The notes beneath the pieces are model-generated. The model searched no databases. It was not told the DNA's origin and saw nothing but the letters and a program-made list of their open reading frames with translations. Positions 1 through 64,000 of a stretch of DNA of 64,000 bases are shown one piece after another (position 1 is the first letter of the stretch; each line of letters begins with the position of its first letter). Origin of the DNA: Ctena decussata. Its lineage: Eukaryota > Mollusca > Bivalvia > Lucinida > Lucinidae. The stretch is from the NCBI GenBank assembly GCA_963989385.1, contig OZ022499.1:81209903-81273902 (forward strand). The letters are read 5' to 3'. A program made the translations under genes and the position numbers.

Positions 1-607
1 AATGCGGCCGCCATGATTTTGAGAATAGTCTCTAATACATTGCAGGTAAATTATCCCGCAAGAATCGCACGATAATCGTACAGGAAAAAACTTCACTCAA
101 AATCACCCTTAGGTGATTTATCATAAATTTGGAATTTTGTTAATTGTCTGATTTGCTCCAAACTTGGTATGTACTTTTCAGAAAGACAGTAGATAAATGT
201 AATCTATTCAAAAGTTAAGTATGAGTATGCTGTGCGGTGAAAGAGGAGAATAAGTGAAATTTACGACTGCCCTTTAGGTATCGTAGATTTGATCGTAAAT
301 TGAGTTCTACGAGGACAATAGTGAAACCGAGATTTTTTTCATGAAAGCGATTTTTGGTCGTAAAGTTCTCGTACGATCATCTTACGACGAATTTTAATCG
401 TACGATTCGTTGTGAAAGAGGCCTGGATACACTGACTGTTCCTCAGCAGAAGAGCTTGACAGTAGCGGAAGCTTAAATAGTCGGTAATACCCGCACCCGC
501 TCTAAACGAGTATTTTCCGTTTTACAAAGGGGAACAACTTTTGACTTCCTATTTTCCTCCCTGGTTTCTTTCAATACAAGCAAGTTTATATTAAACGAAC
601 AGAAGAC

Positions 608-609
<2 letters not shown>

Positions 610-662
<53 letters not shown>
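610..662. repeat. (TC)n microsatellite
   Basis: Uninterrupted CT dinucleotides; the Arg-Glu repeat frames on the - strand are artefacts of it. The rest of 1-609 shows nothing I recognise. Confidence 0.95.
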
Positions 663-665
<3 letters not shown>

Positions 666-814
666 GTAGAGAGAGAAATCATTTCCTCTTCTGCTGAGAC
701 AACGTAAATTCCTTCTGATAGAAGTGGCTCCTTTTGAGAATGGAGGCAAACATTTTTGTGGCAGATTTAGCTCCCTTGGAACTCTATCCATACCCCTTAA
801 GAACTGAACATGTA

Positions 815-1041
815 TGAGCTGCGACACGATAAAACCAGCAAAGTGGCAGTGGCATATGCGCCCAGGAAAGACTCAGGTCAGCCTGGGCAGATTCTTAGCT
901 GTGCTCAAAAAGGGTAACTAAGGGTCGAAGCTACGTCCATGCGGACAGTGAAGACTCTGCTTAGACTGGGCGAATGCCCGGTCTTATCTGGGTCCTCGCT
1001 GGGCGCACATACCACTTCGTTGGTTTTCTCGTATCGTGTTC
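815..1041. mobile_element. Foldback MITE (family A) beside amylase splice acceptor
   Basis: Inverted ends GCGACACGATAAAACCAGC and GGTTTTCTCGTATCGTG, with inner TATGCGCCCAGG/CTGGGCGCACAT; internal CAGCCTGGGC and ACTGGGCGAATGCCC pair further. Same family as 14351-14590 and the fragment at 30893-31017. It ends about 23 nt upstream of the exon at 1065, so it abuts the branchpoint region. Confidence 0.8.
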
Positions 1042-1064
1042 CAAGTTTTGTCTAATACTCGTAG

Positions 1065-2152
1065 GATCTACGTCGATGTGATATTAAACAACATGGCCAG
1101 CCTTGGTAGATCTGGGGTGGGAACAGACGGCAGCTACTACAACTCAGACACCTACTCATATCCTGCTGTACCCTATACACAAACAAGCTTCAATCCCTAT
1201 TGTGAGCTCTCGTTTCACAACGACACCAATATGACTAGAAATTGCTATTTGGATGGGTTTACTGACTTAAATCAGAAAAATGATACCGTCAGAAATATTC
1301 TTGCAGCATTTCTGAATAAATTGATAGACATAGGTGTTGCTGGCTTTCAACTTGTTGCAGCAAAGAACATGTGGCCAGCAGATATAACAGCGATTCAGAA
1401 TAAAGTTAAAGACCTACCGGAAGGTGGGAGGCCATTTTTCTACCATGAGGTCATAGAAGAAAATCACGACCCAATCAATGCGACGGAATATACGCCTCTA
1501 GGCTATGTAACAGAATTTCGATATTGCCAGAAACTGAAATGGGGAATAGACGACTTTGGACAACTAAAAGACGTTGTCGGCTTGGGAATGATAGATTCGA
1601 AACACGCTCTAGTTTTCGTCGATAATCACGACACTCAACGCAGCCAAGGAGTAGGAAGTGCACTTCTTACCCACAAAACGCCAAAAGAATACAAAATGGC
1701 CGTCGCCTTTCTTCTTGCAAATGACTATGGCTTTACAAGGGTCATGAGTAGCTACTACTTTTCCGATTTGGCCATTGGACCACCTCACAATGCAGATTAC
1801 TCCACTAAAGATGTAACAGTCAACAGTAACGGCACGTGTGGTAACGGTTGGGTATGCGAACATAGATGGCGCGCTATCTCGAATATGGTTGTCTTCCGTA
1901 ACGCTGTTGCAGGAACAAGCAAAGAGAATTGGCAGCAAAAAGGAGATATTGTAGCATTTGCACGAGGAAACAAAGGATTCTTTGCTATGGCTAAAAATGG
2001 TCATATGAATCTTACTCTGCACACTGGTCTACCGGCGGGAGATTATTGTAACCTCGTTACAGACTGTGCCACCAAGATAACAGTGGACGTTGATGGAAAT
2101 GCTAATATAGTGATTAATGACAACGATGAACCAATAGTTGCATTTATAGCAG
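1065..2152 (+). CDS. amy: Alpha-amylase-like, catalytic-barrel and C-domain exon; nucleophile missing
   Basis: The largest exon encodes the GH13 barrel from conserved region I (DVILNNM, 1072-1095) through region II (GFQLVAAKNMWP, near 1342-1377), region III (FYHEVIEE, near 1438-1461) and region IV (VFVDNHDTQR, 1612-1641), then domain C. By comparison with pancreatic amylase the acid Glu (codon 1447-1449) and the third Asp (1630-1632) are kept. The nucleophile Asp197 position is Val (1354-1356), chloride ligand Arg195 is Gln (1348-1350), and His101 and His201 are both Asn (1090-1092, 1366-1368). Chloride-site Asn298 and Arg337 equivalents remain. The acceptor is the AG at 1063-1064, placed because family homology starts at IYVD; the donor is AG|GTAAGC at 2152/2153. 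Continuing into the intron would add only GKLLM before a stop. Length and cysteines look like a real amylase, so a constrained non-catalytic paralog is plausible; a young pseudogene is the alternative. Confidence 0.9.
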
Positions 2153-2240
2153 GTAAGCTGTTGATGTAAATTATGCGATCCGTCTTTGATATCCATCTGG
2201 CCACGTTTAGTTTCGGCTTCAACACCCCCTCTTCTTTCTC

Positions 2241-2241
2241 A

Positions 2242-2274
<33 letters not shown>

Positions 2275-2283
2275 TCTCTCTCT
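2241..2283. repeat. (TC)n microsatellite in amylase intron 1
   Basis: CT repeats with one interruption (CTATCT), shortly after the first visible donor. Confidence 0.95.
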
Positions 2284-2487
2284 TTGTACTGACCTACCAA
2301 CCCTAATTTTTTACTAATTTTTACCCCCTTTCCTTAGCTTTTTATCTCCATTTTGATATTTGAAGATAATGTGGTCAGTTAAACACAATCAAATCTTCAC
2401 CCCAGAAAGAAAATCGATGGCTATGCATGCATTTCAAATTGTTTTAAATATTGGAAGAAAACGTAATTAAAAGACAAAACGAACACC

Positions 2488-5061
2488 TTTTTTGCTCACC
2501 TGAGCCGAAGGCTCCGGGGGAGCTTATAGGATAGGCAGGCTCCGGCGTCCGTCGTCGTCGTCCGTCGTCCGTCGTCCGTCCACAATTTCAAACGACTTCT
2601 CCTCTGAAACCACTGGGCCAATTGTAACCAAATTTCATATGTAGCCTCCTGAGGACTTAGGAACGAAAAGTTGTTCAAACGATCCTGGTCACATGACCAA
2701 CATGGCCGCCATGCCCATATATGGTAAAAACCTGAAAAAATCTTCTTCTCCAGAACCAATAGGCCGATGGCCTTGAAACTTAGTATGTAGCATTGGGTGT
2801 GCGAGTACTACCTAGATTGTTCAAATTATGACCTTGGGTTGACCTTGACCCTTTTTACGGCAAGGTCAAATTTGCTCCCTTGTGCTTTTATATGGCAAAA
2901 CACAAGAACGTAAGATATCTTGGAAACTGTTGAAGATTTTGGGCTAAAAATTGATATCTACAGTCATCTTAAGGAGTACATGAAGAATTATGAGTACAAA
3001 AGGTCAAGGTCATTCTTTGACCTTTGACCCAGAACTCCCATATTTTGACAATTTCAAACAATCTCCTCAAAAGCCACTTGGCCAATTGGAACCAAATTTC
3101 ATATAGAGCCTCCAGGGGTTGAGGGAACAAAAATTTATTCATACGGGTTGGGTCACATGACCAACATGGCCGCCATGCCCATATATGGTAAAAACCTTAA
3201 AAAATCTTCTGCTCCAGAACCAATAGGCCGATGGCCTTGAAACTTGGTATGTAGCATTGGGTGTGTGAGTACTACGTAGATTGTTCAAATTATGACCTTG
3301 GGTTGACCTTGACCTTTTTTATGGCAAGGTCAAATTTGCTCCCTTGTGCTTTTATATGGCAAAACACAAGAACATAAGATATCTTGGAAACTGTTGAAGA
3401 TTTTGGGCTAAATATTGATATCTACAGTCATCTTAATGAGTACATGAAGAATTATGAGTACAAAAGGTCAAGGTCATTCTTTGACCTTTGACCCAGAACT
3501 CTCATATTTTGACATTTTCAAACAATCTCCTCAAAAGCCCCTGGGCCAATTGGAACCAAATTTCATATAGAGCCTCCAGGGGTTGAGGGAACGAAAATTT
3601 ATTCATACGGGTTGGGTTACATGACCAACATGGCCGCCACGCCCATATATGGTAAAAACCTTAAAAAATCTTCTGCTCCAGAACCGATTGACCGATGGCC
3701 TTGAAACTTGGTATGTAGCATTGAGCACTCGAGTACTATCAAGATTGTTCAAATTATGACCTCGGGTTGACCTTGACCTTTTTTACGGCAAGGTCAAATA
3801 TGGGAAACCCTAGAACATAAGATTTCATGGAAAGTTTTGAAGATTAAGGCCTAAAAATTTGTATATACAGTCATCTTAAAGAGACATGAAGATTTGTGAG
3901 TACAAGAGGTCAAGGTCATTCTTGGACCTTTGACCCAGAACTTTCATATTTTGACAATTTCAAACAATCTCCTCAAAAACCACTGGGCCAATTTTAACTT
4001 AATTTTTTCATATAGAGTCTGCAGGGGTTGAGGGAATGAAAATTTGTTCAAACGGTCCAGGTCACATGACCAACATGGACACTATGCCCATATATGGTAA
4101 AAACCTATAAAAATATTCTTCTCCAGAATAACTGACCGATGGCCTTGAAACTTGGTATGTAACATTGGGTACTCCAGTATTATCAAGATTTTACAGAATG
4201 ATGTCCTTGGGTTGACCTTGACCATTTTACGGCAAAGTCAAATATGGGAAAATGCTAGAACATAAGATTTCATAGGAAGTTTTGAAGATGTTGGCCTAAA
4301 AATTGGTATATACAGTAAAACCTGTCTTAGTGGCCACCTCAATTAAGCAAGCAACCTGTATTTCAGCAAGAATGTAGTCAGTTCCCGAAACATGCACATA
4401 CATTGAAATGTACCTGTATTAAGCAAGCACCTGTCTTAATAATCTTGATAATCCCTTAGGTGCTTGCTTAATACAGGTTGGATTGTACTATCGTTTTAAT
4501 GAGGTCATAAAGAATTATACAAGAGGTCGGTCATTCTTTGACCTTTGATCCAGATCTCTCATATTTTGACATTTTCAGACATTTCCTTTAAAGCCAAAAG
4601 GCGAATTGTAAACACATTTCATATAGAGCCAGAGGGGTTGATTGAACAAAAATTTGTTCAAATGGTCCAGGTCACATGACCAACATGGCCGCAATACCCA
4701 TTTATGCTATAAACCTTTAATATTTTTCTTCTCCAGAACCAATACACCTATAACCTTGAAACTTGGTAAGTAGCATGTAGTACTAGAGTACTACCAAGAC
4801 TGTTCAAATGATGACCTTGGGTTTACCTTGACCTTTTTATGGGAAAATGCCAGAACATAAGATTTCATGGAAAGTTTTGAAGATTTTGGCCTGAAAAATG
4901 GTTTATATGGTTGTCTTAATGAGTACATGAAGATTTATGAGTACAAGAGGTCATGGTCATTCTTTGACTTTTGACCCAAGACTCATATTTTGACAGTTGC
5001 AGAAAAACCCACTTTGTCAATTGTTCAGGTGAGCGATTCAGGGCCTCATGGCCCTCTTGTT
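2488..5061. repeat. Interspersed repeat with five diverged ~460 bp tandem units
   Basis: Begins TTTGCTCACCTGAGCC and ends AGGTGAGC...GGCCTCATGGCCCTCTTG. Unit markers ACATGACCAACATGG lie near 2691, 3155, 3619, 4064 and 4674, giving periods of about 463, 464, 445 and 610 bp (the last enlarged by a nested insertion near 4312-4488). Units contain CATATATGGTAAAAACC, CCGATGGCCTTGAAACTT and clusters of AAGGTCA/TGACCTT. No coding potential. Confidence 0.8.
4312..4488. mobile_element. Short nested insertion with inverted repeats
   Basis: CAGTAAAACCTGTCTTAGTGGCC opens a block that interrupts the tandem unit. Inside, ACCTGTATTAAGCAAGCACCT (4411 on) is inverted as AGGTGCTTGCTTAATACAGGT (ending about 4481). 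Probably a small non-autonomous element. Confidence 0.5.
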
Positions 5062-5884
5062 TCTCTTATTTAATACACTCCACAGCAGGTCAAGCATTTA
5101 CAGAAAAACAATTTTTAAAATAATTCTGCCTAGCTACCCTATTTTTTTTCAGGCTGTAACCTGAACCACACATGTTTTTTTTTATTTTGCCATATACTAG
5201 GAAAACTCTCCTATGGGGAAAAATGCACCGGCCAAGGGTAGAATCTTGGCTATGGTACAGGAAACTATTTTGCAATATTTCTGTATCAAATGTACTCGTT
5301 CAAACTCTCATATCTGTTCTGCCTATTGCGACATGTATACATTTTAAAAAAGGCAACATAATTTTATACAAGGGTTGATCCAGAAGTAATGCCACTGTGT
5401 CCATTGCGCGCTTATTCATTATAGCATTTTCATAAAAATTATATCAAGATACACTGTAATTCAGTTCTGGTTAACAGAATAAATATAAATTTGGAATCTT
5501 TTCCCGCTCCAGTTATAAAGACGTTCAAAGTATGCCACCGTCGCCATCGCGCCGCACGTTAGAATAACGTTAATTACATGAACATAATTTTCAAAGGCAA
5601 ATGCAAATCAGAATCAACTAACGCGCGAAATCAAATGAATAATTTGATACTATGACGAAATATATTCTTGCCCCCCACTATTGAAACTTTAATATCGTCG
5701 TCGCAGTTTGAAGTTTGCCAGGTAGTGCTATTCCTTGTAACTGCCAAGTGAAAAAATGCTGATTTCCCACAAACGCGTCTGCACATGCATATGCGGTTTG
5801 CCACAAATTAGGAATATCACCTTTTGAGACTCTTGGCTGTTTAATTAGACATGCGGTTATATAACCATGATTTTGAGCCTTGTT

Positions 5885-6502
5885 GCACAACCCGCAGGTT
5901 TGCACTATAATCACTGTGTGAGTCCATCCGTCCGTCCGTCCGTTATCAGTTAGCGAAAACCGTTATCAGTTAGCGAAAACGCTTATAACTCTTGAACCGC
6001 ATGGGATATTTTGACAAAATTTTGCATACTTATACATGTCAACATTGTCTAACGACTCGCATGCATAACAATCTTATTTGATGGGCGAGGCTTTGCTGAG
6101 CACAAGTTGAAAATTTACGGCCAACTACTGAAAATGCTCATAACTCTTGAACACCGTGGTAAATATGGTTCAAATTTTGTATGCTTATGTATTTTAACAT
6201 AGTCCAGCCACCGGCATGCAAAACAGTGACGAGGCTTTACCGAGCATCAATTTGGCCGGTCGAGCTCTTTTATTGAAAATGTTCATAACTCTTGGACTGC
6301 TTGGTATATTTGCTTCAAATTTTGTATACTTATGTAATTTAACATTGCCCAGCCACTGGTATGCAAAACAGTAACGAGGCTTCACCGAGCATCAATTTTG
6401 CCTGTCAAGCTCTTTTATTGAAAATGCTCATAACTCTTGGACCACATGGTATATTTGCTTCAAATTTTGTATGCTTATGTGTTTTAACATAGTCCAGCCA
6501 CC
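5885..6502. repeat. Diverged repeat family with CCGCAGGTTTGCAC and CTCATAACTCTTG units
   Basis: CCCGCAGGTTTGCACTATAA plus GTCCGTCCGTCC (about 5890-5940) is followed by about 145 bp units beginning GAAAATGCTCATAACTCTTG (near 6131, 6276, 6419). The array resumes after the LINE insertion (7569 on), with further starts at 7640, 7737 and 7957 and a diverged copy at 8085-8215. Confidence 0.75.
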
Positions 6503-7568
6503 TGATGAACCTGAATTTACTCAATGTTGAAACTAGGGTAAAACAACTAAGATTAAATCATGTGCATAAGATCTTCAACAACTTGTGTCCTTCATACCTT
6601 CAAGAAAATTTTGTACCTTTGAGAGACGTACATCACCATAATACTAGGTCTAGTGGGTACAACTTCTTAGTTCCAAATTGTAAAGGCGTCGAGGACTCAA
6701 CTTTTTATTATACTGGTATCAAAGATTGGAATTCTCTTCCTGAGTGGTTGAAAAAATTGGAAAGCCCACAGAAATTTAAAATAGCCCTCAAGAAATATCT
6801 GATTGAGTGTTGTTGTGCAACTGAGCAAGAGCTGTTTTTATATTATTGAGCATATTACATTCCTCTTTTGTCTGTGATAGCAGTGCTAACAGCCGAGTTA
6901 ATCACTCACAGTGCTATCATGCCTGTAGCACACACACTTGGCCCACCGTATGCTCTGGGCACACTGTTCCTCGAGATACGGGGGTGGTTCGTGGAGAAGC
7001 TTAAAGTGACACTCCGGTTCCAGTTCCCTGACGGGTCAGTATGTGATGGCCTGCGGGTTCACTCCCTTGGTCCACTTGTGTGTGTGACAGATATGACCTT
7101 TGGTTTTGTCTTTCCTCTTCGAGCACTCTTTGGTGATAAAAATCTTCCCTTTTATAGAGCTTTCAGTGTTAACCTGTGCAATATTTCATACTTTTCCGTG
7201 CCAAAGTCTTGTTCGTACCTGAATGGACCCCATTGGAAATAAGCCATTTAGGCTTTATGGGCTATCCATGGGTATTAAGATCGAATCTTTCGAATCAGTG
7301 AAAATGGGTGTGGGTGTTAGTTTTTTACTTCTAGCAGCCTAGCTCATTCCAAAACTCCTTAAGTTCTAGTCAAATTCACTGTGATAATTTTATTTTTCTT
7401 AAATTAAATTCATATAGATATATACATAAATATCATTTAAGTGTGCTCTTAAATACCTCACTTGTTGATTAATTTTTAAATTTTAATTTCAAAAATCACT
7501 TTTAGATAGTATATGTTACTTTGTTAAATGATCTTAATTCCTGAATAAATCTTAATCTTAATCTTAAT
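6503..7568 (+). mobile_element. 5'-truncated non-LTR retrotransposon (LINE) insertion
   Basis: Interrupts the repeat array; CACC is present at both junctions (6499-6502 and 7569-7572) as a short target duplication. The open frame 6505-6849 has the closing motifs of LINE reverse transcriptase ORFs: LRLNHVHKIFNNLCPSYL, HHHNTRSSGYNFLVP and WNSLPEWLKKLESPQKFK. After the stop comes a 3' UTR with no recognisable gene, then AATAAATCTTAATCTTAATC, a short-repeat tail typical of LINE 3' ends. Confidence 0.8.
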
Positions 7569-8215
7569 CACCGGCATGCAAAACAGTGACGAGGCTTCAC
7601 CGAGCATCAATTTGGCCGGTCGAGCTCTTTTATTGAAAACGCTCATAACTCTTGGACCGCTTGGTATATTTGCTTCAAATTTTGTATACTTATGTAATTT
7701 AATATTGCCCAGCCACTGGTATGCAAAACTTCTCATTGCGAAACCCGCAGGTTTGCACTATAATCACTGTGTGAGTCCGTCCGTTCATCCGTTATGTTAC
7801 CGAAAACGCTTATAACTCTTGAACCGCATTCTTTATTTTGATAAAATTTTGCATACTTATACATGTCAACATAATCTAACGACTCGCATGCATAACCGTC
7901 TTTTTTGATGGACAAGGCTTTGCTGAGCACAAGTTGAAAATTTACGGTCAAGTAGTGAAAATGCTCATAACTCTTGAACTCCGTGGTATATACATGTATG
8001 GTTCAAATTTTGTATACGTATGTATTTTAACATTGTCCAGCCACCGGCATGCAAAACGGTGACGAAGGTCTATACAGTATTGCACGACCCACAGGTGTGC
8101 ACTTTAATCGCTGTGCAAGTCCATCAGTCTGTTTGTCCTCCCGCTGTAGTCAGTGAGTGAAATTGCTCATAACTCTTAACCACATGGTATAGTTTGATAA
8201 AAATATGCATCATCC
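7569..8215. repeat. Continuation of the CTCATAACTCTTG repeat array
   Basis: Same units as 5885-6502 resume directly after the LINE tail with CACCGGCATGCAAAAC, confirming that the LINE split one array. 8216-8900 shows no recognisable gene. Confidence 0.7.
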
Positions 8216-9270
8216 TACAAGAAATGACCAATTTCATTTCCATACATTCCTTCTGGCACCAGAAACTGATTATTCTACATTCACCACGGTTTGTGCACAT
8301 TACCATCAGTTGATTATGACAATATATTTAAACATAATGATTATGCTTTGTTGACTCAATAAAAGCAAATGATCGCTTAATGAATATTGGTATGCATTAA
8401 GCTGTCGACCCAACAAAATATTTTCAGACAGAGATAAAGGGAATAAAGGAGCAATGCAGCGACTGGCATTTTGACATCAGTTGATTAAAAGATGCAATCA
8501 GCGCTGTAGTCGCTTAAGCATCGTCCGAATACCGGAAGACCTTTATGTGAAAAATCAGACAATGACGTCAATCTTGCTTGGACCCCATATATGAAGATCG
8601 CTGTTCTGCAATTCGAAGATTTGTACATGAGCTGCGGGGTTGTTCAAATAATATTGAAATTCGAGATAAACATGAGTGCCATGCTAGAACAATGAATGCT
8701 ACTTAAGACATGACACAATATCCAAACTTCGTCAGGAACGCCAACAACGTCATTGACATGCGGCGCGTGTCGTTACTATGCCTTCTGTCTATCTTGATAT
8801 CTCCATTACTGTGCACTATAATTTTATGACAATTTAAGACTATACTGCAAATAGAATAAGGTAATTTTGTTGCTCTCTCTTTATTCTACACGATTTTATA
8901 GCTGCAGTGACATCACTTCTGGACCAACCCTCGTATTCTATTGCTCACGGACAAAGTTTCAAATATTTGACGTATTGTCCTATATTCAAATTTAATTTGG
9001 TCACGATGGGCAGAATTAAGACACATGTATAATTAAGTAATGAATCAGATAGTTTTGGGAAACATTTTCCCATAGCCACACAATTTGACCATGGCCATTT
9101 TTTCGTCCATGGCCAGTGCAATTACTCTGGAAAGAGCGAAAACCTATGGGCAAATCCCTTGTTCTCATTAGCATGGTTTCCAGATGTTTTAAATGATAAT
9201 TCTAATAACAAATTAAATGGAACTTTTGATGCAAGAATAATTTTTCAATCCCGCGCTGCACTGCTAGAAA

Positions 9271-9701
9271 CACACTGGTCTGGCATTCACCACCGGCAAC
9301 GAAGGCAACGTACATGCCGACGAAAATTTCTGAATTAAAATTCGAATTTTCATTCTTACGGACCCGACAGTTTGTTAGACATCAAAGTAAGACCAGCTTG
9401 AATAAATGCCAGATAGTATAAATACAGTGCAAAAAAATAAGTTTCTTCATCAATTCTTTTCATGGTCGTATGACAACGAACCGTTGAAGAAACTTTATTT
9501 TGCACTATATTTTTACCAGACGGAATTTACGTGGAAAAACTGGTCTGACTCAGAAGTGTAACACACTGTTGTGTCCGTTAGAAAGATAATTCGAATGTAA
9601 ATTCAGTACAACAAGTACGTGAAAAAGTCACGTGTAATGGTCAGAAATTTTTGTTGGCATGTGTGTTGCCTTCGTTGCCTGTATGAATGCCAGATAGTGT
9701 G
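9271..9701. mobile_element. Long-TIR foldback element with 10 bp target duplication
   Basis: Arms start CACACTGGTCTGGCATTC and, inverted on the right, CACACTATCTGGCATTC, continuing about 100 bp each (CAACGAAGGCAAC, ACATGCC). CTGCTAGAAA is present on both sides (9261-9270 and 9702-9711). Long inverted repeats plus a 9-10 bp duplication suggest a Mutator-like non-autonomous element. An inner palindrome lies at about 9427-9512 (AGTGCAAAAAAATAAGTTTC against its inverse). Confidence 0.65.
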
Positions 9702-9732
9702 CTGCTAGAAAGAGTAGGATGAACTGGACCAG

Positions 9733-9875
9733 AGGTTATAAAACTTGCAAGTACATTCTCCAACTCAAAATAAAGCACACTAAGTGGCTGCTTCCGAGCA
9801 CATGCTCGGAAGAAGCCAATCAATGTGCTTTATTTTGAGTTTGAGATTATTTTCAAGTTTTATAACATCGAACCC
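9733..9875. mobile_element. Hairpin MITE (family B), intron 1 copy
   Basis: GGTTATAAAACTTGCAAGTAC and its inverse at the right end, with a near-perfect core CTTCCGAGCACATGCTCGGAAG. A second copy lies at 27554-27694 beside the Polinton. Confidence 0.75.
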
Positions 9876-10224
9876 TGAGCTTACCAGTGCATCTGAAAAT
9901 TACCGGTATTTGTTGATAGGAAATTGTAAAGGTACTTAATTCTATTAAAAAGGAAGGCAGAATCATAATTTATTCGTGAACTTGATCTGATTATGCTAGA
10001 TATTATCACAAAGTCCAAAAAGGATTTAAAGTTATGGAGCTGACAGAAACGATTATGGGAAATATCTAACGGAGCATAATTATGTTCAGACAAAAAGATG
10101 GTTGCCGGATCTTTTTTTATCTGCACATCGATTTCTCATTCATGGACATACTATCTTTCGACGGGTTATAGGAATAGTAACGAACTTCAAATTACACAGC
10201 CTCAATACTTTTAATTCTTTAAAG

Positions 10225-10590
10225 GAGGGCTCAGTCCAACAAGTAGCACCAGTTCCGTGACCACTCCGGTTACCACAACTACCACCAGATCTACCAGTAC
10301 CTCACCCACTAGCACCACCAGTTCTACCAGTACCTCATCAATTAGCACCAGATCTACCAGTACCTCATCCACTAGCACCAGATCTACCAGTACCTCATCC
10401 ACTAGCACCAGATCTACCAGTACCTCATCCACTAGCACCAGTACCTCATCCACTAGCACCACATCTACCAGTACCACACCCACTACTACAAAGGACAAGT
10501 ATACAAGGACGATAATTATTTTGGAGAAAAGGACCAATGATGGTGAAGATGTTTTCATAGAAGGTGGACTTGACCATAACGGCCATCCGG
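10225..10590 (+). CDS. amy: Alpha-amylase-like, Ser/Thr-rich linker exon and start of C-terminal domain
   Basis: Completes a phase-1 codon from the previous exon and reads GGLSPTSSTSS followed by roughly 80 residues almost wholly Ser, Thr and a few Arg/Pro. It then reads KYTRTIIILEKRT and GGLDHNGHP, the start of the optional C-terminal domain of invertebrate amylases. The linker DNA is a 30 bp tandem repeat (unit encoding RSTSTSSTST, clearest at 10351-10440), so its length probably varies between alleles. Such linkers are usually mucin-like and O-glycosylated, separating catalytic and accessory domains. The acceptor is AG at 10223-10224 (the AG at 10226-10227 is also in frame); the donor is G|GTAAGA at 10590/10591. 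The long open frame on the opposite strand is only the mirror of the repeat. Confidence 0.82.
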
Positions 10591-10679
10591 GTAAGATATT
10601 ACACTTTCTGTTCTGCTATCTGGAATTTATCCCTTTCAAGCCCAGCAGACTCTTCTATGCTTATAAACTGAATATATAT

Positions 10680-10737
10680 ATATCCCGCACGGGGCCCAAA
10701 ATATTTTTCAGCAATTACCGGCATAGTTGATTTATTA
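10680..10737 (+). repeat. SINE tail fragment
   Basis: ATCCCGCACGGGGCCCAAAA and TTACCGGCATAGTTGATT match the 3' part of the SINE at 11357-11490. It lies about 90 bp after the amylase donor at 10591. Confidence 0.65.
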
Positions 10738-10826
10738 TATCTCTCTATATCAATCTCCATTATAAATCTGTATCAGTTTCGATCCTATATAGCTCGAAAG
10801 TACTGTTGTGTGAAATCATATTTCTC

Positions 10827-11204
10827 TACACTGTAAAAATCGCGCTTAGCTATAAAACACAAGTGGTTACATGTTTAGGTGTAAACATGTTTAGGAATAT
10901 GTCATATAGCTAAACATGTACGCCTTTTCTATTATTTTCCCGGACAAAGTCTGCTAAACACGTTTATTCCGTAACGCGTTTCGGATGAATCCATTCTCTT
11001 TTCCCCGTTGAAAAACGAAAAAAAGTCACGAAAATGTTGACAGAGGAAATTTTCAAAATAAAAGGTAAATATGACCAGTTTTGTACATGTTTAATTTGTA
11101 AGCATACACCTAAACATGTTGCAAATTGAACATGTTACGATTTAAACACATAAAAAATCGGACTGCATTTTTGTATTGATTCTAAACACATTTTTTACAG
11201 TGTA
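10827..11204. mobile_element. Non-autonomous TIR element, TACACTGTAAAAA ends
   Basis: Left TACACTGTAAAAATCG and right TTTTTTACAGTGTA are inverse; the interior repeats ACATGTTTAG and its complement. 378 bp, no coding potential. Confidence 0.7.
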
Positions 11205-11294
11205 ACACCTAATACTTATCTGATTTCACTTGTTTCCTGTGGATCCGGCAGGCTTTCATTGGCGAATGGAAAAGATGCGACGCATTGAGAAGAA

Positions 11295-11487
11295 CTCATA
11301 TGCGACGTGTAGTGCATTAACCGCTACCTGTATCACTGCTTCTTGAACAATCTTTTTGGGGATGTCTCGGTGGCGCAGTGGTAGAGTTGACGGATAGTGC
11401 AGTGCTAGGCGGAGTTGTCGAGGTCGTGAGTTCGAATCCCGCACGGGGCCCAAAATATGTTCAGCACTTACCGGCATAGTTCATTTA

Positions 11488-11519
<32 letters not shown>

Positions 11520-11575
11520 TTTGCTCGAGAAGCAGTGATACAGGTAGCGGTCAATGCAGTACACGTCGTATAGTA
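11295..11575. repeat. Inverted-repeat element interrupted by a SINE
   Basis: About 50 bp arms: GCGACGTGTAGTGCATTAACC with CGCTACCTGTATCACTGCTTC on the left, and GAAGCAGTGATACAGGTAGCG with GGTCAATGCAGTACACGTCG on the right. The SINE at 11357-11490 lies between the arms. Confidence 0.7.
11357..11490 (+). mobile_element. tRNA-derived SINE
   Basis: The head has Pol III box A (TGGCGCAGTGG, 11371-11381) and box B (GAGTTCGAATC, 11428-11438) at tRNA-like spacing. It is followed by CCCGCACGGGGCCC, a short unrelated tail and a TC-rich tract. It is not a functional tRNA: there is no acceptor-stem pairing or anticodon arm. Confidence 0.75.
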
Positions 11576-12300
11576 AGTGATATGGTCAGACGCTTTTCCT
11601 AGGGAGGCAAATCAATTTCATCAAAAGTTGGCCCCTGTCGAGAAAGGAAGTATAATAGAGCCGAGTGTCAATACTCTTTCCCCAAAAACATTTTTTCCAT
11701 AGACTTCAGTGTATTGCCAAGTGTGTGGAAAATCTGGCTGTAGCAATGTTGTTTATCCACTTACGATGTAAAATTTTATATGATTAGAAAGAGCAATAAT
11801 TTTGGCAACATCGTATAATTTTGATTTGAACTCTAAATAAGTTTTTTAAGAAACATGCTTTTAAAGACAACACCTGTACTTTTTCAGCAAATTTTGGACA
11901 ACGTCACCTTTGACGTCAATAGAAAACTACAGTTCTGAAAATTTCATTGAAGTTCAAACCCGTGCAGTTTAATTGTGATTAGGTTTAGGGCAAGCTAGAA
12001 ATTATTTTATATTGCAGAGAATTTATAATAATTATGTTCTTAGGTATCGAAAAATCATTATGAACATGTGAACACAAGATTTACAGAAGACTTTATTGGA
12101 CACTTGCAAATGCACCAAAGTCAATGGAAGAAATATTTTGGGGAAAGACTTTTCACACTTGGCTGTAGAAATTAATAGAGCTGCTTCCCCATGAAAGTGT
12201 ACGCTTTCACCATTGTTTTGCCACCATTTTAAGAAGAACACAACTTAAGCAGGGTAGTATTTTGCTTACTCTTCTCCAAACAAGCCTATCGTACTTATTT
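11576..12300. other. Intronic sequence, nothing recognised
   Basis: AT-rich intron 2 sequence with no repeat or coding signal that I can identify. Traces of an ACAAGACGGGATTTCCC TIR family begin at about 12301. Confidence 0.5.
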
Positions 12301-12625
12301 GGTTACAAGACGGGATTTCCCTTTCAAAATTTAAACCTGGGGCCGTATTTATAAAACCACTTAAGTGGTTGCTATGCTGTTGCTAAGGCTAAATGTCTAT
12401 GTTGGAGATTCCCTACAACTATGTATTTTGCTCTGGAGACTGTTCCTCCAGAGCAAAATACATAGTTGTAGGGAATCTCCTTCATAGAAATTCACCCTTA
12501 GCAACAGCATAGCAACCACTTAAGTCGTTTTATAAATACGGCCCCAGTAAATGTCACCTGTAAGACGGATCTAGATTTTTAGGATTGCTTTGAAAGGGAA
12601 AAAATGGAAACCCTGTCTTATAGCA
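12301..12625. mobile_element. TIR element (AAGACGGGATTTCCC family) carrying a nested MITE
   Basis: Left GGTTACAAGACGGGATTTCCC and right GTCTTATAGC preceded by TTTGAAAGGG are inverse and enclose the foldback MITE 12339-12545. The same family appears twice in every monomer of the 2275 bp array (for example 33684-33877 and 33985-34180) and in a fragment near 12700. Confidence 0.55.
12339..12545. mobile_element. Foldback MITE (family C), intron 2 copy
   Basis: Almost perfect 207 bp hairpin: GGGGCCGTATTTATAAAAC to its inverse ending TACGGCCCC, with inner GGAGATTCCCTACAACTATG and TTGCTCTGGAG/CTCCAGAGCAA. A second, enlarged copy is at 30261-30562. Confidence 0.85.
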
Positions 12626-13127
12626 AGATTAAAACCAATTTGATCTCTTTGATCTCCAAGAGAAAGAAAGCCTACCGTAGTACCGGTTTCATTCTGTTAC
12701 AAGACGGGATTCCCCTTCCGAAACTAACCAAAATTTGTAAATTAGTCTTGTGTAATTCAGCATTATGAATCAGGATAGGGGTTTCTTTTCCAAAACAATC
12801 CCCAAAATCAAGATCCGGGATTTTTGGAACTATTTTGGAAGGACAAACCCCCGTATTACATACAACCCAAGAAGAACGGTTATCTAAATAGAAAATATTT
12901 GCTCTTTACAGATAACAAAATGCTTTCATTTTTAAAAGTAGCCCCGCCCCACCCTCCCCCTATAAGGAGTGAAACTTATATTTCCCTGTTACAGTGATCT
13001 TCTTTGCAAGTGTAGTATCATGGGCCATACCAAATGTAACATTTCGGCCCATTCCGTAATCGATCTCATAAATATCAGCAAGGGTGTCAGATTGGGGCCA
13101 TACAGCAGAAAGTTCTATACATTGAAG

Positions 13128-13359
13128 GTTGCACCCATGAGGCCGTCACCAGCCTATGCGCAATACCGATCAGACATCGAACTCTGGGATCTGGTAGCCA
13201 TTATGCCAAAGTTAATGCGTGGAGTGAACACGATAGCTATCTGGACTGGTATGGGGCAGAACCATTGCAGGGACGCTATCAGGGAGAGATAGCACAGGGA
13301 ACGCCAGCTGTTTGGACTACTAATAAAGTAGGGGCGCATGGTTATTCAGACCTCAACAA
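13128..13359 (+). CDS. amy: Alpha-amylase-like, C-terminal domain exon 1
   Basis: Reads GCTHEAVTSLCAIPIRH from the junction, then LDWYGAEPLQGRYQGE and AQGTPAVWTTN to a donor CAA|GTAAGG at 13359/13360. The WYGAEP and AQGTP...WTTN motifs and the paired cysteines match what I know of the optional C-terminal domain of molluscan and other invertebrate alpha-amylases, thought to aid substrate binding or stability. The acceptor AAG at 13125-13127 was chosen because family homology begins exactly there and the phase fits. A pyrimidine-richer acceptor exists at 12993-12994, but it would put the exon in a frame that meets a TAA at 13057-13059. Confidence in the protein is high, in the exact 5' boundary moderate. 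Confidence 0.8.
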
Positions 13360-13483
13360 GTAAGGTTTTAGTGAAAAAGTGTAGCCCTTAAAACTTGTAT
13401 TATCAAACTGTTGGATGCTTGTTAAATTGACAGTCATATACTATATACATCAGGACTGACTAATACTGGAATGCAGGATTTTA

Positions 13484-13486
<3 letters not shown>

Positions 13487-13513
<27 letters not shown>
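13487..13513. repeat. (TG)n microsatellite
   Basis: TGTGTGTG repeat in intron 3. Confidence 0.8.
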
Positions 13514-13514
<1 letters not shown>

Positions 13515-13754
13515 TTCATGTTTTGTTTCGAGCATCTGGATCTGGACATGTAAACTTAAGTGGGTGGGGTAACAGGATATGCCTTGCGCAGTGCAGATTC
13601 GCCTAGCCAGTGCTGTCCCATAAATAAGAGTAATGATCAGAGTATCACACTAATTAAAAAACTGTAATCGGTTCTCTTCAAAAGCTGTTGTATTTGTCAC
13701 ATTGCTTTAATAAAAACGCGTATCATCTGAATAAATTGCGGAAGATATAACATA

Positions 13755-13945
13755 ATGTTTCTTTTATTTGTAAACTCGGAATAACATTATTTCCGTCACC
13801 GTCCTCCACTCCCATACACCACCCTCCCACACGATATTTCAACTTACGCTTCAGTAAGTTAAAACAACGTGAGGAAGGATGTGTAGGGGAGTGAAGACGG
13901 GTGTCAGAAATAATGTTATTCTGAGTTTACAAATAAATGAAACAT
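13755..13945. mobile_element. Short TIR element
   Basis: ATGTTTCTTTTATTTGTAAAC with CGGAATAACATTATTTC at the left is inverse to GAAATAATGTTATTCTGAG with TTTACAAATAAATGAAACAT at the right (about 38 bp arms); 191 bp, non-coding. Confidence 0.75.
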
Positions 13946-14350
13946 CCCTCATTTACTCAGATGGAAAGCCATAGAAACTATGCAACTTTTAGTGTTTTTA
14001 AATCGGGGAAAAACGACCTTTTAACCTATTTTTGACAGATTATTGGAGGTTTCATGGGAAGCTAGCTTTGGCATTATTATATTAAGTAAAACTACATATT
14101 TTTAATACATAGTAAGAATGCATTTCAAAAAGTATTCTCTCTGTGGAATAACTATACTATGCACAACAAAAGCAATGATTTCTGGAATTGGCTGTTATGC
14201 GAAACTCCAGCCTTTTTCCTGGAAGTAATGCATTAGATTCAAGCGTCAACCTCTTGAAAAAGCATGTTTGATGTTAAATGTGATTATTAGCAGACTCAAC
14301 ATCTAATCTTACGGGACATTTTTTTCAGACCAATGAACGTAACAGACATA

Positions 14351-14590
14351 TGAACCGCGACACGACAAAACCAACAATGTGGTAATACGCGCCCAGCGCA
14401 AACTTAGATCAGCCTGGGCATCCGCCCAGTCTAATCAGAGTCTTCGCTGTCCGCATGGAGGTAGCTTAGACCCTTACCTACCCTTTAAGCACTTAGCGAA
14501 GACTCTGATCAGACAGGGTTGATGCCCAGGCTGATCTGAGTCTATGATGGGCGCATATCCACTGTGTTGGTTTTCTCGCGTCGCGGCTCA
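14351..14590. mobile_element. Foldback MITE (family A), intron 3 copy
   Basis: TGAACCGCGACACGACAAAAC at the left, GTTTTCTCGCGTCGCGGCTCA at the right; inner AGATCAGCCTGGGCATC and GATGCCCAGGCTGATCT pair. 240 bp hairpin, non-coding. Confidence 0.85.
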
Positions 14591-14710
14591 ATTATATTGA
14601 ACCATGTGCGGCAGTCAAACTCATAGTGGAATGCAAGCATAGAAAAAAAGAAAAGTACTTCAAATATTTGGACAAAGTCACGAAGACAAAATGCAGAAAC
14701 CCTGGCCCAG

Positions 14711-14932
14711 TTGTTCAAAACATCACTAGCCTAATGAGCTCGTTAAGAGGTCAACTCATTAAGTGTTTTGCGACTTTATAGCCAAATCCACTGGTATTTT
14801 TTGTTGAAAATATCTGAGAAGCTTTTGCAATACACTTCTGATTTTTCAACAAAAATGTTGGAGTATTTGCGATATCAACGTTTGAAATTTTAACATATCG
14901 TATTAACTAACGACGTCGTTAGTTTTGAACAA
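14711..14932. mobile_element. Short inverted-repeat element, TTGTTCAAAAC ends
   Basis: TTGTTCAAAAC at the left and GTTTTGAACAA at the right, with GCTCGTTAAG and CGACGTCGTTAG-type inner pairing. 222 bp, non-coding. 14933-15212 shows nothing recognisable. Confidence 0.5.
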
Positions 14933-15212
14933 TTTGACGTTTGTGTCTTAACTTTAACGTTATCGTATTGAAAAGGCGTTCTCGGCGGCTCGGCGGTATT
15001 TATATGCAATCCATTATTTTCATGCAAATATTTAGTTAGAATAAATATTTCTGAAGCGGAAGGCTAACGTCGTCAGATTCTTACAGAAACGTTCCGTCAC
15101 GTTGTTGCAACTCAGTGAATCAATTCTTCAGAAAGTGACCTAGCATCTCATCATTAAAATTTCTAGAGGACTGCTGTTTTGACAAGTGTGTTTGACTGAA
15201 TACTAACAAACA

Positions 15213-15218
15213 GACGTC
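15213..15218. repeat. Left target-site duplication GACGTC
   Basis: GACGTC immediately precedes the left terminus AGTAGTAAAG and is repeated immediately after the right terminus. Six bases is the usual Polinton target duplication. The sequence is itself palindromic, so it could alternatively be read as the outermost part of the inverted repeat, but AG as the first element bases fits Polintons. Confidence 0.85.
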
Positions 15219-15487
15219 AGTAGTAAAGGACGTCACTATGGGGACTCCCGGCCGGAGACTAAGTCCGCAGCCTGGGGCAGTCTCGGGCCGGGAGTCCCCA
15301 TAGATGACATCGCTTTAGTAAGCTTGAAAAGGCTAGTTTGAAATAACTTAGTCTTTTTTTCAGGCGGGAAGTCTATGTAATATGGCATAGGAGATGTCGT
15401 AGGAGGCTATACAGCAATATGCGTCTGCTATGAGTCTCTTGGCCCTGCATCTCAAGACCTCACTATACCAGAGGCATAACTCTATAG
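15219..15487 (+). repeat. Polinton left terminal inverted repeat (269 bp)
   Basis: Matches the reverse complement of 27258-27526 over its whole length with one difference that I can see (CCCTGCAT here, CCCTGTAT in the other copy, near 15448). It contains a second GACGTC at 15229-15234 and a large hairpin at 15239-15300. Its inner end is ACTCTATAG; the two arms diverge right after. Confidence 0.95.
15239..15300. other. Subterminal hairpin in left TIR
   Basis: 62 bp imperfect palindrome: a 15 bp perfect arm (TGGGGACTCCCGGCC / GGCCGGGAGTCCCCA), one G.G mismatch, 6 further pairs (GAGACT / AGTCTC) and an 18-nt loop. It is very GC-rich against AT-rich surroundings. It may be a replication, protein-binding or packaging signal; its role is inferred from position only. 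Confidence 0.85.
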
Positions 15488-15538
15488 CTTCCTTAGTATT
15501 AGGGCAATCAGTAGGGTATTCTTTCTGATGTAATTGGT

Positions 15539-15554
15539 AGTCCTGAAAAGGACT
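15539..15554 (-). terminator. Histone-type 3' stem-loop for the Gln-rich gene
   Basis: On the - strand AGTCCTTTTCAGGACT folds to a 6 bp stem with loop UUUC, preceded by CACAAAC and followed by ACCAATT, matching the animal replication-dependent histone stem-loop pattern. It begins 27 nt after the stop codon of the gene at 15582-15989. A purine-rich CAGAAAGAA lies about 13 nt further downstream (15516-15530 region), in the place of the histone downstream element that pairs with U7 snRNA. Function is inferred. Confidence 0.75.
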
Positions 15555-15581
15555 GTTTGTGTGGTTATAGCTAAGAACAAT

Positions 15582-15989
15582 CTATTGTTTCTTCTTTCTT
15601 TTTGAATTATCTATGTTCTTGCTATGTGACCCAAGTCCATTTTGAGTTGGTACGGTCACAGACGATTCTGGTGTCATTACTTCTATAGTTAATGGTATTC
15701 TGATCGGATTTAAGTCCATGGGACGTTGTTGCTTTTGGTCCTCTAACTGCTGTACTCTTTTCTTGAGATCATTGAGTTCTTTGAGCAAGACTTCTACAGC
15801 TCCCGTCTTTGGCTGTGACACCTGTGGCTGTGTTTGTTGCAGTTGTGATTGCTGTGGGTGGTAGTAATAGGTCTGCACGTTCGGTTGTTGTTGTTGAGTT
15901 AACGACCCATCAGTAGCAATTGTATTAATTGCCGTCGATAGAAGGTCTGGTTCTTTCATAAGATCGTCTAAGGTCAGTAGTGGTTCCAT
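15582..15989 (-). CDS. Gln-rich coiled-coil accessory protein of the Polinton (135 aa)
   Basis: Starts MEPLLTLDDLMKEPDLL, has a Gln/Tyr-rich stretch (about residues 33-60), a heptad-like helix (LLKELNDLKKRVQQLEDQK, about 69-87), a conserved-looking IRIPLTIEVMTPESS segment (about 97-111) and a basic KRKKKQ tail that could be a nuclear signal. I do not recognise its function; the acidic-hydrophobic start and Gln-rich region suggest a transcription or scaffold factor, which is inference. A TATAAAA lies about 30 bp upstream of the ATG on the - strand (16018-16024) and a histone-type stem-loop follows the stop. It is divergent from the gene at 16126, sharing a 136 bp intergenic promoter region. 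Confidence 0.8.
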   Translation of the reverse strand: MEPLLTLDDLMKEPDLLSTAINTIATDGSLTQQQQPNVQTYYYHPQQSQLQQTQPQVSQPKTGAVEVLLKELNDLKKRVQQLEDQKQQRPMDLNPIRIPLTIEVMTPESSVTVPTQNGLGSHSKNIDNSKRKKKQ

Positions 15990-16125
15990 GACTGAAGTTG
16001 TAAGTAGGTCAGTGCCGTTTTATACTCCCAAGACCGGATTGACCTACTTCGAAAAGTGATTTCTTTCAGGTCGGTACTGAGAGAATAAATACTGGAACAC
16101 TGACCCACTTCGTCACATTGTCTTT
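15990..16125. promoter_or_regulatory. Divergent promoter region between two left-arm genes
   Basis: On the - strand TATAAAA (16018-16024) is followed by CACTGACCTACTT (16014 down to 16002). On the + strand AATAAATA (16084-16091) is followed by CACTGACCCACTT (16098-16110). The 13-nt motif differs by one base and lies just 3' of both TATA-like boxes; a third partial copy TTGACCTACTTCG is at about 16039-16051. This supports a bidirectional promoter with a shared control motif. Confidence 0.6.
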
Positions 16126-16455
16126 ATGCTATACACAGAGAAGATGTTGAGCGACGAATATCTCGATGCTTTGGAGGCAAAGACTAGGTCTGTGATGGAG
16201 AGTGCAGAGAGGCTCGTAGAGCTGATAGGCATCGTAAGAAGGATGGTGACGGTCGACAGACAGATGGCTGTGGTGAAGCAAGAGCCCGAAGAAGTGAAGC
16301 AAGAGCCTGAAGAACGGCCATCCGGTGAAGATTGGGAGAGGGAGGCGGACCAGCCACCATTCTACTTGCCAACAGGGAGGACGGTGACGTACACGAGCTG
16401 GTCAGTACGCTGTCCAGCTTGTGGTGGCAGGCCCTCGCGGTGTCCCTGCTCATAG
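16126..16455 (+). CDS. Small accessory protein with two VKQEP motifs and a Cys-rich tail (109 aa)
   Basis: An amphipathic helical N-terminal part (about residues 8-45) precedes VVKQEPEEVKQEPEE, two tandem VKQE sequences that fit the SUMO-acceptor pattern (hydrophobic-Lys-x-Glu). The C-terminus CPACGGRPSRCPC could bind zinc. No family is recognised. ATG at 16126 is used because it follows the TATA-like box and shared motif of the divergent promoter; an internal ATG at 16144 is possible. The stop is followed by a consensus histone-type stem-loop. SUMO attachment, and a role in altering the host nucleus, is only inference. Confidence 0.7.
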   Translation: MLYTEKMLSDEYLDALEAKTRSVMESAERLVELIGIVRRMVTVDRQMAVVKQEPEEVKQEPEERPSGEDWEREADQPPFYLPTGRTVTYTSWSVRCPACGGRPSRCPCS

Positions 16456-16479
16456 AAAGGTTTATTAAAACCTCAAAAC

Positions 16480-16495
16480 GGCCCTTTTCAGGGCC
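16480..16495 (+). terminator. Histone-type 3' stem-loop for the VKQEP-motif gene
   Basis: GGCCCTTTTCAGGGCC fits the metazoan histone stem-loop consensus exactly (6 bp stem, UUUC loop), with CTCAAAAC before and ACCACAA after. It lies 24 nt after the stop codon at 16453-16455. ATCAGAAAGAAATAC follows at about 16506-16520, spaced like a U7-binding downstream element and sharing CAGAAAGAA with the element at 15516-15530. Confidence 0.82.
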
Positions 16496-16610
16496 ACCAC
16501 AACTTATCAGAAAGAAATACTTTGTTGATTGTTGCATAAAACCCCATAACTACTTTGCATAGTTTTGATTGGTCAAGAGACTATGCTCTCTTTCACGTCC
16601 GCCATGAGTC

Positions 16611-16622
16611 AATATATATATT
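16611..16622 (+). promoter_or_regulatory. TATA box of the 64-aa gene
   Basis: ATATATATATTTA lies about 35 bp upstream of the ATG at 16653, in a stretch without other coding potential. Confidence 0.5.
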
Positions 16623-16652
16623 TAACTGCCTTTAAAAACTTCATTCTCAAAT

Positions 16653-16847
16653 ATGGGGTTGTCAAAGTATATTCCTTTTGACCTGAGTCGACTGTGTAAA
16701 GCTTTTAAGAAGAAAGACTGGAAAGAAGTTGAAAGGCAGCAAAATAAGATGGGGTTTGAAGTATTTATGAGGAGGAGAGGGATCGACTTATCCAAGACGA
16801 ATCCTGTTGTGGGGATTGTAAAACCTGTGTCTAAGTCTTCACAGTAA
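16653..16847 (+). CDS. Small basic accessory protein (64 aa)
   Basis: MGLSKYIPFDLSRLCKAF begins a compact, Lys/Arg-rich protein (FKKKDWKEVERQQNK, FMRRRGIDL) with no transmembrane segment. I do not recognise it. It is supported as a real gene by a TATA box just upstream and by a consensus histone-type stem-loop 23 nt after the stop, the same gene anatomy as its two neighbours. It could be a nucleic-acid-binding or regulatory peptide. Confidence 0.65.
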   Translation: MGLSKYIPFDLSRLCKAFKKKDWKEVERQQNKMGFEVFMRRRGIDLSKTNPVVGIVKPVSKSSQ

Positions 16848-16870
16848 GTGAAGACTTAGAACACCCAAAC

Positions 16871-16886
16871 AGCCCTTTTCAGGGCT
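16871..16886 (+). terminator. Histone-type 3' stem-loop for the 64-aa gene
   Basis: AGCCCTTTTCAGGGCT (6 bp stem, UUUC loop), with CCCAAAC upstream and the canonical ACCCA downstream. It begins 23 nt after the stop codon at 16845-16847. TTTAAAGAG at 16901-16909 could act as the downstream element but is less like the consensus than in the other two genes. Confidence 0.8.
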
Positions 16887-16951
16887 ACCCAACTCTTTCG
16901 TTTAAAGAGTAACCTTATGAAATAACAAAGACCAATACTTTAAAAAACAAT

Positions 16952-16966
16952 TTTATTGAATAAAAA
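16952..16966 (-). terminator. Polyadenylation signal of the zinc-knuckle gene
   Basis: TTTATTGAATAAAAA on + contains AATAAA on the - strand, about 115 nt downstream of the zinc-knuckle gene's stop at 17079. This gene thus uses ordinary polyadenylation, unlike the three stem-loop genes to its left. Confidence 0.5.
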
Positions 16967-17078
16967 CTTACATGTAACTATGAAAACTAATCCATTATGA
17001 ACACAATAGTAGTCACTGTCCAGTAGACACACAATATCGTTTAGATATTGTCTATCCACTAGGTCTCTTATCTAGTCA

Positions 17079-17711
17079 CTAGTTTTTCACTATTTCAGGA
17101 CAGTTTTTCATCATATGAGTGTCTTCTTTGCACACAACACAGTATTTCTTCTTCTTATGTTGTCTAGCAGTAGGTTTTGTCGGTTCTGGTGAAGCCGTTC
17201 TTGACTTCTTTTTACTGGGTACATCAGAGTCATCATCAGTATGGCGTCTTTTCCTCGTAGTTTCTGACTTCTCGGCCGGTTGTGGTGATCCCGAGCTTTC
17301 ATCTTGTAAGTCGGTATGAGGACATGAGGGTAGCCAGTGATCAGGCGAGCCACAGTTGTAACAAGTCCCATAGGGTGGCTTCTTTGTAGTTTTCTTCTTC
17401 TCCTCGGTACATGAGGCAGTCCAATGATCAGGTGAACCACAGTTGTAACAATTCCCATTGGGTGGTTTATTTGTAGTAGTTTTCTTCTTCTCCTCGGTAC
17501 ACGAGGCAGTCCAGTGATCCACCGACCCACAATTGTAGCAATAACCATAGGGTGGTTTCAACAGGCCTTGTTCTTTTAGTGAAATTTCCAATGGCTGAAT
17601 TAATTTTCTGTCATTCTCTTTCAAAAGTTTCTTCAATGCTGTGCAGTGATAATAAATACTGTTGGCATCACTGTATTTATTAAGTCTTGGATCCACAGGT
17701 TTACTTTCCAT
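17079..17711 (-). CDS. CCHC zinc-knuckle protein of the Polinton (210 aa)
   Basis: Four CX2CX4HX4C knuckles: C58-C61-H66-C71, C88-C91-H96-C101, C117-C120-H125-C130 and C191-C194-H199-C204. The first three are near-identical CYNCGSxDHW units in tandem about 30 residue repeats separated by TEEKKKTT linkers; the fourth is diverged and lies after a basic/acidic region (RKRRHTDDDSD, PSKKKSRT). CCHC knuckles bind single-stranded nucleic acid, as in retroviral nucleocapsids and CNBP; a role in genome or RNA binding is inferred. The TATATAAGG about 55 bp upstream on the - strand (17763-17771) and AATAAA downstream define a separate transcription unit. Confidence 0.8.
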   Translation of the reverse strand: MESKPVDPRLNKYSDANSIYYHCTALKKLLKENDRKLIQPLEISLKEQGLLKPPYGYCYNCGSVDHWTASCTEEKKKTTTNKPPNGNCYNCGSPDHWTASCTEEKKKTTKKPPYGTCYNCGSPDHWLPSCPHTDLQDESSGSPQPAEKSETTRKRRHTDDDSDVPSKKKSRTASPEPTKPTARQHKKKKYCVVCKEDTHMMKNCPEIVKN

Positions 17712-17762
17712 CTTGACAGTTTGAAAGTCAGAGCTGAAATGACTCGCAGATCTAGTTGTAGT

Positions 17763-17771
17763 CCTTATATA
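17763..17771 (-). promoter_or_regulatory. TATA box of the zinc-knuckle gene
   Basis: On the - strand GTATATAAGG lies 52-60 bp upstream of the ATG at 17711. It overlaps the 3' end of the preceding - strand gene, which ends at 17765. Confidence 0.5.
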
Positions 17772-18058
17772 CGCCTTGTCTTCGACTGTAGATAGTCAAT
17801 CACTTTTGAATTGTTGGCCACATGAAGTTTCCAGTTGTCAAATGTAAAGACCGTCTCCTCTGATAATTCCTGTTTCGCACACGAACACCAGAGTCTTTTA
17901 AAATCTTTGAAATATTCTTCTGTGTTTAATTTCATCTGAATTTCATCTAAAGTAATGTTCTCATGTGAATGTAGTATGTAAACACAAACTAGTAATTTTC
18001 TGTAAGGTCTAAATCTCAGAATTTGTGTCAGAGGAATTTCAAACCACTTTGTCTCCAT
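17765..18058 (-). CDS. Unknown left-arm protein, paralog of the 152-aa protein (97 aa)
   Basis: Read from METKWFEIPLTQILRF; an upstream in-frame GTG gives a longer frame, but ATG at 18058 is preferred. It ends FDNWKLHVANNSKVIDYLQS..., which aligns with YKQWLLHVANNEDVITYLCN in the adjacent 152-aa protein, so the two are tandem paralogs sharing a W-x-LHVANN-xx-VI-x-YL module. No known domain is recognised. Cysteines cluster in LWCSCAKQEL. It may be cotranscribed with its neighbour, since the two nearly touch. Confidence 0.6.
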   Translation of the reverse strand: METKWFEIPLTQILRFRPYRKLLVCVYILHSHENITLDEIQMKLNTEEYFKDFKRLWCSCAKQELSEETVFTFDNWKLHVANNSKVIDYLQSKTRRI

Positions 18059-18104
18059 GCTTGCCCTAAGATAAATGATTTTGCAAGAGACAAACAGTTC
18101 CACT

Positions 18105-18563
18105 TTATAGTGTCAAAGCTTCAAATTTTACAGTCAATTCATCCATATCAATATCCATTGGTTCTTCCTGTGATGCCTGTTCAATTTCCATATTTTCTGT
18201 TGTTGTTGTTGTTGAGTTGATATCCATAGATTGTTCTCTCGAAGCCTCTTGAACATCTTTGAGTACGTTGCAAAGGTAAGTAATCACGTCCTCGTTGTTT
18301 GCCACATGAAGTAGCCATTGCTTATACTTCACAGGCGATGCGTCTAATATAGTGTTCATTATCAAAGCTGTTTCACACATGGCTTGTCGAAAGGTCATGA
18401 ATGTTTCATATCGTCCCAACCACGTTCTGAGTCCATCTTTTGACTTCAGAAATTCTGAACCTGTAGGTTGTAAGGATAGCGTGTGTTCAAGTGATCCTCG
18501 ATAAATGTCAAACTGTAAAATTCGACCTAACGATACTGGAGGAGATTTCTTGATCACGTTCAT
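18105..18563 (-). CDS. Unknown left-arm protein with acidic tail (152 aa)
   Basis: MNVIKKSPPVSLGRILQFD leads a mostly helical protein with the WLLHVANNEDVITYL module (about residues 83-97) shared with the 97-aa neighbour. Its acidic tail contains the repeated EPMDID/EQSMDIN-like segments. No domain is recognised. Its start lies about 80 bp from the 5'-truncated packaging ATPase on the opposite strand, so it flanks the likely deletion point that removed the ATPase N-terminus and possibly polymerase B. Confidence 0.65.
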   Translation of the reverse strand: MNVIKKSPPVSLGRILQFDIYRGSLEHTLSLQPTGSEFLKSKDGLRTWLGRYETFMTFRQAMCETALIMNTILDASPVKYKQWLLHVANNEDVITYLCNVLKDVQEASREQSMDINSTTTTTENMEIEQASQEEPMDIDMDELTVKFEALTL

Positions 18564-18593
18564 TGTTTTATTCCAAGTAGAAAGTCTGAATAG

Positions 18594-19294
18594 ACTGTTG
18601 GAAAACTTAGTGGTAATAATCTCTCTTCACTCTCGATAACTTGTTCATATGCGTCTCTGTTTCCAAATGACGACGACGATATTGTCACAGACACGAGTGA
18701 AACTCACTTGATTGTCTTTGACGATATGTTGGGCGACAAAGACGAAGAAAAAATTAAACTTTGGTTCACGAGGAAAGGTCATCACAGAAATGCAAGTGTT
18801 GTGTACATTACACAAAACTTGTTTCAGCAGAGTAAATCGACACGTACCATCAGTTTGAATGCCCATTACTTGATTTTGTTTCAAAGTCCAAGAGACAAAA
18901 TGCAAATTAAAGTTTTGGCGCAACAACTTCAAGCTCCACATTTGATTAAAATCTAAAAAAGTTTCTTCAAGAGCAGAGAATACATCCAGAAGTAGGAACA
19001 TGGGCCAGACTACGTAGTTTCGGCTAATAAAGCCTCGTCAGTGACCCTGACAATATCTGGTGACGAAACCAGAAAAAAGGCATACTGTAATTTCTTAATT
19101 TTAATTGGGCAGTCGATTCAAAGACTGAATGTCTGATGTCTGCCTTCAACGATGCCACTTCTAAGCCACATGGCTATTTACTGATCGATTTAAAACCAGA
19201 CACACCAAATCATTTGAGGTTTAGAACAGATATTTTTACAAACTGGTATACAAAATCGGATCAACAAGGTCCAGTTGTGTATTTTCCAGTATAA
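18594..19294 (+). pseudogene. ATP: Polinton packaging ATPase remnant (5' truncated, frameshifted)
   Basis: The segment around 18708-18956 encodes the Walker B-like LIVFDDML, then HHRNASVVYITQNLF and RTISLNAHYLILFQSPRD, typical of the C-terminal half of FtsK/HerA-type (A32-like) genome-packaging ATPases of Polintons and adintoviruses. A second segment in another frame (about 19142-19294) carries KPHGYLLIDLKPDTP and LRFRTDIF, the usual C-terminal end of this protein. The frame opens only after a TAG at 18591-18593, and no Walker A P-loop is present. The roughly 185 bp between the segments does not resemble the family. The ATPase is therefore broken by truncation and at least one frame change. 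Confidence 0.8.
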
Positions 19295-19300
19295 AATGGT

Positions 19301-20134
19301 ATGTTTGGTCTTACATGGATCAGAATGAAACCAGACATGGCTCAAAAAGCATCAGCAAACTTGATCAGGGCTCTCTACAATTTGAGTAGAGAGCATGATT
19401 CGAACAAAAGAAAAACTTTGCTTAATGCCGGGTTGATGGAAATGATCAAACGGTTTTCTTTAGCAGCTAGAAAAATAGCTGAAAATAAAATGAAATTACC
19501 AAAACAAACTCAAAAATTCATGGACAAACGCAAAGACGATGTTAGAAAACTAGCAAGTCCTTTGGTAAATGCAGATACAAAACGAGAAATCATTCTAAAA
19601 CCTGGTGGCGGTGGGTTTTTTGGTGGGGTGATAATCAGATCTCTCATTCGTTGGGACGGTAATAAAATACTTAGACGGTTTTCTCAGAAAAAGAAAGTGG
19701 GTAGAAAAGGTCCTAAAAAGTCTAAGAAAAAAACTGGCAAGAAAAAATCTCCAAAGAAAAAAACTCAGAGGAAAAAATCCCCTAAGACTAAATCAAGGAG
19801 AAAAATAAAAGTGAACGATAAGTTTGTCACTGTAAGAATTAAGAAACCTAGAAAACCTCCATCTCCTGTTGCAGGACCGTCAACTGCAAGAACTCCAAGT
19901 CCATTTACTCCTTCTACTCCAAACTCTAGTCTAAGAACTCCAAGTCCATTTTCTACTCGATTTTCTACTCCAAGTTCAAGTATCAGAAAAATAGGTGGAA
20001 GATTCACTCCTGCAAAAACACCTTCTCCATTTTCTACTCAATTTTCTACTCCAAACTCTAGTCTCAGAAAAATTGGTGAAAGACGCACTGCTGCAAAATC
20101 ACCTGCTCTAGAAATTTCTAGATTTTCCCTCTAA
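19301..20134 (+). CDS. Basic core-like protein with GG hydrophobic motif and S/T-P tail (277 aa)
   Basis: Helical N-terminal domain (residues 1-90), then KREIILKPGGGGFFGG and a hydrophobic segment (about 95-116). A very Lys/Arg-rich stretch (about 125-175) and repeated TPSPF/STPSSS segments, candidate proline-directed phosphorylation sites, follow. The order K...IL.xGG + hydrophobic + basic resembles virion core or membrane-active proteins of Polintons and adintoviruses; a DNA-condensing role is inferred. It is homologous to the broken gene at 20301 (aligned at the motif before and at the GG). A shifted frame continues the S/P-rich, basic character to a TAA at 20248-20250, so the C-terminus may be frameshifted by one indel near 20134. 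Confidence 0.75.
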   Translation: MFGLTWIRMKPDMAQKASANLIRALYNLSREHDSNKRKTLLNAGLMEMIKRFSLAARKIAENKMKLPKQTQKFMDKRKDDVRKLASPLVNADTKREIILKPGGGGFFGGVIIRSLIRWDGNKILRRFSQKKKVGRKGPKKSKKKTGKKKSPKKKTQRKKSPKTKSRRKIKVNDKFVTVRIKKPRKPPSPVAGPSTARTPSPFTPSTPNSSLRTPSPFSTRFSTPSSSIRKIGGRFTPAKTPSPFSTQFSTPNSSLRKIGERRTAAKSPALEISRFSL

Positions 20135-20244
20135 GGGCTTCTCCTCGAAGGAGTTCTTCTCCTGCAAACGAATATCTTCGTACTGCCAGAAAACATGGAT
20201 TTGAAGCTGCCATGAAACAGATGTTGGCTAAACGTAAACTTTCA

Positions 20245-20254
20245 CTATAAAAGG
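20245..20254 (+). promoter_or_regulatory. TATA box upstream of disrupted core-like gene
   Basis: CTATAAAAGG, a consensus TATA box, lies 47-56 bp before the ATG at 20301. It overlaps the TAA that ends the shifted tail of the preceding gene. Confidence 0.5.
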
Positions 20255-20300
20255 ACTTGGTTAACATGATATTTTACTAGTTTAATTCTTGACTGCTATC

Positions 20301-20671
20301 ATGGCTGCACGTAAGAAAAGAACATAAATCAAAAAGAAAAGAGGTTCACTGATTAAAAAGTATGGTCCTTTTCTGGAAGGACTTTGTAACATTCCATATC
20401 GGTTTCGTCAAAAAATTGTCAATGATTGTCCAAAAGAGATATTAGACTGTGTAGGGGAATGTTGTTTAAATCTTATAAAAGGCAATGTCAAACTCACAAA
20501 AGCTCAGAAAGAACAATTACGTTCTAGGAAGAATGATATTCGATTATTGTCTACAAAACGTGTTGCACTAGCAAACAAGAAAAAATTCTCAATCAGAAAG
20601 GTGGTGCACTCCTGGGTTTACTTTTAAAACCTTTGCTTGGTTCAGTCTTAGGATCTATTCTTAGTCAGTAA
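20301..20671 (+). pseudogene. Core-like GG-motif protein, disrupted paralog
   Basis: The ATG at 20301 is followed by an in-frame TAA at codon 9 (20325-20327). The same frame then reads RGSLIKKYGPFLEGL and LTKAQKEQLRSRKND, and after a one-base shift in an A-run near 20583 it reads ILNQKGGALLGLLLK up to TAA at 20669-20671. These motifs are characteristic of a small Polinton protein with a helical body and a hydrophobic GG tail. It parallels residues about 45-116 of the protein at 19301, so the two genes arose by duplication. A TATAAAAGG box lies about 55 bp upstream (20245-20254). The breaks could be real or assembly errors. Confidence 0.7.
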
Positions 20672-20681
20672 AAACATTGCA

Positions 20682-21506
20682 ATGGAAGGGCGTAAAATGG
20701 CCGTGGTACCATTTAAACTTTGGGAAGACATGAAACGCTGGAAAGAAGAACAAATTCAAAAACCAAGACTTCCACCCGATCCAAATGTTTCTGCGACGGC
20801 CAGTCTTCAAAGAGACTTGTCTTCGGTCATGGCCAACGAAGATTTGTCAGAGGCAGATAAATCTCAATTATTTGGTCAAACTTTACATAAATTTAAAACG
20901 GCACATCGCAAAGCACTGACAGAAACAAAACTTTCTCTTCCCGTAGAGCCTGAATCGAAAATTAATCAACGTATTTTTGATAGTGTTCCTACCACGATGC
21001 GAAAGAAAGCTAAATTATTGATATCTTGGCTAGAAAATAATCCTAACTTATCTTGGGACGAAGATGGGACGGTTAAGATGTATGGCAAACCGGTTGCAGG
21101 GTCTAATATCATAGATTTAGTCAATGATGTTTTAAGACAGAGAAAAGACACTGAGCCCAGGGGTTGGCAACCTTTTGCTGAGGCTCTTAGAGACATGAAC
21201 GTGCCTCAAGATTTTCTGGGAAATAAGAAACGATGGGAATGGATGCATCGTACTCCTCTTCAACACGAAGATGAAGAAGAGTATGTCACTCCTAAAACCA
21301 AACACCGACGCATGCCTACTCTTAAAAAAAGAACAAGTCCCGTTACACAATCGGTTAGAAAACACATCAAGAAAGACTTATCTCAAAGTTTGTCTGCCAC
21401 TAGAAAACATATCAGAGACGAACTGTTTACACCCAGTTCTATCAAACCTATAAAAGAAGAACTGTTTGAATCACCCAGAAAATGGTTATCTTATGATGAA
21501 CAATGA
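20682..21506 (+). CDS. Conserved Polinton protein of unknown function (274 aa)
   Basis: Starts MEGRKMAVVPFKLWEDMKRW. It contains LSEADKSQLFGQTLHKF, a VPTTMRKKAKLLISWLENNP segment, a LSWDEDGTVKMYGKPVAGSNI stretch with DLVNDVLRQRK, and a W-rich NKKRWEWMHR, before a charged C-terminal third with repeated RKHIKxxL(S/F) helices. This layout (helical domain, then SWD..G......GSNI..L) recurs in proteins encoded next to the integrase in many Polintons, but I know no assigned function; capsid scaffold or DNA-binding roles are guesses. Its TGA overlaps the integrase start in ATGA at 21503-21506, showing compact viral-style packing. Confidence 0.8.
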   Translation: MEGRKMAVVPFKLWEDMKRWKEEQIQKPRLPPDPNVSATASLQRDLSSVMANEDLSEADKSQLFGQTLHKFKTAHRKALTETKLSLPVEPESKINQRIFDSVPTTMRKKAKLLISWLENNPNLSWDEDGTVKMYGKPVAGSNIIDLVNDVLRQRKDTEPRGWQPFAEALRDMNVPQDFLGNKKRWEWMHRTPLQHEDEEEYVTPKTKHRRMPTLKKRTSPVTQSVRKHIKKDLSQSLSATRKHIRDELFTPSSIKPIKEELFESPRKWLSYDEQ

Positions 21507-22576
21507 ATAAATTATTATCTAAACTTTATTACGATCCTAAAAGTCCCGTGGGATATACGGGGTTGCAAGCTTTGTATAAAGCAGCAAAGAAAATTTCAAA
21601 GAAAATCAAACTTGACGATGTGAAAACTTGGTTGAGAAAACAACAAACTTACACTTTGCACAAACCCATACGTAGAAAATTTGTGCGTCGCAAAACTGTG
21701 GTGGCAGGAATAGATTATCAATGGCAGGGAGATTTGGCGGACGTATCTAGTATGGCAAAATATAACGACAAATATCGTTACTTGCTCTGTTTGATAGACG
21801 TATTTTCAAAATACGCCTGGGTTGTACCGATCAAAGACAAATCTGGAAAAACTTTGGTGGAAGCTTTTAAATCTGTTTTGAAACATGGACGTATTCCAAA
21901 AAGTTTGCAAACTGACAAAGGTACGGAATTCAAAAATAAAGAGTTTCAAAAGTTCTTGAAATCTAAAAATATTCATTTTTTCACGACAGAAAATCCAGAA
22001 ACAAAAGCAAGTATTGTAGAAAGGTTTCAAAGAACTCTGAAAAGTCGCATGTGGAAATATTTTACTCATAATCGTACACTGAAATATGTCGACGTACTTC
22101 CAAAATTAGTTCACGGGTACAATCATGCTTATCATCGCAGCATTAAACGTACGCCTGCATCTGTCGATGTCAAAAATGAAGTTCAAGTATCCCAAATTTT
22201 GTACGGCAAAAAGCAAAAAGTTGCAAGTCCAGAATTAAGAGTGGGTGATTTTGTGCGCATCAACAAAACAAAACGCACTTTTGAAAAAGGTTATTTACCA
22301 AACTGGACGCAAGAATTGTTTAAGGTTAGGGGTGTCATACAAAGTCAGAGTCCCGTTACCTATAAAATAGAAGATCTAGACGGGGAACTCATAAAAGGTA
22401 CTTTTTATTCGCAAGAATTACAACGTGTGGACAAAGATCAAATTTACGAAATAGAATCTGTCTTAGATCGTCGTAAACGAAAAGTTGGGAAAAAGTGGGT
22501 CAAAGAAATTAAAGTTCACTGGAAAGGCTATCCATCCAAATTTGACAGTTGGATTTTGGAATCCGATCTTGTATAA
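21503..22576 (+). CDS. INT: Polinton retrovirus-like integrase with chromodomain (357 aa)
   Basis: RNase H-fold integrase that cuts and joins the element's TIR ends into host DNA. The N-terminal YYDPKSPVGYTG and a TLHKPIRRKF linker are Polinton-typical. The catalytic DDE triad is visible as D77 in WQGDL, D138 in LQTDKG and E173 in VERFQR, with 34 residues between the last two. DVFSKYAWVVPI lies between the first two. The C-terminal chromodomain (about residues 312-357) has YEIESVLDRR, VHWKGYPSKFDSWI and ESDLV, suggesting targeting to methylated histone tails. Full length and uninterrupted, so possibly active; it could mobilise related defective copies in trans. The start overlaps the previous gene's stop by ATGA. 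Confidence 0.95.
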   Translation: MNKLLSKLYYDPKSPVGYTGLQALYKAAKKISKKIKLDDVKTWLRKQQTYTLHKPIRRKFVRRKTVVAGIDYQWQGDLADVSSMAKYNDKYRYLLCLIDVFSKYAWVVPIKDKSGKTLVEAFKSVLKHGRIPKSLQTDKGTEFKNKEFQKFLKSKNIHFFTTENPETKASIVERFQRTLKSRMWKYFTHNRTLKYVDVLPKLVHGYNHAYHRSIKRTPASVDVKNEVQVSQILYGKKQKVASPELRVGDFVRINKTKRTFEKGYLPNWTQELFKVRGVIQSQSPVTYKIEDLDGELIKGTFYSQELQRVDKDQIYEIESVLDRRKRKVGKKWVKEIKVHWKGYPSKFDSWILESDLV

Positions 22577-22586
22577 AAACACGAAC

Positions 22587-22865
22587 ATGAATTTTAAATC
22601 TTCAGTCATAAGAAGGGACACGGATTCTTTGCAATCTTCTGAAAGTTTAGCCAAATTACCCAAAAATAGATTGACATTTTTATCTCAAATCATTATCGTT
22701 TATGCCATCATCATCACTTCCCTAGTTCAAATCAGTCTTCAAAGTCCCGATAAAGAATTGTGGTTGATTTTATTGAGTAGTTCTGTCTGTTATATTCTGC
22801 CTTCCCCAGGGTTAAAATTCAGAAAACGTAGTTGTTTTGAAGAAACTTCCAAACAAGCACCATGA
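22587..22865 (+). CDS. Small two-span membrane protein of the Polinton (92 aa)
   Basis: Starts at ATG 22587 (MNFKSSVIRRDTD), 11 nt after the integrase stop. Two hydrophobic segments, FLSQIIIVYAIIITSLVQI and LWLILLSSSVCYILPSP, are separated by the short polar QSPDKE. The ELWxxLLSS..xYILPSP end is a pattern I recall from small membrane proteins of Polintons and adintoviruses. Its role, perhaps in virion or cell membranes, is unknown. Its TGA overlaps the minor capsid start as ATGA at 22862-22865. Confidence 0.75.
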   Translation: MNFKSSVIRRDTDSLQSSESLAKLPKNRLTFLSQIIIVYAIIITSLVQISLQSPDKELWLILLSSSVCYILPSPGLKFRKRSCFEETSKQAP

Positions 22866-23702
22866 CAGGGTTTTATTTGACATTGTTAAGTGACAGTTCA
22901 ATGACGACTTTTCCTGACAATACACAAAGTTCTTTTACTGTCAGATTAGATCATCCCATCAACATCGAAAAAGAAAAGTGGGAAGTTGCTTTGGTAGAAA
23001 TGATTACACCAACTCAAGTCATGAATATCTCGGATGAAAACAATTTTTTCTACTTGAGATTTTACGATAAAGTCTTAGCTCAAGAATTCGGAGTAGAAAT
23101 ATGAGCGAGAACTGTACGGAAGACAACACCTGCGCAGAATACGTGCTGAAAATTCCCAAAGGAAATTACAGTTCCCCACAACATTTGGTGGAAGAAATAC
23201 AAGGCATCATCGATACACGTTTCGGAATTGCTTTGAGACGTGTTAATGTTCGATAGAAATGAGTTATGGCAACAACAGTAAACGTGTCAAAATATTTTGC
23301 AATGATCCCAATACCGTCAGACTACTATTTCCAAAGCTACTTGGGGAGAAATTAGGGATAAATCCAAAAATGTCAGAACGACCCATCGGAAACGAAAGAC
23401 ATGCTTTTAGATACGAAGTAGATTTGAACACGACTAATAATCAACTGTACGTTTATTCGGATATTGCCAGTTACACTTACGTAGGTGACATAACTGCTCC
23501 TATTCTGCGAGTTGTTCCATTTGAGATTTCAAAACGCTCTCATCATTCTCATCAAGAGTTTGTCAACTTGCATTACGTTCCAGTGGCAAAATCATTCATA
23601 GATCAAGTTCACATAAGTATAAAAGGCGATACGGGAATAGATATTCCATTTATCACGGGAAAGTCTTTGATCAAGTTACATTTCAGACTCAAAGATAATT
23701 AG
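22862..23702 (+). pseudogene. mCP: Polinton minor capsid (penton-like) gene, split by two frameshifts
   Basis: Three consecutive segments in three frames (22862-23104, about 23101-23256, 23259-23702) together cover a single-jelly-roll minor capsid protein of the Polinton family. The first has FPDNTQSSFTVRL and WEVALVEMITP, the second LKIPKGNYSSPQHLVEEI, the third VYSDIASYTYVGD, APILRVVPF and IPFITGKSLIKLHFR, in the order seen in intact relatives. Frame changes fall near 23101 and 23254. Such proteins form the capsid vertices. Each break is one indel and could be natural decay or a sequencing error; as it stands the protein cannot be made in one piece. Confidence 0.8.
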
Positions 23703-23710
23703 CCAATAAA

Positions 23711-24190
23711 ATGTATTTCCAAACTTGTGGTGTAGTGTGTCAACATGGATCGGGTGGAAATAACTTTCCAGTTTACAGAGGTGTATCGAGACAGTACGGT
23801 TATGGTTTAGGGTCCATGTTTAAAACTGCCTTGAGAACGGTCATGCCAATCTTAAAACCTGTTGCAAAAGCAGGTTTACAAAGTATCAAACATGTAGCCA
23901 AAGATCAAGGAATTCATGCACTTCGCGACATCATGGATGGTCAAAATATCAAACAAGTTTTAAAAAGTAGAGGTAAATCAGCTTTAAAATCTTTGGGAAA
24001 ATCTGCTTTAGATCATTTGGCTTCGGGAGCTATAAAATCAAGCCAGAAACGTAGAAAAACTCAGTCTAAGACAAATCGTCGAACTGTTCACAACAAACTG
24101 CAAAAAGGTAGAGGTAGAAAGAATTCTGTAAACAGAGCCATAAGGAAAAAATATTCAAATCTAAAATTTGATCGCGATATTTTTGACTAA
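23711..24190 (+). CDS. Basic minor virion-like protein of the Polinton (159 aa)
   Basis: N-terminal GNNFPVYRGVSRQYGYGLGS then an amphipathic helix (FKTALRTVMPILKPVAKAG) and repeated Lys/Ser-rich helices (KSRGKSALKSLGKSALDHLASG), ending in a strongly basic region (SSQKRRKTQSKTNRR, KGRGRKNS). It resembles Polinton/adintovirus proteins lying just before the major capsid gene that have been compared with adenovirus core or membrane-lytic minor proteins; DNA binding or membrane activity is inferred. It starts 8 nt after the minor capsid stop and ends 2 nt before the major capsid start. Confidence 0.75.
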   Translation: MYFQTCGVVCQHGSGGNNFPVYRGVSRQYGYGLGSMFKTALRTVMPILKPVAKAGLQSIKHVAKDQGIHALRDIMDGQNIKQVLKSRGKSALKSLGKSALDHLASGAIKSSQKRRKTQSKTNRRTVHNKLQKGRGRKNSVNRAIRKKYSNLKFDRDIFD

Positions 24191-24192
24191 AA

Positions 24193-25488
24193 ATGATGCA
24201 AAGTGGATCTTGTGAATGTAGCAAGTCTGAATTAGACATGCAAACTGTTCCTCCAACTCTGACCACCATGCAAGATTCTCAGTGGATAGATTATCATCCA
24301 ATAGCTTCACTAGACAGTTATCATGCACCCATCGAATTTGTGGTACCAGGCCATACGGAATATTACACTGATTTATCACAAACTTATTTGTACTTGAAAT
24401 TCAGGATTTTGAGAGCAAATGGTGACGATCTTGAGGCTAATAAAAAAGTTGCTCCCACCAACAACTTCTTTCACAGTATGTTTAGTGGAATTGATCTATA
24501 TCTTAACAATAAACTGGTGACGAGTAACATGGATACGTATCCCTACAGGGCTTACATTGAAAACTTGTTTTCTTTTGGATCTGATGTGAAAGACAATCAA
24601 CTTAAAGCTGCAGAATTTTGGTACGAAGATGAACCTGGTCACTTTGAAGATTTTGGTCATGGCAATGTAACAGCCCGCATAAATCCTTTCAAACTAAGTA
24701 AACCTATGGAACTTCAAGGTCGTTTACATCTAGATTTGGCCATGCAGGAAAAATATTTGCCTAATGGAATAGAATTAAGACTTCGTCTCAATCGAGCTTC
24801 TCCTCAATTTTGTATCATGTCTGAGGATGAGTACCCTGTTATGGTTAAGATCGATGCAGCAGTCTTATCGGTTCGCAATGTTCAACTTTTGCCAGCCATA
24901 GCCAATGATCTCAATCAAACTATTGCACATCACAATGCGAAATTTCCCATACGGCGTGTAGAAGTTAAGACATTTACCATAGGCACAGGTCTTAGATCAA
25001 AAGTCGAGGACCACTTGTTTCAGGGACAACTTCCAAAGCGATTGTTCATTGGCATGGTAGATAATGCAACATTCAATGGATCGTTACTCACAAATCATTT
25101 CAACTTCCAACATTTCGGTCTCAGCAAACTTGAAGTGAGTTGTGACGGTCACAGCATTTATGGAAAACCATTTGAACCGAAATTTAAGTTAGATCAATAT
25201 CTCAGATCTTACATGTCTCTGTATCAAGCTTTGGGCAGTCAAAATCAGATTCAGAATTGTAACATCGACTACGACGACTACAAAGGTGGATACTGCTTCT
25301 GGGGATACGATTTCACGCCAGACCAAGGAGCCGATCAGAGCCATCTACATCCTATAAAAACTGGCAACCTGCGAGTGGAACTTCAGTTTGCAAAAGCACT
25401 CGTCAAGACCATCAACGTCAAAGTATATGCAGAGTTTGACAACCTGGTAGAAATCAACGGTTTGAGAGAAGTCATCACAGACTACTGA
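24193..25488 (+). CDS. MCP: Polinton major capsid protein (hexon-like, 431 aa)
   Basis: Matches the F54H12.2-like family widespread in invertebrate Polintons, taken as the hexon-like double jelly-roll capsid protein. Visible signatures are the Cys-bearing N-terminus (CECSKSELD), IEFVVPGHTEYYTDLSQT, TNNFFHSMFSGIDLYLNNK, DTYPYRAYIENLFSFG, a mid-protein LPNGIELRLRLNRA and a C-terminal GNLRVELQFAKAL...TINVKVYAEFDN. Beta-strand-rich and full length with no break. It forms the capsid shell in virus-like particles. The adjacent minor capsid gene is broken, so this copy alone could not assemble a complete capsid. Confidence 0.85.
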   Translation: MMQSGSCECSKSELDMQTVPPTLTTMQDSQWIDYHPIASLDSYHAPIEFVVPGHTEYYTDLSQTYLYLKFRILRANGDDLEANKKVAPTNNFFHSMFSGIDLYLNNKLVTSNMDTYPYRAYIENLFSFGSDVKDNQLKAAEFWYEDEPGHFEDFGHGNVTARINPFKLSKPMELQGRLHLDLAMQEKYLPNGIELRLRLNRASPQFCIMSEDEYPVMVKIDAAVLSVRNVQLLPAIANDLNQTIAHHNAKFPIRRVEVKTFTIGTGLRSKVEDHLFQGQLPKRLFIGMVDNATFNGSLLTNHFNFQHFGLSKLEVSCDGHSIYGKPFEPKFKLDQYLRSYMSLYQALGSQNQIQNCNIDYDDYKGGYCFWGYDFTPDQGADQSHLHPIKTGNLRVELQFAKALVKTINVKVYAEFDNLVEINGLREVITDY

Positions 25489-25492
25489 GACC

Positions 25493-26080
25493 ATGATTAA
25501 AGGATACTTCGTAGAACAAGAACTGAAGTTTAGAGTGGAATGCTTCGAACAACTACATGGATCCTACTCTGACGAAATTGGTTCCTTGGAGGACGAACTC
25601 GAACAGCTGTTACACCCAAAGATCAGATCTGTGTGTGATGAAAATGGAGAACTGCTAGAACAATTTGATGTGCCACCACCAAAAACATTTATTGGCAAGG
25701 ACAAGACTGCTTTGATATTTGCGATGCTAAAGAACCTGAGAATAGCTGTCAGAGAATATGCTCAACACGAGTGTGAAGGTTGCAGAATAGATCATCCCAG
25801 CCAGAAAAATCACATGCTCTGTCTAGGAGCCGGAGATGATTGGATAAGAGACTTACACTATCACGAACCGGCATTAGCATGTCTCAACATCTACGATGTC
25901 ATCAAAGACTGGAACCATGAACTGTGCCTAAAATTTGGCTTAAAAGACACTGGAGATGCAAGAGGCATGAGTCATCTCACGCCGGAAGAAGCCGTGGAAG
26001 CCTATAAAAACTGGATGTTTCTGAAGAAAAACCAATACTGCTCTCCAATGAATGAAGACTGGAAAAATACTGGGAACTGA
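25493..26080 (+). CDS. Conserved Polinton Cys/His protein of unknown function (195 aa)
   Basis: Starts 4 nt after the capsid stop. A helical acidic N-terminal half (LEDELEQLLHP) leads to a central HECEGCRIDHPSQKNHMLC (about residues 93-111), a CxxC...H...H..C set that could bind one metal ion, and a C-terminal helical part (NIYDVIKDWNHEL, EEAVEAYKNWMFL). CxxC...DHPSQ..H..C proteins commonly lie between capsid and protease genes in invertebrate Polintons, but I know of no assigned function. Intact. Confidence 0.78.
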   Translation: MIKGYFVEQELKFRVECFEQLHGSYSDEIGSLEDELEQLLHPKIRSVCDENGELLEQFDVPPPKTFIGKDKTALIFAMLKNLRIAVREYAQHECEGCRIDHPSQKNHMLCLGAGDDWIRDLHYHEPALACLNIYDVIKDWNHELCLKFGLKDTGDARGMSHLTPEEAVEAYKNWMFLKKNQYCSPMNEDWKNTGN

Positions 26081-26104
26081 GAATCTTAGACTCCTACAAC
26101 AGGG

Positions 26105-26695
26105 ATGAATACGCTAGAACTGACGGCCCTTCTGACCAAGGCGTCTCAACTTATGCATTTGAACGCCAAAGTAGTCTCGAAGGATCTCCTGCCACAGAAG
26201 AAGCCACTGGATGTGAAAGCATACATCATTAATACAGATGACTCGGACCAACCAGGAGAACATTGGGTGGCCTTATACTTCAAAGATGACAAGGCGATTT
26301 ACTTCGATTCATATGGACAGCCACCATTAGAAGACTACATTCTACCATTCATACAAAGAAATACCAAGACGTGGATAGAAAATACAGAGTTGCTTCAGAG
26401 TCCATGGAGTAAAGTGTGTGGAATGTATTGTATCTACATACTACATCAGCTAAGCAGAGGACTAGATCTGAAGACGGCCATTCACGAGAACCTGATGGGA
26501 ACAGGAGAAGATTCATACCAAAATGACAGAGACATTGAAATGTGGTTCAGTTTGAATTATGGAAGACTATACTTATCAGTGAAAAAGACAATATCACCAC
26601 CAGACCAGTTCTTTGAACATAGGATTCAAAGTTGTAAATGCTTAAGATATACCAATTGTTTATCAAAGAAATATCCAATGTATACGATGTTGTAG
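26105..26695 (+). CDS. PRO: Ulp1/adenain-like cysteine protease of the Polinton (196 aa)
   Basis: C48/C5-type protease that in adenoviruses and relatives cleaves virion precursors. The catalytic residues are visible in family order: His53 in GEHWVALYF, Asp68 in YFDSYG, Gln98 of the oxyanion hole in LLQSPWSKVCG, and the nucleophile Cys105 in CGMYC. The length is close to adenain. It lies 24 nt after the Cys/His gene as the last gene before the right TIR, a common Polinton position. AATAAA follows at 26769. The Cys-rich C-terminal tail (SCKCLRYTNCLSKKYP) is an extension of unclear role. Intact. Confidence 0.88.
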   Translation: MNTLELTALLTKASQLMHLNAKVVSKDLLPQKKPLDVKAYIINTDDSDQPGEHWVALYFKDDKAIYFDSYGQPPLEDYILPFIQRNTKTWIENTELLQSPWSKVCGMYCIYILHQLSRGLDLKTAIHENLMGTGEDSYQNDRDIEMWFSLNYGRLYLSVKKTISPPDQFFEHRIQSCKCLRYTNCLSKKYPMYTML

Positions 26696-26722
26696 ATATG
26701 TTTGTAAACGATGGCAGAGGGA

Positions 26723-27128
26723 CGACCCTAATCCTTTGTCAATCGTCAGTTAGTTCGTTAGCGGGGTAAATAAAGTTCTGTTATTGAAAAAAATCCAGTC
26801 TTTGTTATTTTTTCAGGTAAACTTTAGAAGGCTAGTAAGAAATAATTTCAGTCCAGAACATTAAAATCTTGAGATACAAGATTTTATAATCCCCAAGGAA
26901 CAAGTACTGACGCTATAGAGTTATGCGACCCTAATCCTTTGTCAATCGTCAGTTAGTTCGTTAGCGGGGTAAATAAAGTTCTGTTATTGAAAAAAATCCA
27001 GTCTTTGTTATTTTTTCAGGTAAACTTTAGAAGGCTAGTAAGAAATAATTTCAGTCCAGAACATTAAAATCTTGAGATACAAGATTTTATAATCCCCAAG
27101 GAACAAGTACTGACGCTATAGAGTTATG
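26723..27128 (+). repeat. Two tandem 203 bp units inside the right arm
   Basis: 26723-26925 and 26926-27128 are identical as far as I can read, each starting CGACCCTAATCC and ending CGCTATAGAGTTATG. The terminal CTATAGAGTTATG is also the inner edge of the right TIR (27258), and each unit holds sequence resembling the TIR interior (AAGGCTAGT.AGAAATAA). A partial third TIR-derived copy is at 27116-27200. Confidence 0.9.
26769..26774 (+). terminator. Polyadenylation signal of the right-arm transcription unit
   Basis: AATAAA 74 nt after the protease stop. Because it lies in a duplicated 203 bp unit it recurs at 26972-26977. Both are in sense orientation within the amylase intron and could cause premature amylase mRNA ends. 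Confidence 0.6.
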
Positions 27129-27200
27129 CCTCTGGTATAGTGAGGCCCTGAGATACAGGGCCAAGAGACTCATAGCAGACGCATATTACTGTAAAGCCTC
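27116..27200 (+). repeat. Partial duplicate of the inner right TIR
   Basis: About 85 bp matching 27258-27342 with a few substitutions (GGCCCTGAG for GGTCTTGAG, TTACTGTAAAG for TTGCTGTATAG). The intervening 27201-27257 appears unique. Confidence 0.85.
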
Positions 27201-27257
27201 AGAAATTGAACAGAATGAACAAGAGTATGCCACAGCAACTCACACCATCAACTGTCA

Positions 27258-27526
27258 CTATAGAGTTATGCCTCTGGTATAGTGAGGTCTTGAGATACAG
27301 GGCCAAGAGACTCATAGCAGACGCATATTGCTGTATAGCCTCCTACGACATCTCCTATGCCATATTACATAGACTTCCCGCCTGAAAAAAAGACTAAGTT
27401 ATTTCAAACTAGCCTTTTCAAGCTTACTAAAGCGATGTCATCTATGGGGACTCCCGGCCCGAGACTGCCCCAGGCTGCGGACTTAGTCTCCGGCCGGGAG
27501 TCCCCATAGTGACGTCCTTTACTACT
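27258..27526 (-). repeat. Polinton right terminal inverted repeat (269 bp)
   Basis: Inverted partner of 15219-15487. The inner 85 bp or so is also present as a diverged direct copy at 27116-27200, so the right arm has undergone local duplication. Confidence 0.95.
27445..27506. other. Subterminal hairpin in right TIR
   Basis: Inverted copy of the left hairpin, identical in sequence. Both sit exactly 20 bp inside the element ends, so the terminal 20 bp plus hairpin form a conserved end structure. Confidence 0.85.
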
Positions 27527-27532
27527 GACGTC
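27527..27532. repeat. Right target-site duplication GACGTC
   Basis: Copy of the left-flank hexamer directly after CTTTACTACT at the right end. On this side the surrounding bases make the 12 bp palindrome ACTGACGTCAGT (27525-27536), which includes a TGACGTCA cAMP-response-type site. Confidence 0.85.
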
Positions 27533-27553
27533 AGTGACGGCGACCATGTCCCA

Positions 27554-27694
27554 AGGTTATAAAACTTTAGTACATTCTCAACCTCAAAATAAAACACACT
27601 GATTGGCTGCTTCCGAGCACATGCTCGGAAGCAGCCAATCAGTGTGCTTTATTTTGTGTTTGAGATTATTCTTAAGTTTTATAATCTCGAACCC
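27554..27694. mobile_element. Hairpin MITE (family B) 21 bp from the Polinton
   Basis: GGTTATAAAACTTTAGTAC and the inverted right end, with a perfect core GATTGGCTGCTTCCGAGCA / TGCTCGGAAGCAGCCAATC. Belongs with 9733-9875. It lies just outside the Polinton's right target duplication, in the original host flank. Confidence 0.8.
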
Positions 27695-28437
27695 ATGTTT
27701 AATGTGATGTCAGTGCTTTCAGAGCTTTCACGAATGCATTTTATTTAATTGGAGACATTTGATAAAACCAAACGAAGAAACGACCGTATTCCTGAAAGTT
27801 GCATGGTTTCAATAGGGTTCGAGTTTTATGTTAGACCCCATCCACATATACATATTTCGCATGTTCCGTTTACCGACCTGAAGCGATAGTTTCTGTTTTG
27901 TTATGGCATCTAGGGTCCAAAATACTGGTCTATCCAATAAAGTTTATTTTTGCTCGATATATTTACCCGGACAATGAAAAAGTATATCAAATTCGAAACA
28001 AAACAAAAATGCTAAACCTATTTTGCAAGGTATATAATAATTATCTACCTGTTGAAAAGACGGAATACCTGACATTTTTTGGCATGAATCCAAAGTCTGC
28101 CCATTCTAATTGAAAACTCTTTTTGTTCATAAGGTTAACATAAAGCAAACACTACATTTGGCGGCAGCAGACAATGCTTTCTATAAAAATCTATTAACCT
28201 GTTCACATAGAGCTACTTACCCCACCCATTTTCGGTTCAGTCGTATAATATTCATTATTCATTCTCTACATATTAAATAAGAAAAAAGACAGTTTCCACT
28301 AAAGAATCTATATTTAAAAAATAAATGGAAAATAAATCCATTATTTGTGTGAATAGCTAATTGCAACAAATGTCAAGGAGATTTCATGCAATTTAAGACA
28401 GTTTATCTTTTTGTCAGTTTAATACATGTAGGTAAGT
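27695..28437. other. Intronic sequence, nothing recognised
   Basis: AT-rich; a 71-codon frame at 27898-28113 has no recognisable motif and is probably chance. Confidence 0.5.
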
Positions 28438-30144
28438 GGGGGGGGGGGGGTGGGGGGGGGGGTATCAATAAGGTGGGTTTTCTGCATCCTACCAAAGTTT
28501 TATTTTTTAGACTGATGGTATACTCCAGTGTGTCTAGTTTATTGAACCGTATGTGACTTTGGTCGGAAAGCCCTAGTTACTGAGCTATGGGTCCACAGAA
28601 GTGGGTGGGGTAATTCAACATGGTTTTAGCCTGTCTTGAAAATATTCTCATTTGGTAGAAGAGTATAACAGACAGACAGCGTATGATAAAATGATTAACA
28701 GAACATCTGAAATGTATTTCCATATCATTTTGTTTGGTTTAATGGAACACATGTTGTCAAAAAATACTTTCTTTGACACTAAGCAAATTTTGATATTTTT
28801 GTCCTCTATTTTCAATATTTATTGGCATCACTGCTAAGTAAACTGACTAGTAATCACCAAACTCATGTCAAGGAAGCACCTTGACCAGGACAATCGGATG
28901 ATGGGACCAAGATTTCACATTGACCTAGTTTTCATGGTTGACTGAACACATAAACTTGCTTGGAAGGTTTTCATTCAATTACGAAACTTTGGTCAAATTA
29001 ACTGCTAAATTATGTCCCACATCCCCGCCACTACAGGCGAGTGAATACATATTGGCTTCGGTGCGGATCTCATCTGTGTCGGCGTCTGTGTTGGCGTCAC
29101 ATATTAAGTCCTTCTGTGACCTTGAAAATGAGGTCAAGGTCACCAAAATCTGATCACTTCTTAAGCTTGTCCTAATGATATATCCTTGCAAGTATTGTGG
29201 AATTGTGATTATTGTTTCAAAAGATATCGTAGGTACAGGAAATTGTCACGCCTACGCCGATGCAAAAAAATAACAGTTTAAGACCTTCTGTGACCTTGAA
29301 AATGGGGTCAAACTAAACAAAACCGAATCAGCTGTTTGGCTTGTCCCAATTGTGTATGCAAGCAAGCTTGCTCAAATTCCACGGATGCATGTTTGGTAAA
29401 ATTCCATCTGTCGATTTAAGAAATATAGTGGGTACAAACTGTCACACCGACGACGACAAAGACACTGACGGGATCCGCACTGAAACCAATATGTCTCCCC
29501 TCATCATAATTATGTGGTAGTGGAGGGGGGCAAAATTTAGCTATCAAGATATTAATTTGACCAAAGTTTTATATTTCTAGGTTATAAAGTTGAATGAAAA
29601 CCATCTTCTAAGCAAGTTTATGTGTTCAGTCAACCATGAAAACTAGGTCATGGTGATATTCTGGTCCCATCATCCAATTGTCCTGGTCAAGGTGCTTCCC
29701 TGGCATGAGTTTGATGATTACTAGTCAGTTAATTTTGCAATGGTGCCAATAAATATTGAAAATAGAGGACAAAAATATCAAAAATTGCTGGATGTTAAAT
29801 GAAGTCTTTTTTGACATCATATGTTAACATTAAACCAAACAAAATGATATGGAAATACATTTCAGATGTTCTGTTAATCATTTTATCAAACACTGACTGT
29901 CTGTTATACTCTTCTACCAAATGAGAATATTTTTTCAAGACAGGCTAAAACCATGTTGAATTACCCCACCCACTTCTGTGGACCCATAGCTCAGTAACTA
30001 GGGCTTTCCGACCAAAGTCACATATGGTTCAATAAACTAGATACACTGGAGTATACCATCAGTCAAAAAAATAAAACTTTGGTAGGATGCAGAAAACCCA
30101 CCTTCTTCATACCCCCCTCCCCCCCCCCCCCTTCCCCCCCCCCC
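28438..30144. mobile_element. Large foldback element with ~570 bp arms and poly-G/poly-C ends
   Basis: The left arm 28438-29003 is inverted at 29552-30144 with scattered differences (for example GTGGGTGGGGTAATTCAACATG against its complement). The outermost bases are G-runs (28438-28462) on the left and C-runs (about 30111-30144) on the right. The centre contains GACCTTGAAAATGAGGTCAAGG and a related copy. No transposase is visible. Confidence 0.8.
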
Positions 30145-30260
30145 TTTATAATAAACAGTAAGAGGTTTGTGACTGATTCTTTTGAAAAAAAATAAACAAA
30201 CATAATAATTGATTTTTGGGTATTTCCAAATTAGCATTTACTATGCTTCCAAGAATTTCT

Positions 30261-30562
30261 GGGGCCGTACTTATAAAACAACTTAAGTGGTTGTTATGTT
30301 GTTGCTAAGGCTGAATTTCTATGAAGGAGATTCCCTACAGCTATGAAATTTGCTCTGGAGGAACAGTCTGTGTCTGTTTCAGACTGTTCCTCCAGAGCGA
30401 ATTTCATAGTTGTAGGGAATCTCCTTCATAGAAATTCTGCCTTAGCAACAAACAGACTGTTCATCCAGAGCGAATTTCATAGTTGTAGGGAATCTCCTTC
30501 AAAGAAATTCTGCCTTAGCAACAGCATAGCAACGACTTAGGTCATTTTATAAATACGGTCCC
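30261..30562. mobile_element. Foldback MITE (family C) beside the terminal amylase exon
   Basis: GGGGCCGTACTTATAAAAC to TTTATAAATACGGTCCC, with the right arm partly duplicated (GAATTTCATAGTTGTAGGGAATCTCC occurs twice, split here by its repeats near 30399 and 30472). It ends 15 nt before the acceptor of the exon at 30578. Confidence 0.8.
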
Positions 30563-30577
30563 TGATTTTTATTTTAG

Positions 30578-30821
30578 GTATGGTGATCACTACTGGCTGG
30601 TAGATATAGACATGGACTGCAGTCGAACCGACAACGGCTGGTTTGATTTTAAAGGAATCGTAAATGGTCAGTGGGAAAACAATATTCACCAAGGAACATG
30701 CACTGGGGCCGGGGCTTCTGGCGCTCCTCCACAGAACTCTCGGAACCACAGAGCAAAATGTGGCATGATGAATGTTTATCATTTTGGATCGGGTGATTGT
30801 GAAATAAAGCCGATTCCATAG
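30578..30821 (+). CDS. amy: Alpha-amylase-like, terminal exon of C-terminal domain
   Basis: Follows acceptor TTTTATTTTAG at 30577 and, joined in phase 2, reads YGDHYWLVDIDMDCSRTDNG, then GWFDFKG, GTCTGAGASG and RAKCGMMNVYHFG, ending at TAG 30819-30821. WLVDIDMDCSRT..GWF(D/E)FK is a recognisable signature of the invertebrate amylase C-terminal domain. The intron before it is 17.2 kb and holds the Polinton. A 302 bp foldback MITE ends only about 15 nt upstream of the exon, immediately before the pyrimidine tract. The exon is intact, with its cysteines preserved, which argues against long-term decay of the gene. Confidence 0.85.
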
Positions 30822-30822
30822 A

Positions 30823-30828
30823 ATTAAA
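30823..30828 (+). terminator. Possible polyadenylation signal of amylase-like gene
   Basis: ATTAAA, the commonest variant of AATAAA, occurs two bases after the stop codon. Very short 3' UTRs occur in some amylase genes, but no AATAAA or GU-rich element makes this firm. Confidence 0.3.
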
Positions 30829-30892
30829 ATACGATTAATGTTCCCGTACGTTTTATTATTTTTTCAATGTAGTGTAGCATTAGCGCTGCTTT

Positions 30893-31017
30893 TGAGCCGC
30901 AACATGACAAAACCAACAATGTGGTTGTGCACCAAGCACAGACTCAGATCTGATCAGAGTCTTCGCTGTCCGCATGAAAGTGGCTTATACCCCTAGCTAC
31001 CCTTAAAGTGCTTAAAA
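30893..31017. mobile_element. Foldback MITE (family A), half copy
   Basis: TGAGCCGCAACATGACAAAAC followed by CAGAGTCTTCGCTGTCCGCATG as in 14351-14590, but the second arm is missing. Confidence 0.65.
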
Positions 31018-32509
31018 ACAAACAGATATTCCCCCACCACCCCAGTCAAAAATAAGGGTACAGTTATGGTTCTTATTATCTGAACATCAATTGAAAATGC
31101 TTTATATTTTTACAAAGTTTCGTAAAAATATTTGCTGTGTTTGTAAAGCTATAGAGAGGATCAGTTTCCATACTAAGAAGTATAAAGGGACAGAAGAATT
31201 GTAATGGTTTCATACCAATATTTACATGACGGACATCTTGGCCATCAGAACCATTCAAGCTGGTTATCGTTTCCCTGACTCATGGAGGGTTCCATGTGAC
31301 ATTTTACTTTAAATATATTCTTTTTAGAAATTGTATTATATAAATATAGTAAACAATACATGCTTGGGATTAGAACGAGAGCTGGACGTTTATAGAGTTC
31401 TTCTTTCGAGTAGTTTCGTTTGGCGGAGACGTCTGAATCTGTTGAAATAAATGACCGTGATCAAAGGCCAAAGAATGACCTTGACCCAGGGGCGTAACTA
31501 GGGGCAATTTCATAATACGCACAACCATGTTTTATTCTCTACTTCTTGTAGTGAAAGCTAGTATTTCAGCCACTTTGGTAATTGGTATTGAAATCTTGTC
31601 TAATTTATAAATATTCAGCATGCAAATATGCAGGTGCGTTTTGAAATTTTGTCAATTTTGACAAAATTTCAATACGCACTTGCGTATTTGCCGTATAGGT
31701 AGCTACGCCCTTGCAAGTTGACCTATGGTACTCTGAAATTTTCAAGTACTCATCTAGTTGACTGGATATACCAGAGTCTTCGGAAATATAGTATTGCCTT
31801 TTCTCATATAACAGTGATTCTTGAAAAAATGGTAACTCAGCATTTCCTTATGCAGCAGACTTAATGCACATATATACACACAATATATATGATGGGGGTG
31901 GGGGAGAGTGGGGAACAATACTCAGTTAGCCAAAGAAGAAGCATGGTCAAAAGTAGTAATGTGATCTTAAAGGATTATATTTGTACCATGACCTTGAAAT
32001 GCGGTCAATGTCACATAGATATAATCAAAACTATTCTATGTAAGATCACTTTGAACATAATTTACAGTTAAGCTCAACAATTACGTCAACGCATGTTTAA
32101 CGTATTTAACAGAGACAAAAGCACTTGAGAAGTCATTTGTTTTGCAAGCTACATGTCATAGCTGTAAATGCAAAACAAACGTCAGTGATCCGGAAAACGT
32201 TTTAATTATGAGGAAAATTCGCGCCTTAAGGATAGAAATCCTTTGCTTGGCAAAGAAAGACAACAGGGCCTTTTGATTCCCATTACAAAGTTTCCCCGAG
32301 GCAGTTTCAGCAAGCGACCAAAAATCCAGAAAAAGAGAGTGAATCTGTCAGAGAGTGGTTTTTCCCCCTTTCCCCCGGAAAAATGACTACAAGAAAAACG
32401 GCTATATAGTGGATTGTCGGGACCTCATAGAGCCACTTTTCCCCCATAGTCCCTTTTCCCCCACCGAGAAATTGGCTATAAGTGAATTTGGTATGGATTT
32501 TTGCATTTT
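31018..32509. other. Region downstream of the amylase-like gene with one small TIR element
   Basis: Apart from the element at 31487-31713 I recognise no gene. Pyrimidine-rich CCCCTTTCCCCC tracts occur at 32360-32460 just before the tandem array begins. Confidence 0.5.
31487..31713. mobile_element. hAT-like MITE
   Basis: CAGGGGCGTAACTA at the left, TAGCTACGCCCTTG at the right, typical of hAT termini. A central palindrome AAATTTTGTCAATTTTGACAAAATTT is at about 31645-31670. No clear 8 bp duplication is visible. Confidence 0.65.
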
Positions 32510-32646
32510 CATGGATAACTTTCCACGCCACTGTTTAAAAATCGATAATCGATATTCGCGAATAGAGCTGGTAATGAAATACACTATGAGATATGGGCAA
32601 GTCATCTTTTCCTTCTTATTTTATTTTTCTTTATATTCAAATCCAT

Positions 32647-33000
32647 TTTTCCGTGTTCATTTCGAAAACCGCATTAATTTGCGAACAGCCTGATATAATT
32701 TATGAAAAGATTGCGTAAGAAATACCGCGGTCATTTTTTAGTTTAAGTTGACTACCCTCAAAATGTATAGAATATATAGTAAATCATGACTTTTTTACTG
32801 CGTTGATCAAAGTTTTTACCCGCATATGTCTCTTTTGTTCATAAAATGAAAATTTTCCGTGTTCATTCCGAAAACTACAATTATTCAGCATTTTACTGAT
32901 ATAATTTTTATTGAAATAGGAAGTAAAACAGTGCGGTCATTTTTACATTTTCGATCAGCACCCTTATTTTCTATGCTGGCCGCAAATATCCAACAGAATT
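32647..33000 (+). repeat. Internal 204 bp duplication within the satellite unit (first copy shown)
   Basis: TTTTCCGTGTTCATTTCGAAAAC near 32647 recurs as TTTTCCGTGTTCATTCCGAAAAC near 32851; both are followed by TGATATAATTT, then GCGGTCATTTTT. Diverged, and repeated in every unit. Confidence 0.75.
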
Positions 33001-33683
33001 CACACATTACTCCAGGTGGCGTAGAAAGTTGCGGACGCTAAAGGCGTTCTACAAGGGGAATATTCCAGTGCTCACTGTTTTATATGACCAGATTGCTCTT
33101 GTAAGGGGAGGAAAGTTTGGGGGGGGTGGGGGGGTGGGCGGGGAGGTAAATAACTTGATGAACGCAAAATTCATAAAGTGTCCTCCCTGGATTTTTCAAA
33201 TAAATAGTACTATGAGATATGATGAACAGGACATATGTAATATCATTAATCTTACTGTTTTCTTCAGAAAAAATGCGTTTTTCTACCAAATTGTCTGCTT
33301 GGTAACGTTTGTTTTCCGCTGAAATGCTTTAATTTCGTCCGACATATAAGTTCGGCAAAAACAACGTTTGGCTTCTGAGACCAGACTTGTTAGCTCTAAG
33401 GTTTGACAATTGATTGATTGACTTGTTTTGGGTTTAACGGCCCTTTGAGACAGTATTTCAGTCTATATCAGGCCGTCTCCCAGAGAGAGGGAGAAAGAAA
33501 AGAGAAATAATAGAAGAGAGAAAAATGTCCAAACAACCCCCCCCCCCCCCGCACCTACTGCAAGCACAGTAGGCCCTTGCCGTACAATGTTCCAAATGAG
33601 TAGGACGCCCCGGCACTGGAAGTTACATACAGCGCCATTGCACCACCCGACCACCCCCAAGATTTGACAAGCTGATTACCATA

Positions 33684-33877
33684 TTAATTCGGCCATAAGA
33701 CGGAGGTTCATTTCCCCCCACACAAACAGAATGACCCCAAAAATCTGAAACCTACAGTAACTGTGCTGTAAGACCGGATTTCTCTTACGGTCTAAAAAAG
33801 CTCAAGATCCATCTTAAAAGATGGACCTAGAATTTTGTCTTCTTCTTTGGAGGAAATCCCGTCTTATAACTGAATAA
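33684..33877. mobile_element. TIR element a within the satellite unit (first copy shown)
   Basis: TTAATTCGGCCATAAGACGG at the left, CCCGTCTTATAACTGAATAA at the right; 194 bp. Same family as 33985-34180 and the intron 2 element at 12301-12625. Confidence 0.65.
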
Positions 33878-33984
33878 AAAGTTTCATCATGTGTCAACAG
33901 AGACGATTCAGTTCCAACATTTATGAGCAGGTTGTTCTGTAATGTGAGTTATTAGCTCTTGGATTGGGTAACCTGACTGCCAGA

Positions 33985-34180
33985 TTAATTCGGCTACAAG
34001 ACGGGGCTTCCCTCACCCCCAGTAAAAAAACCCACACAAGAACCTCCAATGCGTTCAATAGTAATTTTGCTATAAAACCGGTTAATCTTGTACAGTCTAA
34101 AGTCTACATCCATCTTAAAAGATGGAACTAGAATTTTGTCTACTTCCTTGGAGGGAAATACGCGTTTTATTACCGAATAA
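33985..34180. mobile_element. TIR element b within the satellite unit (first copy shown)
   Basis: TTAATTCGGCTACAAGACGG at the left, GCGTTTTATTACCGAATAA at the right; shares CCATCTTAAAAGATGGA and CTAGAATTTTGTCT with element a, about 301 bp upstream. Confidence 0.65.
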
Positions 34181-34611
34181 AGGCATATATCATGTGCTAT
34201 TAGCAAAGATTATGATCCGACTCATATGTACAGTCTGTTCTGTGACGTACGGTTTGTATATTCAAAAGCGCATGCACAAATCAAAATTAAACATTTCAGG
34301 CGCGTCATGAAAAATGTATACTCATACATAGAATAAACGCACGAATTACGCTTGTCTGAACCAGCCTGTACATGGTACTCCACAGTCTGATCAGACCTGC
34401 ACAGTTCCCTTTCAAAATTGTGCATGCCTAGATATTTTCTTTGCGAAGATCTCACGCTAAATCAGTATATTTTGTATGTGTGCAGGTTGGCAGTGTTTGT
34501 ATATGCAGACGGTAGTTTTTGCAGGATGCGGACAATAACACCCTTTAATATACAAAGTGATAATTAATGTTACGCTCGATTAACCCGCCAAATACCCGAA
34601 AAATATTTGGT

Positions 34612-34672
34612 AAGGTCGTGGGTTCGAATCCCAGCAGTTGTTAGCTTTTTTTTTTTTTTTTTTTCTTTTTTT
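34612..34672 (+). repeat. tRNA-like box B fragment with T-run in the satellite unit (first copy shown)
   Basis: GGTCGTGGGTTCGAATCCCAGC resembles a tRNA T-arm/box B and is followed by T18 C T8. No box A or cloverleaf is visible upstream, so it looks like the 3' end of a SINE or tRNA relic. Confidence 0.55.
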
Positions 34673-37600
34673 TCCTGCAATAAATTGAAGTATCTGCAAA
34701 CAACTTTATATATCATATTTAACAAAATCGATCATTTTTGGCAACTTAATACATGGAAAACAGCTTTGAGAATAAGGACCTTACCATGGATAACTTTCCA
34801 CGCCACTGTTTAAAAATCGATAATCGATATTCGCGAATAGAGCTGGTAATGAAATACACTATGAGATATGGGCAAGTCATCTTTTCCTTCTTATTTTATT
34901 TTTCTTTATATTCAAATCCATTTTTCCGTGTTCATTTCGAAAACCGCATTAATTTGCGAACAGCCTGATATAATTTATGAAAAGATTGCGTAAGAAATAC
35001 CGCGGTCATTTTTTAGTTTAAGTTGACTACCCTCAAAATGTATAGAATATATAGTAAATCATGACTTTTTTACTGCGTTGATCAAAGTTTTTACCCGCAT
35101 ATGTCTCTTTTGTTCATAAAATGAAAATTTTCCGTGTTCATTCCGAAAACTACAATTATTCAGCATTTTACTGATATAATTTTTATTGAAATAGGAAGTA
35201 AAACAGTGCGGTCATTTTTACATTTTCGATCAGCACCCTTATTTTCTATGCTGGCCGCAAATATCCAACAGAATTCACACATTACTCCAGGTGGCGTAGA
35301 AAGTTGCGGACGCTAAAGGCGTTCTACAAGGGGAATATTCCAGTGCTCACTGTTTTATATGACCAGATTGCTCTTGTAAGGGGAGGAAAGTTTGGGGGGG
35401 GTGGGGGGGTGGGCGGGGAGGTAAATAACTTGATGAACGCAAAATTCATAAAGTGTCCTCCCTGGATTTTTCAAATAAATAGTACTATGAGATATGATGA
35501 ACAGGACATATGTAATATCATTAATCTTACTGTTTTCTTCAGAAAAAATGCGTTTTTCTACCAAATTGTCTGCTTGGTAACGTTTGTTTTCCGCTGAAAT
35601 GCTTTAATTTCGTCCGACATATAAGTTCGGCAAAAACAACGTTTGGCTTCTGAGACCAGACTTGTTAGCTCTAAGGTTTGACAATTGATTGATTGACTTG
35701 TTTTGGGTTTAACGGCCCTTTGAGACAGTATTTCAGTCTATATCAGGCCGTCTCCCAGAGAGAGGGAGAAAGAAAAGAGAAATAATAGAAGAGAGAAAAA
35801 TGTCCAAACAACCCCCCCCCCCCCCGCACCTACTGCAAGCACAGTAGGCCCTTGCCGTACAATGTTCCAAATGAGTAGGACGCCCCGGCACTGGAAGTTA
35901 CATACAGCGCCATTGCACCACCCGACCACCCCCAAGATTTGACAAGCTGATTACCATATTAATTCGGCCATAAGACGGAGGTTCATTTCCCCCCACACAA
36001 ACAGAATGACCCCAAAAATCTGAAACCTACAGTAACTGTGCTGTAAGACCGGATTTCTCTTACGGTCTAAAAAAGCTCAAGATCCATCTTAAAAGATGGA
36101 CCTAGAATTTTGTCTTCTTCTTTGGAGGAAATCCCGTCTTATAACTGAATAAAAAGTTTCATCATGTGTCAACAGAGACGATTCAGTTCCAACATTTATG
36201 AGCAGGTTGTTCTGTAATGTGAGTTATTAGCTCTTGGATTGGGTAACCTGACTGCCAGATTAATTCGGCTACAAGACGGGGCTTCCCTCACCCCCAGTAA
36301 AAAAACCCACACAAGAACCTCCAATGCGTTCAATAGTAATTTTGCTATAAAACCGGTTAATCTTGTACAGTCTAAAGTCTACATCCATCTTAAAAGATGG
36401 AACTAGAATTTTGTCTACTTCCTTGGAGGGAAATACGCGTTTTATTACCGAATAAAGGCATATATCATGTGCTATTAGCAAAGATTATGATCCGACTCAT
36501 ATGTACAGTCTGTTCTGTGACGTACGGTTTGTATATTCAAAAGCGCATGCACAAATCAAAATTAAACATTTCAGGCGCGTCATGAAAAATGTATACTCAT
36601 ACATAGAATAAACGCACGAATTACGCTTGTCTGAACCAGCCTGTACATGGTACTCCACAGTCTGATCAGACCTGCACAGTTCCCTTTCAAAATTGTGCAT
36701 GCCTAGATATTTTCTTTGCGAAGATCTCACGCTAAATCAGTATATTTTGTATGTGTGCAGGTTGGCAGTGTTTGTATATGCAGACGGTAGTTTTTGCAGG
36801 ATGCGGACAATAACACCCTTTAATATACAAAGTGATAATTAATGTTACGCTCGATTAACCCGCCAAATACCCGAAAAATATTTGGTAAGGTCGTGGGTTC
36901 GAATCCCAGCAGTTGTTAGCTTTTTTTTTTTTTTTTTTTCTTTTTTTTCCTGCAATAAATTGAAGTATCTGCAAACAACTTTATATATCATATTTAACAA
37001 AATCGATCATTTTTGGCAACTTAATACATGGAAAACAGCTTTGAGAATAAGGACCTTACCATGGATAACTTTCCACGCCACTGTTTAAAAATCGATAATC
37101 GATATTCGCGAATAGAGCTGGTAATGAAATACACTATGAGATATGGGCAAGTCATCTTTTCCTTCTTATTTTATTTTTCTTTATATTCAAATCCATTTTT
37201 CCGTGTTCATTTCGAAAACCGCATTAATTTGCGAACAGCCTGATATAATTTATGAAAAGATTGCGTAAGAAATACCGCGGTCATTTTTTAGTTTAAGTTG
37301 ACTACCCTCAAAATGTATAGAATATATAGTAAATCATGACTTTTTTACTGCGTTGATCAAAGTTTTTACCCGCATATGTCTCTTTTGTTCATAAAATGAA
37401 AATTTTCCGTGTTCATTCCGAAAACTACAATTATTCAGCATTTTACTGATATAATTTTTATTGAAATAGGAAGTAAAACAGTGCGGTCATTTTTACATTT
37501 TCGATCAGCACCCTTATTTTCTATGCTGGCCGCAAATATCCAACAGAATTCACACATTACTCCAGGTGGCGTAGAAAGTTGCGGACGCTAAAGGCGTTCT

Positions 37601-40600
37601 ACAAGGGGAATATTCCAGTGCTCACTGTTTTATATGACCAGATTGCTCTTGTAAGGGGAGGAAAGTTTGGGGGGGGTGGGGGGGTGGGCGGGGAGGTAAA
37701 TAACTTGATGAACGCAAAATTCATAAAGTGTCCTCCCTGGATTTTTCAAATAAATAGTACTATGAGATATGATGAACAGGACATATGTAATATCATTAAT
37801 CTTACTGTTTTCTTCAGAAAAAATGCGTTTTTCTACCAAATTGTCTGCTTGGTAACGTTTGTTTTCCGCTGAAATGCTTTAATTTCGTCCGACATATAAG
37901 TTCGGCAAAAACAACGTTTGGCTTCTGAGACCAGACTTGTTAGCTCTAAGGTTTGACAATTGATTGATTGACTTGTTTTGGGTTTAACGGCCCTTTGAGA
38001 CAGTATTTCAGTCTATATCAGGCCGTCTCCCAGAGAGAGGGAGAAAGAAAAGAGAAATAATAGAAGAGAGAAAAATGTCCAAACAACCCCCCCCCCCCCC
38101 GCACCTACTGCAAGCACAGTAGGCCCTTGCCGTACAATGTTCCAAATGAGTAGGACGCCCCGGCACTGGAAGTTACATACAGCGCCATTGCACCACCCGA
38201 CCACCCCCAAGATTTGACAAGCTGATTACCATATTAATTCGGCCATAAGACGGAGGTTCATTTCCCCCCACACAAACAGAATGACCCCAAAAATCTGAAA
38301 CCTACAGTAACTGTGCTGTAAGACCGGATTTCTCTTACGGTCTAAAAAAGCTCAAGATCCATCTTAAAAGATGGACCTAGAATTTTGTCTTCTTCTTTGG
38401 AGGAAATCCCGTCTTATAACTGAATAAAAAGTTTCATCATGTGTCAACAGAGACGATTCAGTTCCAACATTTATGAGCAGGTTGTTCTGTAATGTGAGTT
38501 ATTAGCTCTTGGATTGGGTAACCTGACTGCCAGATTAATTCGGCTACAAGACGGGGCTTCCCTCACCCCCAGTAAAAAAACCCACACAAGAACCTCCAAT
38601 GCGTTCAATAGTAATTTTGCTATAAAACCGGTTAATCTTGTACAGTCTAAAGTCTACATCCATCTTAAAAGATGGAACTAGAATTTTGTCTACTTCCTTG
38701 GAGGGAAATACGCGTTTTATTACCGAATAAAGGCATATATCATGTGCTATTAGCAAAGATTATGATCCGACTCATATGTACAGTCTGTTCTGTGACGTAC
38801 GGTTTGTATATTCAAAAGCGCATGCACAAATCAAAATTAAACATTTCAGGCGCGTCATGAAAAATGTATACTCATACATAGAATAAACGCACGAATTACG
38901 CTTGTCTGAACCAGCCTGTACATGGTACTCCACAGTCTGATCAGACCTGCACAGTTCCCTTTCAAAATTGTGCATGCCTAGATATTTTCTTTGCGAAGAT
39001 CTCACGCTAAATCAGTATATTTTGTATGTGTGCAGGTTGGCAGTGTTTGTATATGCAGACGGTAGTTTTTGCAGGATGCGGACAATAACACCCTTTAATA
39101 TACAAAGTGATAATTAATGTTACGCTCGATTAACCCGCCAAATACCCGAAAAATATTTGGTAAGGTCGTGGGTTCGAATCCCAGCAGTTGTTAGCTTTTT
39201 TTTTTTTTTTTTTTCTTTTTTTTCCTGCAATAAATTGAAGTATCTGCAAACAACTTTATATATCATATTTAACAAAATCGATCATTTTTGGCAACTTAAT
39301 ACATGGAAAACAGCTTTGAGAATAAGGACCTTACCATGGATAACTTTCCACGCCACTGTTTAAAAATCGATAATCGATATTCGCGAATAGAGCTGGTAAT
39401 GAAATACACTATGAGATATGGGCAAGTCATCTTTTCCTTCTTATTTTATTTTTCTTTATATTCAAATCCATTTTTCCGTGTTCATTTCGAAAACCGCATT
39501 AATTTGCGAACAGCCTGATATAATTTATGAAAAGATTGCGTAAGAAATACCGCGGTCATTTTTTAGTTTAAGTTGACTACCCTCAAAATGTATAGAATAT
39601 ATAGTAAATCATGACTTTTTTACTGCGTTGATCAAAGTTTTTACCCGCATATGTCTCTTTTGTTCATAAAATGAAAATTTTCCGTGTTCATTCCGAAAAC
39701 TACAATTATTCAGCATTTTACTGATATAATTTTTATTGAAATAGGAAGTAAAACAGTGCGGTCATTTTTACATTTTCGATCAGCACCCTTATTTTCTATG
39801 CTGGCCGCAAATATCCAACAGAATTCACACATTACTCCAGGTGGCGTAGAAAGTTGCGGACGCTAAAGGCGTTCTACAAGGGGAATATTCCAGTGCTCAC
39901 TGTTTTATATGACCAGATTGCTCTTGTAAGGGGAGGAAAGTTTGGGGGGGGTGGGGGGGTGGGCGGGGAGGTAAATAACTTGATGAACGCAAAATTCATA
40001 AAGTGTCCTCCCTGGATTTTTCAAATAAATAGTACTATGAGATATGATGAACAGGACATATGTAATATCATTAATCTTACTGTTTTCTTCAGAAAAAATG
40101 CGTTTTTCTACCAAATTGTCTGCTTGGTAACGTTTGTTTTCCGCTGAAATGCTTTAATTTCGTCCGACATATAAGTTCGGCAAAAACAACGTTTGGCTTC
40201 TGAGACCAGACTTGTTAGCTCTAAGGTTTGACAATTGATTGATTGACTTGTTTTGGGTTTAACGGCCCTTTGAGACAGTATTTCAGTCTATATCAGGCCG
40301 TCTCCCAGAGAGAGGGAGAAAGAAAAGAGAAATAATAGAAGAGAGAAAAATGTCCAAACAACCCCCCCCCCCCCCGCACCTACTGCAAGCACAGTAGGCC
40401 CTTGCCGTACAATGTTCCAAATGAGTAGGACGCCCCGGCACTGGAAGTTACATACAGCGCCATTGCACCACCCGACCACCCCCAAGATTTGACAAGCTGA
40501 TTACCATATTAATTCGGCCATAAGACGGAGGTTCATTTCCCCCCACACAAACAGAATGACCCCAAAAATCTGAAACCTACAGTAACTGTGCTGTAAGACC

Positions 40601-43600
40601 GGATTTCTCTTACGGTCTAAAAAAGCTCAAGATCCATCTTAAAAGATGGACCTAGAATTTTGTCTTCTTCTTTGGAGGAAATCCCGTCTTATAACTGAAT
40701 AAAAAGTTTCATCATGTGTCAACAGAGACGATTCAGTTCCAACATTTATGAGCAGGTTGTTCTGTAATGTGAGTTATTAGCTCTTGGATTGGGTAACCTG
40801 ACTGCCAGATTAATTCGGCTACAAGACGGGGCTTCCCTCACCCCCAGTAAAAAAACCCACACAAGAACCTCCAATGCGTTCAATAGTAATTTTGCTATAA
40901 AACCGGTTAATCTTGTACAGTCTAAAGTCTACATCCATCTTAAAAGATGGAACTAGAATTTTGTCTACTTCCTTGGAGGGAAATACGCGTTTTATTACCG
41001 AATAAAGGCATATATCATGTGCTATTAGCAAAGATTATGATCCGACTCATATGTACAGTCTGTTCTGTGACGTACGGTTTGTATATTCAAAAGCGCATGC
41101 ACAAATCAAAATTAAACATTTCAGGCGCGTCATGAAAAATGTATACTCATACATAGAATAAACGCACGAATTACGCTTGTCTGAACCAGCCTGTACATGG
41201 TACTCCACAGTCTGATCAGACCTGCACAGTTCCCTTTCAAAATTGTGCATGCCTAGATATTTTCTTTGCGAAGATCTCACGCTAAATCAGTATATTTTGT
41301 ATGTGTGCAGGTTGGCAGTGTTTGTATATGCAGACGGTAGTTTTTGCAGGATGCGGACAATAACACCCTTTAATATACAAAGTGATAATTAATGTTACGC
41401 TCGATTAACCCGCCAAATACCCGAAAAATATTTGGTAAGGTCGTGGGTTCGAATCCCAGCAGTTGTTAGCTTTTTTTTTTTTTTTTTTTCTTTTTTTTCC
41501 TGCAATAAATTGAAGTATCTGCAAACAACTTTATATATCATATTTAACAAAATCGATCATTTTTGGCAACTTAATACATGGAAAACAGCTTTGAGAATAA
41601 GGACCTTACCATGGATAACTTTCCACGCCACTGTTTAAAAATCGATAATCGATATTCGCGAATAGAGCTGGTAATGAAATACACTATGAGATATGGGCAA
41701 GTCATCTTTTCCTTCTTATTTTATTTTTCTTTATATTCAAATCCATTTTTCCGTGTTCATTTCGAAAACCGCATTAATTTGCGAACAGCCTGATATAATT
41801 TATGAAAAGATTGCGTAAGAAATACCGCGGTCATTTTTTAGTTTAAGTTGACTACCCTCAAAATGTATAGAATATATAGTAAATCATGACTTTTTTACTG
41901 CGTTGATCAAAGTTTTTACCCGCATATGTCTCTTTTGTTCATAAAATGAAAATTTTCCGTGTTCATTCCGAAAACTACAATTATTCAGCATTTTACTGAT
42001 ATAATTTTTATTGAAATAGGAAGTAAAACAGTGCGGTCATTTTTACATTTTCGATCAGCACCCTTATTTTCTATGCTGGCCGCAAATATCCAACAGAATT
42101 CACACATTACTCCAGGTGGCGTAGAAAGTTGCGGACGCTAAAGGCGTTCTACAAGGGGAATATTCCAGTGCTCACTGTTTTATATGACCAGATTGCTCTT
42201 GTAAGGGGAGGAAAGTTTGGGGGGGGTGGGGGGGTGGGCGGGGAGGTAAATAACTTGATGAACGCAAAATTCATAAAGTGTCCTCCCTGGATTTTTCAAA
42301 TAAATAGTACTATGAGATATGATGAACAGGACATATGTAATATCATTAATCTTACTGTTTTCTTCAGAAAAAATGCGTTTTTCTACCAAATTGTCTGCTT
42401 GGTAACGTTTGTTTTCCGCTGAAATGCTTTAATTTCGTCCGACATATAAGTTCGGCAAAAACAACGTTTGGCTTCTGAGACCAGACTTGTTAGCTCTAAG
42501 GTTTGACAATTGATTGATTGACTTGTTTTGGGTTTAACGGCCCTTTGAGACAGTATTTCAGTCTATATCAGGCCGTCTCCCAGAGAGAGGGAGAAAGAAA
42601 AGAGAAATAATAGAAGAGAGAAAAATGTCCAAACAACCCCCCCCCCCCCCGCACCTACTGCAAGCACAGTAGGCCCTTGCCGTACAATGTTCCAAATGAG
42701 TAGGACGCCCCGGCACTGGAAGTTACATACAGCGCCATTGCACCACCCGACCACCCCCAAGATTTGACAAGCTGATTACCATATTAATTCGGCCATAAGA
42801 CGGAGGTTCATTTCCCCCCACACAAACAGAATGACCCCAAAAATCTGAAACCTACAGTAACTGTGCTGTAAGACCGGATTTCTCTTACGGTCTAAAAAAG
42901 CTCAAGATCCATCTTAAAAGATGGACCTAGAATTTTGTCTTCTTCTTTGGAGGAAATCCCGTCTTATAACTGAATAAAAAGTTTCATCATGTGTCAACAG
43001 AGACGATTCAGTTCCAACATTTATGAGCAGGTTGTTCTGTAATGTGAGTTATTAGCTCTTGGATTGGGTAACCTGACTGCCAGATTAATTCGGCTACAAG
43101 ACGGGGCTTCCCTCACCCCCAGTAAAAAAACCCACACAAGAACCTCCAATGCGTTCAATAGTAATTTTGCTATAAAACCGGTTAATCTTGTACAGTCTAA
43201 AGTCTACATCCATCTTAAAAGATGGAACTAGAATTTTGTCTACTTCCTTGGAGGGAAATACGCGTTTTATTACCGAATAAAGGCATATATCATGTGCTAT
43301 TAGCAAAGATTATGATCCGACTCATATGTACAGTCTGTTCTGTGACGTACGGTTTGTATATTCAAAAGCGCATGCACAAATCAAAATTAAACATTTCAGG
43401 CGCGTCATGAAAAATGTATACTCATACATAGAATAAACGCACGAATTACGCTTGTCTGAACCAGCCTGTACATGGTACTCCACAGTCTGATCAGACCTGC
43501 ACAGTTCCCTTTCAAAATTGTGCATGCCTAGATATTTTCTTTGCGAAGATCTCACGCTAAATCAGTATATTTTGTATGTGTGCAGGTTGGCAGTGTTTGT

Positions 43601-46600
43601 ATATGCAGACGGTAGTTTTTGCAGGATGCGGACAATAACACCCTTTAATATACAAAGTGATAATTAATGTTACGCTCGATTAACCCGCCAAATACCCGAA
43701 AAATATTTGGTAAGGTCGTGGGTTCGAATCCCAGCAGTTGTTAGCTTTTTTTTTTTTTTTTTTTCTTTTTTTTCCTGCAATAAATTGAAGTATCTGCAAA
43801 CAACTTTATATATCATATTTAACAAAATCGATCATTTTTGGCAACTTAATACATGGAAAACAGCTTTGAGAATAAGGACCTTACCATGGATAACTTTCCA
43901 CGCCACTGTTTAAAAATCGATAATCGATATTCGCGAATAGAGCTGGTAATGAAATACACTATGAGATATGGGCAAGTCATCTTTTCCTTCTTATTTTATT
44001 TTTCTTTATATTCAAATCCATTTTTCCGTGTTCATTTCGAAAACCGCATTAATTTGCGAACAGCCTGATATAATTTATGAAAAGATTGCGTAAGAAATAC
44101 CGCGGTCATTTTTTAGTTTAAGTTGACTACCCTCAAAATGTATAGAATATATAGTAAATCATGACTTTTTTACTGCGTTGATCAAAGTTTTTACCCGCAT
44201 ATGTCTCTTTTGTTCATAAAATGAAAATTTTCCGTGTTCATTCCGAAAACTACAATTATTCAGCATTTTACTGATATAATTTTTATTGAAATAGGAAGTA
44301 AAACAGTGCGGTCATTTTTACATTTTCGATCAGCACCCTTATTTTCTATGCTGGCCGCAAATATCCAACAGAATTCACACATTACTCCAGGTGGCGTAGA
44401 AAGTTGCGGACGCTAAAGGCGTTCTACAAGGGGAATATTCCAGTGCTCACTGTTTTATATGACCAGATTGCTCTTGTAAGGGGAGGAAAGTTTGGGGGGG
44501 GTGGGGGGGTGGGCGGGGAGGTAAATAACTTGATGAACGCAAAATTCATAAAGTGTCCTCCCTGGATTTTTCAAATAAATAGTACTATGAGATATGATGA
44601 ACAGGACATATGTAATATCATTAATCTTACTGTTTTCTTCAGAAAAAATGCGTTTTTCTACCAAATTGTCTGCTTGGTAACGTTTGTTTTCCGCTGAAAT
44701 GCTTTAATTTCGTCCGACATATAAGTTCGGCAAAAACAACGTTTGGCTTCTGAGACCAGACTTGTTAGCTCTAAGGTTTGACAATTGATTGATTGACTTG
44801 TTTTGGGTTTAACGGCCCTTTGAGACAGTATTTCAGTCTATATCAGGCCGTCTCCCAGAGAGAGGGAGAAAGAAAAGAGAAATAATAGAAGAGAGAAAAA
44901 TGTCCAAACAACCCCCCCCCCCCCCGCACCTACTGCAAGCACAGTAGGCCCTTGCCGTACAATGTTCCAAATGAGTAGGACGCCCCGGCACTGGAAGTTA
45001 CATACAGCGCCATTGCACCACCCGACCACCCCCAAGATTTGACAAGCTGATTACCATATTAATTCGGCCATAAGACGGAGGTTCATTTCCCCCCACACAA
45101 ACAGAATGACCCCAAAAATCTGAAACCTACAGTAACTGTGCTGTAAGACCGGATTTCTCTTACGGTCTAAAAAAGCTCAAGATCCATCTTAAAAGATGGA
45201 CCTAGAATTTTGTCTTCTTCTTTGGAGGAAATCCCGTCTTATAACTGAATAAAAAGTTTCATCATGTGTCAACAGAGACGATTCAGTTCCAACATTTATG
45301 AGCAGGTTGTTCTGTAATGTGAGTTATTAGCTCTTGGATTGGGTAACCTGACTGCCAGATTAATTCGGCTACAAGACGGGGCTTCCCTCACCCCCAGTAA
45401 AAAAACCCACACAAGAACCTCCAATGCGTTCAATAGTAATTTTGCTATAAAACCGGTTAATCTTGTACAGTCTAAAGTCTACATCCATCTTAAAAGATGG
45501 AACTAGAATTTTGTCTACTTCCTTGGAGGGAAATACGCGTTTTATTACCGAATAAAGGCATATATCATGTGCTATTAGCAAAGATTATGATCCGACTCAT
45601 ATGTACAGTCTGTTCTGTGACGTACGGTTTGTATATTCAAAAGCGCATGCACAAATCAAAATTAAACATTTCAGGCGCGTCATGAAAAATGTATACTCAT
45701 ACATAGAATAAACGCACGAATTACGCTTGTCTGAACCAGCCTGTACATGGTACTCCACAGTCTGATCAGACCTGCACAGTTCCCTTTCAAAATTGTGCAT
45801 GCCTAGATATTTTCTTTGCGAAGATCTCACGCTAAATCAGTATATTTTGTATGTGTGCAGGTTGGCAGTGTTTGTATATGCAGACGGTAGTTTTTGCAGG
45901 ATGCGGACAATAACACCCTTTAATATACAAAGTGATAATTAATGTTACGCTCGATTAACCCGCCAAATACCCGAAAAATATTTGGTAAGGTCGTGGGTTC
46001 GAATCCCAGCAGTTGTTAGCTTTTTTTTTTTTTTTTTTTCTTTTTTTTCCTGCAATAAATTGAAGTATCTGCAAACAACTTTATATATCATATTTAACAA
46101 AATCGATCATTTTTGGCAACTTAATACATGGAAAACAGCTTTGAGAATAAGGACCTTACCATGGATAACTTTCCACGCCACTGTTTAAAAATCGATAATC
46201 GATATTCGCGAATAGAGCTGGTAATGAAATACACTATGAGATATGGGCAAGTCATCTTTTCCTTCTTATTTTATTTTTCTTTATATTCAAATCCATTTTT
46301 CCGTGTTCATTTCGAAAACCGCATTAATTTGCGAACAGCCTGATATAATTTATGAAAAGATTGCGTAAGAAATACCGCGGTCATTTTTTAGTTTAAGTTG
46401 ACTACCCTCAAAATGTATAGAATATATAGTAAATCATGACTTTTTTACTGCGTTGATCAAAGTTTTTACCCGCATATGTCTCTTTTGTTCATAAAATGAA
46501 AATTTTCCGTGTTCATTCCGAAAACTACAATTATTCAGCATTTTACTGATATAATTTTTATTGAAATAGGAAGTAAAACAGTGCGGTCATTTTTACATTT

Positions 46601-49600
46601 TCGATCAGCACCCTTATTTTCTATGCTGGCCGCAAATATCCAACAGAATTCACACATTACTCCAGGTGGCGTAGAAAGTTGCGGACGCTAAAGGCGTTCT
46701 ACAAGGGGAATATTCCAGTGCTCACTGTTTTATATGACCAGATTGCTCTTGTAAGGGGAGGAAAGTTTGGGGGGGGGGGTGGGGGGTGGGCGGGGAGGTA
46801 AATAACTTGATGAACGCAAAATTCATAAAGTGTCCTCCCTGGATTTTTCAAATAAATAGTACTATGAGATATGATGAACAGGACATATGTAATATCATTA
46901 ATCTTACTGTTTTCTTCAGAAAAAATGCGTTTTTCTACCAAATTGTCTGCTTGGTAACGTTTGTTTTCCGCTGAAATGCTTTAATTTCGTCCGACATATA
47001 AGTTCGGCAAAAACAACGTTTGGCTTCTGAGACCAGACTTGTTAGCTCTAAGGTTTGACAATTGATTGATTGACTTGTTTTGGGTTTAACGGCCCTTTGA
47101 GACAGTATTTCAGTCTATATCAGGCCGTCTCCCAGAGAGAGGGAGAAAGAAAAGAGAAATAATAGAAGAGAGAAAAATGTCCAAACAACCCCCCCCCCCC
47201 CGCACCTACTGCAAGCACAGTAGGCCCTTGCCGTACAATGTTCCAAATGAGTAGGACGCCCCGGCACTGGAAGTTACATACAGCGCCATTGCACCACCCG
47301 ACCACCCCCAAGATTTGACAAGCTGATTACCATATTAATTCGGCCATAAGACGGAGGTTCATTTCCCCCCACACAAACAGAATGACCCCAAAAATCTGAA
47401 ACCTACAGTAACTGTGCTGTAAGACCGGATTTCTCTTACGGTCTAAAAAAGCTCAAGATCCATCTTAAAAGATGGACCTAGAATTTTGTCTTCTTCTTTG
47501 GAGGAAATCCCGTCTTATAACTGAATAAGAAGTTTCATCATGTGTCAACAGAGACGATTCAGTTCCAACATTTATGAGCAGGTTGTTCTGTAATGTGAGT
47601 TATTAGCTCTTGGATTGGGTAACCTGACTGCCAGATTAATTCGGCTACAAGACGGGGCTTCCCTCACCCCCAGTAAAAAAACCCACACAAGAACCTCCAA
47701 TGCGTTCAATAGTAATTTTGCTATAAAACCGGTTAATCTTGTACAGTCTAAAGTCTACATCCATCTTAAAAGATGGAACTAGAATTTTGTCTACTTCCTT
47801 GGAGGGAAATACGCGTTTTGTTACCGAATAAAGGCATATATCATGTGCTATTAGCAAAGATTATGATCCGACTCATATGTACAGTCTGTTCTGTGACGTA
47901 CGGTTTGTATATTCAAAAGCGCATGCACAAATCAAAATTAAACATTTCAGGCGCGTCATGAAAAATGTATACTCATACATAGAATAAACGCACGAATTAC
48001 GCTTGTCTGAACCAGCCTGTACATGGTACTCCACAGTCTGATCAGACCTGCACAGTTCCCTTTCAAAATTGTGCATGCCTAGATATTTTCTTTGCGAAGA
48101 TCTCACGCTAAATCAGTATATTTTGTATGTGTGCAGGTTGGCAGTGTTTGTATATGCAGACGGTAGTTTTTGCAGGATGCGGACAATAACACCCTTTAAT
48201 ATACAAAGTGATAATTAATGTTACGCTCGATTAACCCGCCAAATACCCGAAAAATATTTGGTAAGGTCGTGGGTTCGAATCCCAGCAGTTGTTAGCTTTT
48301 TTTTTTTTTTTTTTTCTTTTTTTTCCTGCAATAAATTGAAGTATCTGCAAACAACTTTATATATCATATTTAACAAAATCGATCATTTTTGGCAACTTAA
48401 TACATGGAAAACAGCTTTGAGAATAAGGACCTTACCATGGATAACTTTCCACGCCACTGTTTAAAAATCGATAATCGATATTCGCGAATAGAGCTGGTAA
48501 TGAAATACACTATGAGATATGGGCAAGTCATCTTTTCCTTCTTATTTTATTTTTCTTTATATTCAAATCCATTTTTCCGTGTTCATTTCGAAAACCGCAT
48601 TAATTTGCGAACAGCCTGATATAATTTATGAAAAGATTGCGTAAGAAATACCGCGGTCATTTTTTAGTTTAAGTTGACTACCCTCAAAATGTATAGAATA
48701 TATAGTAAATCATGACTTTTTTACTGCGTTGATCAAAGTTTTTACCCGCATATGTCTCTTTTGTTCATAAAATGAAAATTTTCCGTGTTCATTCCGAAAA
48801 CTACAATTATTCAGCATTTTACTGATATAATTTTTATTGAAATAGGAAGTAAAACAGTGCGGTCATTTTTACATTTTCGATCAGCACCCTTATTTTCTAT
48901 GCTGGCCGCAAATATCCAACAGAATTCACACATTACTCCAGGTGGCGTAGAAAGTTGCGGACGCTAAAGGCGTTCTACAAGGGGAATATTCCAGTGCTCA
49001 CTGTTTTATATGACCAGATTGCTCTTGTAAGGGGAGGAAAGTTTGGGGGGGGGTGGGGGGGTGGGCGGGGAGGTAAATAACTTGATGAACGCAAAATTCA
49101 TAAAGTGTCCTCCCTGGATTTTTCAAATAAATAGTACTATGAGATATGATGAACAGGACATATGTAATATCATTAATCTTACTGTTTTCTTCAGAAAAAA
49201 TGCGTTTTTCTACCAAATTGTCTGCTTGGTAACGTTTGTTTTCCGCTGAAATGCTTTAATTTCGTCCGACATATAAGTTCGGCAAAAACAACGTTTGGCT
49301 TCTGAGACCAGACTTGTTAGCTCTAAGGTTTGACAATTGATTGATTGACTTGTTTTGGGTTTAACGGCCCTTTGAGACAGTATTTCAGTCTATATCAGGC
49401 CGTCTCCCAGAGAGAGGGAGAAAGAAAAGAGAAATAATAGAAGAGAGAAAAATGTCCAAACAACCCCCCCCCCCCCGCACCTACTGCAAGCACAGTAGGC
49501 CCTTGCCGTACAATGTTCCAAATGAGTAGGACGCCCCGGCACTGGAAGTTACATACAGCGCCATTGCACCACCCGACCACCCCCAAGATTTGACAAGCTG

Positions 49601-52600
49601 ATTACCATATTAATTCGGCCATAAGACGGAGGTTCATTTCCCCCCACACAAACAGAATGACCCCAAAAATCTGAAACCTACAGTAACTGTGCTGTAAGAC
49701 CGGATTTCTCTTACGGTCTAAAAAAGCTCAAGATCCATCTTAAAAGATGGACCTAGAATTTTGTCTTCTTCTTTGGAGGAAATCCCGTCTTATAACTGAA
49801 TAAAAAGTTTCATCATGTGTCAACAGAGACGATTCAGTTCCAACATTTATGAGCAGGTTGTTCTGTAATGTGAGTTATTAGCTCTTGGATTGGGTAACCT
49901 GACTGCCAGATTAATTCGGCTACAAGACGGGGCTTCCCTCACCCCCAGTAAAAAAACCCACACAAGAACCTCCAATGCGTTCAATAGTAATTTTGCTATA
50001 AAACCGGTTAATCTTGTACAGTCTAAAGTCTACATCCATCTTAAAAGATGGAACTAGAATTTTGTCTACTTCCTTGGAGGGAAATACGCGTTTTATTACC
50101 GAATAAAGGCATATATCATGTGCTATTAGCAAAGATTATGATCCGACTCATATGTACAGTCTGTTCTGTGACGTACGGTTTGTATATTCAAAAGCGCATG
50201 CACAAATCAAAATTAAACATTTCAGGCGCGTCATGAAAAATGTATACTCATACATAGAATAAACGCACGAATTACGCTTGTCTGAACCAGCCTGTACATG
50301 GTACTCCACAGTCTGATCAGACCTGCACAGTTCCCTTTCAAAATTGTGCATGCCTAGATATTTTCTTTGCGAAGATCTCACGCTAAATCAGTATATTTTG
50401 TATGTGTGCAGGTTGGCAGTGTTTGTATATGCAGACGGTAGTTTTTGCAGGATGCGGACAATAACACCCTTTAATATACAAAGTGATAATTAATGTTACG
50501 CTCGATTAACCCGCCAAATACCCGAAAAATATTTGGTAAGGTCGTGGGTTCGAATCCCAGCAGTTGTTAGCTTTTTTTTTTTTTTTTTTTCTTTTTTTTC
50601 CTGCAATAAATTGAAGTATCTGCAAACAACTTTATATATCATATTTAACAAAATCGATCATTTTTGGCAACTTAATACATGGAAAACAGCTTTGAGAATA
50701 AGGACCTTACCATGGATAACTTTCCACGCCACTGTTTAAAAATCGATAATCGATATTCGCGAATAGAGCTGGTAATGAAATACACTATGAGATATGGGCA
50801 AGTCATCTTTTCCTTCTTATTTTATTTTTCTTTATATTCAAATCCATTTTTCCGTGTTCATTTCGAAAACCGCATTAATTTGCGAACAGCCTGATATAAT
50901 TTATGAAAAGATTGCGTAAGAAATACCGCGGTCATTTTTTAGTTTAAGTTGACTACCCTCAAAATGTATAGAATATATAGTAAATCATGACTTTTTTACT
51001 GCGTTGATCAAAGTTTTTACCCGCATATGTCTCTTTTGTTCATAAAATGAAAATTTTCCGTGTTCATTCCGAAAACTACAATTATTCAGCATTTTACTGA
51101 TATAATTTTTATTGAAATAGGAAGTAAAACAGTGCGGTCATTTTTACATTTTCGATCAGCACCCTTATTTTCTATGCTGGCCGCAAATATCCAACAGAAT
51201 TCACACATTACTCCAGGTGGCGTAGAAAGTTGCGGACGCTAAAGGCGTTCTACAAGGGGAATATTCCAGTGCTCACTGTTTTATATGACCAGATTGCTCT
51301 TGTAAGGGGAGGAAAGTTTGGGGGGGGTGGGGGGGTGGGCGGGGAGGTAAATAACTTGATGAACGCAAAATTCATAAAGTGTCCTCCCTGGATTTTTCAA
51401 ATAAATAGTACTATGAGATATGATGAACAGGACATATGTAATATCATTAATCTTACTGTTTTCTTCAGAAAAAATGCGTTTTTCTACCAAATTGTCTGCT
51501 TGGTAACGTTTGTTTTCCGCTGAAATGCTTTAATTTCGTCCGACATATAAGTTCGGCAAAAACAACGTTTGGCTTCTGAGACCAGACTTGTTAGCTCTAA
51601 GGTTTGACAATTGATTGATTGACTTGTTTTGGGTTTAACGGCCCTTTGAGACAGTATTTCAGTCTATATCAGGCCGTCTCCCAGAGAGAGGGAGAAAGAA
51701 AAGAGAAATAATAGAAGAGAGAAAAATGTCCAAACAACCCCCCCCCCCCCCGCACCTACTGCAAGCACAGTAGGCCCTTGCCGTACAATGTTCCAAATGA
51801 GTAGGACGCCCCGGCACTGGAAGTTACATACAGCGCCATTGCACCACCCGACCACCCCCAAGATTTGACAAGCTGATTACCATATTAATTCGGCCATAAG
51901 ACGGAGGTTCATTTCCCCCCACACAAACAGAATGACCCCAAAAATCTGAAACCTACAGTAACTGTGCTGTAAGACCGGATTTCTCTTACGGTCTAAAAAA
52001 GCTCAAGATCCATCTTAAAAGATGGACCTAGAATTTTGTCTTCTTCTTTGGAGGAAATCCCGTCTTATAACTGAATAAAAAGTTTCATCATGTGTCAACA
52101 GAGACGATTCAGTTCCAACATTTATGAGCAGGTTGTTCTGTAATGTGAGTTATTAGCTCTTGGATTGGGTAACCTGACTGCCAGATTAATTCGGCTACAA
52201 GACGGGGCTTCCCTCACCCCCAGTAAAAAAACCCACACAAGAACCTCCAATGCGTTCAATAGTAATTTTGCTATAAAACCGGTTAATCTTGTACAGTCTA
52301 AAGTCTACATCCATCTTAAAAGATGGAACTAGAATTTTGTCTACTTCCTTGGAGGGAAATACGCGTTTTATTACCGAATAAAGGCATATATCATGTGCTA
52401 TTAGCAAAGATTATGATCCGACTCATATGTACAGTCTGTTCTGTGACGTACGGTTTGTATATTCAAAAGCGCATGCACAAATCAAAATTAAACATTTCAG
52501 GCGCGTCATGAAAAATGTATACTCATACATAGAATAAACGCACGAATTACGCTTGTCTGAACCAGCCTGTACATGGTACTCCACAGTCTGATCAGACCTG

Positions 52601-55600
52601 CACAGTTCCCTTTCAAAATTGTGCATGCCTAGATATTTTCTTTGCGAAGATCTCACGCTAAATCAGTATATTTTGTATGTGTGCAGGTTGGCAGTGTTTG
52701 TATATGCAGACGGTAGTTTTTGCAGGATGCGGACAATAACACCCTTTAATATACAAAGTGATAATTAATGTTACGCTCGATTAACCCGCCAAATACCCGA
52801 AAAATATTTGGTAAGGTCGTGGGTTCGAATCCCAGCAGTTGTTAGCTTTTTTTTTTTTTTTTTTTCTTTTTTTTCCTGCAATAAATTGAAGTATCTGCAA
52901 ACAACTTTATATATCATATTTAACAAAATCGATCATTTTTGGCAACTTAATACATGGAAAACAGCTTTGAGAATAAGGACCTTACCATGGATAACTTTCC
53001 ACGCCACTGTTTAAAAATCGATAATCGATATTCGCGAATAGAGCTGGTAATGAAATACACTATGAGATATGGGCAAGTCATCTTTTCCTTCTTATTTTAT
53101 TTTTCTTTATATTCAAATCCATTTTTCCGTGTTCATTTCGAAAACCGCATTAATTTGCGAACAGCCTGATATAATTTATGAAAAGATTGCGTAAGAAATA
53201 CCGCGGTCATTTTTTAGTTTAAGTTGACTACCCTCAAAATGTATAGAATATATAGTAAATCATGACTTTTTTACTGCGTTGATCAAAGTTTTTACCCGCA
53301 TATGTCTCTTTTGTTCATAAAATGAAAATTTTCCGTGTTCATTCCGAAAACTACAATTATTCAGCATTTTACTGATATAATTTTTATTGAAATAGGAAGT
53401 AAAACAGTGCGGTCATTTTTACATTTTCGATCAGCACCCTTATTTTCTATGCTGGCCGCAAATATCCAACAGAATTCACACATTACTCCAGGTGGCGTAG
53501 AAAGTTGCGGACGCTAAAGGCGTTCTACAAGGGGAATATTCCAGTGCTCACTGTTTTATATGACCAGATTGCTCTTGTAAGGGGAGGAAAGTTTGGGGGG
53601 GGTGGGGGGGTGGGCGGGGAGGTAAATAACTTGATGAACGCAAAATTCATAAAGTGTCCTCCCTGGATTTTTCAAATAAATAGTACTATGAGATATGATG
53701 AACAGGACATATGTAATATCATTAATCTTACTGTTTTCTTCAGAAAAAATGCGTTTTTCTACCAAATTGTCTGCTTGGTAACGTTTGTTTTCCGCTGAAA
53801 TGCTTTAATTTCGTCCGACATATAAGTTCGGCAAAAACAACGTTTGGCTTCTGAGACCAGACTTGTTAGCTCTAAGGTTTGACAATTGATTGATTGACTT
53901 GTTTTGGGTTTAACGGCCCTTTGAGACAGTATTTCAGTCTATATCAGGCCGTCTCCCAGAGAGAGGGAGAAAGAAAAGAGAAATAATAGAAGAGAGAAAA
54001 ATGTCCAAACAACCCCCCCCCCCCCCGCACCTACTGCAAGCACAGTAGGCCCTTGCCGTACAATGTTCCAAATGAGTAGGACGCCCCGGCACTGGAAGTT
54101 ACATACAGCGCCATTGCACCACCCGACCACCCCCAAGATTTGACAAGCTGATTACCATATTAATTCGGCCATAAGACGGAGGTTCATTTCCCCCCACACA
54201 AACAGAATGACCCCAAAAATCTGAAACCTACAGTAACTGTGCTGTAAGACCGGATTTCTCTTACGGTCTAAAAAAGCTCAAGATCCATCTTAAAAGATGG
54301 ACCTAGAATTTTGTCTTCTTCTTTGGAGGAAATCCCGTCTTATAACTGAATAAAAAGTTTCATCATGTGTCAACAGAGACGATTCAGTTCCAACATTTAT
54401 GAGCAGGTTGTTCTGTAATGTGAGTTATTAGCTCTTGGATTGGGTAACCTGACTGCCAGATTAATTCGGCTACAAGACGGGGCTTCCCTCACCCCCAGTA
54501 AAAAAACCCACACAAGAACCTCCAATGCGTTCAATAGTAATTTTGCTATAAAACCGGTTAATCTTGTACAGTCTAAAGTCTACATCCATCTTAAAAGATG
54601 GAACTAGAATTTTGTCTACTTCCTTGGAGGGAAATACGCGTTTTATTACCGAATAAAGGCATATATCATGTGCTATTAGCAAAGATTATGATCCGACTCA
54701 TATGTACAGTCTGTTCTGTGACGTACGGTTTGTATATTCAAAAGCGCATGCACAAATCAAAATTAAACATTTCAGGCGCGTCATGAAAAATGTATACTCA
54801 TACATAGAATAAACGCACGAATTACGCTTGTCTGAACCAGCCTGTACATGGTACTCCACAGTCTGATCAGACCTGCACAGTTCCCTTTCAAAATTGTGCA
54901 TGCCTAGATATTTTCTTTGCGAAGATCTCACGCTAAATCAGTATATTTTGTATGTGTGCAGGTTGGCAGTGTTTGTATATGCAGACGGTAGTTTTTGCAG
55001 GATGCGGACAATAACACCCTTTAATATACAAAGTGATAATTAATGTTACGCTCGATTAACCCGCCAAATACCCGAAAAATATTTGGTAAGGTCGTGGGTT
55101 CGAATCCCAGCAGTTGTTAGCTTTTTTTTTTTTTTTTTTTCTTTTTTTTCCTGCAATAAATTGAAGTATCTGCAAACAACTTTATATATCATATTTAACA
55201 AAATCGATCATTTTTGGCAACTTAATACATGGAAAACAGCTTTGAGAATAAGGACCTTACCATGGATAACTTTCCACGCCACTGTTTAAAAATCGATAAT
55301 CGATATTCGCGAATAGAGCTGGTAATGAAATACACTATGAGATATGGGCAAGTCATCTTTTCCTTCTTATTTTATTTTTCTTTATATTCAAATCCATTTT
55401 TCCGTGTTCATTTCGAAAACCGCATTAATTTGCGAACAGCCTGATATAATTTATGAAAAGATTGCGTAAGAAATACCGCGGTCATTTTTTAGTTTAAGTT
55501 GACTACCCTCAAAATGTATAGAATATATAGTAAATCATGACTTTTTTACTGCGTTGATCAAAGTTTTTACCCGCATATGTCTCTTTTGTTCATAAAATGA

Positions 55601-58600
55601 AAATTTTCCGTGTTCATTCCGAAAACTACAATTATTCAGCATTTTACTGATATAATTTTTATTGAAATAGGAAGTAAAACAGTGCGGTCATTTTTACATT
55701 TTCGATCAGCACCCTTATTTTCTATGCTGGCCGCAAATATCCAACAGAATTCACACATTACTCCAGGTGGCGTAGAAAGTTGCGGACGCTAAAGGCGTTC
55801 TACAAGGGGAATATTCCAGTGCTCACTGTTTTATATGACCAGATTGCTCTTGTAAGGGGAGGAAAGTTTGGGGGGGGTGGGGGGGTGGGCGGGGAGGTAA
55901 ATAACTTGATGAACGCAAAATTCATAAAGTGTCCTCCCTGGATTTTTCAAATAAATAGTACTATGAGATATGATGAACAGGACATATGTAATATCATTAA
56001 TCTTACTGTTTTCTTCAGAAAAAATGCGTTTTTCTACCAAATTGTCTGCTTGGTAACGTTTGTTTTCCGCTGAAATGCTTTAATTTCGTCCGACATATAA
56101 GTTCGGCAAAAACAACGTTTGGCTTCTGAGACCAGACTTGTTAGCTCTAAGGTTTGACAATTGATTGATTGACTTGTTTTGGGTTTAACGGCCCTTTGAG
56201 ACAGTATTTCAGTCTATATCAGGCCGTCTCCCAGAGAGAGGGAGAAAGAAAAGAGAAATAATAGAAGAGAGAAAAATGTCCAAACAACCCCCCCCCCCCC
56301 CGCACCTACTGCAAGCACAGTAGGCCCTTGCCGTACAATGTTCCAAATGAGTAGGACGCCCCGGCACTGGAAGTTACATACAGCGCCATTGCACCACCCG
56401 ACCACCCCCAAGATTTGACAAGCTGATTACCATATTAATTCGGCCATAAGACGGAGGTTCATTTCCCCCCACACAAACAGAATGACCCCAAAAATCTGAA
56501 ACCTACAGTAACTGTGCTGTAAGACCGGATTTCTCTTACGGTCTAAAAAAGCTCAAGATCCATCTTAAAAGATGGACCTAGAATTTTGTCTTCTTCTTTG
56601 GAGGAAATCCCGTCTTATAACTGAATAAAAAGTTTCATCATGTGTCAACAGAGACGATTCAGTTCCAACATTTATGAGCAGGTTGTTCTGTAATGTGAGT
56701 TATTAGCTCTTGGATTGGGTAACCTGACTGCCAGATTAATTCGGCTACAAGACGGGGCTTCCCTCACCCCCAGTAAAAAAACCCACACAAGAACCTCCAA
56801 TGCGTTCAATAGTAATTTTGCTATAAAACCGGTTAATCTTGTACAGTCTAAAGTCTACATCCATCTTAAAAGATGGAACTAGAATTTTGTCTACTTCCTT
56901 GGAGGGAAATACGCGTTTTATTACCGAATAAAGGCATATATCATGTGCTATTAGCAAAGATTATGATCCGACTCATATGTACAGTCTGTTCTGTGACGTA
57001 CGGTTTGTATATTCAAAAGCGCATGCACAAATCAAAATTAAACATTTCAGGCGCGTCATGAAAAATGTATACTCATACATAGAATAAACGCACGAATTAC
57101 GCTTGTCTGAACCAGCCTGTACATGGTACTCCACAGTCTGATCAGACCTGCACAGTTCCCTTTCAAAATTGTGCATGCCTAGATATTTTCTTTGCGAAGA
57201 TCTCACGCTAAATCAGTATATTTTGTATGTGTGCAGGTTGGCAGTGTTTGTATATGCAGACGGTAGTTTTTGCAGGATGCGGACAATAACACCCTTTAAT
57301 ATACAAAGTGATAATTAATGTTACGCTCGATTAACCCGCCAAATACCCGAAAAATATTTGGTAAGGTCGTGGGTTCGAATCCCAGCAGTTGTTAGCTTTT
57401 TTTTTTTTTTTTTTTCTTTTTTTTCCTGCAATAAATTGAAGTATCTGCAAACAACTTTATATATCATATTTAACAAAATCGATCATTTTTGGCAACTTAA
57501 TACATGGAAAACAGCTTTGAGAATAAGGACCTTACCATGGATAACTTTCCACGCCACTGTTTAAAAATCGATAATCGATATTCGCGAATAGAGCTGGTAA
57601 TGAAATACACTATGAGATATGGGCAAGTCATCTTTTCCTTCTTATTTTATTTTTCTTTATATTCAAATCCATTTTTCCGTGTTCATTTCGAAAACCGCAT
57701 TAATTTGCGAACAGCCTGATATAATTTATGAAAAGATTGCGTAAGAAATACCGCGGTCATTTTTTAGTTTAAGTTGACTACCCTCAAAATGTATAGAATA
57801 TATAGTAAATCATGACTTTTTTACTGCGTTGATCAAAGTTTTTACCCGCATATGTCTCTTTTGTTCATAAAATGAAAATTTTCCGTGTTCATTCCGAAAA
57901 CTACAATTATTCAGCATTTTACTGATATAATTTTTATTGAAATAGGAAGTAAAACAGTGCGGTCATTTTTACATTTTCGATCAGCACCCTTATTTTCTAT
58001 GCTGGCCGCAAATATCCAACAGAATTCACACATTACTCCAGGTGGCGTAGAAAGTTGCGGACGCTAAAGGCGTTCTACAAGGGGAATATTCCAGTGCTCA
58101 CTGTTTTATATGACCAGATTGCTCTTGTAAGGGGAGGAAAGTTTGGGGGGGGTGGGGGGGTGGGCGGGGAGGTAAATAACTTGATGAACGCAAAATTCAT
58201 AAAGTGTCCTCCCTGGATTTTTCAAATAAATAGTACTATGAGATATGATGAACAGGACATATGTAATATCATTAATCTTACTGTTTTCTTCAGAAAAAAT
58301 GCGTTTTTCTACCAAATTGTCTGCTTGGTAACGTTTGTTTTCCGCTGAAATGCTTTAATTTCGTCCGACATATAAGTTCGGCAAAAACAACGTTTGGCTT
58401 CTGAGACCAGACTTGTTAGCTCTAAGGTTTGACAATTGATTGATTGACTTGTTTTGGGTTTAACGGCCCTTTGAGACAGTATTTCAGTCTATATCAGGCC
58501 GTCTCCCAGAGAGAGGGAGAAAGAAAAGAGAAATAATAGAAGAGAGAAAAATGTCCAAACAACCCCCCCCCCCCCCGCACCTACTGCAAGCACAGTAGGC

Positions 58601-61600
58601 CCTTGCCGTACAATGTTCCAAATGAGTAGGACGCCCCGGCACTGGAAGTTACATACAGCGCCATTGCACCACCCGACCACCCCCAAGATTTGACAAGCTG
58701 ATTACCATATTAATTCGGCCATAAGACGGAGGTTCATTTCCCCCCACACAAACAGAATGACCCCAAAAATCTGAAACCTACAGTAACTGTGCTGTAAGAC
58801 CGGATTTCTCTTACGGTCTAAAAAAGCTCAAGATCCATCTTAAAAGATGGACCTAGAATTTTGTCTTCTTCTTTGGAGGAAATCCCGTCTTATAACTGAA
58901 TAAAAAGTTTCATCATGTGTCAACAGAGACGATTCAGTTCCAACATTTATGAGCAGGTTGTTCTGTAATGTGAGTTATTAGCTCTTGGATTGGGTAACCT
59001 GACTGCCAGATTAATTCGGCTACAAGACGGGGCTTCCCTCACCCCCAGTAAAAAAACCCACACAAGAACCTCCAATGCGTTCAATAGTAATTTTGCTATA
59101 AAACCGGTTAATCTTGTACAGTCTAAAGTCTACATCCATCTTAAAAGATGGAACTAGAATTTTGTCTACTTCCTTGGAGGGAAATACGCGTTTTATTACC
59201 GAATAAAGGCATATATCATGTGCTATTAGCAAAGATTATGATCCGACTCATATGTACAGTCTGTTCTGTGACGTACGGTTTGTATATTCAAAAGCGCATG
59301 CACAAATCAAAATTAAACATTTCAGGCGCGTCATGAAAAATGTATACTCATACATAGAATAAACGCACGAATTACGCTTGTCTGAACCAGCCTGTACATG
59401 GTACTCCACAGTCTGATCAGACCTGCACAGTTCCCTTTCAAAATTGTGCATGCCTAGATATTTTCTTTGCGAAGATCTCACGCTAAATCAGTATATTTTG
59501 TATGTGTGCAGGTTGGCAGTGTTTGTATATGCAGACGGTAGTTTTTGCAGGATGCGGACAATAACACCCTTTAATATACAAAGTGATAATTAATGTTACG
59601 CTCGATTAACCCGCCAAATACCCGAAAAATATTTGGTAAGGTCGTGGGTTCGAATCCCAGCAGTTGTTAGCTTTTTTTTTTTTTTTTTTTCTTTTTTTTC
59701 CTGCAATAAATTGAAGTATCTGCAAACAACTTTATATATCATATTTAACAAAATCGATCATTTTTGGCAACTTAATACATGGAAAACAGCTTTGAGAATA
59801 AGGACCTTACCATGGATAACTTTCCACGCCACTGTTTAAAAATCGATAATCGATATTCGCGAATAGAGCTGGTAATGAAATACACTATGAGATATGGGCA
59901 AGTCATCTTTTCCTTCTTATTTTATTTTTCTTTATATTCAAATCCATTTTTCCGTGTTCATTTCGAAAACCGCATTAATTTGCGAACAGCCTGATATAAT
60001 TTATGAAAAGATTGCGTAAGAAATACCGCGGTCATTTTTTAGTTTAAGTTGACTACCCTCAAAATGTATAGAATATATAGTAAATCATGACTTTTTTACT
60101 GCGTTGATCAAAGTTTTTACCCGCATATGTCTCTTTTGTTCATAAAATGAAAATTTTCCGTGTTCATTCCGAAAACTACAATTATTCAGCATTTTACTGA
60201 TATAATTTTTATTGAAATAGGAAGTAAAACAGTGCGGTCATTTTTACATTTTCGATCAGCACCCTTATTTTCTATGCTGGCCGCAAATATCCAACAGAAT
60301 TCACACATTACTCCAGGTGGCGTAGAAAGTTGCGGACGCTAAAGGCGTTCTACAAGGGGAATATTCCAGTGCTCACTGTTTTATATGACCAGATTGCTCT
60401 TGTAAGGGGAGGAAAGTTTGGGGGGGGTGGGGGGGTGGGCGGGGAGGTAAATAACTTGATGAACGCAAAATTCATAAAGTGTCCTCCCTGGATTTTTCAA
60501 ATAAATAGTACTATGAGATATGATGAACAGGACATATGTAATATCATTAATCTTACTGTTTTCTTCAGAAAAAATGCGTTTTTCTACCAAATTGTCTGCT
60601 TGGTAACGTTTGTTTTCCGCTGAAATGCTTTAATTTCGTCCGACATATAAGTTCGGCAAAAACAACGTTTGGCTTCTGAGACCAGACTTGTTAGCTCTAA
60701 GGTTTGACAATTGATTGATTGACTTGTTTTGGGTTTAACGGCCCTTTGAGACAGTATTTCAGTCTATATCAGGCCGTCTCCCAGAGAGAGGGAGAAAGAA
60801 AAGAGAAATAATAGAAGAGAGAAAAATGTCCAAACAACCCCCCCCCCCCCCGCACCTACTGCAAGCACAGTAGGCCCTTGCCGTACAATGTTCCAAATGA
60901 GTAGGACGCCCCGGCACTGGAAGTTACATACAGCGCCATTGCACCACCCGACCACCCCCAAGATTTGACAAGCTGATTACCATATTAATTCGGCCATAAG
61001 ACGGAGGTTCATTTCCCCCCACACAAACAGAATGACCCCAAAAATCTGAAACCTACAGTAACTGTGCTGTAAGACCGGATTTCTCTTACGGTCTAAAAAA
61101 GCTCAAGATCCATCTTAAAAGATGGACCTAGAATTTTGTCTTCTTCTTTGGAGGAAATCCCGTCTTATAACTGAATAAAAAGTTTCATCATGTGTCAACA
61201 GAGACGATTCAGTTCCAACATTTATGAGCAGGTTGTTCTGTAATGTGAGTTATTAGCTCTTGGATTGGGTAACCTGACTGCCAGATTAATTCGGCTACAA
61301 GACGGGGCTTCCCTCACCCCCAGTAAAAAAACCCACACAAGAACCTCCAATGCGTTCAATAGTAATTTTGCTATAAAACCGGTTAATCTTGTACAGTCTA
61401 AAGTCTACATCCATCTTAAAAGATGGAACTAGAATTTTGTCTACTTCCTTGGAGGGAAATACGCGTTTTATTACCGAATAAAGGCATATATCATGTGCTA
61501 TTAGCAAAGATTATGATCCGACTCATATGTACAGTCTGTTCTGTGACGTACGGTTTGTATATTCAAAAGCGCATGCACAAATCAAAATTAAACATTTCAG

Positions 61601-64000
61601 GCGCGTCATGAAAAATGTATACTCATACATAGAATAAACGCACGAATTACGCTTGTCTGAACCAGCCTGTACATGGTACTCCACAGTCTGATCAGACCTG
61701 CACAGTTCCCTTTCAAAATTGTGCATGCCTAGATATTTTCTTTGCGAAGATCTCACGCTAAATCAGTATATTTTGTATGTGTGCAGGTTGGCAGTGTTTG
61801 TATATGCAGACGGTAGTTTTTGCAGGATGCGGACAATAACACCCTTTAATATACAAAGTGATAATTAATGTTACGCTCGATTAACCCGCCAAATACCCGA
61901 AAAATATTTGGTAAGGTCGTGGGTTCGAATCCCAGCAGTTGTTAGCTTTTTTTTTTTTTTTTTTTCTTTTTTTTCCTGCAATAAATTGAAGTATCTGCAA
62001 ACAACTTTATATATCATATTTAACAAAATCGATCATTTTTGGCAACTTAATACATGGAAAACAGCTTTGAGAATAAGGACCTTACCATGGATAACTTTCC
62101 ACGCCACTGTTTAAAAATCGATAATCGATATTCGCGAATAGAGCTGGTAATGAAATACACTATGAGATATGGGCAAGTCATCTTTTCCTTCTTATTTTAT
62201 TTTTCTTTATATTCAAATCCATTTTTCCGTGTTCATTTCGAAAACCGCATTAATTTGCGAACAGCCTGATATAATTTATGAAAAGATTGCGTAAGAAATA
62301 CCGCGGTCATTTTTTAGTTTAAGTTGACTACCCTCAAAATGTATAGAATATATAGTAAATCATGACTTTTTTACTGCGTTGATCAAAGTTTTTACCCGCA
62401 TATGTCTCTTTTGTTCATAAAATGAAAATTTTCCGTGTTCATTCCGAAAACTACAATTATTCAGCATTTTACTGATATAATTTTTATTGAAATAGGAAGT
62501 AAAACAGTGCGGTCATTTTTACATTTTCGATCAGCACCCTTATTTTCTATGCTGGCCGCAAATATCCAACAGAATTCACACATTACTCCAGGTGGCGTAG
62601 AAAGTTGCGGACGCTAAAGGCGTTCTACAAGGGGAATATTCCAGTGCTCACTGTTTTATATGACCAGATTGCTCTTGTAAGGGGAGGAAAGTTTGGGGGG
62701 GGTGGGGGGGTGGGCGGGGAGGTAAATAACTTGATGAACGCAAAATTCATAAAGTGTCCTCCCTGGATTTTTCAAATAAATAGTACTATGAGATATGATG
62801 AACAGGACATATGTAATATCATTAATCTTACTGTTTTCTTCAGAAAAAATGCGTTTTTCTACCAAATTGTCTGCTTGGTAACGTTTGTTTTCCGCTGAAA
62901 TGCTTTAATTTCGTCCGACATATAAGTTCGGCAAAAACAACGTTTGGCTTCTGAGACCAGACTTGTTAGCTCTAAGGTTTGACAATTGATTGATTGACTT
63001 GTTTTGGGTTTAACGGCCCTTTGAGACAGTATTTCAGTCTATATCAGGCCGTCTCCCAGAGAGAGGGAGAAAGAAAAGAGAAATAATAGAAGAGAGAAAA
63101 ATGTCCAAACAACCCCCCCCCCCCCCGCACCTACTGCAAGCACAGTAGGCCCTTGCCGTACAATGTTCCAAATGAGTAGGACGCCCCGGCACTGGAAGTT
63201 ACATACAGCGCCATTGCACCACCCGACCACCCCCAAGATTTGACAAGCTGATTACCATATTAATTCGGCCATAAGACGGAGGTTCATTTCCCCCCACACA
63301 AACAGAATGACCCCAAAAATCTGAAACCTACAGTAACTGTGCTGTAAGACCGGATTTCTCTTACGGTCTAAAAAAGCTCAAGATCCATCTTAAAAGATGG
63401 ACCTAGAATTTTGTCTTCTTCTTTGGAGGAAATCCCGTCTTATAACTGAATAAAAAGTTTCATCATGTGTCAACAGAGACGATTCAGTTCCAACATTTAT
63501 GAGCAGGTTGTTCTGTAATGTGAGTTATTAGCTCTTGGATTGGGTAACCTGACTGCCAGATTAATTCGGCTACAAGACGGGGCTTCCCTCACCCCCAGTA
63601 AAAAAACCCACACAAGAACCTCCAATGCGTTCAATAGTAATTTTGCTATAAAACCGGTTAATCTTGTACAGTCTAAAGTCTACATCCATCTTAAAAGATG
63701 GAACTAGAATTTTGTCTACTTCCTTGGAGGGAAATACGCGTTTTATTACCGAATAAAGGCATATATCATGTGCTATTAGCAAAGATTATGATCCGACTCA
63801 TATGTACAGTCTGTTCTGTGACGTACGGTTTGTATATTCAAAAGCGCATGCACAAATCAAAATTAAACATTTCAGGCGCGTCATGAAAAATGTATACTCA
63901 TACATAGAATAAACGCACGAATTACGCTTGTCTGAACCAGCCTGTACATGGTACTCCACAGTCTGATCAGACCTGCACAGTTCCCTTTCAAAATTGTGCA

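Follow-up and report, generated by a model that had tools for sequence, protein, structure and literature searches.

Histone-type 3' stem-loops follow three non-histone genes of a Polinton in the bivalve Ctena decussata

The histone 3' end is usually taught as the sole animal mRNA end without poly(A), reserved for replication-dependent histone genes. The SLBP- and U7-dependent processing that produces it is coupled to DNA replication. The original prediction that such ends had not been described for Polintons stands insofar as we found no paper that discusses them, and needs qualifying in one respect: PMC12220804, in a list of noncoding RNA classes, counts matches to the histone 3' UTR stem-loop (n = 6) in a collection of Polinton-like viruses and virophages and none in 1107 cryptophyte elements, the section concerned offering no discussion. 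Those matches resemble the present case in being of the same Rfam type and in related elements (Polinton-like viruses and virophages), and differ from it in that the section names no gene and reports neither function nor conservation. The text available from PMC5799277 has both of the words concerned in its reference list alone, and that from PMC10794571 has nothing on the subject.

The window, by which we mean the whole 64-kb stretch of DNA analysed, contains an element bounded by inverted repeats, 99% complementary over 278 nt. Its framework consists of the following features:

15210-15487, no strand: left terminal inverted repeat (right arm at 27258-27535)
21503-22576, plus strand: rve integrase with chromodomain (PF00665, 6e-14; PF00385, 7e-7)
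24193-25488, plus strand: probable major capsid protein (no Pfam match)
26105-26695, plus strand: adenovirus-type cysteine protease (PF00770, 22.8 bits, cut-off 21.3)

The element shares with Polinton/Maverick elements and adintoviruses the rve integrase with chromodomain, the adenovirus-type protease, a capsid-like gene and terminal inverted repeats, and is unlike them in that three of its left-end genes carry histone-type 3' ends. For the product of 24193-25488 there are 1009 homologues, among them proteins of Mercenaria, Ostrea and Crassostrea that bear the name F54H12.2-like, and it is through this family that we take it to be the probable capsid protein. A stretch at 18594-18953 matches Pox_A32 (packaging ATPase) at 19 bits, under the cut-off of 22.8, and the window ORFs scanned by Pfam include no protein-primed DNA polymerase B. 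In the host genome, 97 of 306 candidate places were scored for the capsid candidate and 150 of 160 for gene 2, the second of the three left-end genes. These two genes lie 14.3-15.6 kb apart in 22 of 27 pairs on C1-C3 as against 8.1 kb in the window, where about 7 kb between them is missing, and the window copy is therefore probably a deletion form. The left-end genes and their 3' signals are:

15582-15989, minus strand: gene 1 (135 aa), rich in Q, with a basic tail and helices predicted at 7-12, 14-22 and 62-86
15539-15554, minus strand: gene 1 histone-type 3' stem-loop, AGTCCT TTTC AGGACT, RF00032 27.9 bits
15519-15527, minus strand: gene 1 U7-type downstream element, CAGAAAGAA, GAAAGAA beginning +14 after the stem
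16126-16455, plus strand: gene 2 (109 aa), with a helix predicted at 2-52, an acidic VKQEP stretch and a cysteine motif, CPACGG...CPC, at the C-terminus
16480-16495, plus strand: gene 2 histone-type 3' stem-loop, GGCCCT TTTC AGGGCC, RF00032 39.0 bits
16508-16516, plus strand: gene 2 U7-type downstream element, CAGAAAGAA, GAAAGAA beginning +15
16653-16847, plus strand: gene 3, 64 aa, strongly conserved
16871-16886, plus strand: gene 3 histone-type 3' stem-loop, AGCCCT TTTC AGGGCT, RF00032 29.6 bits
16901-16909, plus strand: gene 3 putative downstream element, TTTAAAGAG, AAAGAG at +18

The original prediction that these proteins are not histones agrees with the absence of any Pfam match at E <= 0.1; genes 1 and 2 have sub-cut-off Pfam matches only, at E 0.12 or worse. 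AlphaFold models are mostly of low confidence (pTM 0.35 for gene 2, low outside helix 2-52; pTM 0.24 for gene 1). Protein searches returned 18 other homologues of gene 1 and 10 homologues of gene 2, and an antisense ORF over gene 2 (16184-16537, minus strand) was set aside given that gene 2 is itself conserved. Among copies in the host genome, gene 1 differs from the divergent copy L070 with a dN of 0.37 at near-saturated synonymous sites, and gene 3 has a dN/dS of 0.03-0.04 against L066, L068, L070 and L071.

The three hairpins occur where they had been predicted, each in sense orientation and lying 27, 24 and 23 nt past the stop codons of genes 1, 2 and 3, and they have the predicted structure, with a 6-bp stem, a 4-nt loop, an A-rich stretch before and ACC after. 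A cmscan of the whole 64-kb window at E <= 10 yields exactly three RF00032 matches, which extend over 16475-16521 (plus strand, gene 2, E 6e-8), 16866-16911 (plus strand, gene 3, 2e-4) and 15515-15559 (minus strand, gene 1, 9e-4). Gene 2 lies above the Rfam gathering score for this family, 34 bits, and genes 3 and 1 lie below it; however, among the host's true histone genes H4 (32.7 bits) and H1 (32.3 bits) also fall short and only H3 (35.2 bits) passes, so this cut-off discriminates poorly in this host. The scores are thus not at background level, gene 2 standing above all three host histone genes and genes 3 and 1 standing 3-7 bits below them. The pattern AACRGYCCTTTTCAGGRCYACC, which was derived from the three window hairpins themselves, matches three times in the window and not once in 100 dinucleotide shuffles. 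RF00032 matches under the cut-off were also found in one prokaryote control, Lactococcus lactis. The other Rfam matches of the window, mostly of miRNA type and all under their own gathering scores, were set aside.

The downstream elements also bear out what had been claimed for them, with CAGAAAGAA at genes 1 and 2 and TTTAAAGAG at gene 3. Host histone genes have GARRGAA at the same spacing (H4 GAAAGAA at +14, H3 GAAGGAA at +15, H1 GAGAGAA at +14), and the core [AG]A[AG][AG]GA is present in 47 of the 48 hairpin-bearing copies of gene 1 and 46 of the 48 of gene 2. The AAAGAG of gene 3 and the CUCUUU tract of mouse U7 are complementary. We nevertheless regard the gene 3 element as weak: the purine core of genes 1 and 2 is missing from 43 of 43 gene 3 copies, and the divergent copies L068-L071 have lost AAAGAG and retained the hairpin. 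Six-base pairing with the U7 tract taken alone places genes 1 and 2 no better than shuffles (0.25 and 0.12), and the same holds for host H3, H1 and H4 (0.13-0.17). A search for host U7 with RF00066, in which 65 of 429,586 candidates were scored and the controls were silent too, gave no match. The host does encode an SLBP domain (PF15247) at C1:112.066 Mb, split over two segments some 1 kb from each other; they score 62.1 and 40.5 bits, one of them reads over a stop, and we take them to be two exons.

Poly(A) signals differ among the genes. The neighbouring zinc-knuckle gene has AATAAA, as had been reported; it lies on the minus strand at 16952-16957, 122 nt past the stop. Gene 3 also has one, at 16959-16964 (plus strand), 112 nt past the stop and 73 nt past the hairpin; these two motifs form a mirror pair on opposite strands. 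Gene 2 has ATTAAA and CATAAA 9 and 80 nt past its stop, and within 250 nt of the stop five poly(A)-type hexamers are all missing from gene 1, and neither gene 1 nor gene 2 has AATAAA. This last absence is weak evidence, since 6 of the 9 other scanned element genes are also without AATAAA.

When set against histone mRNA 3' ends (RF00032, SLBP/U7), the Polinton ends agree in the 6-bp stem, 4-nt loop, A-rich lead and purine element at +14/+15, in RF00032 scores close to the values for the host's histone genes and in a short distance from stop to hairpin (23-27 nt, as against 29, 33 and 32 nt for host H3, H1 and H4). They differ in that the proteins match no histone and the genes sit in a mobile element, in having ACC after the stem (ACA in host H3 and H4, ATT in H1), in the weak downstream element of gene 3, and in stem sequences that stay particular to each gene. 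A second non-histone case occurs in the host itself, in a tandem array at C4:9.05-9.22 Mb with a 106-109 aa protein for which no Pfam match clears the cut-off, an RF00032 hairpin of 32.2 bits and the downstream element CAAGAAAGA; unlike the Polinton genes, it is arranged in tandem units mostly 1.95 kb apart.

Conservation of the hairpins after homologous genes, which the original prediction required, was examined among copies from a single genome, that of the window's own host. Hairpins with 5/6 or 6/6 pairs follow 48 of 50 copies of gene 1 (44 with 6/6, four with 5/6), 48 of 50 copies of gene 2 (47 and one; the gene 2 hairpin of L056, counted as 6/6, misses E 0.5 in Rfam) and 43 of 46 copies of gene 3 (all 6/6). 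In 28 of 36 gene 2 copies on C1-C3 all three hairpins are exact. Across the host genome the hairpin pattern has 431 matches and its backwards control none, and 94 of the 100 listed matches of these 431 have a gene 2 copy no more than 2.5 kb away. Six divergent copies, in which genes 1 and 2 share 41-46% residue identity with the window and have a pS of 0.70-0.78, carry the exact hairpin in 15 of 18 places (all six copies for gene 1, five for gene 2, four for gene 3). In L070, the hairpin flanks agree with the window at 61%, 76% and 76%, and the naive product of chances is about 6e-8. Recombination or gene conversion among copies of the same genome could help keep the hairpins alike. In eight rows of our own choosing, stem variants retain pairing in 97.9% of cells as against 8-60% when slid; in these same rows 317 of 500 shuffles attained the observed count of two pairs with change on both sides, and 480 of 500 attained the observed value for pair types. 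Among public viral and prokaryote contigs, the single contig found with the DNA pattern was rejected as unrelated, its match lying inside a phage-like coding stretch, and protein-based scans confirmed no relative.

We consider it very likely, judging from sequence, that the three hairpins function as histone-type 3'-end signals (SLBP/U7) on non-histone genes, giving poly(A)-less, S-phase-biased mRNAs. The most serious competitor, to which we give a small chance, is that SLBP binding serves chiefly export, stability or translation, for example in eggs or cleavage embryos, that the 3' ends are mixed and partly polyadenylated, and that U7 cleavage can be dispensed with, most of all at gene 3. Gene 3 speaks for it, with a hairpin kept and the U7-type element lost in L068-L071 and AATAAA 73 nt further on, and hairpin and AATAAA do coexist in histone genes of Caenorhabditis elegans, although of the two ends it is the hairpin one that those genes use (PMC1924863). 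Against it, the U7-type core is held at host histone spacing in nearly every hairpin-bearing copy of genes 1 and 2, and gene 1 is devoid of the poly(A)-type hexamers sought.

The remaining explanations fare worse. That bulk hairpin RNAs act as a decoy, soaking up SLBP or U7 so that less host histone is made and less chromatin forms on element DNA, would suit the many copies, most of those examined having three hairpins; a decoy, however, would need no downstream element, and the hairpins occupy the 3'-UTR position in three conserved genes, each keeping its own stem sequence, rather than in a noncoding cluster, which makes this reading very improbable. We give still less credence to the idea that the hairpins were carried in when host histone 3' ends were captured and serve no purpose today. 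The gene 2 stem is indeed that of host H3 and H4 (GGCCCT/AGGGCC), but three differing stems stand behind three unrelated genes, and the exact hairpins of the divergent copies persist despite the synonymous divergence and the flank agreement of only 61-76% in L070. Chance, or a hairpin with another role as a terminator or as a DNA replication or packaging signal, seems equally far-fetched: the reverse strand would form a GAAA-loop hairpin, and sub-cut-off RF00032 matches do arise by chance elsewhere, as in the one prokaryote control, yet shuffles and the backwards pattern gave nothing, position and downstream element suit histone 3' ends on the sense strand, and gene 1 fits as well as genes 2 and 3 in spite of lying on the opposite strand.

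Returning to histone-type processing, the presence of these hairpins on the element's own genes suggests tail-less messages that are active during cell DNA replication. In a bivalve-type Polinton, genes 1-3 at the left end, which we take to be early genes, would be transcribed into RNAs whose hairpins host SLBP may bind, and the U7 snRNP would pair with the purine-rich element 14-18 nt past each hairpin, so that CPSF73 would cut 4-5 nt past the stem and leave short mRNAs without poly(A). Since processing by SLBP and U7 is coupled to DNA replication, these mRNAs would be expected to be made, translated and destroyed together with host histone mRNAs, and their proteins to be present in S phase, or in eggs and cleavage embryos rich in SLBP, at a time when element DNA could be replicated. 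We think it probable that an animal virus-like element family routes three non-histone genes via host SLBP and U7, with hairpins selected over deep divergence and proteins acting on the cell or starting element replication; a mobile DNA virus lineage would then have taken over histone-type mRNA regulation.

Adintoviruses and Polintons merit a rescan with host-calibrated cut-offs, because the gathering score misses two of the three Polinton hairpins and two of the three scored host histone hairpins. Histone-type ends would explain how such genes escape poly(A)-selected RNA-seq, and these genes provide naturally occurring non-histone substrates with which to probe the requirements of SLBP and U7. 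A mobile element with histone-type signals on three unrelated genes would amount to a direct, testable link between a virus-like element and the S phase of its host.

The original prediction placed a histone-type hairpin after each of three small genes in the left-end part of the Polinton, and its positions (15539–15554 on the minus strand, 16480–16495 and 16871–16886 on the plus strand) are exact in the sequence. A scan with RF00032, the Rfam family of histone 3' stem-loops, returned three matches in the window, all in the sense orientation of the preceding gene:

15515–15559, minus strand: match after gene 1 (15582–15989, minus strand), 27.9 bits, E = 9e-4
16475–16521, plus strand: match after gene 2 (16126–16455, plus strand), 39.0 bits, E = 6e-8
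16866–16911, plus strand: match after gene 3 (16653–16847, plus strand), 29.6 bits, E = 2e-4

No further RF00032 match was found in the 64 kb window searched at E ≤ 10 with all 4227 Rfam families, and a pattern built to fit all three hairpins has three matches in the window against none in 100 dinucleotide shuffles. We regard the hairpin observation as confirmed. The host genome searched was the window's own assembly (1.66 Gb, with the window at C2:81209903–81273902), which carries a histone array of many units spaced ~5.86 kb apart at C14:55.0–56.1 Mb; the RF00032 calibration drawn from it covers H3 (35.2 bits), H4 (32.7 bits), and H1 (32.3 bits) only, H2A and H2B not being among the stretches scored. 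Given these H4 and H1 scores, the 34-bit Rfam cut-off misses two of the three scored host histone hairpins. One Polinton hairpin exceeds the host range, and the other two fall 3–7 bits below it; a sub-cut-off match in one of 14 prokaryote controls calls for caution.

The hairpins are conserved after homologous genes elsewhere in the host genome. The gene 2 protein has 150 scored matches there, with identities from 100% down to 47%, from which we sampled 50 copies (the 30 best and 20 divergent ones) and counted a hairpin where five or six of six pairs form. It is present after gene 1 in 48/50 copies (missing in L038 and L056), after gene 2 in 48/50 (missing in L054 and L067), and after gene 3 in 43/46 (missing in L053, L058, and L066), the last denominator reflecting one copy cut by its end and three without a gene 3 match. 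The gene 2 hairpin of L054 exists in displaced form with one mismatch (25.4 bits with RF00032), and that of L056 (TTCC loop), although tallied at 6/6 pairs, missed the E 0.5 limit in Rfam. Four additional copies carry the hairpin after gene 1 (4/4), gene 2 (3/4, one at 5/6 pairs), and gene 3 (all three having the gene). In the divergent copies L066–L071, in which genes 1 and 2 share 41–46% of residues with the window, the exact hairpin persists in 6/6, 5/6, and 4/6 copies for genes 1, 2, and 3; pS is 0.70–0.78 for genes 1 and 2 of L067, L068, L070, and L071 (L066 measured for gene 1 only), values at or near saturation. The flanks in L070 agree with those of the window at 61%, 76%, and 76%.

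Because every copy compared is from one genome, recombination or gene conversion may contribute to this sameness. Gene 3, where found in L066–L071, is 94–97% identical next to diverged genes 1 and 2; it is also highly conserved, with dN/dS of 0.03–0.04 despite dS of 0.8–1.0. The module at the left end has a mosaic look, as though recombination had swapped alleles of genes 1 and 2. Across L066–L071, L080, and L082, genes 1 and 2 are ~38–47% identical to the window and gene 3, if present, 92–97%; in L057–L061 and L063–L065, gene 2 is at 52–54% and genes 1 and 3 at 94–100% (gene 1 of L058 being partial).

A genome-wide search of the host finds the hairpin pattern AAACRGYCCTTTTCAGGRCYA 431 times and its backwards control not once. 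Among the first 100 matches listed (contigs C1–C3), 94 have a gene 2 copy no more than 2.5 kb away, and the 36 gene 2 copies on these contigs have three exact hairpins in 28 cases, two in three, one in four, and none in one. Six exact hairpins lie more than 2.5 kb from any gene 2 copy and may belong to dispersed histone genes, to pieces of the element, or to something else that uses the signal:

C1:48300364
C2:308211
C3:8667984
C3:68876613
C3:97797553
C3:97838558

Pairing was assessed in eight chosen hairpins: the three in the window, host H3 and H1, a C4 array gene, and two copies selected for their differing stems. Standard pairs fill 97.9% of pair cells, compared with 8–60% when partners are slid, and two-sided changes occur at two stem pairs (five cells). 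Of 500 shuffles, three reach the share paired, three the number of two-sided cells, and three the covariation score; the count of pairs with a two-sided change is reached in 317 and that of pair types in 480. With so few hairpins, some of them hand-picked, this support for stem pairing is modest.

Downstream of the hairpins, U7-like elements had also been predicted, and for genes 1 and 2 this holds: with offsets read from the sequence and counted from the first base past the stem, GAAAGAA lies at +14 and +15, comparable to GAAGGAA at +15 in host H3, GAAAGAA at +14 in H4, and GAGAGAA at +14 in H1. The downstream element of gene 3 is weak. Its AAAGAG at +18 is the exact complement of the mouse U7 tract CUCUUU (figure legend of PMC7026596) but is missing in L068–L071, which argues against U7 use by gene 3 in those copies. 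In a six-base U7-tract test, the share of shuffles doing as well is 0.25 for gene 1, 0.12 for gene 2, and 0.17, 0.15, and 0.13 for host H3, H1, and H4; gene 3 stands out in the window (0.01) and not in L070 (0.75). For genes 1 and 2 the argument is based on likeness to the host motif and on conservation. A search of the host genome for U7 snRNA (RF00066) gave no result, with 65 of 429,586 candidates scored and the controls silent, which is no sign that the host lacks U7.

As predicted, none of the three proteins matches a histone: none has a Pfam match at E ≤ 0.1. The gene 1 product is Q-rich and, in models of low overall confidence, has short helices near the N terminus plus a single long one; that of gene 2 is modelled as a long helix, after which come an acidic stretch and a tail rich in cysteine; the gene 3 product is small and basic. 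Public protein sets contain 18 further homologues of gene 1 and 10 of gene 2. Judging by their position and hairpins, genes 1–3 may be early genes or cell-cycle genes. A shared promoter region (15990–16125) lies between the divergent genes 1 and 2, and CACTGACCYACTT, found in both leaders, could be a start or control motif common to them. No poly(A) signal was found within 250 nt 3' of gene 1, AATAAA is absent for gene 2, and gene 3 has one at 112 nt; given that six of nine other scanned genes of the element also lack AATAAA, these signals are of little help.

Relatives of the probable capsid gene are named from Mercenaria, Ostrea, Crassostrea, and Saccostrea, names on which we take the host to be a bivalve. 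In the genome search for this gene (97 of 306 candidates scored), 27 of 28 matches on C1–C3 have a same-orientation gene 2 copy 8.1–25.9 kb away, 22 of the 27 at 14.3–15.6 kb; as the distance is 8.07 kb in the window, that copy appears short of ~7 kb. No polymerase was found in it, and 18563–18953, where an ATPase stretch of A32 type scores 19 bits with Pox_A32 (under the cut-off), is the probable deletion region. At the right end of the element, 26723–27342 contains two perfect 203-nt copies in tandem along with a partly duplicated inverted repeat. ORFs recur from ~32400 to 64000 with a period of ~2275 bases, which gives the right half of the window the look of an extended tandem array.

The original prediction knew of no description of this arrangement in Polintons. 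In the open-licence literature searched, we found no discussion of it; the claim is qualified by a bare count (n = 6) of RF00032-type hits in a paper on Polinton-like viruses and virophages (PMC12220804). In excerpt, PMC5799277 and PMC10794571 show nothing relevant on Polinton/Maverick histone stem-loops, searches on SLBP (stem-loop binding protein), U7, and viruses brought up nothing on Polintons beyond PMC12220804, and the term "stem-loop" is absent from the adintovirus paper PMC11071296. A coronavirus coding region contains an RF00032-type element (PMC7786107, seen in excerpt). The signal itself is known; its use by non-histone Polinton genes was not found described beyond that count.

In animals, SLBP and the U7 snRNP direct CPSF73 cleavage 4–5 nt past the stem, so that the message carries no poly(A) tail (PMC7026596, in excerpt). 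The RNA-binding domain of SLBP is encoded in the host by two stretches ~1 kb apart, which we read as exons. This domain, the signals, their arrangement, and their conservation among copies are direct observations, and the histone-type 3'-end interpretation is supported as far as sequence goes. In the best-supported reading, which we consider very probable, SLBP and U7 would process the messages of genes 1–3 and leave them tail-less, and such messages would therefore track the histone programme of the host; SLBP binding, cleavage, and timing are what we infer here. A variant of the same reading would have expression in eggs or cleavage embryos. Our confidence is slightly lowered because two Polinton hairpins score below those of the host and the poly(A) argument is weak.

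The host C4 array is a second, non-Polinton instance of a histone-type end on a non-histone gene. At C4:9.05–9.22 Mb lie 74 of 75 RF00032 matches among those listed, at 32.2 bits and mostly spaced ~1.95 kb. The array (L003–L021) and a locus at C4:0.239 Mb (L002) encode a non-histone protein of 106–109 aa that begins MKVSLDKRFTLS. This protein was read in 19 of the 20 loci examined. All 20 show the hairpin and, downstream of it, a CAAGAAAGA element; the hairpin lies 32 nt past the stop in 17 loci and 23 nt in two. The array slightly reduces the uniqueness of the Polinton and leaves the finding itself unaffected; given its presence, histone-type ends on non-histone genes may be wider here than in textbook animals.
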